Source of the DNA: Lentisphaerota bacterium
GTDB taxonomy: Bacteria > Verrucomicrobiota > Lentisphaeria > Victivallales > Victivallaceae
Assembly (NCBI GenBank): GCA_015061745.1
Contig: SUWB01000027.1
Span: 1-42,868, forward strand
DNA length: 42,868 nt
Direction: 5' to 3'
The notes beneath the pieces are model-generated. The model saw only the letters and a program-made list of their open reading frames with translations. It was not told where the DNA came from and ran no database searches. The position numbers and the translations under genes are program-made. Shown here in pieces: positions 1 to 42,868 of the stretch; the first letter of the stretch is position 1, and each line of letters begins with the position of its first letter.

Positions 1-3000
1 TTGCAGCCTGATAGCACAGGACATCTGCGGTTCCGTTGCCGTCGAAGTCACCGGTGTAGTAATCAACGTCGAGGTTGAAGACCAGAGCAAGTCCCTCATC
101 GGTGAGGTTCAGCTTGTATTCGCTGCCTTCGATGATGATGCTGTCGTTGAGACCGTAGCTTGCACCGTTGTACTTGATGCTTCCGGCGAACTCAGTGATA
201 CCGCTTACCAGGAGGGATTCACCGTCAGCATCGGCGGTGAATCCGGTCAGGTCGATGACCAGATTGCTGTTGGTGCCGAAAGCTCCATTGCCAGTGACGG
301 TAATGGCGGTTTCACCGGCATATTTCATAGAGATGGAGAGATTGCCGCTGCTTTCGATGACAGCAGCTTCAACGCTCACGCCGCCTGCGATGACCATCTT
401 GTCAGCACTGCCCTGGAGGAAGTCAATGGTTCCGACAGTAATATCACCGTTGACGTAGAGTTCATCAGAACCGTTGGTCATAATGAAGCTGTCAGTGACG
501 GTCACATCATTCAGGTAAGCCAGGTTGAAGGAGGAGACATTGTCAACGGTGATGCCGCCCTTGGCATCAAAGAGACCGGAACCGGTCACACTGCCGACAC
601 TGCCGGTGCCGGAAAGGTGGACACCTTTGGCAGCGGTGATGGCGTTGATGGAGCTGTCAGCATCAAGCAAGATGCCCGCACCGGTCACAGTCACCTCGCC
701 GCTGAGTTCAGTGTTCTCAAGGACGATGGGCAGAGCTTCGTCGGTAAAGGTCAGATCTTTGGCATATTCGGTATTGCTGATGGTGAGCTTGGTAAGTCCG
801 CTGATCTTGCCTTCGGCATCTGCAATATCGTCGATTGAAGCAAAAGCGTTGATTCCAAAGACTCTGCCTTCCTCGAGAGCTTCAGCATCTTCTGCACCGC
901 TCCAGTTACTGTTGATCTTGGCATCACCGAAGTCAAAGTTCCCGGTAGTGACGTAGAGGTCATTGTCCTTAACAGTGAAGGTGAATCCTTCGGCAGCTTT
1001 AAGCTCACCGTAATCGGCAAGATCCATAGAACCGGTGCCGGTGTAATCAACAACGCGGTAGATGGTATCAGCAAAGTCGGTCATATCGACAGTGATGACA
1101 CCGGCATTGACAAAAGCTCCGGCAAAGGAGATGCCACTTGCAGTATCAATGGTAACGCTGCCGCTTTCGGAGACGCTGAAGGAATCTTCAGCACGGAGCA
1201 GAGCACCGTTGGTCAGCGCAAGTGCACCTACGACGGTAACGCTCCGGGCATTGTAATCGGCATTGTCAATACTCACGGTTGAACCGGCGGCAAAGGTGTT
1301 GGTATTGGCAGTGACCACAGTACCTTCAGTGATGTTCAGAGCGGCGTTGCCGACTTCAACAGTACCGAAAGTGGCAGTTCCTGCAACGGTGAGAGATTCA
1401 GCACCGTCATAGCCCTTGCCCACGTTGAGAGCGGTAATACCGTTGTCGCCCTTCAGAGCGGCACTACCAAAGACCTTGACCAGACCGCCCACTTTGGAGC
1501 AGGAAAGAACTGCACCGTCGCGGAGAGCGGCAAAGCCGTTGAGGGCTGCGATGCGGAGAGTGGACTCACCCTTGACATCGAAGGAACCGCCCACAACGTC
1601 GATTTCGCTTCTGACAGAAGTTTCGCCGTCAAAGACGGTAACATAATATTTGCCGTCGGCGATCTCAATACCTTCGTAAGAAACAGAGGTGGCATTGGCT
1701 TCAGCCTGCAGTTTGACGGTCACGCCTTCAAACGCATCGACGGGGATGAAGCTCACGGAGATGGTGCGCTCCTCACCTGCGGTGATATCGAAAGTCAGCA
1801 AGGTGTAGAGGCTGACCTCATTGGCAACAAACTTGGCTCCGTCAACAACGAACTCACCGGCGGATTTCAGAGTTCCGGCATTGAGAGCTGCACTCTTTTC
1901 AACGGTCAGAGCGGCATTGTTTTCAATGCTGTCGGCAGTAAGAGTGGTTTCAGCTCCGGAAACGGTCACTTCGCCGTTGTTTTCCAGATTCTTGCTGATG
2001 CTGGCAGAGGAAGCACCTTCCACAGCGATGGCACTGCCTTCATTGACCTGAACGTTATACAAGGCGTTGAAGGTGGCATTGTTCTTGACGTTGAGGAATC
2101 CCTGACCGCCGTTGTAGCCGATAACAAAGGTATCAGCGGGAACTGAGTAGCCGGCACCTGCACCGCAGCGGTCAACTGTCAAGTCGGCATTGTCAACAGT
2201 CAGAGTACCTTTACCGCTCTTACCGAGAATAACAATGCTGTTGGAGCTGCCGCCGAGAGTGACTTCAGCACCGTTTTTGACGATCATTTCGGCGTTGTAA
2301 TCAGCACTGCCGGTACCGATCTGGACTTCACCTGAAAGTTTGGCATTGTCGATGACGACCTTGCCCATAACGTTCATCGTGTTGATCTTGTTGTCACCGG
2401 TGGTATTGGCGATGGTAAGAGTACCGTCGCGGCGGACGCTCACATCAGCAGCCTTGAAGATGCCGTCTGTCGTAACTGCGCCGGTGACATCACCGAAGAC
2501 CACATTGTTTTCGCCCATCTGACCGTAGTCATAACCGATGATCATCTGACCGCCCACATTGACGCTGGAATTGGTTCCGAAGTCGATGCTGCCGGAATAT
2601 TCTCCGTCGTTCCAGTCACCGACAAAGGCGTAAGAGGCATTGAAGTCACCAGAGAAGGTGTTTGCCCCCTTGATGTTGACGTTACCTTTGGTGATTGAAG
2701 AAGCTGTCAACTTGGCATTGTCAAGAACCATCGCACCGCTTCCGGCAAGGTTGCCGATCAGAATGGTGCTTTCGCCTGTGACATTGAAGGCACCGGCATT
2801 GCTCAGAGTTCCGGTGACGTTAAACACGGAGTTTTTCACCTCTACGACACTGTCGGCATACTGGATCGTCATATTTCCGGCGGTGACTTGAGAATTGCTG
2901 AAATTGAATTCAGAAGCACCATAACACATTCCGCCGTTGTTGGAATCGTGGATGATACCGGCTTTAACAATGGCATTTTCAGCATTGAAGGTACTGCCTT

Positions 3001-6000
3001 CGACCAACAGATAATTGGTGTCGATATGAGCGGCAGTACGTTCAGACTCTGCATCCCCTTCAACGTTCAACGTTGTAAAGCCCAACTGGATCCGTCCGGT
3101 ACTGAGAGTTCCGGTGCTGTGAACGGTATGTTCACCATTGAACAGATAAGTACAACCCCAGTTCTGACCGCCGGTGATGGTGCCGTACAATTCAAGGCTC
3201 GGACCATAATACTGATACCAACCGGAAGCGTTGTTGTAAATCTGGAAAGTGACATTTTCTCCAACGGTGACGGTAATGTCTTCCGCCTGAGTAAATCCAA
3301 AATCTTTTCCTGCAGAAGTTTGAGCAATGGTAACAGCCTGATCAGCAGTAAAGAGAATATCGCCTGTTCCGTAGGCAAAATCGACGGTATCAACAACTTC
3401 CATATCGGTATGGAATTTCACGGTGGTATCGCGGCCGTCAGTGTTGATCATATTGGCAAGATCTTTTACATTGCCGGCAGCGTTGAAACCGATGATGGAA
3501 CCGTCAGCATTGATGGATCCCTTTTCTGCATCTTTCCATTCAGCACTGACGTGGACGATGTCAGTATCCTGATCGGTCAGGTAGAGGTCGTTGTTGAAGA
3601 CAAGGTAGTTGTCGTGCCATACATCGTTCAGGATCACTTTGTAGTCATCAGCGGTCATAGCGGCATCACCGGTGTAGTCCAGCAGTTTGTAGGTGCCGTC
3701 TGCCACGCCAGCGTTGTCCACATAAGAAGCGGCATCGCTGACGGTGATGGTTCCGCCCACGTTCTTGATACCTTCGACAGAAACTTCAAGAGCGGTCACG
3801 ATAGAGGTGAACTCGATGGTGGATTCAATATCCATAGTGATATTGGAACCCTTGGCGAGAGTGATCTTACCGGCACGGAGAAGAGACTCATCATTCATCG
3901 TGACTTTGCCGGTGACTTCCACATCGGTTCCGGCTTCAACTGAGATCTCAGAACCAGTCATCGTGACAGTATGCAAAGTCACGTTGTCTGCAACAGTATC
4001 TTCAGCACCGTCATCAATAACGATTGAAGAGTCGGTCATAGTGACATACTTGAGCTGGTTGAAGCCTTTGAAGTAGGTGTCACTGCGGCTGTGGTGACCG
4101 TTGACATTGACTGTTGTTCCGGTCAGAGTCAGCCTACCCATTATTCCGAGACCGGTGGAGAGAGCACCTTCAACAGTGACCACTGAATCGGTGAAGGAAG
4201 CACTGCCGGCCTGCAGAGAGAAGTCGCCGAAGGTCGCATCGGCATAATCAGCGACGACCTTGCCGCCGCCCAGTGTGGCAAAGTCAATGCTGTTGTGAGT
4301 GCCTTTTCCGAAGTCAAGGATGGCATACTTGCCATTTTCCTTGTCACCGGCAAGAGTCAGAGTATCCTTGGCGTGGACATATCCGGCACTTGCGGTCAAG
4401 GGTCTGGAAGTCACAAGTTTACCGCCAGCCTCAACAGTGACGGTGGCAACCATATCCCACTTGCTGTTGGCATTTCCGGCAAGAGCACCATCTTTGATGA
4501 TGAATTTCAGACCATTCTGGGACTCATTCTTGTTTCCAATGATCTGGAAGCTGTTTCCGCTGACAGTGGTGGTCTTTTCGACAATGACGGTTGCCTTGGG
4601 AGAAGAGGTCACTGCGTAATTCTCAGCACTGTTGATTGAGCCGAATCTGTTATAGCCCCAGCCCTCAGTGGAACTGTTGTAGTCGCAATTGACATAAATG
4701 GTCTCGGGACTCTTGTAGAGGTAGATATCGCCGTCTGCAGCGGTGCTGAGGTAGTAGCCGCTGCCGTTGGCAAGGACAACATTGTTTCCGGTGATGGCGG
4801 AGTCAACATCAATGACCTTGACCCAGGTGCCGTCGAAGCCTTCGGCATCCACGGTGATGGTGCCCTGATTGTCGATGGTTGCGGCAGTCAGAAGACCGGT
4901 CCAGTCAATGGTAACAGTACCGCCTTCGTTGTAAAGAATACCACCCACATCGCGGCCGTCCCAGCGTTCAACATTCAGAGTACCGCCATTGATGTTCAGC
5001 GTACCGCCTTCCTTCACCCAGGCATTGTGTCCGTCGATGGTAATGTTACCGCCTGCGTTGATATTGGCAACACCGCCTTCGTGGATCTGCAGCAGTTTCT
5101 GTCTGGGATCAGAATGCAGCAGATCGATTTTGCCTTCAATATCGGCAGTTCCGCCCACAACATTGAAGAAACGGGAGTTGATCGTACCGCCGTTTTCAAG
5201 GAGGAATTCACTGCCGCCGCTGACGATAGTGGTGCTGCCGTTCAGAACAGCGCCCTCTTTGATGACCGTTTCGCCGTAGAAGTTGGTCTGAGACACGGAG
5301 AGAGTTCCGGCAAGAGCGAAGCTGTCGTAGGTACGGGCATTGCCGCCGATCTTGGAGTCGCCAACCAGCGTGGCATCGGTCATCTTGACGTATGTACCGG
5401 TCAGTGCGCCGATCTGGATAGTGCTTTCACCGGAAACGGTGAAGGTACCGCTGTTGGTGACCTTATCGGCAGTGAAAACTGCATCGCTGAGAGTGACGGT
5501 ACCGCCGTTGGTAAGTGTTCCGATTTCAACTCTGGAATCAGCGACGTTGAGAGCGTTACCGGCGTTGACAGTCGCATTGGCGACGATCAGACGGCTGCCG
5601 TCGTTCAAATTAACGGTATTTCCGGTACTGTTCATATTCAGAGCGCCTGCGAAGTCGCCGCCGGAGATCTTGAAAATAGAATTGCTGGCGTTGATGGTTC
5701 CATTTGAGCCGTTGAAAGTAAAGTCTCTTCCGGCTTCAAAGTAGGTATTGGTAAGGTTCAGGACGTTTCCGTTGCCGCGGGTACCGGAGTAACCGGCCTG
5801 GAACTGAGGTCCGGCGGAGAGATCGGTTGTGTCGGTAAGAGTACCATTGACATTGACAACACCGTTGCCGTAAGCCATATCAAACTGACCGTCGCCGTAG
5901 CCCAGAACAACTTTACCGGTTTCGGAAACTGTGATCTTGTTGTTGGAGGTCCACTGCTTCAGAGTGAGAGCCTTGAGAGTACCGTCAATGACCAATTCAT

Positions 6001-9000
6001 TGTTTGAAGTGGCAAAGCCATTGGCAACGATTCCTGCACCTGCCAGGGTCACATTTTCTTCAATGGTCACGGAGGAATTGTTGTTCATCTGATAGATGTT
6101 GAGATTTGCACCATTCAGAGTGACAGAAACAGGCGCGGCGGCACCGATGGTCAGATTCTGAGTAATGTTGTAAGTTTTGGCAGTTGTCGTTTCGGTAATA
6201 TCACAATCAATTTCAATACGGGTGACAGTGGTATTCTTTTCGGCAAAAGCGAGAGCCTTTTCAAGGCTGGCAAAGGCGTTGATACCGGCAAATTTGCCTT
6301 CAGCGACTTCAGTACCGAATTCAACATCATACTGGGAGCCCACATAGAGAACGCTCATATCGGCGTTGCACAGGATCACGTCACCGTCGGCGAGATAGTA
6401 GACAGCAGTGCCGTCTTCACGATCGCTGATGGTCACTTTGCCTTCGAGGCTGGTGGAGCCGCTCAGGTCGATGACCTTGTTGATACCTTCAGTGAAGCCT
6501 TTGGCATTGATGGTGATGGTTCCTTCGCCGGTCAGAGTGTTGGCGATAAAGGAGCTTGTGGCATCGACGGTGATGGAACCTGCGAAAGTCAGATCGGTCT
6601 TGGCGGCATCAAAGGTGGAACCGTCCGTAAGGACGATGGCAGCATCAGCACCGATGGAACCCCAGGCCCAGCCTTCAGCAGCCTGATGTTCAATGAAACT
6701 GCCGTTGGTGGCAGTCAGGGTACCGCCACTCACATCAAAGCTCATCCAGCCGGTCAGACGGGAGTTGTCAAGGGTGACAACAGTGTCTGCGTTGTTGATG
6801 GAGATCATAGCGTTCCAGACGTAAGTATCGGAAAGCGTCACATCGGCGGCATAGGTGCTGCCCCAGGTGGAGTAAGCACCTTTGACCTGAGCATCGTCCT
6901 TGGCAAGAGCGGTCAGATCGGCATCGTCAGCCAGAGTTCCGGTGATCACAGTGGTACTGCCATTGAGGAAGAAACCTTCGGCAATGTCCACCTTGGCATT
7001 TTCGGTAATGGTTAACAGGGCATCATCCCCTTCCATTTCGATGGTGGAACCGGAACCGGTGAAACTGCCGTTGACAACGACTTCACCGTCGACAGCCTTG
7101 ATCTGGGTGGCTCCGGCGGCAACGATATCGCCTTCCAGAGTCACTTTTTCACCGGCGTTGGCACGGAACTGAACGTTCTTGAAGGAACCGCCATCGACAA
7201 CGACTTCGCCGTCGACCATCATATTGCCGGTTTCATAATCAAAGGTTTCAAAAGTGATGTTGGAATCTTTAAGGGTTCCGCTGACGGTCACGTCATTGCC
7301 CTTGATGAGAGCTGCATCCACAGTGGACTCGCCGCTGATGGCAAATTCTCCGTTGTTGGTAATGGTTCCGGCAGTGAAGTTACCGTCGATATTGAGTTCG
7401 GAGTCAGCATCAACGAGAACATCGAGACGGGAGCCGTTGTCGTTGACCAGATTCAGGGTACCGCCGTCCTGCACGTTGACAGAACCGCCGATAAGTTCCA
7501 CGGGACCTGTGCCCTTGATGTTCATAGTACCGGCCACGTTAACAGTACCGAGAATGTCGCTGTGTTCGTCTGCAACACCGACCTTGTTATTGAAGTAGCC
7601 GTTGACGCTCAGGGAACTGGTGTCATTGATGTTCAGAACACCATCTATGCGCATACTGCCCTTGATGGTTGCAACTGAACCATTGATGAAGTTGACTTCC
7701 ATACCCTTACCGGTTTTGAGATAGGTATCGGAAACAAGGACACTGTCATCAAAAGTGCTCACCCAGCTGGCATCAGCACTGCTGCCTGCAGTGGTGTTGC
7801 CGAAGCAGCCGACTGTGACATAGGAGTTGGTAAAGCTCCAGGTGTAAGTACCTGTGGCACTTTTCCAGGTGGATTTGCCAAGGTCAACATAGGCGTTGTC
7901 CACATCGAGGACACTGGTTCCCCAGCCGCCGATGCTGAAACCGCTGGGACTGTCGGCCTTGAGCGAAAGGGTCACACCGTCCAGAGTTTCAAGAGCGGTG
8001 GCATCTTCGATAGTGCCTTTGACGGTGATATTTCTGTCATAACCGAGAGTGTAGCGGGTGATCAGCAGACTGGCATTTTCATTGACAACAAAGTCAAATC
8101 CGGCAACAGAGTTATCGAGGGCGGCAGTAATCTTGTTTTCGCCTTCAAAAGTGGTGGTGCTGTCTGCAGCAAACTGGACAACACCGGCACCTGCCACAGT
8201 GGAATCGGTCAGAGTGGTTCCGGCTTCAACAGTCAGAGTACCGCTTGCAAAATTGACGATATCAAGGGTGCTGCTGCCTTTGACGGTGAAAGTTCCGGCG
8301 TTGGAGAAGGACTCCCCGCTCTCGCCTTTTGCGGTAGCGAATGTACCGCCGTCAACGACCAGACTGGCTCCGGCATCAACGCCGCCCCAGACGATGCCGG
8401 TGAGGCTGCCGCCTTCGGCAACAGTCGTTTCGCCGCCGCGGAGATAGAGACAGGTGGCGGTCATTTCGCCCTTGACGGTGAGTTTACCGCCGTTGCCCAC
8501 CACACCTTCTTCTGCGGTGTAGCTGCCGTTGACGATCATTTCACCTGCTTCAGTGCCGATGAAACCGTTGTAGTAGCCTTTTTCTCCGTCGTTGACGGTT
8601 TCGTCATTACCGATAACGAAGAAACCGGGATAAGTAGTTTGGGTGACCAGACTTCCATCGACGGTGAGAGTGCCGCCGGAAACCCAGATCTTGCTGAAAT
8701 CGTTGGAACCTTCCAAAGTGGTATCACCGGTAACGGCGACAACACCGCCGATGACAGAGTCGGTCAGAGTACCGCCCTTGACATTGGCGACACCGTCGAG
8801 GGCAGCCACATTCACAGAGGATTCACCGTCGATATCAAAAGTACCCTTGCCGACGGAAACGGAGTCAGCGGTGAAGATACCGCCGTTCACATTGATCTTG
8901 CCGTTGACAACATCAACGTTGTTGACCATAAAGGCAGAAGTTCCGTCAATAACGGTCAGATTGTAGTTCCCGTCAGCGACATTGTCAAGAGCAAGATTGA

Positions 9001-11026
9001 GAGAGGTCGCATTGGCGGCAAGGGAAACGGTAATCGAGCGGGATGTTCCAGAACCGGCGGGGATAAAAGCAATGGTGACGTCACGGGCAGCACCTTTTGC
9101 AAAACCGTCAATGGTCACCAGTGCCACGTTGGAAAATTCACCGGCTTCCAGAGAACCGCCGTTTTCCAACACGATGGAACCGGCATTGGTCACAGTGTCA
9201 ACAGCCTTGATCTCTGAATCGGAAACTGTCAGGGAGGAGGTCCCGTCAACTGTGATATGAAGACCGAACGCCGCATCGGGAACCAGAGTGGAGTTATTGC
9301 TGAAGAGGACTTCGGCACCATTGGTGAATTTTACCTGATTGTCGGCATAAGTTCCGCCGCTGCCGAGGTAGATGTAGGTGTTGTCAAAGTCAGCTTTGGA
9401 GTTGTCAATAGAGAACAAACCGGCATGGACAAAGACCACAGTGTCGTCAAAGTCGGCAGTCGCCCCCTGATTGATCTGGAAATATCCGGCATCGATCTGA
9501 GTGTCGGCACCGGCTTTAGTACCGCCGCCCCAGGAACCGGTAAAAATTTCACCAGGAACACCGGCACCTTCGGTGCGGGTCCCCCGCACAGCGATGGTGC
9601 CGCCCATAACGCGGAAGGCTTCGCCGGTGGCAAAGGCTTTTCCGGTGGAAGAGACAACGGTTTCGGCGTTGTTCAGCAAAATCTGATAGGCTTTAAAAGT
9701 ACCGTCGATCTGCATATCATAGGTTTTGGCAGCATCGACCACATAGTCAAAGGCATTGTTTGCACCGCCTTCATCGGGATTGGTGTTGAGGAAGTAGTAC
9801 TGATCCTTAGTATAAACAGCCTCCGTTCCTTCGGCAATGACCATCTTGGCGGCACCGTTTTCGGCAGCGGCCTCAGCGGCGTTGACGTCGTTAAACAAAT
9901 TCACACCGAGGAGCTTTCTGTTGGCAAGGTCGGAACCGGCAGCATTGCCGTCAACATAGATCACGGACATATCAACCGCTTCTCCATTGAGCTTTGTGTC
10001 ATCGGATTTGGTGATGATACCGTTGAGTTCGGGGACGTTTTCGCCGTCGGCCGTGATATTCACACTGGTAGTGCCGGTGATTCCGTCAATAAAGTTGGAA
10101 CCGGCGATAATGGCTTCTTTGCCGCCGTAGGTATTGATGACACCGCCTGAAACGTTGATTTCAACAGTACCGGTGACGTCAGCTTTGTAGATACTGCCGC
10201 CGATGACTGCATCCTGAACAGTGCCGCCTGAGACATTGATCACAACATCGCCGACAGAGCCGTTGCCCTGGACATAGTAGTCAACACAGCTGCCGTTGAG
10301 CTGAATAACTTTACCGCCCGTCATATTGACTTCCACTTTAGCAACATTGCCGGAAATCATAGTGCCGCCGGTAACAATAGCGTCGTACTGACCGCCGTTG
10401 ACATTGACAGTAACTTTGCCTTCCACATCAGCGAAAACGCCGCCGCCTGCAATAAATTCACAGGGATAACCGTCAGCACCGGCATTGCCGAGCTTGCCGT
10501 TGTTCAGGGTGATGGTGACATTTCCAGCAACATCGGCACCTTCAAACCAGCCGCCGCCGATGATATCGTGGGCGATGGCGGGGCCGCCTTCTTCGTTACC
10601 GACAGTGATATTCACATTGCCGCCGACACTTCCGCAACCGCCGGCACCGTTCAAATTGATGATGTTTCCGCCGTTGACAACGACGGAAATATCGCCGGTC
10701 ACATCAGCATTGGCAGTCACGCCGCCGCCGTAGATATGATTGACTGTGCCGCCGTTCATAATGATGGAGACGGAAGCTACTTCGCTGTCCCAGGCTCCGC
10801 CGATCAGAATAACGTCGGCGGCCAGATCCATAGAATAGGATTCGCCTTCAAAAGTCCAGCTGGCGGTATATCCGCCCTGGGCATCAGTGCGCTCACTGAT
10901 AGTGACTTCAAGGCCGTTTGCACAGAAGTATTTGCTGCCGGGATTATATGAAGACATAAAACCGGAGTCTGCCGCTGTTGCTTCGGTCACCAAAGTGATG
11001 CCGTTAATGCTTTCGAGATTAGCCAT
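1..11026 (-). CDS. Giant beta-strand-repeat adhesin-like surface protein, 3' end beyond the window
   Basis: Reading the minus strand from the ATG at 11026 gives one frame of 3675 complete codons with no stop seen before the window edge. The start follows an A-rich AAGGGA-type ribosome site. The first 80 or so residues show no signal peptide. Residues about 85-310 hold Gly-Gly repeats (G-x-V-x-I-x-V-x-G-G, spacing 30-40 residues). The rest is rich in Gly, Asn, Asp, Thr, Ser and Val, with short alternating strands typical of right-handed parallel beta-helices. It contains a five-fold recurring NAFAS-type cassette and many FxVxGEST elements. At the left edge a DFDGNGTAD motif looks like an FG-GAP/calcium-binding repeat, so the C-terminus may be a propeller or anchoring region. 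Function is inferred as surface adhesion or matrix; the export route is not visible. Partial at its 3' end. Confidence 0.85.
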   Translation of the reverse strand, partial: MANLESINGITLVTEATAADSGFMSSYNPGSKYFCANGLEVTISERTDAQGGYTASWTFEGESYSMDLAADVILIGGAWDSEVASVSIIMNGGTVNHIYGGGVTANADVTGDISVVVNGGNIINLNGAGGCGSVGGNVNITVGNEEGGPAIAHDIIGGGWFEGADVAGNVTITLNNGKLGNAGADGYPCEFIAGGGVFADVEGKVTVNVNGGQYDAIVTGGTMISGNVAKVEVNMTGGKVIQLNGSCVDYYVQGNGSVGDVVINVSGGTVQDAVIGGSIYKADVTGTVEINVSGGVINTYGGKEAIIAGSNFIDGITGTTSVNITADGENVPELNGIITKSDDTKLNGEAVDMSVIYVDGNAAGSDLANRKLLGVNLFNDVNAAEAAAENGAAKMVIAEGTEAVYTKDQYYFLNTNPDEGGANNAFDYVVDAAKTYDMQIDGTFKAYQILLNNAETVVSSTGKAFATGEAFRVMGGTIAVRGTRTEGAGVPGEIFTGSWGGGTKAGADTQIDAGYFQINQGATADFDDTVVFVHAGLFSIDNSKADFDNTYIYLGSGGTYADNQVKFTNGAEVLFSNNSTLVPDAAFGLHITVDGTSSLTVSDSEIKAVDTVTNAGSIVLENGGSLEAGEFSNVALVTIDGFAKGAARDVTIAFIPAGSGTSRSITVSLAANATSLNLALDNVADGNYNLTVIDGTSAFMVNNVDVVNGKINVNGGIFTADSVSVGKGTFDIDGESSVNVAALDGVANVKGGTLTDSVIGGVVAVTGDTTLEGSNDFSKIWVSGGTLTVDGSLVTQTTYPGFFVIGNDETVNDGEKGYYNGFIGTEAGEMIVNGSYTAEEGVVGNGGKLTVKGEMTATCLYLRGGETTVAEGGSLTGIVWGGVDAGASLVVDGGTFATAKGESGESFSNAGTFTVKGSSTLDIVNFASGTLTVEAGTTLTDSTVAGAGVVQFAADSTTTFEGENKITAALDNSVAGFDFVVNENASLLITRYTLGYDRNITVKGTIEDATALETLDGVTLSLKADSPSGFSIGGWGTSVLDVDNAYVDLGKSTWKSATGTYTWSFTNSYVTVGCFGNTTAGSSADASWVSTFDDSVLVSDTYLKTGKGMEVNFINGSVATIKGSMRIDGVLNINDTSSLSVNGYFNNKVGVADEHSDILGTVNVAGTMNIKGTGPVELIGGSVNVQDGGTLNLVNDNGSRLDVLVDADSELNIDGNFTAGTITNNGEFAISGESTVDAALIKGNDVTVSGTLKDSNITFETFDYETGNMMVDGEVVVDGGSFKNVQFRANAGEKVTLEGDIVAAGATQIKAVDGEVVVNGSFTGSGSTIEMEGDDALLTITENAKVDIAEGFFLNGSTTVITGTLADDADLTALAKDDAQVKGAYSTWGSTYAADVTLSDTYVWNAMISINNADTVVTLDNSRLTGWMSFDVSGGTLTATNGSFIEHQAAEGWAWGSIGADAAIVLTDGSTFDAAKTDLTFAGSITVDATSSFIANTLTGEGTITINAKGFTEGINKVIDLSGSTSLEGKVTISDREDGTAVYYLADGDVILCNADMSVLYVGSQYDVEFGTEVAEGKFAGINAFASLEKALAFAEKNTTVTRIEIDCDITETTTAKTYNITQNLTIGAAAPVSVTLNGANLNIYQMNNNSSVTIEENVTLAGAGIVANGFATSNNELVIDGTLKALTLKQWTSNNKITVSETGKVVLGYGDGQFDMAYGNGVVNVNGTLTDTTDLSAGPQFQAGYSGTRGNGNVLNLTNTYFEAGRDFTFNGSNGTINASNSIFKISGGDFAGALNMNSTGNTVNLNDGSRLIVANATVNAGNALNVADSRVEIGTLTNGGTVTLSDAVFTADKVTNSGTFTVSGESTIQIGALTGTYVKMTDATLVGDSKIGGNARTYDSFALAGTLSVSQTNFYGETVIKEGAVLNGSTTIVSGGSEFLLENGGTINSRFFNVVGGTADIEGKIDLLHSDPRQKLLQIHEGGVANINAGGNITIDGHNAWVKEGGTLNINGGTLNVERWDGRDVGGILYNEGGTVTIDWTGLLTAATIDNQGTITVDAEGFDGTWVKVIDVDSAITGNNVVLANGSGYYLSTAADGDIYLYKSPETIYVNCDYNSSTEGWGYNRFGSINSAENYAVTSSPKATVIVEKTTTVSGNSFQIIGNKNESQNGLKFIIKDGALAGNANSKWDMVATVTVEAGGKLVTSRPLTASAGYVHAKDTLTLAGDKENGKYAILDFGKGTHNSIDFATLGGGKVVADYADATFGDFSLQAGSASFTDSVVTVEGALSTGLGIMGRLTLTGTTVNVNGHHSRSDTYFKGFNQLKYVTMTDSSIVIDDGAEDTVADNVTLHTVTMTGSEISVEAGTDVEVTGKVTMNDESLLRAGKITLAKGSNITMDIESTIEFTSIVTALEVSVEGIKNVGGTITVSDAASYVDNAGVADGTYKLLDYTGDAAMTADDYKVILNDVWHDNYLVFNNDLYLTDQDTDIVHVSAEWKDAEKGSINADGSIIGFNAAGNVKDLANMINTDGRDTTVKFHTDMEVVDTVDFAYGTGDILFTADQAVTIAQTSAGKDFGFTQAEDITVTVGENVTFQIYNNASGWYQYYGPSLELYGTITGGQNWGCTYLFNGEHTVHSTGTLSTGRIQLGFTTLNVEGDAESERTAAHIDTNYLLVEGSTFNAENAIVKAGIIHDSNNGGMCYGASEFNFSNSQVTAGNMTIQYADSVVEVKNSVFNVTGTLSNAGAFNVTGESTILIGNLAGSGAMVLDNAKLTASSITKGNVNIKGANTFSGDFNASYAFVGDWNDGEYSGSIDFGTNSSVNVGGQMIIGYDYGQMGENNVVFGDVTGAVTTDGIFKAADVSVRRDGTLTIANTTGDNKINTMNVMGKVVIDNAKLSGEVQIGTGSADYNAEMIVKNGAEVTLGGSSNSIVILGKSGKGTLTVDNADLTVDRCGAGAGYSVPADTFVIGYNGGQGFLNVKNNATFNALYNVQVNEGSAIAVEGASSASISKNLENNGEVTVSGAETTLTADSIENNAALTVEKSAALNAGTLKSAGEFVVDGAKFVANEVSLYTLLTFDITAGEERTISVSFIPVDAFEGVTVKLQAEANATSVSYEGIEIADGKYYVTVFDGETSVRSEIDVVGGSFDVKGESTLRIAALNGFAALRDGAVLSCSKVGGLVKVFGSAALKGDNGITALNVGKGYDGAESLTVAGTATFGTVEVGNAALNITEGTVVTANTNTFAAGSTVSIDNADYNARSVTVVGALALTNGALLRAEDSFSVSESGSVTIDTASGISFAGAFVNAGVITVDMTDFADTIYRVVDYTGTGSMDLADYGELKAAEGFTFTVKDNDLYVTTGNFDFGDAKINSNWSGAEDAEALEEGRVFGINAFASIDDIADAEGKISGLTKLTISNTEYAKDLTFTDEALPIVLENTELSGEVTVTGAGILLDADSSINAITAAKGVHLSGTGSVGSVTGSGLFDAKGGITVDNVSSFNLAYLNDVTVTDSFIMTNGSDELYVNGDITVGTIDFLQGSADKMVIAGGVSVEAAVIESSGNLSISMKYAGETAITVTGNGAFGTNSNLVIDLTGFTADADGESLLVSGITEFAGSIKYNGASYGLNDSIIIEGSEYKLNLTDEGLALVFNLDVDYYTGDFDGNGTADVLCYQAA
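775..9975 (-). repeat. Five dispersed copies of a NAFAS-type cassette inside the giant gene
   Basis: Copies lie at roughly 9830-9975, 6205-6365, 4570-4710, 3400-3570 and 775-945. Each has a strand ending in a V-Y-V type motif, a short acidic stretch often with Trp, a G-x-N-A-F-A-S-like turn, an Ala-rich short helix and a hydrophobic strand. The best two copies share INAFAS exactly. They divide the beta-helix into blocks of unequal length (about 1.1 to 3.6 kb) and probably mark domain borders. Confidence 0.55.
10085..10785 (-). repeat. N-terminal Gly-Gly beta-helix repeats of the giant protein
   Basis: About six or seven degenerate units of 30-40 residues. Each has alternating valine or isoleucine strands ending in NGG or SGG, followed by an IxGG turn. 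They differ in style from the rest of the protein, which uses shorter Thr/Asn/Asp-rich strands, so this is probably a separate N-terminal helix domain. Confidence 0.6.
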
Positions 11027-11575
11027 TTTTTTCCCTTTCAATAATTCAAGGATTTATTTTTTTGAACATAAAAACACAACAGGAATCCTCCCCCTGCCGT
11101 TGCCAGCCGGGGAAAAACTCATATTGTGTTTTTATCTGATCCATTTTCATTTTTTACCGTGCAAAAAATGCACGCCGATTTTCATAGCCGCAGAACGGCT
11201 CTTTTTTGGAGTTTGACCTTTGTACAGAAAAGTCCGGAACTCCGGGTAAATCTTTTTTGTTTCTGCACTCTCAAAGAGGTGCGTACCGACAGGTGTGTTT
11301 CTGCAAAAGCGTAAAGACAAGGTGTTTGTAAAGCGTTGATGGAAAGAATGATGTTATTGATGTTACAGGTGGTGGTGTTTAAAATAAATTCAGAGACTCC
11401 GCAAGTGTTGACCGTAAATACGCAACTTCCGGAATCCGTGCATAAAGAAGGTACGGAGATGATCTCTCCGCAATCAGGCAGCTTTCCGCCGAGGAAAATG
11501 TGCACTTCTTCCACAGCAGCACTGCAAGTGATTTTGCTTTGAAGCAAAGTCATTGATACACGCTTTCACAATATT

Positions 11576-11606
11576 GAGACACGGCCCCCCTGTACATAGA
11601 GACACG
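11576..11606. repeat. Direct repeat GAGACACG x2, 23 bp apart
   Basis: The 8-mer occurs at 11576-11583 and 11599-11606, separated by a C-run and TGTACATA. The arrangement resembles the paired terminal repeats of some insertion sequences, but no transposase lies nearby, so it could be a remnant end or a protein-binding site. Confidence 0.35.
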
Positions 11607-11710
11607 TCTCCCGTAAAAAAATTTTCAAAAAAAACACCTGTATGACATAAAATAATGCCTCAACAGTAATTTTTCAAGTCTTTTTTTATTTTTTTCTGTC
11701 TTTTTCCCTG

Positions 11711-11745
11711 AAAAAAGCTCCCGCCCTTTTTCAGAGCGGGAGCTT
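11711..11745 (-). terminator. Rho-independent terminator of the dehydrogenase operon
   Basis: An 8-bp stem GCTCCCGC (11717-11724) / GCGGGAGC (11736-11743), extendable by two A-T pairs, is followed on the minus strand by six T residues (11711-11716). It lies about 27 bases after the stop of the 11772-13022 gene. Confidence 0.85.
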
Positions 11746-11771
11746 GACAGTTTTATGAAAGGCAGAAAAAA

Positions 11772-13022
11772 TTATTTTTCCACCTCTCCGGGTTCAAGAC
11801 CCATTTGGAGTGCCGCAGGACGGTCACAGGTGGTTTCCATATAGACACGGGCACCGGATTTGCTGGACTTGTCAAAGGCGAGCATAATTTCAAGAACGTG
11901 ATTGGCAAGTTCACCGGAGCAGCGGTGCTTTCTGCCGGTCTGAAGCGCAATGGCCATATCAGCAGCACCGATAGAACGGCTGTTTTCCGTATAAATATGG
12001 GAAATAGGCATATCTTTCCACTCACCGCTGCCGCGGCGGAAAAGTTTGACAGGACCGCCGAAAGTGTTGGGATCAGGCACAGTCATCGTTCCTTCGTCAC
12101 CGTAGATCTCGATCCGGGGATGAGTGTTGGCATAGGCTTCAAAGCTGGCGATCACAGTCGCAAGGACTCCCGACTGGAATTCAATAACACCGGTCAGGTG
12201 GGTGGTCACATTCACAGGATAACGGTCAAAGGGCTTGTAGATATCCTTGTAGGTCTCGCCCACTTCAGCACCGTAGGTGCGGAATTCAGAACCTTTGGTG
12301 GTAATGGCCGCCACACTTTTGGCAGGTCCGAAAAAGTTGACAAGAGCAGTCACATAATAGGGGCCCAAGTCCAGCATAGGACCTGCACCGTAATCATAGA
12401 AGAAAGGAGCCTGCCCCCATTTTTCAGGTCCTCTGCCCATAACGATGGCAGTGGCGGAAATAGGTTTGCCGATCCAGCCCTCATCCAGCAGCTTGCGGCA
12501 GGTCTGGATCCCGCCTCCCAGGAAGGTATCAGGGGCACACCCCACACGCAATCCCTTTTCGGCGGCAAGTTTCATCACTTTGGCAGCATCTTCGCTGTCA
12601 ACGCCGAAAGGCTTTTCGCTGTAAGCGTGTTTACCTGCGTTGAGAGTGTCAATGGCGATCTTTGAATGAACCTGAGGAGGAGTCAGATTGAGAACGATCT
12701 CAATATCTTTCCGGGCCAGCAGTTCTTCATTGGTCATCGCCTTGCAGCCGTAAAGTTCTTCTTTGGCCTTGGCCCGTTCAGGAATAATATCAGCACAAGC
12801 GACAACTTCGATCACGTTGAACTTCTGAGCTGCCTGAAAATAGGTATCAGAAATCATACCGCAACCGATGATACCCATTTTCACCCGGCGGAATTTCTTT
12901 GCCTGAGGAATGGTGCTCTTGGGAGCGGCAGCCTTTTTGGCGGGAGCAGCAGTCTTTTTAGCGGCGGCAGCTTTCTTTGCAGGGGCAGCAGCTTTTTTGG
13001 CGGGAGCTTTCTTTTCAGCCAT
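11772..13022 (-). CDS. Gfo/Idh/MocA-family oxidoreductase with Lys/Ala/Pro-rich N-terminal tail
   Basis: 416 residues. Residues 1-44 are a low-complexity tail of AAPAKKAAA-like units. A Rossmann fold then begins with GIIGCGMIS (50-58), the NAD(P)-binding glycine motif, and the family signature EKP sits at 136-138 with the likely catalytic Lys137. A DLGPYY segment matches the usual substrate-side motif. Members oxidise or reduce sugars, inositols or their derivatives; the substrate here is unknown. It follows the isomerase gene with a 22-bp gap, so the two are probably one operon acting on the same sugar. The tail resembles histone H1-like bacterial tails and is not part of the enzyme fold. 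Met49 at 12878 is an alternative start that would remove the tail, but the frame is open and a GGAAT-type site precedes the upstream ATG. Confidence 0.9.
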   Translation of the reverse strand: MAEKKAPAKKAAAPAKKAAAAKKTAAPAKKAAAPKSTIPQAKKFRRVKMGIIGCGMISDTYFQAAQKFNVIEVVACADIIPERAKAKEELYGCKAMTNEELLARKDIEIVLNLTPPQVHSKIAIDTLNAGKHAYSEKPFGVDSEDAAKVMKLAAEKGLRVGCAPDTFLGGGIQTCRKLLDEGWIGKPISATAIVMGRGPEKWGQAPFFYDYGAGPMLDLGPYYVTALVNFFGPAKSVAAITTKGSEFRTYGAEVGETYKDIYKPFDRYPVNVTTHLTGVIEFQSGVLATVIASFEAYANTHPRIEIYGDEGTMTVPDPNTFGGPVKLFRRGSGEWKDMPISHIYTENSRSIGAADMAIALQTGRKHRCSGELANHVLEIMLAFDKSSKSGARVYMETTCDRPAALQMGLEPGEVEK

Positions 13023-13044
13023 AATACAATTATTCCTTATACAA

Positions 13045-13845
13045 TTATTTGTTTCCGGAGCAGAAACCGTTTTCGGTCATATACTTGTAGCTCCGTTCCA
13101 GAGCTTCCCACATTTCCACTTCGCAGTAGTCAAGTTCAACGATCACAGTGGAAGCCTGTTCAGGAGCGATCTTGATCAGCTCAGGAATAGGCAGCGTTCC
13201 GGTACCCAGGGGCAGCAGGTCGATTTTCATATCCAGCAGACCGTTTTTCATACCGGCATTGGCGGCCTGCTGTTTGCAGACACCGTCTTTCATATGGATC
13301 AAAACGCACTTGTCAGAAAATTTCTTGAGCATTTCAACAGCGTCTTCAGTGCCCTTGTTGGTACTCCAGAAACAGTCGATCTGGTACTGCATCCGGGGGC
13401 AGAGTTCGTCATAGATCTCATATTTGATGCGGCCGTCAAGACGTTCAAATTCCCAGTAGTGGTTGTGCTGGAACATCGTAATGCCCTGGGCGGCGTAAGC
13501 ATCGATCAGAGCATTGGAGTTGTCAGCAGTCCGTTTGATGGCATCCATATCTTTGAAGTCATCAGGGCCGTAACCGCAAACACAATTCTTCAATCCCAGA
13601 GTACCGAGGATCTCCACATTTTCGTTCACATCTTCAACGGTACGGGCCCAGGGGCGGTGGGAAGAATAGATCTCCAGCCCCAGATCGTCGATGATTTTTT
13701 TGAATTCAGCAGGAGTCAGATCAAAAAAACCGGCAGGTTCGACTACCTTGAAACCGATCTCAGCTGTTTTTTTCAGAACTTTGACGAAATCTTCCTTTGC
13801 ATACTCTCTCACGGAGTAAAGCTGCACGCCCAACGGTTTGACCAT
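13045..13845 (-). CDS. Sugar phosphate isomerase/epimerase (AP endonuclease 2-like TIM barrel)
   Basis: 266 residues, no signal peptide. It starts GVQLYSVRE, the first barrel strand typical of this family. Further features are EPAGFF, the metal-site-like HNHYWEF around residue 140, QIDCFW and a late VELDY strand. These enzymes isomerise or epimerise sugars and inositol derivatives using a divalent metal. AGAAGGA lies just upstream of the ATG. It is the first gene of a probable operon with the downstream dehydrogenase, a common pairing in polyol and glycoside catabolism. The substrate cannot be told from sequence. Confidence 0.88.
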   Translation of the reverse strand: MVKPLGVQLYSVREYAKEDFVKVLKKTAEIGFKVVEPAGFFDLTPAEFKKIIDDLGLEIYSSHRPWARTVEDVNENVEILGTLGLKNCVCGYGPDDFKDMDAIKRTADNSNALIDAYAAQGITMFQHNHYWEFERLDGRIKYEIYDELCPRMQYQIDCFWSTNKGTEDAVEMLKKFSDKCVLIHMKDGVCKQQAANAGMKNGLLDMKIDLLPLGTGTLPIPELIKIAPEQASTVIVELDYCEVEMWEALERSYKYMTENGFCSGNK

Positions 13846-13901
13846 AATAAAATTTCCTTCTGTAATTTAGGGAAAAGCAAATCCCTGTTAAACTCCGGAT
13901 T

Positions 13902-13930
13902 AATATAAACGCTTTTCTTACAAAAAACAA
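13902..13930 (-). promoter_or_regulatory. Promoter TTGTTT-17-TATATT for the isomerase operon
   Basis: On the minus strand TTGTTT (13925-13930) and TATATT (13902-13907) are separated by 17 bp and lie about 57 bp upstream of the ATG at 13845. Confidence 0.65.
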
Positions 13931-13971
13931 GCCTTCCTGCAAATTTATAAAGAAAAAAACATATTATTTCC

Positions 13972-13999
13972 TTGAAAGATCGTCTGTCAGCATTATATT
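13972..13999 (+). promoter_or_regulatory. Promoter TTGAAA-16-TATATT for the antiporter gene
   Basis: TTGAAA at 13972-13977 and TATATT at 13994-13999 lie about 30 bp before the ATG at 14031, with AGGA at 14021 as ribosome site. It is back-to-back with the promoter of the isomerase operon. Confidence 0.65.
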
Positions 14000-14030
14000 A
14001 TCCTGAAAACATTTTCAATCAGGATATTTT

Positions 14031-15344
14031 ATGAAAAAAAGAATTAACTCACTCTCTCTGGTGCCCTTCGGGGTTTTTCTCATTTTTTATCTGGGCCTTT
14101 CGCTCTGGAGCAAAGATTTTTATGCCGTGCCTATGCCGGTGGCATTTATCGCCGCGTCCGCCGCAGCCCTGATTTCAGGCAAAGCCTCCCTGGAAGAAAA
14201 AATCACGATCTATGCCAGAAGTATGGGCGAAAGCAATATTATGCTTATGGTGATGATCTTTATCCTCGCCGGAGCCTTTGCCGCTGTGGCTAAAAGTTCC
14301 GGAGCAGTGGATGCCGCCGTCATTATCGCCCGGCATTTGATCCCGGATAATCTGCTCGCAGGCGGAATCTTTCTTGTTTCCTGTTTCATTTCCCTTGCTA
14401 TCGGCACCAGCTGCGGCACCATTGCGGCACTGACACCCATTGCCGTTGCCCTTGCCGGAGCTTCAGGACTCAGTATGCCGCTGCTCCTGGGAGCAGTGGT
14501 GGGCGGAGCAATGTTCGGAGACAATCTTTCAATGATCTCAGACACCACCATTGCAGCGACCCGCACTCAGGAAGCCGCAATGAAGGATAAATTCAAGATC
14601 AATATCAAATTTGCCCTGCCCGCCGCCGGAGCAGTGCTGCTGATCTACTTTTTCACTGTCAAAACAGGCAATGCGGTTCCTGCCCCCCCGGCATTGACCT
14701 GGCACCATATTGTCCTTGTGACCCCTTATGCCGCCATATTGCTGTGTGCCATACTGGGGCTGAATGTGATGATGCTGCTTTTCACGGGAACTGTTGCCGC
14801 TTTGCTCATCGGCTGCTGCTGCGGCAGTTTCCCCCTGCTTTCAGGCATAGGTGCCGCCGGTAAAGGAACTCTCGGTATGGCGGAAACTTTGATCGTCGCC
14901 CTGCTCGCCGGGGGACTTCTGGGAACGATCCGCCACAACGGCGGCATAGATTATCTCATCGAAAAAATCGAAAAGGCCATTCACTCCCCCAGAGGGTGTG
15001 AGTTCGGCTGTGCACTCCTGGTAACGCTGGTCAATCTTTTCACCGCCAACAACACTGTTGCCATTGTGGTAGCAGGTCCGGTGGCACGGGAACTTTCGCT
15101 GAAATACGGCTGCGACAATAAACGGATCGCCGCCATTCTGGACAGTGCCTCCTGTGTTGCTCAAGGACTTATCCCTTACGGAGCCCAGATCCTTATTGCT
15201 CTGGGAGTCGCCAAAAGTTCCGGCATAACGCTTTCCACAGGGGAACTTCTGAGTGTTCTTTACTACCCGATGCTTCTGGCAGCGGGGCTTGTCATATTCA
15301 TTATCACCGGAAAATCCTCCTCCAAAAAGCAGAAAGGAAACTAA
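14031..15344 (+). CDS. NhaC-type Na+/H+ antiporter family membrane protein
   Basis: 437 residues with about ten to twelve hydrophobic helices. The family signatures GTSCGTIAALTPIA (about residues 127-140) and GGAMFGDNLSMISDTT (about 159-174), followed by ATRTQE, are typical of the Na_H_antiporter (NhaC) family and related organic-acid or amino-acid antiporters. It ends in a Lys-rich cytoplasmic tail. Only three bases separate its stop from the fucU-like gene, so the two are probably cotranscribed. That pairing suggests transport linked to sugar use rather than simple sodium homeostasis, but this is inference; the exchanged solute is unknown. Confidence 0.85.
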   Translation: MKKRINSLSLVPFGVFLIFYLGLSLWSKDFYAVPMPVAFIAASAAALISGKASLEEKITIYARSMGESNIMLMVMIFILAGAFAAVAKSSGAVDAAVIIARHLIPDNLLAGGIFLVSCFISLAIGTSCGTIAALTPIAVALAGASGLSMPLLLGAVVGGAMFGDNLSMISDTTIAATRTQEAAMKDKFKINIKFALPAAGAVLLIYFFTVKTGNAVPAPPALTWHHIVLVTPYAAILLCAILGLNVMMLLFTGTVAALLIGCCCGSFPLLSGIGAAGKGTLGMAETLIVALLAGGLLGTIRHNGGIDYLIEKIEKAIHSPRGCEFGCALLVTLVNLFTANNTVAIVVAGPVARELSLKYGCDNKRIAAILDSASCVAQGLIPYGAQILIALGVAKSSGITLSTGELLSVLYYPMLLAAGLVIFIITGKSSSKKQKGN

Positions 15345-15347
15345 ACT

Positions 15348-15773
15348 ATGCTTAAAGGAATCAGCCCCCTTCTTTTTCCCGAATTGCTCAAAGTTCTCGC
15401 CGAAATGGGCCACGGAGATGAAATCGTCCTCTCAGATGCCCATTTTCCCGCCTACGCAGCCGGTGTTCCGGTGCTTCAGGCCCCCGGAGTGGATGTGCCT
15501 CAGCTCCTCAACGCCATTCTGAACGTCTGGAAACTTGACCAGTATGTCGAAAAACCTGCCGTTATGATGGCTCCCGTCAAAGGCGACACCCTTGACGAAA
15601 ATTATGTGGCCCTCTGCCGCAAAGTAATGCAGGATAACGGCGAAAAAGGCGAAATCGACTTTATTGACCGTTTTGATTTTTATGACAGAACAAAAAAAGT
15701 CCACTGTGTCGTCGTCACCGGAGAAACCCGCAAATACGGCAATCTGCTCTTGAAAAAAGGTGTCATCTGCTGA
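15348..15773 (+). CDS. fucU: L-fucose mutarotase (RbsD/FucU family)
   Basis: 141 residues, the usual FucU length. The N-terminal GHGDEIVLSDAHFPA (residues 21-35) carries the family His22 and Asp30, and the C-terminal ETRKYGN carries the conserved Tyr. The enzyme interconverts alpha and beta anomers of L-fucose before isomerisation; RbsD-type ribose pyranase is the main alternative. AAAGGA precedes the ATG. It sits three bases after the antiporter gene. A GH29 fucosidase at 32389-33654 would supply free fucose, although no fucose isomerase or kinase is in this window. Confidence 0.85.
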   Translation: MLKGISPLLFPELLKVLAEMGHGDEIVLSDAHFPAYAAGVPVLQAPGVDVPQLLNAILNVWKLDQYVEKPAVMMAPVKGDTLDENYVALCRKVMQDNGEKGEIDFIDRFDFYDRTKKVHCVVVTGETRKYGNLLLKKGVIC

Positions 15774-15790
15774 CGGGATCTATCCGGGAC

Positions 15791-15819
15791 TTGACAAATC
15801 TCTGATGCAGTGATATATT
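15791..15819 (+). promoter_or_regulatory. Strong promoter TTGACA-17-TATATT for the pseudopilin gene
   Basis: TTGACA at 15791-15796 and TATATT at 15814-15819, spacer 17 bp. GAGG precedes the ATG at 15878. Confidence 0.75.
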
Positions 15820-15877
15820 ACCCCTGTATCCATTTTTTTTGAAATGTACAACTCCATAACAATATGAGGCCTTATTT

Positions 15878-16840
15878 ATGAAAAAATGTGATCCTGCTTT
15901 CAAAAGTTTTACACTGATCGAACTTCTGGTGATTACTGCACAACACTGCCGTCATTTTTTCAGAGGCTTTATTTGTACGGATCAGTACGGATGTGTACGG
16001 AAACATACGGAGAATGCCGCTCGCAAAAATACGCCGCATCATACTTGCAAAGCAAGTGCTTCATACACTGAAAGTGTGCTTCATATTTGCCGAAGGCAAA
16101 TGCTTCATACGGTGAAACCGTGCTTCACTCAATCAGCGTTCACGCTGATTGAACTATTGGTTGTTATTGCCATTATAGCTATTCTTGCTGCTATGCTTCT
16201 TCCTGCCTTGCAGCAGGCCCGGGAACGGGCACACTCAGCGGCTTGTCTTTCTCACCTGAAAGAGATCGGTTCAGCTCTTTTTAATTACGCAGACGATCAT
16301 TCAGGAATCATCATTCCTGTTGAAAGAGCGACAGTTATCAATGGTTCGACGATGTATTACTGGCAGGAACGTCTTGTCGCGTTGAAATATGTCCCCTACC
16401 CCAAAACAGTCCTCAACGTGGGCGAACCCAAAGGAATCTTGATCTGCCCCAGCGAAAAACGCAATACCATCGGCGACCGTAACGTGTGGAACTCCTGGAA
16501 AGGCACCCATTTCGCAATGAATTATTTTGCTCAGGGGCAACACAATACCTGGAGTTACGGTGTTGCTGCTTCCAAAACACGCCGTCTGTCAGGGATCTAC
16601 CGTCCTTCAAAAGCCTACTATGTGATGGACGGCGGCGTGGGGTTTGACAGCGGAACAGGTTCAGAACGGTTGTCTCTGAGCGGAGTCCGTGCCGGATATT
16701 CCAATATTGCCCGCCGTCATAACGGCAACTTTAATGTGGTACACTTTGACGGTCACGCGGCGTTTTTCCCGGACTATCCTCTGAGAGGAGTCGGCAAGGA
16801 CTGGAAAGATGATGTCTGGGCTCTTGAACCCTGGGAATGA
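15878..16840 (+). CDS. H-X9-DG type pseudopilin with interrupted, duplicated leader
   Basis: 320 residues as read from 15878. Type IV pilin-like leaders occur twice. Copy 1 is FTLIELLVI from Phe11 (Glu15 at mature position 5), which breaks off into polar, Cys/His-rich sequence. Copy 2 is FTLIELLVV from Phe88 (Glu92), followed by a full hydrophobic helix and [11 protein letters not shown]. His281 and Asp291-Gly292 form the H-X9-DG motif common in Lentisphaerota and Planctomycetota pseudopilins. The DNA between the leaders holds tandem repeats and hairpins. An ATG at 16100, in frame, gives a 13-residue leader directly before copy 2 and may be a working start. Such proteins are thought to be processed by prepilin peptidase and to act in type II secretion-like systems. 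It precedes two secreted glycan-active candidates. Confidence 0.8.
15975..16014 (+). repeat. Tandem 10-bp repeat, four copies of TACGGA at exact 10-bp spacing
   Basis: TACGGA begins at 15976, 15986, 15996 and 16006. The first three copies are preceded by G, the last by A, and the remaining bases vary. The array lies inside the pseudopilin frame. A 10-bp period is not a multiple of three, so each copy is read in a different codon phase, which argues against selection on the protein. Confidence 0.85.
16043..16152 (+). repeat. Array of five consecutive hairpins ending in the second pilin leader
   Basis: Four units of 20-24 bp each have inverted arms around an AAA or GAA loop, followed by GCTTCAT (GCTTCAC in the last). 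The arms are ACTTGC/GCAAGT (16043-16057), ACACT/AGTGT (16065-16077), ATTTGCC/GGCAAAT (16085-16101) and ACGGT/ACCGT (16109-16121). Arms differ between units but pair within each, a compensatory pattern. A fifth inverted repeat, TCAATCAGCG (16129-16138) / CGCTGATTGA (16143-16152), has 10-bp arms around TTCA and covers the FTLIE codons of the second leader. Confidence 0.85.
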
Positions 16841-16888
16841 TAAAAAACAAATTTTTCCATTTGTATTCAAAATAAGGAATTAAGTAAA

Positions 16889-18646
16889 ATGAAAAAAATG
16901 CTTCTCCCCCTCCTGTTGGCCGGCACTATACTTTCTGCCGGGGAACACTTCAAAGAAAAGGCTTTTCTGCTGGGAACCAATATGGCCCCTGCCAGCAGAC
17001 TTCCCCAGATCGAAGCTCTGGCCGCCCGGGCCGCCAAAGCCGGTTACAACACCGTCTATTTGAGCGACTACAAATTCGGCACTCCCTGGAAACACGGTGA
17101 TGCCTATGCTCAAAATGTCAAAAAAGCAGTTGACATCTTGCGTAAATACAAATTCAAAGTGGTGACAAGCTGTATTCCGATCGGTGACTGCTGCTCCTAT
17201 CTGTCAGGTTCCCCTGAACTGGCTGAATGTCTCAAGGTCACTGCCGAACCTTATACCGTTAAAGACGGCGTTTTTACTCCGCAGAGCGTTATAAAGAACG
17301 GCTCTTTTGAAGAAGGCTTCAAACACTGGCGACCCGATACCCAAAAGGTGGACATTTCTCTTGACAACAAGGTGGCGGCTTCAGGCAAAACTTCTGTTCA
17401 CTTCAAACTGACCGGTAAAGAACCTCACAATCAGAGCCGTATCTGGTATCATCTTGACTGCAAACCTTTTCAGCAGATGGCTCTGACCTTTAAGATCAAA
17501 ACCAAAAACATCAAAGGCTCCGGCAATAAAAAATGCGTTTCCTTTGCTATTGTCGCCAAAGATCCCGGTGCCAAAGACGGTTTCCGTTACCTCACTTACC
17601 GGAATGAACCGACCTTTAACCGGAAGCCCATCAAAGAAACAGCCGACTGGCAGGAATACCGGGTCATATTCAACACCTTTGAACTCTCACAAATCAGGAT
17701 CGCTCTGGGCTGCTGGAAAATCCAGGGTCCCGGCGAAGTCTGGATCGACGATGTGGATGTCAAACCGGCAAGTTTCCTCAATGTCATCCGCCGCAAAGGC
17801 ACTGAACCCAAAGTCACTTCCGCTGACGGCAAGATCATCTACACCGAAGGCAAAGATTACGCAAAAATCGTTGACCCCAAGGCCGGAAACGTCCGCTGGA
17901 TCGGCGACTTCAACGATGCTCACGCAGCCCCTCAGATCAAAGTTCTCCCCGGAAGTCGCATCAAAGAAGGACAAACCATTCTTGCAAGCTACTATCACGT
18001 TGCCCTTTCACAGAAACACGCCTGTATCTGTATCAACAATCCCGAAACAAAGAAATACATCACCCGTGCCGTTGAATGGCAGCAGAAACATATCAAACCC
18101 GACGGCATCCTGATCGGCATTGACGAACATCGTGCCTACGGATATGATCCCGATTGCGAAAAATCAGGTCTGACCGCAGCTCAAGCGTTGAATATGATCG
18201 CCAAATACAGCTACAATGAGATCAAACGCATCGCTCCCAAAGCTCAGGTCTATATGTGGAACGATATGTTTGACCCCTACTCCAACTGCGGCAAAGGACG
18301 CTATTACTATATGATCAAAGGCAAAAGTGCCCTCTGGAACAGCTGGAAAGATCTGCCCAAAGATATTATTATTATGCGCTGGTCCCCTTCCAATATCAAG
18401 ACAAAGCGGGCCGCACTTCAGGGATCTATGGATCACTGGCGCAATCTGGGATTGAAATTTGTCGAATTCCCCGGATATTTTGACGCTCCCAAATTCAACC
18501 CCCACACTGAAGGGATCCTGGAAATGGCCAAAAAGTACCCCAATTGCATCGGCGCAGCCTACGGTCAGTGGAGCGGCCTCAAGGGTTACAAGCCGCACTT
18601 TGAAAAGTTCATCAAAGTGGTCGAAAAAATTGATAAGAAAAAATAA
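16889..18646 (+). CDS. Secreted putative glycoside hydrolase-like protein with inserted carbohydrate-binding domain
   Basis: 585 residues with an N-terminal signal peptide (MKKMLLPLLLAGTILSA). Residues about 20-120 read as the first strands and helices of a TIM barrel (GYNTVYLSDYKF, FKVVTSC). Residues about 132-290 look like an inserted jelly-roll binding module, opening VIKNGSFEEGFKHW and closing VWIDDVDV, like CBM4/9-type domains. The barrel resumes with GILIGIDEHRAYG, where Asp412-Glu413 are candidate catalytic acids, then VYMWNDMFDPY and AAYGQWSGLKGY. I cannot assign a numbered family; it is reminiscent of GH20-like folds. AAGGA precedes the ATG. The next secreted gene starts 36 bases after its stop. 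Confidence 0.7.
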   Translation: MKKMLLPLLLAGTILSAGEHFKEKAFLLGTNMAPASRLPQIEALAARAAKAGYNTVYLSDYKFGTPWKHGDAYAQNVKKAVDILRKYKFKVVTSCIPIGDCCSYLSGSPELAECLKVTAEPYTVKDGVFTPQSVIKNGSFEEGFKHWRPDTQKVDISLDNKVAASGKTSVHFKLTGKEPHNQSRIWYHLDCKPFQQMALTFKIKTKNIKGSGNKKCVSFAIVAKDPGAKDGFRYLTYRNEPTFNRKPIKETADWQEYRVIFNTFELSQIRIALGCWKIQGPGEVWIDDVDVKPASFLNVIRRKGTEPKVTSADGKIIYTEGKDYAKIVDPKAGNVRWIGDFNDAHAAPQIKVLPGSRIKEGQTILASYYHVALSQKHACICINNPETKKYITRAVEWQQKHIKPDGILIGIDEHRAYGYDPDCEKSGLTAAQALNMIAKYSYNEIKRIAPKAQVYMWNDMFDPYSNCGKGRYYYMIKGKSALWNSWKDLPKDIIIMRWSPSNIKTKRAALQGSMDHWRNLGLKFVEFPGYFDAPKFNPHTEGILEMAKKYPNCIGAAYGQWSGLKGYKPHFEKFIKVVEKIDKKK

Positions 18647-18682
18647 TTCCCTCACAAATAAATTATTAATAAGGTAAAATTT

Positions 18683-21019
18683 ATGAAAAAAGCACTCCTG
18701 TTTTTTTTCACAATTTCCGCCTTGTATGCTGCCGGAGCGACCATCAAGGTCTCTCCTGCACAAGCTGAAATTGTGGTCCCGCCCAATTCCAGTGCCACAG
18801 TGCGTTTTGCCGCTAAAGAGCTGCAGGATCACTTAAAAATGGTCACCGGAAAAAACATTCCCATTACAGCTGAAAAAAGCAACGGCAAATATCACTTTAT
18901 TTTTGCCAAGCCCGCAAATGTCAAGCTCAAACCCGAAGAAGGTGTCTGGGAAGTCACCCCCAAAGCCGCCTTTTTTTACGGTGACTCCGATCCCGGCATA
19001 AAGGCCAACGCCTCGATCTTGAAACTCCGCCGTACCGGAGATTTGACCGCCGTTTATGACTTTCTGGAAAAACAGCTGAAATTCATCTTTATCGCTCCCG
19101 GCCCCCTGGGAACCAGTTATGAGGAATCCCCCATACTCAAACTCGAAACCGGCAAAAACTCCTGGGAGCCCGGCCGTCTGGTAAAGCGGGGTATGCGTTA
19201 CTCCACGCCCCTTGCCAAAGATGTGGTCAAAGGGGACGCCTATCCTGAATTTTACCGGAAGAAAGCGGTCAAAGATCTTGCAGCAAGAGATTTTTATACC
19301 CGCCGGTGGCTCAAACAGATGCGTATGGGCGGCAGTGCCCGTTATACCTACGGCCACGCTTTTACCCGCTGGTGGAAGATGTACGGCAAGACACACCCCG
19401 AATATTTTGCCCTGAATCAAGGCAAGCGCGCCCCCTGGAACCCCAAACGGCCTGAACTCATAAAAATGTGTCCTTCCAACCGGGCTCTTATCAATCAGAT
19501 CGTCAATAACTGGAAAAATGCCAAAGTCCGTCCCCCTATGATCAATGTCTGCGAAAACGACTGGGGCCACTACTGTGAATGTGCCGATTGCCGGGCCCTC
19601 GATGCCCCTCCCGCCCCGGGCGAAGCCTGGAACCGCAACCTGACAGACCGCTATCTTTATCTTGCCAATGAAGTCATTAAAGAAGCCCGGAAAACCGATC
19701 CCAATGTCAAGGTCAGTTTCTACGCTTACAGCGTTTACCGTTATCCTCCCAAGAAACTGCGGGTGGAACCCGGTATCGTCATCGGTTTTGTGCCTTCTAT
19801 GCAGACCTGGCAGCAGACTGATGCGATGTACAAACAATGGCGAGCCAAAGGTGCTGATGAAATGTTCCAGCGTCCCAATGACCAGCATATCAACACAGGG
19901 TTGCCTATGGGGATCGAGAAAATGCTTTTCAGACATTTTCAGGTGGGAATCAAAAACGGCATTACAGGAACAGATTACGACTCAATGCACAGTTTCTGGC
20001 CCAGTACCGGTATTGCGGACTACATCCTTGCCCGGGGACATATCGATCCTTCCAAAAGTTTTGAGTACTGGGTCGATGAGTATTGCTCTGCTTACGGAGC
20101 GGCTGCCCCGGAAGTCAAAGCCTATTACACCTATTTCCGCAAAGAAATTTATGATAAACGTCTCATCCCCAACCGTGAGGAGATCGCCAAAAAAGGCCGT
20201 TACGGCAATTTCCGCCGGGGACTTATGTGGGATCTTGGCAAATACTACAAAGCAAGCGACTTTGATACGACCGATGCCATATTGCAGAAAGGTTTGAAGA
20301 AAAAACTCACCCGGGTGCAAAAGTCACTTCTGGAACAGCTGATCCTGGCCAATCAGCACGCAAGATTGACCTATATCGCTCTTTCTGCCAGCGGTCCTCA
20401 AAAGATCCAGGCCGCTAAAAAACTTCATAAATTCCGGGAAGACAACTGGGATAAGATCAATATCCACTGGTACAATTTGTTCCGTCTCGAAGCCAACTTC
20501 GGCGATACAACAGGTGGACGTATGGCGGAAAAACTCAAAAAATATTCTGACGGCCGCCATATCGGGCTGAATTGGACACTGATTCCTGATCCTGACAAGG
20601 TGGGAGATAAGGAAAAATGGTATCTCCGCCGCCCCCAGAACAAACTGTCGAGTGCCGTCCGTATTGACGCAGGCTGGGAAACTCCCGGTAAACTTGCTTC
20701 TGAAAAGTTCCGTAAATTCATTAAAAATTATGATGGAGACGGCTGGTATTATGTCCAACTTGCCATCCCCTCAGAGTGGAAAGGCAAAGAGGTCTATCTG
20801 CTCTTTGCCGGTGCCGATGAATCCGCCTGGGTCTACTGCAACGGCAAATTCAGCGGCAGCCGGGTCAGCAAAGGGGGCGACGATTGGAAAAAATCTTTTG
20901 AGATCCGCATTGACCAGCAGATCAACTGGAATAAAAAGAGACAATCCATTGTGGTCAAAGTTAATGACCGTGCCGGTCAGGGCGGCATCTACCGTCCGGT
21001 CGTTATGGCGGCCAAATAA
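18683..21019 (+). CDS. Secreted DUF4838 (GH20-like) protein
   Basis: 778 residues with a signal peptide ending near ALYAAGA. An N-terminal alpha/beta domain (FAAKELQDHLKMVTG, about 48-62) resembles the N-terminal domain of alpha-glucuronidase/GH20-like enzymes. The central barrel contains NVCENDWGHYCECADC (Glu291, Asp293, Cys298/300/303), the CxCxxC motif seen in DUF4838 proteins. The C-terminal 120 residues are a beta-sandwich (YVQLAIPSEWKGKEVYLLF, WVYCNGK) like a galactose-binding fold. Probably a periplasmic or surface glycosidase; substrate unknown. It is the last gene before a strong terminator and appears cotranscribed with the upstream secreted protein. Confidence 0.8.
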   Translation: MKKALLFFFTISALYAAGATIKVSPAQAEIVVPPNSSATVRFAAKELQDHLKMVTGKNIPITAEKSNGKYHFIFAKPANVKLKPEEGVWEVTPKAAFFYGDSDPGIKANASILKLRRTGDLTAVYDFLEKQLKFIFIAPGPLGTSYEESPILKLETGKNSWEPGRLVKRGMRYSTPLAKDVVKGDAYPEFYRKKAVKDLAARDFYTRRWLKQMRMGGSARYTYGHAFTRWWKMYGKTHPEYFALNQGKRAPWNPKRPELIKMCPSNRALINQIVNNWKNAKVRPPMINVCENDWGHYCECADCRALDAPPAPGEAWNRNLTDRYLYLANEVIKEARKTDPNVKVSFYAYSVYRYPPKKLRVEPGIVIGFVPSMQTWQQTDAMYKQWRAKGADEMFQRPNDQHINTGLPMGIEKMLFRHFQVGIKNGITGTDYDSMHSFWPSTGIADYILARGHIDPSKSFEYWVDEYCSAYGAAAPEVKAYYTYFRKEIYDKRLIPNREEIAKKGRYGNFRRGLMWDLGKYYKASDFDTTDAILQKGLKKKLTRVQKSLLEQLILANQHARLTYIALSASGPQKIQAAKKLHKFREDNWDKINIHWYNLFRLEANFGDTTGGRMAEKLKKYSDGRHIGLNWTLIPDPDKVGDKEKWYLRRPQNKLSSAVRIDAGWETPGKLASEKFRKFIKNYDGDGWYYVQLAIPSEWKGKEVYLLFAGADESAWVYCNGKFSGSRVSKGGDDWKKSFEIRIDQQINWNKKRQSIVVKVNDRAGQGGIYRPVVMAAK

Positions 21020-21039
21020 ATATTGAACACATCTGTTAT

Positions 21040-21075
21040 ATCCCCCGGGAGCCTTATTTCCGGGGGATTTTTATT
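21040..21075 (+). terminator. Rho-independent terminator after the DUF4838 gene
   Basis: A 9-bp stem ATCCCCCGG (21040-21048) / CCGGGGGAT (21060-21068) with an 11-base loop is followed by a T-rich run. It separates the plus-strand operon from the convergent regulator gene. Confidence 0.85.
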
Positions 21076-21098
21076 ATGCAAACGGCTGTTGGGATTTC

Positions 21099-22577
21099 TT
21101 ATTTTCCCAGATATTTGCGGACAGTATTCCGGGCAGCTTTGAGAACATCTGCCGTCCGGCTCAAGTTACGGCCATTTTTTTCGTAGACTTTGTTGACGTG
21201 ATGTTTTATGGCAAGTTCCAGTTCATCAGGGTATTCTGCTGCCTGCTCAGAAACAAAGAGTCCCCGGATCATCTCTTTGTGCTCCCGCAGAAGTTTCCTG
21301 AAGTCGTTTTCTTCAAGAACAATGGCCCGTTCCAAAAGATTCCCCAATTCACGGACATTGCCGGGAAAATCATATTCCATAAGAGCTGCGATCTGCTCCT
21401 GAGTCAACCGGCGGCGGAATTCCCGCAGCCACAAACTGTTGGCAATAGCTCCGATATCCTCTTTGTGCTCTCTCAGGGCTGGAGCGTGGATCTGCACCAC
21501 ATTGAGACGGTGAAAAAGGTCTTCCCGGAATTTCCCTTCCCTGACCATTGCGGGCAGATCCCGGTTGGTCGCGGTAATCAACCGTACATCCACAGAAATT
21601 TCCTCTCTGTCTCCAATACGGGTAAAGCGGCCGCCTTCAAGCACCCGGAGCAGAAGTCCCTGTGCTTCAAGGGGAAGTTCTCCGATCTCATCCAGAAACA
21701 AAGTACCGCCGTTGGCCATTTCAAAAAGTCCCCGTTTCAACTCACCGGCTCCGGTAAAAGCTCCCTTCTCGTGACCGAAAAAACGGTCTTCAAGCAATCC
21801 CGGATTGACACTGGCACAGTTGAAGGCGATAAAAGGTTCATCCCGCCGGGGGGATTTAGAGTGAACAAGCAGAGCAATGGTTTCTTTTCCGGTACCGCTT
21901 TCCCCCAGGATCAACACCCGGGCCCGGTCTTTGGGGGCGATCAGGTCGATCCGGGCGTGCAATGCCTTGACCGTTTCGCTTTTTCCCTGAATTTCCCGGT
22001 GTCCGAAACGCTTGTACTGAGCGACCATATTTTTCTCATCTTCGCTCCAGCGGGATTCCGGATCTCCGGCAGCCAGATGGCGGATAGCATTGCCGTAGGC
22101 GGCTTCATCCTGATAGTTGCGGTAAAAATAAGAAGCGGCCTCCAAAAGCTGCCGGTAATGCTTGATTGCAGATGGAACAGAAGAATCTATATGAAGGAGC
22201 GGTTCAAGATCCTTGCCTGAAACTTGGAAACAGGAACTTACCGCCTCGGAAAGAGTCACTCCGGGCTGCAAAAATATTTCCAGTTTTGATGTAATGTTTT
22301 CATTGATATTTTCAGGAACTTCCAGAGAACTGATCCACCGGACACGGATCTTCTTACGCAGCAATTTCTCCAATGCTTCTTCAAGGAGCGGCGGATTTCC
22401 GATCAATCCGACGCCCAGAATGACCACTTCATTATATCCGGAAAGCTGATTCAGATATTCCGGCAGCCGTCTGGTGCTCATTCCCATAATATCCGCCTCT
22501 TTGTAATGACGCAATGCAATGGCGGCAGCACAGGCATAATCCTCCCAGAACCACCCGGTCAAGATCAGTGTTTTCAT
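21099..22577 (-). CDS. Sigma-54-dependent transcriptional activator with unrecognised alpha/beta N-terminal domain
   Basis: 492 residues. The central AAA+ domain has Walker A GESGTGKE (225-232), the sigma-54 contact loop GAFTGA (272-277), Walker [10 protein letters not shown] (Asp296-Glu297) and a [16 protein letters not shown] segment. A Fis-like helix-turn-helix closes the protein ([19 protein letters not shown], about 472-490). The first 120 residues form an alpha/beta fold ([25 protein letters not shown]) that is neither a receiver, GAF nor PAS domain that I recognise; a degenerate DHH- or Rossmann-like sensor is possible. AGGGG lies before the ATG. It sits 96 bp after the tandem-AAA+ gene, which carries a consensus sigma-54 promoter, so it is probably that gene's activator. 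Confidence 0.88.
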
Positions 22578-22594
22578 TCTTCACCCCTTTTCAA

Positions 22595-22619
22595 ATATTG
22601 AATAGCAACTGTTCAATAT
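22595..22619. promoter_or_regulatory. Inverted repeat upstream of the activator gene
   Basis: ATATTGAA (22595-22602) and TTCAATAT (22612-22619) form a perfect 8-bp inverted repeat with a 9-bp centre, 18 bp upstream of the activator ATG. It overlaps a TATATT hexamer on the minus strand (22615-22620). The position suits autorepression, but this is inference. Confidence 0.4.
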
Positions 22620-22627
22620 ATAATCTA

Positions 22628-22659
22628 ATACCGCCCCTGCAATATTACAAGGGCGGTAT
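22628..22659 (-). terminator. Possible terminator after the tandem AAA+ gene
   Basis: ATACCGCCC (22628-22636) pairs with GGGCGGTAT (22651-22659), 9 bp with a 14-base loop. On the minus strand the following bases are AT-rich but lack a proper T-run, so termination may be partial and allow read-through into the activator. Confidence 0.5.
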
Positions 22660-22673
22660 GTGATTATCTTGGG

Positions 22674-24833
22674 TCAAAAGCCGAGTTTCGTACTTGTACT
22701 CTTATTGGCATAAGGTTTTGCAGCACTTTCTTTTTCAAGAGCCGCAAGGCGCACAGGATTGGAATTATCTTCCAGATAATACAACGCCTGCCGGACAGTC
22801 CGGAAATCTCCGGGAGCCAGATTGGCAATGGCTTCAAGACGGCTCAATTCATCCGGAGTCAGCTGGGTTTTGAACATTCTTTCAAAAAAGATTTTCTTTC
22901 CCTCATTGTCGAGGAAATTGAAATCCAGTTTGAAAGTAAACCTGCGCATAATGGCCGGATCAAGGTTTTTTATGAAGTTGGTAGCTCCGATCATAATGCC
23001 GTTGAAGTTTTCCATTTGATAGAGCAGTTCATTGACCTGAGTGACCTCCCAGCTGTTGTGAGCCCGTTCACGGGACTGAACCATACCGTCGATCTCATCC
23101 AGAAAGAGGATCGCTTTCTCAGCCTCGGCCCGGGCAAAGGCAGCCTTGATATTCTGCTCGGTTCCGCCGACATACATATCCAGCAAATCGCTCCCCATAC
23201 AGACGTGGATTTTCCGTCCCAGTTCCCGGGCGAGAAACTTAACGAACTCGCTTTTACCCGTTCCGGGAGGGCCCGCCAGCAGAAGATTGAACCGGGGCCG
23301 GTCGGGAGAAAGAGCCGGATTTTCGCTGAGGAACTTTCTGGCAGCTCCGACGATCATTTCCAGTTTCAGATCTCCTGAAATATTGAGTCCCTCAAGAGAA
23401 TAATCTTTGGCAGGAAGCAGTTTATTGTCCTCAGAGCTTGAAATATCCATAAGTTCGCAGTGAATAGACATAAGTTTCTGCACCAGAGAAGCAACTTCCG
23501 CTTTGGCAGGTTTGATACAGGCAAGATTTTTAAGCACATTGGCGATGCCCCCGGCACTGACGGGGTACTTTTCAGAGAATTCAGAAATCATCTCCTCTGT
23601 AAAATACTTTTTGAGCCGCATCTTGGCAATGGAATTGCGCCAGATGGCGACACGCTGCCTGGCAGTCAGTTCCTCAAATTTGATGGAATAATCAAAACGG
23701 CGTCTGCTGGATTCATCCAAGGCCCTTGCGGGGATATTGGTGATCCAGATAACAGGAGTCTGCAGAGAATCCAGAACGGCATTAAGTCTGCCCTTTTCAT
23801 TCCAGGCATTAGAAGAACCATAGGCAAAGGAATTTCCCTGGAGCATTTCATCAGCTTCATCCACCACCAGCAAACTCTTATCGTGAGACACCTGATTATC
23901 GCAAATTTGCAAGGCCGCAAAACGAAAATCGGGAGAACTGTCGGAACGGTCGTTGCCTCTTTCATTGCATTGGGCAATATTGTAGCAGTCGAGTTCAAGT
24001 TCAGCAGCAAGGCTCTGAGCGAAACTGGTTTTTCCCGTCCCCGGGGCACCGTAGAGCAATATATTTACGGACTTCCCGGAACGGATCAGCTTTTTAAGCA
24101 GCTCTCCGTGCTGAACAGCCAGTTCCCCGTAAAAATCCCAGGGCAGCGGTTCTCTTTTGAACTTGGTAAAATATCTGCTGGTCAGAGGATCTTTTCTCAA
24201 TCCTGAAAAGAAATCCTCAAGGCGGAAGCAGAAATCCAAATCACTGTCCAGACAGTCAAATCTCCGCAGATTGGCATTTTCTGCCACAGCCTCAATGACT
24301 TTTCCTCTGGGAGCGTCCAGACACTTGGCCATAAAATCAATGGCATCTTCGGCACTGGAACGGCAGGATTCATAGATTTCCGCCAAAAGATTTTTGGATA
24401 CGCAACGGGCCACCAGCAATATATCCTCTTCAAAAGGGGTCAGTTTTGTCATCTTGACAAATTCTGTCCAATTGGGTTCCGGAACTTTTTGATCTTCCGG
24501 GATACCGGCACAGTAGTCATCAAGGATTTTTTCGACCAGAGTTCTGAGCTTGTTACGCAAAGATGAACACGCCCAAAGAGTACTGAGGATATCTTCCGGG
24601 TCGCTGTCTGCTTCCAATTCTTTATCGAGGAGGCTCTGGATTTTTTTCTGTTCGGCAGAAGAAAAATGTTCTTTGACGGCCTGTTGGAACTTTTCATTTG
24701 AAACAGCAATATCCAACAAATGAAAAACACTGCTGTTGTCGATATCCTGCCGGTGATTTTTAAGAAAATTCACAAGAAAAAATGCGGCACGGACTTCCAT
24801 CCACTTATTTGACACTTCATTGCAATAACTCAT
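22674..24833 (-). CDS. Tandem AAA+ ATPase under sigma-54 control
   Basis: 719 residues. Residues 1-230 are helical with no family I recognise. AAA+ module 1 has Walker A GAPGTGKT (262-269), Walker B LLVVDEADE (Asp325-Glu326) and SSRRRFD as a sensor/arginine-finger region. Module 2 has Walker A GPPGTGKS (521-528), pore-like MYVGGTE (about 553-559), Walker B FLDEID (Asp579-Glu580) and MRRF. The aromatic-Val-Gly motif in module 2 suggests a ring that threads or remodels protein, like classical AAA unfoldases, but ClpB, p97 and FtsH hallmarks are missing. GAAGGTG precedes the ATG. Regulation is visible: a consensus sigma-54 promoter lies about 55 bp upstream and a matching activator gene lies directly downstream. 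Substrate unknown. Confidence 0.82.
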   Translation of the reverse strand: MSYCNEVSNKWMEVRAAFFLVNFLKNHRQDIDNSSVFHLLDIAVSNEKFQQAVKEHFSSAEQKKIQSLLDKELEADSDPEDILSTLWACSSLRNKLRTLVEKILDDYCAGIPEDQKVPEPNWTEFVKMTKLTPFEEDILLVARCVSKNLLAEIYESCRSSAEDAIDFMAKCLDAPRGKVIEAVAENANLRRFDCLDSDLDFCFRLEDFFSGLRKDPLTSRYFTKFKREPLPWDFYGELAVQHGELLKKLIRSGKSVNILLYGAPGTGKTSFAQSLAAELELDCYNIAQCNERGNDRSDSSPDFRFAALQICDNQVSHDKSLLVVDEADEMLQGNSFAYGSSNAWNEKGRLNAVLDSLQTPVIWITNIPARALDESSRRRFDYSIKFEELTARQRVAIWRNSIAKMRLKKYFTEEMISEFSEKYPVSAGGIANVLKNLACIKPAKAEVASLVQKLMSIHCELMDISSSEDNKLLPAKDYSLEGLNISGDLKLEMIVGAARKFLSENPALSPDRPRFNLLLAGPPGTGKSEFVKFLARELGRKIHVCMGSDLLDMYVGGTEQNIKAAFARAEAEKAILFLDEIDGMVQSRERAHNSWEVTQVNELLYQMENFNGIMIGATNFIKNLDPAIMRRFTFKLDFNFLDNEGKKIFFERMFKTQLTPDELSRLEAIANLAPGDFRTVRQALYYLEDNSNPVRLAALEKESAAKPYANKSTSTKLGF

Positions 24834-24888
24834 ACTCTTTCACCTTCTCTTACTTTAACTTCTTGTCCCGTTGACAACCGGATATAAA

Positions 24889-24903
24889 GCAAGAAGCGTG
24901 CCA
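24889..24903 (-). promoter_or_regulatory. Sigma-54 (-24/-12) promoter of the tandem AAA+ gene
   Basis: On the minus strand TGGCACG (24903-24897), four bases, TTGC (24892-24889), then T. This matches the sigma-54 consensus in every fixed base, with the GG-N10-GC spacing. The expected transcript start is near 24877, about 44 bases before the ATG at 24833. Confidence 0.88.
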
Positions 24904-24946
24904 ACTTTTTTTGAGGTAAAAAGATACTTTTCCGGAGAAATGAGCC

Positions 24947-24983
24947 GTTCACTTTTTGAACACAATGAGCAATAAATGAACAC
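24947..24983. promoter_or_regulatory. Candidate upstream activator site of the sigma-54 promoter
   Basis: GTTCA (24947-24951) and TGAAC (24957-24961) form an inverted repeat around five bases. TGAACAC recurs exactly 20 bp apart at 24957 and 24977, two helical turns. The sites lie 44-80 bp upstream of the -24 element, a usual place for enhancer-binding-protein sites. Confidence 0.5.
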
Positions 24984-24984
24984 T

Positions 24985-25020
24985 AAAAAACTGCCGCAGA
25001 AAAAATTTCCCCTGCGGCAG
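24985..25020 (-). terminator. Rho-independent terminator of the hydrolase operon
   Basis: CTGCCGCAG (24991-24999) pairs with CTGCGGCAG (25012-25020), followed on the minus strand by six T residues (24985-24990), 19 bp after the amidohydrolase stop. Confidence 0.88.
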
Positions 25021-25039
25021 CTTAAAAATCTTCTTTGAT

Positions 25040-25882
25040 TTATTCTTCGAGTTTGATTCCGAACCAGGAGGCGGCAGTACGTCCCATAATATCAGCAAGG
25101 ACATCTGCCGGCACACCGATGCGGCGGAACAGTCTTTCATAATACTGAGATCCCATCTCCATTACCTGCGGAGACTTCACATAAGCATCAGAGCCCAGAA
25201 CGAATTTGCGAAATTGTTTCATCGTCACATCCACTTCAACAACAGCAGGTTTGAACATCTGGTAAAGGTCGTGGGAATTGAAACGTCCCCAGGAGCCGTT
25301 TCCGGCCAGATCGCAGTACAAATTGGAGTGAAGTCTGGCGATCATAGCCGCTTCGGGCTGGAAAGTCATCGTACCCATATGCGCCATCACCAGCTTGAGC
25401 TTCTGATAGGAACGGGCGATCCGGTCAAGGCTGACAGGATGCATATTCCGCAGCATAGGACGCTTGTAAATAATATCTGCCTCACTGGGACGGAAATTGC
25501 CCGTGTGAAAAAGAATGGGAGTGCCGCACTTTTCCGCAGCTTCATAAACACCCATATAAATATCGTGGTCATACTCATAATAGGGATAAATACATTTAAA
25601 ACCCTTAGCCCCCATTTCCACATAGCGGTAAACCTCATCCGGGTCAGCTGTTTCCCACAGATCCAGCTTGGCAAGAGGAATGAAGCAGTCAGGAAATTTC
25701 TTGCAGATCTCAATAACTTCCTCATTGGGGGTATAATCGTGTCCGCCATAACGCAAACCGCCTGAGAGACAGATCATTGTCCCCATCCGGCGGCATTGTT
25801 CAGCCAGAAATGTCAAATCATTCATATTATTGCTGTTGCAGTGAACGTGCATATCCAGCCGGGTCATTTTACCGTATTCCAC
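25040..25882 (-). CDS. Amidohydrolase family (Amidohydro_2-like) metal-dependent hydrolase
   Basis: 280 residues read from a GTG start. The metal-site motif DMHVH (His12 and His14) opens the barrel. PILFHTGN and LVMAHMG supply the strand-5 and strand-6 histidines, and LGSDA the late aspartate, all typical of the amidohydrolase superfamily branch that includes 2-pyrone-4,6-dicarboxylate lactonase and decarboxylases. The protein is cytoplasmic. It follows the beta-lactamase-fold gene by 36 bases, so it is the second gene of an operon. Substrate unknown: a lactone, amide or carboxylate are all possible. Confidence 0.82.
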   Translation of the reverse strand: MEYGKMTRLDMHVHCNSNNMNDLTFLAEQCRRMGTMICLSGGLRYGGHDYTPNEEVIEICKKFPDCFIPLAKLDLWETADPDEVYRYVEMGAKGFKCIYPYYEYDHDIYMGVYEAAEKCGTPILFHTGNFRPSEADIIYKRPMLRNMHPVSLDRIARSYQKLKLVMAHMGTMTFQPEAAMIARLHSNLYCDLAGNGSWGRFNSHDLYQMFKPAVVEVDVTMKQFRKFVLGSDAYVKSPQVMEMGSQYYERLFRRIGVPADVLADIMGRTAASWFGIKLEE

Positions 25883-25890
25883 AAAAAATT

Positions 25891-25898
25891 CTCCTTTT
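25891..25898 (-). promoter_or_regulatory. Ribosome binding site that selects a GTG start
   Basis: AAAAGGAG lies 8 bases before the GTG at 25880-25882. The first ATG in frame (25865-25867) would be 23 bases away, so GTG is the better start. Confidence 0.75.
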
Positions 25899-25918
25899 AT
25901 ACTTGTTTTTATCTTTTC

Positions 25919-27073
25919 TCAGAATCCGTTTTCTCTGTCGCCTCCGGCACTCCGGGATGCAGATGTGCCTGCAACAACTTCCTGGATCAGGGGCAATATT
26001 TGAGTCCGCTGCAATTTATTGGGGGAATTCAAAACGTGCTGGACATAAAACACTGTAAGGTCATTGGCAGGATCAACAGCAAGATAGGCTCCGGCGGCAC
26101 CGCCCCAGCCGTAATCTGTTACAGAACTTTCTCCCGTTGACGGGATGCAGCGGACTCCCAGACCGTAACCGTAAGTGCCGCTGCCGCACCATTCATCGTG
26201 TCCGGCGCGCTGCGGACCTTCCTCAAGCATATCGGTGCTCATCATTTTCACCGTATCAGCTTTAAGGAGTTTTCCGTCCTTCAAACCTTCAAGAAAAGTG
26301 CTGTAATCGTCCAGAGTGGAAACACATCCGGCACCGCCGCTGGCATACTGGGGGCCGAAAATATAGACATTGGCACATCTGATCCTTTCGATCCGGGGTT
26401 CATCTGAATCGGGCAGAGGATCATTGCGGTAGAGGGGGGCAATGGTATCTTTTTCATCCTCTTTAAGAACAAAAGTCGAATTTTTGATCCCCAGAGGAGC
26501 AAAGATATTTTTTTCCACATAATTTTCAAATTTTTCGCCTGAAATGACTTCGACCAATGCGGCGATCACGTCGTGAGCAAGGCTGTACTGCCACCCCTGC
26601 CCGGGTTCATAAAGCAAAGGCTGCTGTGCCATATAGCGGACAGTTTCCCTTGTGGGACACTCACCGGCAGTCTCGGCACGGGCTTTCATCAAAGGCGGCG
26701 AAGTCAGATTATAATCCATTCCGGCACTCATACGGAAAAGGTCACGGATCGTGATTTTATTCCGGGCAGTTGCACACCCGTCAGCTGTCCGCACGGACAT
26801 TTCTGCAAATTCGGGCATATATTTCCCCAGTTCATCATCCAGATCGAATTTGCCTTTTTCCCATAATTGCAGAGCTGCGGTACAGGTAATGACTTTGGAG
26901 CAGGAGTAAATATACACCCGTTCATTTCCGGTCATAGGGATCTGTTTCTCGCGGTCAGAGAATCCTGCAGCATAGCGGTATATTTCCGTACCGTGCTGCT
27001 TGACAAGAATTGATGCCCCGGGAATCCCCATAGCGATCATAGAATCCATTAACTCTTTCAATTTTTCAAACAT
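25919..27073 (-). CDS. Serine beta-lactamase-fold hydrolase (class C/EstB-like)
   Basis: 384 residues with no signal peptide. The SxxK nucleophile motif is Ser57-Cys-Ser-Lys60 in IYSCSKV. The second-motif tyrosine is Tyr163 in QYSLAHDV, where a Leu replaces the Asn of the usual YxN. GWGGAAGAYLAVDP supplies the third-motif glycines. Members include esterases, D-aminopeptidases and penicillin-binding-like proteins; a cytoplasmic member is unlikely to be a resistance beta-lactamase. AGGAG precedes the ATG. It is the first gene of an operon with the amidohydrolase, suggesting stepwise hydrolysis of one compound. Confidence 0.85.
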   Translation of the reverse strand: MFEKLKELMDSMIAMGIPGASILVKQHGTEIYRYAAGFSDREKQIPMTGNERVYIYSCSKVITCTAALQLWEKGKFDLDDELGKYMPEFAEMSVRTADGCATARNKITIRDLFRMSAGMDYNLTSPPLMKARAETAGECPTRETVRYMAQQPLLYEPGQGWQYSLAHDVIAALVEVISGEKFENYVEKNIFAPLGIKNSTFVLKEDEKDTIAPLYRNDPLPDSDEPRIERIRCANVYIFGPQYASGGAGCVSTLDDYSTFLEGLKDGKLLKADTVKMMSTDMLEEGPQRAGHDEWCGSGTYGYGLGVRCIPSTGESSVTDYGWGGAAGAYLAVDPANDLTVFYVQHVLNSPNKLQRTQILPLIQEVVAGTSASRSAGGDRENGF

Positions 27074-27132
27074 AATTTATCTCCTGAAAAAAGTTCATTT
27101 CCGAAAAAGCTGATTTTCCCTTATTTGTCCGG

Positions 27133-27160
27133 TATATACTATACACCCGCGACCTGTCAT
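27133..27160 (-). promoter_or_regulatory. Weak promoter candidate for the hydrolase operon
   Basis: ATGACA (27155-27160) and TATATA (27133-27138) on the minus strand are separated by 16 bp, about 60 bp before the ATG at 27073. It departs from the TATATT form seen elsewhere, so it is tentative. Confidence 0.35.
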
Positions 27161-27190
27161 TTTCCAACAGTACAATAAAAATTACTCCGG

Positions 27191-27237
27191 CAAAACAAAA
27201 AATTCCCGGGGAGAAAAAATTTCTCTATCCCGGGAAT
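27191..27237 (-). terminator. Terminator of the large DUF4838 gene
   Basis: ATTCCCGGG (27202-27210) pairs with CCCGGGAAT (27229-27237), and an inner GAGAAA/TTTCTC stem extends it. T-rich sequence follows on the minus strand. It lies 19 bp after the stop. Confidence 0.85.
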
Positions 27238-27255
27238 GAGCTGTGAACGGTACTC

Positions 27256-30189
27256 TTATTTCTGCTTACGGATCACAAGAGTGGCATTTTCAACGATTAT
27301 CTCACCACCGGCGGTGGTGAGAAAAATGTTGTTGTAGTAACGTTTGCCCCCTTTCTGGGCGACTTCAGGAACAAGTCTCACAACATTGGTAAAAGTCTGG
27401 GGTGTCTCTTTCAGCTCAAAAGACTTACTGCCGCCGCCGTTGATGATAAATCTGCCAGCGGCATCACACCAGCCGGCTCCCAGAGAGCCTTTGCCTTTAC
27501 CTCTGAGAGTGACGGTAAAAACGCCCTCTTCATCCGGCTGCAGATCCACCATTTTCATACAACGCAACGCTCCCCAGGTCAGATTCTTGTAACCGAATTT
27601 GACGGCATCTTTGCCGTTGACCTTGATATATTCCTTGTGGACCTTGGGAGAGGAAGTGAACCAGACACTTTTGTCTTTCAGATTGCTGATGTCGATTTTT
27701 CTTTCAGCCCTGCGTTTGCCGAAACGGACATTTCCGAAACCGGAAATATCGGAAAAACTGCCGCTGAGAGGCAAATTCCAGGCATAAAGTTCCCGGGCTC
27801 CGGGCTGAGAGAAGGCAAACTGCATATACCAGTTTTCACCGGCAGCGGGGATATAAGTGCTGATGGATCTGAAGGGGATCGTCACCTGAGAACTCCAGAC
27901 GCCGTTTTTGATACTGTCTTTGTGAGTCCAGTAGCAGTTCCACTTTTTATTGCCTTTTCCGTAAGGAGAAATGAGACTGTCAAAAGCGGAATTTTTCACA
28001 GCGGAAAAGACCAGCTGTATTCTGCTGACACCGTTGCTGACAAAGATTTCCCAGACAGCTTCTTTCCAGAGGGCGGAACTGTCCCGGGGAATAGAGGTCT
28101 GAGAGGGAGCCTTAGGCAGGGGGGCGGTAAATGAGAGCAAGAGAGCTTTATCAGTGAATGCGGCCTTGAAAGAGGCTTTGACGGCAGGAAACGCTCCCTT
28201 GAGAGGCAGAACTTTTTGAGCAGGGATTTTTGCCCAGGCGGGATCTGAAAAATCCTTGACCTTAACCAGTTCCATAGAGTTGATCTTCTGACGCAGAACT
28301 TTCGGATCACTGTTGAATGCCCCCTGGAAAAGCCCTGCCATAGAGCCGCCGGCACGCAAATGCACCAGAGAAGGACTATTAAAAATCCCGGGGACCCGAT
28401 TGTTGACGATCTTGAGTGATGCAAAGTAGGCTTCCCGTTTTTCAATGGCAGAGGCCAGTTTTTCCCGGTTGGCTTCGGAGTCCAGCTTCTGCAGTTCCTG
28501 AGCGGCATTATTGACTTGGGCGGTCACAACCAGATAGCGGAACTCGCTCTGAAGGCGTTTGGTAAAATCAGAAGCGATCCACACTTTTTCAGCAGCGGCA
28601 AAATTCTTTTCCAGCTGGCTCAGCACAGCGGGGGTGTACCGTTTTGCCCACAGTTCGTCAGCAGTTTTCCGTTTACGGTTGAAGTCGTTGAAGTCATCAT
28701 TCTGGTCCGCGGGGAAAAGTTTGGAGCGTTCATCAAGGATCAGGAAGAATTTTTCCATATAAGGAGCTGCTTTTGCACCATAGACAAAGAGGCAATACTC
28801 CTTGAGAATTTTCCGGTAATCAGCTGCAGGATTACCGCAGAATTGGCCGTAAGCATAGATCCAGGGGCCGCCCAGAGCGGGATTCACATTGATGCCGCAG
28901 TTGTAAAAATAGGTCACAGGCGTGTTGTGCATCCACTTGAGTTCCTTCTGCAAATAGGCAAAATCACAGGCGGGAGCATAACTGCTTGCTTTGTAGGAGC
29001 CGAAATAATATGTCCACGCAGCCATTCCGCTGATATTAAATTTCTTCCACCCTTCCAGAAGTTTTTTGGTGGCAGGAGCCACATCAATAATCATTTTTCT
29101 GGTGGGGAACTTCTTGATCGTCTCAGGGATCATATGGGTGGGACCGTAACAGGAAATAGCAGGGATCACGCCGGGACGGTCTTTTTCAAGGCGTGCCGCC
29201 ATATCAGCGTGAAGTCTCCACAGTTTTTCACCCCAGTCGGAGGTGTTGTACATCTTTTTGCAAGGTTCACACTGACAGCCGATAAAGCCGTCACTCTGAC
29301 CGAATTCCACCACTTTGTAGCCCAAATCAGCCCGTTCAAGAGCGTTTTTATAGATCAGTTCCTGGACTTTGGGGTTGGACAGGCAGTACTGGGGACGGGG
29401 TTCATAAATGGGAGTGCGTTCGTGATACAGCCGTTTCCCGTTGATCAATGCGAAATATTCAGGATTGGTCTTGTAGTATTTATCCTGAGGAATGGAGAAA
29501 GCGTGATAATGGACGTAATATCCTTCACCGGGAGAGAAGTAAAAGTTGTTGGCAATGGAAAAAAGAATACCGCCCATATCCCCCTGCTGAGTAAAACGGG
29601 CCTTACCGCGGTAGGCAAATTTTTCAGGAATAGAAATTTTTTTCTGAGGCAGAGTCCGGACGCCTTCGTGTTCACCGTAAGCGTTGAATTTGGGGATCAC
29701 AAAGCGGGTATTGAGGAACTTTTCAGCAAAGACGCAGACCGCTTTCAAAGAGCCATTGGTAAAGTGGACAAAGTATTTGGGGTACTTGAGAGCAGCAAAC
29801 ATATTGCTTTTTTTGTAAGGATTGCCCGCATCTTTGCCGTAACAGAAAATATCTTTTCCTTTGACAACAATGGCGTGTTCCCAGGCAGCAAAGTTTTTGC
29901 TTGAAAGCCCTGCTTTGGCGGCAGCTTTGGTATTGCCCACATAAATGGCAGGTTTTCCGGGGATCATCTTGCTTTCTGTCACCAGAGGCAATTTGACTCC
30001 GGCAGCCTTGAAAACGGCAGTCCGGATAACTTTGCCTCCCAGAGCGACATACTCATCAAGAGTTTTGTCACCGCAGCTTTCCGGTACTACGATCTGATAA
30101 TCGGACTTGCCCTTGTCGGCAACGATCACTGCGGCCTGTGCCCATACGCAGCAGCATACCGTCAGCAGGAGAAAAAGAGTTTTTTTCAT
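27256..30189 (-). CDS. Large secreted DUF4838 protein with C-terminal CBM9-like and jelly-roll domains
   Basis: 977 residues with a signal peptide ending near WAQAA. Residues about 20-180 form the alpha/beta domain found before GH20-like barrels. The barrel carries VVEFGQSDGFIGCQCEPC (Asp300; Cys305, 307, 310), the same CxCxxC motif as the 18683-21019 protein, then PAISCYGP and YFYNCGINVNP. Residues about 640-850 look like a CBM9-type sugar-binding domain (WEIFVSNG, WSSQVTIPF, WYMQFAFS). The last 110 residues are a second beta-sandwich (GVFTVTLRGKGKGSLGAGW). Likely an exported glycan-active enzyme; specificity unknown. AAGGA precedes the ATG. It appears to be a single-gene transcript with its own promoter and terminator. 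Confidence 0.8.
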   Translation of the reverse strand: MKKTLFLLLTVCCCVWAQAAVIVADKGKSDYQIVVPESCGDKTLDEYVALGGKVIRTAVFKAAGVKLPLVTESKMIPGKPAIYVGNTKAAAKAGLSSKNFAAWEHAIVVKGKDIFCYGKDAGNPYKKSNMFAALKYPKYFVHFTNGSLKAVCVFAEKFLNTRFVIPKFNAYGEHEGVRTLPQKKISIPEKFAYRGKARFTQQGDMGGILFSIANNFYFSPGEGYYVHYHAFSIPQDKYYKTNPEYFALINGKRLYHERTPIYEPRPQYCLSNPKVQELIYKNALERADLGYKVVEFGQSDGFIGCQCEPCKKMYNTSDWGEKLWRLHADMAARLEKDRPGVIPAISCYGPTHMIPETIKKFPTRKMIIDVAPATKKLLEGWKKFNISGMAAWTYYFGSYKASSYAPACDFAYLQKELKWMHNTPVTYFYNCGINVNPALGGPWIYAYGQFCGNPAADYRKILKEYCLFVYGAKAAPYMEKFFLILDERSKLFPADQNDDFNDFNRKRKTADELWAKRYTPAVLSQLEKNFAAAEKVWIASDFTKRLQSEFRYLVVTAQVNNAAQELQKLDSEANREKLASAIEKREAYFASLKIVNNRVPGIFNSPSLVHLRAGGSMAGLFQGAFNSDPKVLRQKINSMELVKVKDFSDPAWAKIPAQKVLPLKGAFPAVKASFKAAFTDKALLLSFTAPLPKAPSQTSIPRDSSALWKEAVWEIFVSNGVSRIQLVFSAVKNSAFDSLISPYGKGNKKWNCYWTHKDSIKNGVWSSQVTIPFRSISTYIPAAGENWYMQFAFSQPGARELYAWNLPLSGSFSDISGFGNVRFGKRRAERKIDISNLKDKSVWFTSSPKVHKEYIKVNGKDAVKFGYKNLTWGALRCMKMVDLQPDEEGVFTVTLRGKGKGSLGAGWCDAAGRFIINGGGSKSFELKETPQTFTNVVRLVPEVAQKGGKRYYNNIFLTTAGGEIIVENATLVIRKQK

Positions 30190-30242
30190 TTTTTTGTTTT
30201 TCCTTTATCTCGATACAGTTAAAAAGCGTGAATACCTGACAT

Positions 30243-30270
30243 AATATACACCGTCATAAGAAAAAAACAA
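30243..30270 (-). promoter_or_regulatory. Promoter TTGTTT-16-TATATT for the large DUF4838 gene
   Basis: On the minus strand TTGTTT (30265-30270) and TATATT (30243-30248), spacer 16 bp, 53 bp upstream of the ATG at 30189. Confidence 0.6.
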
Positions 30271-30327
30271 GTATTCCTGCCAACACTTCTGAACTCCGAT
30301 AATTCTTACTGAGGAATAAAGTTTTTC

Positions 30328-30356
30328 TTGACAAGAACCATACGCGAGGATATATT
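30328..30356 (+). promoter_or_regulatory. Promoter TTGACA-17-TATATT for the isomerase/DUF362 operon
   Basis: TTGACA at 30328-30333 and TATATT at 30351-30356, spacer 17 bp, about 50 bp before the ATG at 30407. It is back-to-back with the promoter for the large DUF4838 gene. Confidence 0.75.
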
Positions 30357-30406
30357 ATAATTGAAAAATATTTTCCTTATTTTATGTTAGAGAATTGGAT
30401 CGTTTT

Positions 30407-31270
30407 ATGATACTTGGAATAAATCTGGTATGTTTCAATAATGCCCGGCAAGGCATTTACAGAACTCAGGAAGAAGCGGCACGGCTCTGCCGGGAAGCCG
30501 GATTTGACAGTGTTGACTGTCACGTTAATTTTACCGAAAGTCCCGACTATCTCAACATTGCCCGGGATCTGCGTCGTCAATATGATGCAGCCGGTGTCAG
30601 GGTGCACCAGATCCATTTGCCCCTTTTCCGCTTCAGAAAAGATGCCGACGGAGTGAAACTCTTTGCTGAAAACGCTCCCAAAGCTATGGAATGTGCCGAC
30701 ATTCTGGGAGCCCGATTTGCGGTGGCACACGTTGATGAATACCGTCTTTCCCCCGGGGAAGAATGGGACTTTGACCGTGTTCTTGAAATCACCGCCGACT
30801 ACTTTTCTCCTGTGGTCGAACTGGGAAAAAAATATGGAATTATGCCCTGTATCGAAAATTTATATGAAGATCATCTCAATGTCCCCGAAAGCTGCCGTTC
30901 CCGTTTTTCTGCGGCGACAGAAGATTTGATCGCTCTGGCTGATATTTTCAAAGAAGCAGTCGGTATCTGCTGGGATTTCGGACACGCCCAAACCGCCTTC
31001 GGAGCCGGCAGCCTTGACGAACTGCGCAAGATCGGCAAACGTCTGACCACCACCCACGTCCACGATTCCCACAGCGGCAAGGATCTGCACCTGATCCCCT
31101 TTTACGGCAATGTGGAATGGGAAAAAATTATGCCTTATCTGAAAGAAACCGGCTATGAAGGTCCCTTCAGCTTTGAACTGCTCAGAGCCTCGTTCCCCGA
31201 ATCTCTTATTAAAGAAACATTAAATTACCTGCACACTGTCGGCAATATTCTTCTTGCTATGGCAAAGTGA
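30407..31270 (+). CDS. Sugar phosphate isomerase/epimerase (AP endonuclease 2-like TIM barrel)
   Basis: 287 residues from the ATG at 30407 (MILGINLVCF). An in-frame TTG at 30395 would add four residues, but GGAT spaced eight bases before the ATG mirrors the site of the antiporter gene. Motifs: HQIHLPLFRF, FAVAHVDEY, CIENLYED (metal-ligand Glu), CWDFGHAQ (Asp and His) and HVHDSHSG, with a closing FSFELL strand. These match the metal-binding layout of xylose-isomerase-like TIM barrels such as IolE/IolI types. It is a different subgroup from the 13045-13845 protein. The DUF362 gene follows after 24 bases. Substrate unknown. Confidence 0.88.
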   Translation: MILGINLVCFNNARQGIYRTQEEAARLCREAGFDSVDCHVNFTESPDYLNIARDLRRQYDAAGVRVHQIHLPLFRFRKDADGVKLFAENAPKAMECADILGARFAVAHVDEYRLSPGEEWDFDRVLEITADYFSPVVELGKKYGIMPCIENLYEDHLNVPESCRSRFSAATEDLIALADIFKEAVGICWDFGHAQTAFGAGSLDELRKIGKRLTTTHVHDSHSGKDLHLIPFYGNVEWEKIMPYLKETGYEGPFSFELLRASFPESLIKETLNYLHTVGNILLAMAK

Positions 31271-31294
31271 AAAATAAAGGAATTCTGCAAGATT

Positions 31295-32338
31295 ATGTCA
31301 AACGTTTACTTTGTTCCGGTTGCCCACAATGCCGCTGCTGAGACACTTTCAAAAATCGGCCGTCAGTTGTTGGAAACCATTGTCCAAAAGGAAAATATCA
31401 CTCTTGAAAAAGAGATTCCTCTGAAACTCCACTTCGGCGAAAGAGGCAACTATACCTTTCTCAAGCCGGAAACCTATGACGGCATCATCGACTTTCTGGA
31501 AGAAAAGGAAATCAAAAGTGCTTTCACAGAAACCAGTGTCCTCTACGGCGGAGAACGTTTCAACCGTGAAAAACACACCGCCCTTGCCCTTGCCCACGGA
31601 TTCACACGTTTGCCCGTAGTCATCGCAGACGGAGCCAAAGGCGAAGAAGCTGTGGAGATCCCCGTAAATCTGCCTCACTTCAAAACCGTGAGCATCGCAG
31701 CAGGACTTGCCAGGTATGAGCAAATTCTGGTGCTTTCTCACTTCAAGGGCCATATGCTTGCCGGTTTCGGCGGAGCCATAAAACAGCTTTCAATGGGCTT
31801 CGGTTCCAAAGGCGGAAAAATGGCAATGCACCTGGGAGTAAAACCCCGGATCGTCAATTTTATCTGCAAAAAATGCGGTCTCTGCCAGAAACGGTGTCAG
31901 GTACAGGCGATCACCAATGAAAAGGGAAAATTCCGCATTGACCACAATAAATGTATCGGCTGCGGAGCCTGCTTTTCCATTTGTCCCCGCCACGCAGTTT
32001 CAATTTTTTCTCTGGGGGGATTCTGGAACGCTCTTTTCAAAGGAAAATTTTTCCGTGAAAAACTGGTCGAATATGCCTGCGGTTCAGCCAAAGGAAAAAA
32101 GCACATCTATATTTCCTTTGCCGTCAATATCACAAGAGGGTGCGACTGCGAACCTCATCCTATGCCCCGCTGCATCAAAGATATCGGCGTTTTTGCCTCA
32201 ACCGACCCGGTGGCCATAGATCAGGCGTGTCTTGACGCCGCAATGAAAGCCGGCAAGAAATTCCGGGGTGCCGAACAGCTCCAATATGCAGAAAAATGCG
32301 GCCTCGGTTCCAGAGAATACACTCTCATTGAGTGCTGA
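31295..32338 (+). CDS. DUF362 protein with two 4Fe-4S clusters
   Basis: 347 residues, cytoplasmic. The N-terminal two thirds is the DUF362 domain (LKLHFGERGNYTF, LSHFKGHMLAGFGGAIKQLSMG). A ferredoxin insert has Cys191/194/197/201 and Cys220/223/226/230, giving two CxxCxxCxxxC sets; the first set lacks the usual Pro after the last Cys. The C-terminal segment resumes DUF362 with DIGVFASTDPVAIDQA. Such proteins are thought to be iron-sulphur oxidoreductases or electron carriers with no fixed substrate. It is cotranscribed with a sugar isomerase. AAAGGA lies before the ATG at slightly long spacing. Confidence 0.88.
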   Translation: MSNVYFVPVAHNAAAETLSKIGRQLLETIVQKENITLEKEIPLKLHFGERGNYTFLKPETYDGIIDFLEEKEIKSAFTETSVLYGGERFNREKHTALALAHGFTRLPVVIADGAKGEEAVEIPVNLPHFKTVSIAAGLARYEQILVLSHFKGHMLAGFGGAIKQLSMGFGSKGGKMAMHLGVKPRIVNFICKKCGLCQKRCQVQAITNEKGKFRIDHNKCIGCGACFSICPRHAVSIFSLGGFWNALFKGKFFREKLVEYACGSAKGKKHIYISFAVNITRGCDCEPHPMPRCIKDIGVFASTDPVAIDQACLDAAMKAGKKFRGAEQLQYAEKCGLGSREYTLIEC

Positions 32339-32388
32339 TTTTCTCTGAATGATCCGGGACCGCACTTTCTCAAGCAGCACGCCGCAGC

Positions 32389-33654
32389 TTAAAAAAGCCA
32401 CTGGGCAAGAGAAGGTTCAGCTTTACGTTCGACAGTTGAAGCAAACTCCACCTTGAGAACGCTGCACAGGGGATCAGGGGGCAGAGCGGGAAGATCATAA
32501 ATCTTGAGTTTTCCGCTTTGAGCATCATATTCAAAAGGAAATTCCTCTCCTCCGTCAAGCAAAGAAACTTTCACAGGGGCACTTCCCACATTGATAGCCG
32601 TTGCCGCCTTGCCGGGCCAGCGGAGAATACACCAGTAGGCGGTATTGCCTTTCCGGGTCCAGCCGCCCTGCAAATTGAGATCGACTTCCCCCGGAGCGGA
32701 AGTACCGATCAGAGGACAACGCCGGGAATCATATACCGCTTCGCCGTTCCGTTTGAGCCAGTTGCCCACTGCGGCAACTCTTTCATATTCTTCGGCCCTG
32801 ATCCTGCCATTGGGCTGAGGGCCGATGTTGAGCAGATAGTTTCCTTCGCCCTGGGCGGCAGTCAGCAGATGCTGCAAAAGCTGTTCAGGGCTTTTCCAGT
32901 TGGGATTGAAGCGGGTATATCCCCAGGTGCAGCTGTCGCCGATACACATACAGCTTTCCCAGGCTCTCCCTTTGTCAGAAGCCTTGACCACCTGTTCAGG
33001 AGTATCAATATCTTCTGCAAGGCCGGAACGGTTGTTGATAATGATGCCGGGCTGAAGTTCCCGCACCATAGCGTTAAGTTCTCTTGCCCGCCAGAAGCTG
33101 ATGCGTTCTTCAGGAGTACCGCTCAAATCGGCCATCCAGCCGCCGTCATATTCAAGGACAGAGATTTCGCCGTAATTGGTCATCAATTCTCTCACCTGAT
33201 TATGGATCCGTTCGATCAAAGCCTCTTTGGATTCCGGGAAACGTTTGGGCTCAAAGTACCCGGGGAAACGCCAGTCCAGCAGAGAGTAATAAAATCCCAC
33301 TTTGAGACCGTATTTCCGGGCAGATTCCACATATTCAGCGACAATATCCCTTTTGCATCCCTTTTTTGCAGCGGTAAAGTCCGAATATTTGGAGTCAAAC
33401 AGTGAAAATCCTTCGTGATGCCGGGTGGTAAGCACCACATATCTTGCTCCGGCGGCAGCAGCCGTTTCGCACCATTCATCGGTACACCCTTTTTCGGGCT
33501 TGAAGTCATCGGCAAGTTTTGCATATTCTGCGGGCGAGATCCTTTCAGAATACATCGTCCACTCGCCGCGTCCGGTCAGAGCATAAAGTCCGTAATGGAT
33601 GTAAATACCGAACCTTGCTTCGTGAAACCACTTCATACGTTCTTCATAAGTCAT
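32389..33654 (-). CDS. Alpha-L-fucosidase (GH29), cytoplasmic
   Basis: 421 residues from the ATG at 33654. The longer in-frame start at 33771 would overlap the upstream gene by more than 90 bases, and its extra 39 residues look unconserved. RMKWFHEARFGIYIHYG is the GH29 opening; TTRHHEGFSLFDSKYSDF follows (His79-His80). VLEYDGGW carries the likely nucleophile Asp170. NRSG and LLNIGPQPNGRI are also family motifs. A C-terminal beta-sandwich runs from about residue 335. GH29 releases L-fucose from glycans with retention. No signal peptide is seen, so the substrate must be imported or is a small glycoside. It is the third gene after the protease and release-factor-like genes. Free fucose would feed FucU at 15348. 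Confidence 0.88.
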   Translation of the reverse strand: MTYEERMKWFHEARFGIYIHYGLYALTGRGEWTMYSERISPAEYAKLADDFKPEKGCTDEWCETAAAAGARYVVLTTRHHEGFSLFDSKYSDFTAAKKGCKRDIVAEYVESARKYGLKVGFYYSLLDWRFPGYFEPKRFPESKEALIERIHNQVRELMTNYGEISVLEYDGGWMADLSGTPEERISFWRARELNAMVRELQPGIIINNRSGLAEDIDTPEQVVKASDKGRAWESCMCIGDSCTWGYTRFNPNWKSPEQLLQHLLTAAQGEGNYLLNIGPQPNGRIRAEEYERVAAVGNWLKRNGEAVYDSRRCPLIGTSAPGEVDLNLQGGWTRKGNTAYWCILRWPGKAATAINVGSAPVKVSLLDGGEEFPFEYDAQSGKLKIYDLPALPPDPLCSVLKVEFASTVERKAEPSLAQWLF

Positions 33655-33679
33655 AAGAAAGAGATCCCTTGTTTTACTT

Positions 33680-34162
33680 TCAATTTGCTTTAAGTTTATA
33701 CAATCCCCGTTTTTCCCGGGCAGCGTTGACTTTTGTCCACAGTTCTTCATCACGTCTGAGGAGTTTGACAAAGGCAGTTGCGGTCACGCCGCAGAGGAGT
33801 GCGGCAGCTTTGTGGTCGTAATTCTGTTCTTCAAGGACATCGAGCAAATGAGCCAGATTGACCGGATATTCCTGATGCAAAAGGGCACATTCGATCCTCG
33901 GGGGCGGAGCAGCTGGGAGACACCGCAGTTCAAAAGCAAGAAGTCTGCGGAGTTTCCACAAGGCAAGTGCCCGGTTCCGGTGCTGACTTCTTTCGGAACA
34001 GTCTTCGGCTGCGAAACGTTCATCTTCCAGCAGCACCACCCGGGCGGCAGAAGAAGTTTTGTTCCGTTTCTGCCCCCCGTTACCGGAACCCCGGCAAAAT
34101 TCCAACCGGCAAAGAGCAGACAATTCTTCATCCGTTGCCAGAAGCAGCTGATCCCGTTCCAT
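33680..34162 (-). CDS. GGQ-motif release-factor-like protein (RF-1 domain)
   Basis: 160 residues. CRGSGNGGQKRNKTSSAARV carries the GGQ tripeptide at 29-31 that triggers peptidyl-tRNA hydrolysis, and QHRNRALALWKL completes the RF-1 domain. No codon-recognition domain is present, which suggests a rescue factor like ArfB/YaeJ. However, the C-terminal half (about 95-160) is a predicted helical extension rather than the short basic ribosome-entry tail of ArfB. It starts 9 bases after the protease stop, with a poor ribosome site of its own, suggesting translational coupling. Confidence 0.8.
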   Translation of the reverse strand: MERDQLLLATDEELSALCRLEFCRGSGNGGQKRNKTSSAARVVLLEDERFAAEDCSERSQHRNRALALWKLRRLLAFELRCLPAAPPPRIECALLHQEYPVNLAHLLDVLEEQNYDHKAAALLCGVTATAFVKLLRRDEELWTKVNAAREKRGLYKLKAN

Positions 34163-34171
34163 AAGGAAAAC

Positions 34172-36247
34172 TCACTTGTTTATCAGTTCATAAAGATCCA
34201 ACGCGATTGCGGCGGCTTCTTTGGCTGCGGGGTCAAGTTTTTCTTTTTTTGCCTCCTCAGAAAGTCCCATTTCCTTTTCTTCAGCATCGGCGGCGGCCTT
34301 TTCCTGTAAATAATCTTTCCAGCGTGTTTTTTCATTGAGGGAGACGCTGTTTTTCTTGCGCAAGCCCCGATAGGCGGCGATGCGTTTTCCAAGGAGCTTG
34401 AATTCGGGAGATGCGGCAATACGGGCGGCAGATTTCTTTTGCAGCACGGCGATCTTCTGCTTCAGGTCGGGAACAAAACGGTTGCGGTTCACAGGGTCAA
34501 TATTATCCCAGGGCAAATGGTTGTCAAGGAACATTTCCCCGGCCTTCATCTCCTCAGTGATCGAGGGGATCTTCACATCAGAACGGATCCCCAGCTGCTG
34601 CACGGAACTGCCGGAAATACGGTAGAACATTTCAATTTCAAAGGTCATACTGCCGTTATCCCGGCGGGGACCGCCGAAAATGGAAATTCCGTCCTTCAGC
34701 TTTTCGACCTGGAGAACAGTTCCTTTTCCGAAAGAACGGCTGTCCCCCACGACCACAGCCCGGTCACAATCCTGGAGGGCCGCGGAAAAGATTTCAGCAG
34801 CAGAAGCGGAAAATTTACTTATCATCACCACCACAGGTTTTTCCCAGACCACAAGGGGGTTATCATCCACCGCCAGAGACACCCGTCTGCGGGAATCCCG
34901 CCGCTGCACCACGGGGCCGGTGGGAATAAAAAGTCCCGTCAGATTGATTGCTTCAGCCAGACTGCCGCCTCCGTTGCGGCGCAAGTCCATAACGAGAGAG
35001 GCAACTCCTTCCTGATTGAATTTCACCAGCAGTTTACGGACATCTTCGCTGCAGCGTTTAAAATCGGCATCTCCCCGGATGGCACCTTCAAAGTCCATAT
35101 AAAAGCTGGGCAGGGAGATTACGCCGATTTTTTTGCCGTTGATTTTCAATATCTCTCCTTTTGCTTCGCTGTCCCGGAGCAATATTTTCGCCCGGGTGAG
35201 AGTGATCCGCACCGGGGCGGCGTTGCGTCCTTTGTCCCCGGGGAGAACGGTCAGAGTCACTTTGGAATTTTCTTTTCCTCTGATATATTGGACAGCTTCA
35301 TCGACCGGCATATCGATCACATCCACAGAAGCACCGTTTTCCTGAGTCACAGCCACGATGCGGTCATTGACCTTGAGCCTGCCGTCTTTGGCAGCAGGGC
35401 CGCCGGGAACAAGAGAAACGATTTTTATAAATCCGTTATCGGTGGTCAAAGTAGCACCGATGCCGGTCAGAGAAAGACTCATATTGATATCAAAATCTTT
35501 CGCATTCCGGGGAGCCATATAGTTGGAATGCGGTCCGTAAACGTGTGCCAGAGCATTAAGATAGATACCGAGGATATCTATTTTTTCTCTTTTCTTTACG
35601 GCATTTCCCACATCCCGGAGCCGTTTAAGGACTTTTGATTCAGGAGTTCCCGCGTTCCACCTTTTTGCATCGTCCAGAGCCTTACGGTCCTCAGGATCCT
35701 TGCTGTCGTTCATAGCCCGGTCGAGCAGGCGGTAAAAGAGCACATCGTTTTTGATCCGCTGTTCCCAGAGTTTTTTCAGTTCTGCATCATCTTTGCACCG
35801 GGGAAGTTTCGTTCTGTCGGGAGTATATTCTTCATCTTTTGAAAAGTCCAGTTTTGTCTTTAACAGCTCCCCGGCAAATTTTTTGTATTCGCCGTGGCGG
35901 ACGAGATAGCGTTCATAGATCTTGAAAGCCAGTGTATTGTCCCCCTTGAGCAGTGCGGCAAAAAGTTCCTGAGCGGGACGGGCGAAAGAACGAATATCCT
36001 CCTGAGTAAAAAAGAATTTTCCGCCGTCGAGAGCTTTGATATACATTTCGTAGTGATCCTGAGCGACTTTGGGCGTAAATTCCAACTGCCGGTAGTGATA
36101 GTTGTGCAGAATTTTCAAGGCTTTGAGCGTTATTGCGGACAATTGCTCCTCAGAAAAAGAATTTTCACCGGGAGCTGCGGCACAAAGGGACAAGGCAAAC
36201 AGCAGAAACACTGCTGAACAAAACATATTTTTCAAACACCGTAACAT
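34172..36247 (-). CDS. prc: Carboxyl-terminal processing (tail-specific) protease, S41 family
   Basis: 691 residues with a signal peptide (MLRCLKNMFCSAVFLLFALSLCAAA). The N-terminal helical domain (FSEEQLSAITLKALKILHNYHY) matches Prc/Tsp. A PDZ domain follows (GIGATLTTDNG, LVPGGPAAKDGRLKVNDRI, about 262-340). The catalytic domain has KFSASAAEIF with Ser482 and SFGKGTVLQ with Lys508, the Ser/Lys dyad. A C-terminal DUF3340-like helical region follows to the end. It cleaves exported proteins from their C-termini in the periplasm. AGGAG precedes the ATG. It is first in a run with the release-factor-like and fucosidase genes. Confidence 0.9.
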   Translation of the reverse strand: MLRCLKNMFCSAVFLLFALSLCAAAPGENSFSEEQLSAITLKALKILHNYHYRQLEFTPKVAQDHYEMYIKALDGGKFFFTQEDIRSFARPAQELFAALLKGDNTLAFKIYERYLVRHGEYKKFAGELLKTKLDFSKDEEYTPDRTKLPRCKDDAELKKLWEQRIKNDVLFYRLLDRAMNDSKDPEDRKALDDAKRWNAGTPESKVLKRLRDVGNAVKKREKIDILGIYLNALAHVYGPHSNYMAPRNAKDFDINMSLSLTGIGATLTTDNGFIKIVSLVPGGPAAKDGRLKVNDRIVAVTQENGASVDVIDMPVDEAVQYIRGKENSKVTLTVLPGDKGRNAAPVRITLTRAKILLRDSEAKGEILKINGKKIGVISLPSFYMDFEGAIRGDADFKRCSEDVRKLLVKFNQEGVASLVMDLRRNGGGSLAEAINLTGLFIPTGPVVQRRDSRRRVSLAVDDNPLVVWEKPVVVMISKFSASAAEIFSAALQDCDRAVVVGDSRSFGKGTVLQVEKLKDGISIFGGPRRDNGSMTFEIEMFYRISGSSVQQLGIRSDVKIPSITEEMKAGEMFLDNHLPWDNIDPVNRNRFVPDLKQKIAVLQKKSAARIAASPEFKLLGKRIAAYRGLRKKNSVSLNEKTRWKDYLQEKAAADAEEKEMGLSEEAKKEKLDPAAKEAAAIALDLYELINK

Positions 36248-36292
36248 TGGCTTTTTTCTCCTGTAAACAAACGTAAAAAATTACTGATTTGT

Positions 36293-36321
36293 AATATAAC
36301 TCATCAGAGATAAAATTTCAA
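36293..36321 (-). promoter_or_regulatory. Promoter TTGAAA-17-TATATT for the protease operon
   Basis: On the minus strand TTGAAA (36316-36321) and TATATT (36293-36298), spacer 17 bp, 45 bp upstream of the ATG at 36247. Confidence 0.7.
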
Positions 36322-36418
36322 CTTCTTCCCGTTGATTTTCACTGTTTAAAGTACAGGCCCTATCCTCTTTCAAAAGAAGTAATGAGCAATGTTCGGTAAA
36401 AGCGATATTTTTCGTTTG

Positions 36419-36478
36419 GCTCTGTCCCAGATATGGATTGATAACAAAAATCAGGGACAGAGCGTTATTCCCCCCCCC
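36419..36478. repeat. 10-bp inverted repeat next to a nine-base C tract
   Basis: GCTCTGTCCC (36419-36428) and GGGACAGAGC (36454-36463) are perfect inverted arms around 25 bases. A run of nine C residues follows at 36470-36478. It lies 34 bases after the ilvA stop. It may act as a terminator, but no T-run follows on the minus strand. Confidence 0.6.
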
Positions 36479-36511
36479 GGTAAAAGCAGTCTCCGGCAGG
36501 GATATCAAATT

Positions 36512-37702
36512 TCAATTCAATATCTGATAGCCGGCATTTGCGATCGCCTGCCGGATCTGCATAAGCTGTTCCCGGTTTCTGGTTTCCATCTTGATATGCA
36601 GAAAACACCCGATGATGTCGGCGTGTTCACCGCCCGGATCGTGCCGGACTTGAATGACATTTGCTCCGCAATCGGCAATGATACCTGACACTTCCCGCAA
36701 CTGCCCGGGCTTATCCAGCATAGCGATTTTCAACTCAGCCACTCGACCGCTTGAAAGCAATCCCCGGTTGATGACCCGGGAAAGAATGTTGACATCAATA
36801 TTTCCTCCGGACACGACAGTACAAACCTTTTTTCCGGCAAGTTCAAGTTTCTTTGCCAGCACCGCCGCCACGCCGACTGCACCGGCTCCCTCTGCGACCA
36901 ACTTCTGTTTTTCCATCAAAGTCAATATGGCACTTGCGATCTCATCATCACTGACTGTCAGCATACCGTCAACATATTGACAGCATAAGTTCCGGGTCAA
37001 TTCTCCGGGGGTTTTTACCGCAATACCGTCAGCAAAGGTGGAAACTTTATCCAGAGTGACGCGCTGCTTTTCGGTAAAGGCTTTGCACATTCCGGAAGCC
37101 CCTTCAGATTGCACACCGTAAACTTTAACATCCGGTTTCAACTGTTTCAATGTGAATGCCACTCCGGCACATAATCCGCCGCCGCCCACCGGCACCAGTA
37201 CAGTATCCACATCCCGGAACTGTTCCAATATCTCAAGGGCGATCGTCCCCTGCCCGGCAATGACATCCTCATCGTCAAAAGGATGAACAAAGATGCCGCC
37301 TGTTTTTTTGCAATAGTCATCAGCGGCCAAATAGGCATCATCATAAACGCCGTCTATCAGATGAACTTCGGCTCCGAGTTTTCTGGTTGCTTCCACTTTG
37401 GAAATGGGAGCGATGCTGGGCATAAAGATCACTGCCTTGCGTTTGAGCTTTCCGGCAGCAAGAGAAACACCCTGAGAGTGATTTCCGGCAGAACAGGCAA
37501 TGATTTCCCTCTGATCCCGGGGGAGAGAGGCGATCTTGAAAAACGCTCCCCGCAGTTTGAATGAACCGGTCAACTGTAAATTTTCCGCTTTCAAACGGAA
37601 ATCACACTCATCGGTCAAGCCGCTGCTTTCGATCATATCGGTGTAACGGGCTACGCTTTTAAGCAAGTGACTTGCCTGGTAAACTTTATCCAATGTCAAC
37701 AT
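36512..37702 (-). CDS. ilvA: Threonine ammonia-lyase with C-terminal ACT domain
   Basis: 396 residues. GSFKLRGA carries the PLP-binding Lys49, CSAGNHSQGVSLAA and VGGGGLCAG are the cofactor-phosphate motifs, and VSGGNIDV ends the catalytic domain. Residues about 322-396 are one ACT domain (LKIAMLDKPGQLREVSGIIADCGANVI). The enzyme makes 2-oxobutanoate from threonine, the first step to isoleucine. The single-ACT form of about 400 residues is shared by biosynthetic and catabolic types. It lies last in the ilvB-ilvN-ilvA run, which supports the biosynthetic role. The gap to ilvN is 29 bases. Confidence 0.9.
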   Translation of the reverse strand: MLTLDKVYQASHLLKSVARYTDMIESSGLTDECDFRLKAENLQLTGSFKLRGAFFKIASLPRDQREIIACSAGNHSQGVSLAAGKLKRKAVIFMPSIAPISKVEATRKLGAEVHLIDGVYDDAYLAADDYCKKTGGIFVHPFDDEDVIAGQGTIALEILEQFRDVDTVLVPVGGGGLCAGVAFTLKQLKPDVKVYGVQSEGASGMCKAFTEKQRVTLDKVSTFADGIAVKTPGELTRNLCCQYVDGMLTVSDDEIASAILTLMEKQKLVAEGAGAVGVAAVLAKKLELAGKKVCTVVSGGNIDVNILSRVINRGLLSSGRVAELKIAMLDKPGQLREVSGIIADCGANVIQVRHDPGGEHADIIGCFLHIKMETRNREQLMQIRQAIANAGYQILN

Positions 37703-37731
37703 TTTCTTTTTCCTCCTTGAAGTTTGTTATA

Positions 37732-37980
37732 TCAGTACGTTGAATTGTTCAATAAAACCACACTTTTAACATCAAAAATTTTGCGTAATTGCCGCATCAT
37801 CTGCCTTTGGATCACGTGATCCCCCCGAGCAGATATCCGCATAACCGACAATGCCGGATCACCGCTTCCGTGAACCGAGAGAGTCTCAATATTGTGTTTG
37901 CATTTGGCATAAAGTCCGGTGATCCGGTTCAGCACACCGCAGCGATTGGCGACAGTGAGTTCAAGAGTAAAGAGTTCCAT
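37732..37980 (-). CDS. ilvN: Acetolactate synthase small (regulatory) subunit, single ACT domain
   Basis: 82 residues: an ACT domain only (FTLELTVANRCGVLNRITGLYAKCKHNIETLSV), similar in length to the short IlvM/IlvN forms. It binds the large subunit and in most bacteria confers valine feedback. Its ATG overlaps the ilvB stop by one base (TAATG), indicating translational coupling and a fixed subunit ratio. Confidence 0.88.
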   Translation of the reverse strand: MELFTLELTVANRCGVLNRITGLYAKCKHNIETLSVHGSGDPALSVMRISARGDHVIQRQMMRQLRKIFDVKSVVLLNNSTY

Positions 37981-39641
37981 TATTTCAATTCCTTATGAGT
38001 TATCAAATCCTGCACACTGCCCCCGGGAGGGATCATAGGCAGGACAAATTCATCCATATCAAGCTGACAATCCAGTACCGTCGGAGTATCAGGAGCAAGA
38101 GTGGTCAACGCCTTTTTCAGCTCAGATAGCGAGGAGACTCTTTTCCCCTCTGCCCCAAAGGCTTTTGCCAGGGCGGGAAAATCGGTTTTCCGGTTCAAGG
38201 TGGTTGAAGAATAATGTTTTTCATAAAACATAGTCTGCCACTGACGCACCATTCCGAGAACGCCGTTATTGAAAATCACGATCAAAAGCGGCAGATTTTG
38301 AGAAACAGCCGTAGCAAGTTCCTGCAAACACATTCCGAAACTGCCGTCTCCGGTAAAGAGGACGGTTCGTTTCCGGCCGTTGGCAATACAACCGCCTATT
38401 GCCGCCCCGAGTCCGAAACCCATCGTACCGAGTCCGCCGGAAGTAAGCAGTGTCCGGGGAGAGCGAAAGGGGAAATACTGCATTGTCCACATCTGATGCT
38501 GTCCGACATCGGTGGCGATAACGGTATCAGCATCACAGTATGCGGCAACTGTTTTCAGCAATGAACGGGGGGCAAGAGTATTTTCTTCCGGGCAAAAGTC
38601 CAGTTTTGCAGCTTCGGCAACTGCGGCTTTCCATTGGGGGCGTTCCTGCTGCGGCAGCAGGTTCAGCAATTTCTGCAGAACCGTTTTCACATCTCCGTGC
38701 AATTCGACATCGGCAGGCGTATTTTTACTGATCTCAGCAAGATCGATATCCAGGTGGATCAGCTTTTTTCCTTCTTTGTACTTGGCAGTATTTCCGGTGG
38801 CACGATCGGAAAAACGAACTCCGAGAGCGATGATGAGATCACATTCGCTCTGCAGTTTTGCTGAACTTTGGGATCCGTGCATTCCGCACATTCCCAGATT
38901 TGCCGGATGTCCGGCAGGCATCGCCGTCAATCCCATCATACTGCAGGCGACGGGGGCGGATATTCTCTCAGCAAAAGCAAGGAGCTCTTTGCTTGCTCCT
39001 GAAGCGACCACACCGCCTCCGGCATAGATCAGGGGGCGTTCAGATTCATTGATAGCGGCAACGGCGGCAGTCAAATCCACTTCCGGCAATTCCTTGAAAA
39101 AGAGCTCCTGCCGGACAAATTCTGATTCATCGCAAAGATCGGTCTGGATGCTTTTGGGGATATCCACCAGAACCGGACCGGGACGGCCGGATGAAGCGAT
39201 TTCAAAAGCAGCATCCAGTATGCCGGAAAGCTCCCTGACATCACTGACGGCAAAGTTGTGTTTAACAACGGAACGGGTGATGCCTGTAATATCGACCTCC
39301 TGAAAACTGTCTTTTCCCAGAAGGGGAAGTGCCACATTTCCGGTAATGGCAACCAGAGGGACACTGTCCAGATAAGCATTGGCAATACCGGTCACCAGAT
39401 TAGTGGCCCCCGGCCCGCTGGTGGCAATAACGACGCCCACCTGACCGGTGACCCGGGCGAAACCGTCGGCAGCGTGGGCGGCATTTTGCTCGTGGGCACA
39501 CAGGATGTGTTCCAGACGGTAAGCGTTTTTATACAGTTCGTCGTAGATGGGCAGGACAGCACCTCCCGGATAGCCGAAAACACTCTTGACTTTGTGGCGG
39601 CACAATGATTCGATAACGATTTCCGCACCTGTTTTTTTCAT
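37980..39641 (-). CDS. ilvB: Acetolactate synthase large subunit (TPP enzyme)
   Basis: 553 residues from the ATG at 39641 (MKKTGAEIVIESL). An upstream in-frame ATG at 39710 adds 23 residues without resemblance to the family, and AAGG sits at proper distance from 39641. Motifs: FGYPGGAVLPIYD, AHEQNAAHAADGFAR (catalytic Glu51), TSGPGATN, DIPKSIQ, and the TPP-binding GDGSFGM about residue 430 ending in IFNN. It condenses two pyruvates, or pyruvate and 2-oxobutanoate, in branched-chain amino acid synthesis. The downstream ilvN and ilvA complete a compact isoleucine-directed operon. Confidence 0.93.
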   Translation of the reverse strand: MKKTGAEIVIESLCRHKVKSVFGYPGGAVLPIYDELYKNAYRLEHILCAHEQNAAHAADGFARVTGQVGVVIATSGPGATNLVTGIANAYLDSVPLVAITGNVALPLLGKDSFQEVDITGITRSVVKHNFAVSDVRELSGILDAAFEIASSGRPGPVLVDIPKSIQTDLCDESEFVRQELFFKELPEVDLTAAVAAINESERPLIYAGGGVVASGASKELLAFAERISAPVACSMMGLTAMPAGHPANLGMCGMHGSQSSAKLQSECDLIIALGVRFSDRATGNTAKYKEGKKLIHLDIDLAEISKNTPADVELHGDVKTVLQKLLNLLPQQERPQWKAAVAEAAKLDFCPEENTLAPRSLLKTVAAYCDADTVIATDVGQHQMWTMQYFPFRSPRTLLTSGGLGTMGFGLGAAIGGCIANGRKRTVLFTGDGSFGMCLQELATAVSQNLPLLIVIFNNGVLGMVRQWQTMFYEKHYSSTTLNRKTDFPALAKAFGAEGKRVSSLSELKKALTTLAPDTPTVLDCQLDMDEFVLPMIPPGGSVQDLITHKELK

Positions 39642-39968
39642 TTGAGTATACCTTAAATTTGGATTAAAAAAATAACTTTGTTCCCGATAGGGGCAGTTTT
39701 CTGTTTTCAAAAATCTTTAAGCGGCACAGAGAGTTTGCAAATCTTGCAAAGCTGAAGTGCTGAAAAAGCTTTTCTGTCTTCACTGCACTGCGCCGAAACA
39801 AGAAAGAGAAGCAAATACAACGCAACCGACGTTTCAACTTTCCCCCCGCCCCAACTCCCTCAACCTTTTTTTACCGACCTTTGCCGGAATCAGAGCAAAA
39901 CTGAAAAAGCCCTGCCGGAATTTTTTTCTCCGGCAGGGCTGTGACTTCAAAAGATTGAAAGGTTTTAT
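39642..39968. other. Intergenic region between ilvB and the small membrane gene
   Basis: It contains the terminator of the upstream unit at 39904-39940 and, at 39734-39750, a perfect inverted repeat TTTGCAA/TTGCAAA separated by three bases, about 95 bp before the ilvB start. No clear -35/-10 pair was found for ilvB. No coding potential is evident. Confidence 0.4.
39904..39940 (-). terminator. Terminator of the acyl-CoA ligase unit
   Basis: AGCCCTGCCGG (39908-39918) pairs with CCGGCAGGGCT (39930-39940), followed on the minus strand by five T residues. It lies 29 bp after the stop of the 43-residue gene. Confidence 0.88.
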
Positions 39969-40100
39969 CTATGCCATACCGGGCGGCGTAATAATAATTA
40001 CGCAGATGATAATGGCAATAATAATGGACACGACGAAGTAACCGGACACAAAAAGTGCCGGGATATTGTAAAAAATGTTTTCCAACTTTATCGTGTTCAT
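39969..40100 (-). CDS. Small single-pass membrane protein, 43 residues
   Basis: ATG at 40100, TAG at 39969-39971. AAGG sits seven bases before the ATG. The product has a polar N-terminus (MNTIKLENIFYNIPALF), one hydrophobic segment of about 20 residues very rich in Ile and Val (about 22-37), and ends TPPGMA. It starts 32 bases after the stop of the acyl-CoA ligase fusion and is followed by that unit's terminator, so it is probably cotranscribed with it. No family recognised. Evidence is the ribosome site, the position and the clear membrane segment; conservation was not tested. Confidence 0.6.
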   Translation of the reverse strand: MNTIKLENIFYNIPALFVSGYFVVSIIIAIIICVIIITPPGMA

Positions 40101-40132
40101 CTTGATACCTTCAACCCAAAGAATACAGGACC

Positions 40133-42412
40133 TCAGTTATTATCCTTATTCCGCAGAGCGACGCGGCGGATCTTACCGTTAACGGTCTTTGGCAGTTCAC
40201 TCATAAACTCCACGATCCGGGGATATTTGTAGGGAGCAGTATGGGTTTTGACATACTCCTGTATCTCTTTTTTCAGTTCTTCGCTGCCGACTTTATCTTT
40301 GACCAGCACGATACTTGCTTTAATGACTTTTCCCCGGACTTCATCGGGGACGCCGGTCACGGCACATTCCAGCACATAAGGAAGTTCCATAATAACGCTT
40401 TCGACCTCAAAGGGTCCCACCCGGTATCCGGAAGTTTTGATAATATCGTCAGCCCTTCCCACATACCAGAAGTACCCGTCTTCATCCATCCAGGCCTGAT
40501 CGCCGGTGTGATAAAAACCATCGTGCCAGACTTTGCGGGTATCTTCTGCATTGTCCACATACTGATCAAAAAGTCCCATAGGATGAGAATGCTGTTCAGC
40601 TTTTATACATATTTCCCCGGTATCGCCCACAGCGACCGGCTTGCCCTCAGAATCAAGCAGTACGACTTCATATTGAGGATTGGCTTTGCCCATACTTCCG
40701 GGTTTGGGAGCAACATCGGCCAGCGTGGCGATAGAAAGAGCAGTTTCCGTCTGTCCGAAACCTTCATAGGGCAACAACCCGGAAACCCGGGCAAAGGATT
40801 CGCTCACCTCAGGCGGCATAGCTTCTCCGGCAGTGGTAACGTGCTGCAAGGTGGAAAAATCATACTGAGTCAAATCCTCTTTCACCAGAAAACGGAAGAT
40901 CGTCGGCGGTGCACAGAAAGTTGTGATCCCGTACTGTTTGAACATAGGCAGCAGATCGGCCGCGTGAAAACGATCAAAGTCATAGGTAAAGACCGCCGCT
41001 TCACAGAGCCACTGACCGTAGATCTTGCCCCAGAGGGCTTTTCCCCATCCGGTGTCAGCGACGGTGAAGTGGATTCCGTTGGGATCGACTTTGTGCCAGT
41101 GCCGTGCGGTCATAATATGTCCGAGGGGATAGGTATGGTCGTGTTCCACCATCTTGGGATATCCGGTGGTGCCGGAACTGAAAAAGATCAACAGGGGATC
41201 GGAAGATTTCAGATCCTCGGGGCGGGCAAATTTGGCCGGGAAATTACCATACATAGCATCATAATTCATCCAGCCGGAGCGTTCACCGTTGACCACGAGT
41301 TTCCACTTGAGAGAAGGGGTTTTATCAGCCACAGAATCGACAGCGTCGCACACGCCGTCTCCTGCGGTACAGACCACACATTTCACCTGAGCTTTGTTGA
41401 TCCGGTATTCGATATCGTGTCCGAGGAGCTGAACGGGGGCGGGGATAACGACAGCTCCGAGTTTATGCAGAGCGTTCAGGAGATACCAGAACTGATAATG
41501 CCGGCGGACAATAAGCATAACTCTGTCCCCCTTGCGGATTCCCAGAGAATAAAACAAATTGGCCGTTTTTGAAGAATTTTCGGAAATATCCCTGAAGGTC
41601 AGATCCTTGCATTCTTTCGTATTGGAAACCCAGCGCATAGCAAGTTTATCCGGACTTTTTTCCGCAAGACGATCCAGGACATCAAAGGCGAAGTTGAAGT
41701 TTTCCGGCACATTGAATTCAACTTTACAAAGTTTGCCCTCATTATCCCATACTTCCTTCATATATTTCTGATAGAGCAAAGAATCATTTTTGGGGCCGTT
41801 TTGTTCACTTCCGGTGGGTTTAACGGCGAAATTTTCCGGTTCGTTTTCTTCTGTATTGGTGTGCATAACAATAGAAAGGAACTTGCAGTTCGCCCCGCCG
41901 ACAGCCGTCAGAGCGTGAGCAGAGCGTCCGTCAAAGTATATGGTATCGCCGGTGTTGAGCACTTCTTCTTTGTCTTTCAGGACGATCAGCAGAGAACCTT
42001 CCAGGATCAGGATAAATTCCTGTCCTGAGTGGGTTGAAAACTTCAATTCCGGCTTTTCCCCCTCATAGGGAGCTGTAATGACAAAAGGTTCTCCCACCCG
42101 GTTTTTCATATGGATTGCCTGATGTAAATATGAAAATCCCGGTCTGCGGGCGAGAGAAAACCCTTCGCCGCAGCGTGTAATGGTATAGGAGTTGAGATTT
42201 GAAGTTTCGCCGCTCAAGACGGAAGAAATTTCAATATTGAAAATCTCGGCCAGCTTATAAAAGAATGAAAAAGGAGCTTCTGCGCTGCCATTTTCATAGG
42301 AAATATATTCAGCCGGTTCAATACCGAGAGCGGATGCCATCTGTTCGACTGAATAGTTTGCTTCTGTACGGATTCCCTGAACCCGTGTTCCGATTTGTTT
42401 GAGATTTTCCAT
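40133..42412 (-). CDS. Fusion of HTH (XRE), cupin and AMP-forming acyl-CoA synthetase
   Basis: 759 residues from the ATG at 42412 (MENLKQIGTRVQGIRTE); the in-frame ATG at 42475 adds 21 residues unlike the family, and AAGG precedes 42412. Residues about 4-62 are an XRE helix-turn-helix (YSVEQMASALGI). Residues about 122-183 are a cupin (HSGQEFILILEGSLLIV, LNTGDTIYFDGRSAHAL). From about 245 an AMP-binding domain has SSGTTGYPK (412-420), YEGFGQTE and YHTGDQAW, and the C-terminal domain has catalytic Lys747 in TVNGKIRR. HTH-cupin proteins are ligand-sensing regulators; acyl-CoA synthetases activate carboxylates. The fusion suggests an enzyme that also regulates, or a regulator sensing acyl-adenylate or its acid. 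The substrate is unknown, of acetyl/medium-chain type. Confidence 0.88.
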   Translation of the reverse strand: MENLKQIGTRVQGIRTEANYSVEQMASALGIEPAEYISYENGSAEAPFSFFYKLAEIFNIEISSVLSGETSNLNSYTITRCGEGFSLARRPGFSYLHQAIHMKNRVGEPFVITAPYEGEKPELKFSTHSGQEFILILEGSLLIVLKDKEEVLNTGDTIYFDGRSAHALTAVGGANCKFLSIVMHTNTEENEPENFAVKPTGSEQNGPKNDSLLYQKYMKEVWDNEGKLCKVEFNVPENFNFAFDVLDRLAEKSPDKLAMRWVSNTKECKDLTFRDISENSSKTANLFYSLGIRKGDRVMLIVRRHYQFWYLLNALHKLGAVVIPAPVQLLGHDIEYRINKAQVKCVVCTAGDGVCDAVDSVADKTPSLKWKLVVNGERSGWMNYDAMYGNFPAKFARPEDLKSSDPLLIFFSSGTTGYPKMVEHDHTYPLGHIMTARHWHKVDPNGIHFTVADTGWGKALWGKIYGQWLCEAAVFTYDFDRFHAADLLPMFKQYGITTFCAPPTIFRFLVKEDLTQYDFSTLQHVTTAGEAMPPEVSESFARVSGLLPYEGFGQTETALSIATLADVAPKPGSMGKANPQYEVVLLDSEGKPVAVGDTGEICIKAEQHSHPMGLFDQYVDNAEDTRKVWHDGFYHTGDQAWMDEDGYFWYVGRADDIIKTSGYRVGPFEVESVIMELPYVLECAVTGVPDEVRGKVIKASIVLVKDKVGSEELKKEIQEYVKTHTAPYKYPRIVEFMSELPKTVNGKIRRVALRNKDNN

Positions 42413-42486
42413 TTTATCGCCTTTTTCGTTTATTTTCCACACGAACAGGCGGGGAGGAACCTCAGGATGTTTCATTTGACATCCCG

Positions 42487-42531
42487 TAAGACCACCCGCA
42501 AGCCGTGTAATATTGGTTGCGTGTGGTCTTA
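42487..42531. promoter_or_regulatory. 15-bp inverted repeat in the leader of the ligase fusion
   Basis: Arms 42487-42501 and 42517-42531 match in 14 of 15 positions (AAGACCACxCGCAA core), loop 15 bases. It lies 75 bp before the ATG and downstream of the promoter. It could be an operator for the protein's own HTH or an RNA hairpin; no T-run follows. Confidence 0.5.
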
Positions 42532-42639
42532 AATAATAATGCTGCTAATTCGGCAAAAGTTGGTAATTCGGGCAAAAGCATAGCTGTCTGCAATAATGCT
42601 TGCAGACTTGAAAAAAGCTGTTGTTTTGCCTTGTTTCAT
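42529..42639 (-). CDS. Possible 36-residue leader peptide with three terminal Ile codons
   Basis: ATG at 42639 with AGGA seven bases upstream, TAA at 42529-42531. The product starts MKQGKTTAFF and ends with Ser-Ser-Ile-Ile-Ile. It lies inside the transcript predicted from the promoter at 42679-42707, and its stop codon falls in the right arm of the inverted repeat. The arrangement recalls amino-acid leader peptides, but the hairpin lacks a terminator T-run. No similarity recognised. Confidence 0.35.
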   Translation of the reverse strand: MKQGKTTAFFKSASIIADSYAFARITNFCRISSIII

Positions 42640-42678
42640 TGTTTGATCCTGTAAAAAATAACGCCGAATTTTGCTTTT

Positions 42679-42707
42679 AATATAATCTTTATTTTTCAAC
42701 TTTTCAA
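42679..42707 (-). promoter_or_regulatory. Promoter TTGAAA-17-TATATT for the ligase fusion
   Basis: On the minus strand TTGAAA (42702-42707) and TATATT (42679-42684), spacer 17 bp. The predicted start near 42672 gives a leader of about 260 bases before the ATG at 42412. Confidence 0.65.
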
Positions 42708-42755
42708 GCAATTTTTATAAAAAAAATCAAAAAAATGTCAACTGACGATTGTAAA

Positions 42756-42831
42756 AGTAAACGCACGCTCTTTTTGAGATCAGTGTGCGTTTACTATGAC
42801 AAACAATAATTGTGCATTTAGTCTGACAAAT
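42756..42831. repeat. Inverted and direct repeats at the right edge, possible transposon end
   Basis: AGTAAACGCAC (42756-42766) and GTGCGTTTACT (42785-42795) are perfect 11-bp inverted arms. A unit of form TGTGC-N-TTTA-N-T-N-TGACAAA occurs at 42784-42804 and again, imperfectly, at 42811-42831, a 27-bp period. Repeated units with TGACA near an end resemble IS21-family termini. No transposase is in the window. Confidence 0.45.
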
Positions 42832-42868
42832 TGAAATATTGGTTATAGATGTGCTATCATAAAAGTCA

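Follow-up and report, generated by a model that had tools for sequence, protein, structure and literature searches.

Probably mobile palindromic leader cassettes that would restore the signal they interrupt in the prepilin leaders of Lentisphaeria

The prepilin leaders of Lentisphaeria very likely harbour small mobile palindromic leader cassettes of 108–279 bp, which would restore the very signal that they interrupt. The insertion site, the reading frame, the absence of stops, the ownership of the leaders, the copy number, the mosaic rows, the presence or absence at orthologous loci and the unconstrained peptide were all read from sequence. In the proposed arrangement, a cassette would consist of an open, palindrome-rich body and its own copy of the octapeptide FTLIELLV, and would lie directly behind the FTLIELLV of the host. 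Translation would then proceed from the host start through the cassette and the cassette leader into the host helix and the pilin body, with the second leader and the host helix together forming a complete class III signal.

The window, that is the whole stretch of 42,868 nucleotides that was analysed, contains a DUF1559-like gene for a type 4 pilin or pseudopilin of 320 amino acids, which reads through such an insert (15878..16840, forward strand, as are all features below). The gene was recognised from its open reading frame and from profile matches. PF07963, the N-methylation motif of the class III signal, scored above its cut-off at residues 85–108 (37 bits vs 21.2), the TIGR02532 match was likewise above the cut-off and the PF07596 match was slightly below it. 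FTLIELLV is encoded twice in one frame within this single open reading frame, at 15908–15931 and 16139–16162, 231 bp apart, and PF07963 matches the second leader only. The sequence and the open reading frame confirm what an earlier note on this DNA had described, namely a doubled leader whose first copy is truncated in its helix (it is followed by a stretch beginning ITAQHC, which is no hydrophobic helix) and whose second copy continues into a complete hydrophobic helix. The two copies also differ at most synonymous positions, as that note had observed, six of the eight codons being different.

The gene begins with a host N-terminus of 10 amino acids (15878..15907), visible in the sequence and the open reading frame, followed by the first FTLIELLV, counted as far as the GT in the last Val codon (15908..15930), which has no hydrophobic helix behind it and is probably of host origin, judging from the comparison of family C inserts described below. 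The inserted unit of 231 bp (15931..16161) is in frame and comprises the body and its own FTLIELLV. Both junctions were placed behind the GT with which the last Val codon begins, as 32 family C inserts and the gap at one orthologous locus suggest. The earlier note had marked 15905..16152; the insert stood, and the end was moved, as that span stops at the hairpin and the moving unit is 15931–16161. The complete second leader and its helix, 22 amino acids defined by the open reading frame and the profile matches, occupy 16139..16204 and are followed by the pilin body (16205..16837), whose nearest cassette-free relative is 57% identical.

The structured insert that had been proposed between the two leaders was confirmed. 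Four TACGGA units with a 10-bp spacing can be read from the sequence at 15976..16011, and a chain of four small hairpins follows at 16043..16121 (16043–16057, 16065–16077, 16085–16101 and 16109–16121), with GCTTCAT between them. The terminal hairpin (16129..16152) is a perfect inverted repeat with 11-nt arms (16129–16139 and 16142–16152), and its right, 3' arm forms the beginning of the second leader. In the fetched stretches of the home genome, the same tail was found before a leader 27 times. The predicted RNA fold of 15932–16166 has an energy of -68 kcal/mol (z = -2.55, with three of 200 dinucleotide shuffles as good), which by itself is only moderately unusual; the window insert goes beyond chance because cassettes recur in 61 of 95 pilin genes of the home genome. 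The 3' half of the insert is 93% identical to a family B cassette on contig C65, and the 5' half (15932..16024) is single in the home genome and common in other species, where similar inserts were found at L129, L133, L234 and L255. The window cassette is therefore a mosaic. The earlier view that a cassette had been recombined into the gene stood as far as a mobile leader cassette is concerned, and was refined by this mosaic structure with its singular 5' half.

A BLAST search of the home genome with the segment gave 87 rows, of which three, on contig C37, lay outside pilin genes. About 100 pilin leaders were above the cut-off in a profile search of this genome, and a degenerate pattern located 154 DNA sites encoding FTLIELLV. 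We read 95 pilin genes from 90 fetched stretches of the home genome and the window; the 61 with cassettes, single or in mixed rows, comprised 50 with an insert between two recognisable leaders and 11 with a cassette otherwise (first leader copy unrecognised or beyond the contig, hence absent from the frame count below), and 34 had none. The earlier note had predicted many copies on different pilin bodies and had counted a unique segment as evidence to the contrary; the 87 rows and the 61 genes agree with the prediction, and the segment is not unique. Median leader length was 15.5 amino acids in insert-free genes (n = 32) vs 99 in insert-bearing genes (n = 46), both being upper bounds, since the count starts at the most upstream Met of the open stretch. 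The inserts were sorted into families A to E, which are found singly or mixed in rows of no more than three cassettes (e.g., A-B-C on contig C15). This is a short repeat in many dispersed copies, with 41 listed for family C in addition to those of A, B, D and E.

The hairpin part of the window insert matched at least 24 of 100 genomes, the home genome included (20 of the same genus, three of other genera of the family and one of another family). A scan of genomes with species names returned at least 96 stretches, and the 80 listed ones that were used all came from Lentisphaeria or Lentisphaerae metagenome genomes, mostly titled sheep, roe deer or yak gut. These 80 stretches held 85 hairpin sites, of which 74 ran straight into a pilin helix, two into a slightly different helix, five into another cassette and two into the contig end; the search pattern itself encodes FTLIEL, which fixes the beginning of the frame beforehand but not the sequence downstream. 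At the remaining two sites (L219 and L247), both near the end of their stretch, FTLIELL meets a stop within a few codons and no helix follows.

The assemblies are fragmented metagenome assemblies in which many contigs break within cassettes, and some of their joins could be wrong. It was therefore considered whether the whole pattern is an artefact of misjoined repeats, for which the frequent contig ends inside cassettes and the stops of L219 and L247 near contig ends could be cited. We regard this as extremely improbable, as the pattern recurs across many species in separate assemblies, the junctions are exact and in frame, and the 5' half of the window insert is single in its genome. Contigs that begin or end inside cassettes include L090, L091, L097, L101 and L112, and Lentisphaeria draft genomes are likely broken or misjoined at pilin genes.

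For each complete leader, host leader copies were sought upstream in all three frames, and the last insert per gene was counted. Its length was a multiple of three, with no stop, in all 111 gene copies, which had 17 different insert lengths between 108 and 279 bp. The set consisted of 50 genes of the home genome, 17 of relatives and 44 from contigs of named species (the last two sets share some genes), with duplicate contexts removed within each set and eight loci that repeat the home genome dropped; 105 distinct bodies remained overall. None of the 105 had a stop in frame, vs 55, 93, 84, 104 and 102 with stops in the other five frames. The 137-bp spacing in the array of contig C19 (39584 to 39721) is not a multiple of three; it holds a run of unread bases and is not a last insert. 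No larger autonomous cassette was seen with leader copies sought up to 700 nt upstream, the longest last insert being 279 bp.

Shared descent could inflate such counts, and each change was also counted once. Four same-length families taken together then had 0 new stops vs 8.5 expected; for family C alone the lack of stops was not significant (2.4 expected, P = 0.09). The same-length groups of 192, 168 and 147 bp were excluded from this test, as each mixes unlike families; their single changes would give 4, 2 and 6 "new stops" vs 14.5, 5.5 and 4.5 expected, and the actual sequences have none.

The open frame also bears on the idea that the insert is an intron spliced from the RNA, or that the ribosome skips it; the two leader copies would then serve as splice sites or as the points of take-off and landing. 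The insert is structured and flanked by leader copies, and family C mostly starts with GTAAGC or GTGAGC if the leader GT is counted, as such a model would have it. However, neither splicing nor skipping needs an open frame and a length divisible by three, yet both are found in 111 of 111 copies. The home genome gave no match to the reverse transcriptase profile PF00078 at E 0.001, and Rfam no match at the gathering threshold in four sources (the window, L116, L061 and L032). We consider this explanation very improbable.

The ownership of the two leaders was examined in family C, where the leader copies are 234 bp apart (n = 32). These 32 inserts had 26 distinct first leaders, seven second leaders and 32 helices. 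The third positions of the first leader were about as varied as in insert-free genes, and the first three third positions of the second leader were invariant. From this variation, the first leader and the helix can be assigned to the host, and the body together with the second leader to the cassette. FTLIELLV was intact after the C end in 31 of 31 distinct copies, and the host FTLIELLV before C was intact in 30 and altered in eight of 38 readable cases. The pattern for the C end had 33 distinct matches, 31 of them followed by FTLIELLV; the other two (L037 and L047) were judged by eye to be non-C, an unrelated stretch and the palindrome read backwards. The suggestion that the cassette's leader replaces that of the gene is supported by these counts. 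The old leader, once severed from its helix, would decay, and the new leader would take over.

In a search with the family C body, all 41 same-sense rows ended one base before the leader and 36 of them started at base 1, the ends having been compared with the leader coordinates by eye; a 42nd row was the palindrome in reverse. The search scored 40 of 85 candidates, which leaves room for rare C copies elsewhere than in pilin leaders. A target-site duplication was considered as a source of the two leader copies and was unsupported. The first and second copies were without significant correlation, both in 66 inserts with the hairpin tail (P = 0.07 for all third positions, 0.40 for codons 6–7) and in the 32 C inserts (P = 0.08 and 0.09, respectively), which does not resemble a target-site duplication.

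These junctions also bear on a reading without any dedicated mobility, in which homologous recombination or gene conversion among about 100 paralogous pilin leaders spreads the inserts. In its favour, the leaders are conserved and numerous, with their 154 DNA sites, and conservation at third positions of the second leader falls off towards the 3' side. On the other hand, all 32 C insertions have a different host helix, and 26 host leaders precede them, up to the same junction, so the flanks were not carried along; the first and second leaders are also not significantly correlated within genes. Plain gene conversion is disfavoured because the junctions are exact and conversion would carry flanks. 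We hold recombination among paralogues to be a possible but somewhat doubtful account.

Comparison of orthologous loci can reveal whether cassettes are gained, lost or exchanged. For the window gene itself the search gave no orthologue: several relatives have kept the FucU/antiporter block that lies upstream, but the pilin gene was not seen beside it. Orthologous pairs of other pilin genes stand in for it. Similar pilin bodies carried different cassettes in pairs with 97% (L146/L248), 95% (L101/L122), 92% (L217/L258), 82% (L117/L213), 80% (L116/L215) and 78% identity (L067/L171). One pair at 99% (L200/L237) had two variants of A, and another at 99% (L153/L154) the same cassette in both. In the pair L217/L258, homology stops at the leader with no upstream match, a break that may reflect rearrangement or misassembly. 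L263, the same gene as L146, and L248 are 94.9% identical across an alignment of 4,380 columns that starts 376 bp upstream of the last leader and reaches 4.0 kb downstream, but the former has a B cassette and the latter an E cassette.

An empty site was seen in the pair of L116, in the home genome, and L215. Their flanks are 83.6% and 73% identical and a B cassette is common to both; L116 has a C cassette after B, and L215 is without exactly that stretch and also without the A of the home genome. At the C71 locus, the home genome and genome G012 are 98.4% identical over 684 bp upstream. After a divergent stretch they agree again, at 98.6% in the 72 bp ending at the first leader, and a C cassette common to both is 99.5% identical over 187 bp. 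The gene on C71 has one extra cassette between the leader and C; the right flank is itself a cassette here, within which the G012 contig ends. The difference between these two arrays could also be explained by recombination between the 23-nt leader repeats, in line with the account that needs no dedicated mobility. A long N-terminus shared by orthologues as ordinary coding sequence, which the earlier note had named as the contrary outcome, was not what we found, as related genes and orthologous loci carry other, more, fewer or no cassettes.

To observe what is conserved within a cassette, changes were counted by codon position. Changes in the C bodies fell on codon positions 1, 2 and 3 in the numbers 83, 72 and 72, with 62 synonymous changes vs 64.3 expected and 165 nonsynonymous vs 154.9 expected. 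The leader and helix behind C in the same genes had 10, 1 and 210 changes, i.e., 210 of 221 at third positions. Counting each change once, which allows for shared descent, gave 51 nonsynonymous changes vs 46.6 and 17 synonymous vs 19.0 in the C bodies. The hairpins behaved differently from the peptide. The terminal-hairpin part of C had 35 changes in 90 nt vs 192 in the preceding 120 nt (30 copies), so that, without regard to codon position, the last 90 bases changed at about a quarter of the per-site rate of the first 120; counted once, the values were 17 in 90 vs 51 in 117, under half per site. Small hairpins in A and B were swapped for others of different sequence that were again palindromic. 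A perfect stem of at least 4 bp was present in 23 of 31 distinct GCTTCAT-bounded spacers, and a perfect stem of 6 or more in 20 of 20 sequences of the family A slot. The codon-position and hairpin counts indicate that the peptide is not kept, and that the frame, the absence of stops and the hairpins are.

The maintained hairpins could also be taken to mean that the insert serves the host, either as an N-terminal domain with a function or as a regulatory RNA within the coding region. Palindromes that persist through sequence exchange (the 23 of 31 spacers and the 20 of 20 slot sequences), the slower change of the C terminal hairpin (35 in 90 nt vs 192 in 120 nt) and the z of -2.55 for the window fold are in keeping with this. 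An unconstrained peptide is not, nor are the other cassettes or none at all in related and orthologous genes, the 34 of 95 pilin genes that do without, and the lack of an Rfam match for the inserts in the four sources. This explanation is, therefore, unlikely.

Hairpins were also observed at leaders without an insert. In ten of 34 insert-free leaders, the leader start doubles as the 3' arm of a hairpin (0.1 expected with the upstream sequence shuffled), the 5' arm tracking the synonymous variant of the leader (e.g., L033 573, L087 276 and L046 1001). Re-dealing the leaders among the genes still gave 5.7, so much of this is shared sequence; the count omits the tail hairpin of the A and B type, whose loop lies in the leader. 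In a related genus, L293 (G048 C33) contains a hairpin like the C end (80% over about 80 bp), with no pilin leader in the fetched stretch, and C may have acquired a hairpin that is common outside genes.

A prepilin leader is cytoplasmic, varies in length and is removed by the prepilin peptidase, as set out in the passages on leaders in PMC10191384. On the mobile-cassette reading, the cassette peptide would sit in this cytoplasmic leader, and the prepilin peptidase, of which one gene is present in the home genome, should remove it. The amino acids of the cassette would hardly matter because the peptide lies in a leader that the peptidase should remove. The cassette would thus be invisible in the mature pilin and its peptide free to vary; even if it were left uncleaved, the segment would form a cytoplasmic tail. 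The long leader is presumably cut before the last Phe. Characterised leaders end in Gly or Ala, according to the same passages (PMC10191384). Against such cleavage, the residue before the last Phe was Pro in 42 and Ser in two of the 61 cassette-bearing genes; in the insert-free genes it was Gly in only four of 34 and Ala in none. The Gly/Ala rule for the leader end thus seems less strict in the Lentisphaeria lineage, as far as these sequences indicate. Cassettes of families B and C have internal ATG codons close to their 3' end (e.g., 16100–16102 in the window), which could in principle start a leader of ordinary length (13 amino acids in the window).

Cassettes presumably move by precise recombination that uses the terminal hairpin and the leader sequence through some enzyme. 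Tentatively, a hairpin-recognising recombinase might excise and insert them at the leader GT in an integron-like manner, while the host prepilin peptidase discards the product, making the insertion self-repairing. Such cassettes would survive because the broken sorting signal is regenerated and the peptide is discarded by the prepilin peptidase. If true, a host protease would here be removing a mobile element at the level of the protein. The hairpin before a fixed junction, the common end sequence and the lack of a target duplication recall, by analogy, Y1-type single-strand transposition. A Y1 transposase was found in the home genome, which is 91.6% complete and broken at repeats, as two C-terminal fragments with open frames of 63 and 47 amino acids, and no intact copy was found there. 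The remnants, L288 (C59) and L289 (C62), have similar flanks. The absence of an enzyme is weak evidence in a genome of this completeness and fragmentation.

GCTTCAT hairpin chains, or parts of them, also occurred outside pilin genes and without a leader in five places, i.e., L070 (G000 C37) at 139–918, L312 (C7) at 1286–1940, L311 (C3), L313 (C26) and L314 (C74). On C37 and C7, a 23S_rRNA_IVP gene (PF05635) either follows the chain immediately or is fused to it. L311, L313 and L314 have a similar upstream remnant, and no 23S_rRNA_IVP gene was seen there by eye. The arrays of L311 and L314 adjoin genes of repeated SVTKIG...CTSLTSVVIP-like units, which we take to resemble those of leucine-rich-repeat surface proteins. 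Family B cassettes may derive from this dispersed GCTTCAT element.

Several known systems share features with the cassettes. Integrative elements at tRNA genes or at the 3' ends of conserved genes carry a replacement for the target that they displace. The cassette would likewise restore its target; however, the part restored is a 5' leader, no cassette was seen that is long enough for an enzyme, and the cassette is translated through. Integron cassettes form arrays of units that each end in a hairpin-forming site, as is seen here, but the present units are fused in frame and are not separate genes. IS200/IS605 and REP elements, which depend on Y1 transposases, have a hairpin near the right junction and make no target duplication. 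The cassettes similarly have a hairpin just before the right junction and the same short sequence at the left flank and the right end, but each strings several hairpins together and includes a coding leader.

Palindromic repeats within protein genes appear to be closest. RPE, in the passages that describe them (PMC2229807), are short repeats, palindromic and able to form stem-loops, that are tolerated in frame within protein genes. Like RPE and the Wolbachia palindromic repeats, the cassettes are short, dispersed, palindromic, stem-loop forming, in frame and open. RPE sites are described at assorted positions in different genes and also in intergenic regions and RNA genes (PMC2229807; PMC2996958, in the parts concerned), whereas all listed C copies (41 of 41) are at one codon of one gene family. 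Unlike RPE as presented in those passages, cassettes also carry a replacement of the interrupted signal and stand in arrays. PARCELs are palindromic coding repeats in tandem that are shuffled within genomes, and encode a 25-amino-acid amphipathic repeat that is part of the product, as the relevant section of PMC2996958 puts it. The cassettes are palindromic coding repeats in rows as well, but their peptide is unconstrained. From the sequences, the protein-coding palindromic repeats (RPE and PARCELs) seem to be the nearest described kind, and the descriptions given of them set the cassettes apart. Our searches of open-licence papers gave no report of leader-restoring, in-frame pilin cassettes.

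The cassettes point to a way in which selfish DNA could live within genes at little harm, by entering a cleaved signal, bringing a new copy of it and staying in frame. With filled and empty sites defined to the nucleotide, the movement of short palindromic coding repeats can be put to the test. A single genome with dozens of insertions offers a natural, replicated test of the length and arbitrariness that a prepilin leader tolerates, and the cassettes may explain the assembly breaks at pilin genes in the Lentisphaeria group. In gut Lentisphaeria, such cassettes have very likely spread into the starts of dozens of pilin genes, leaving the pilin proper intact and the frame kept.
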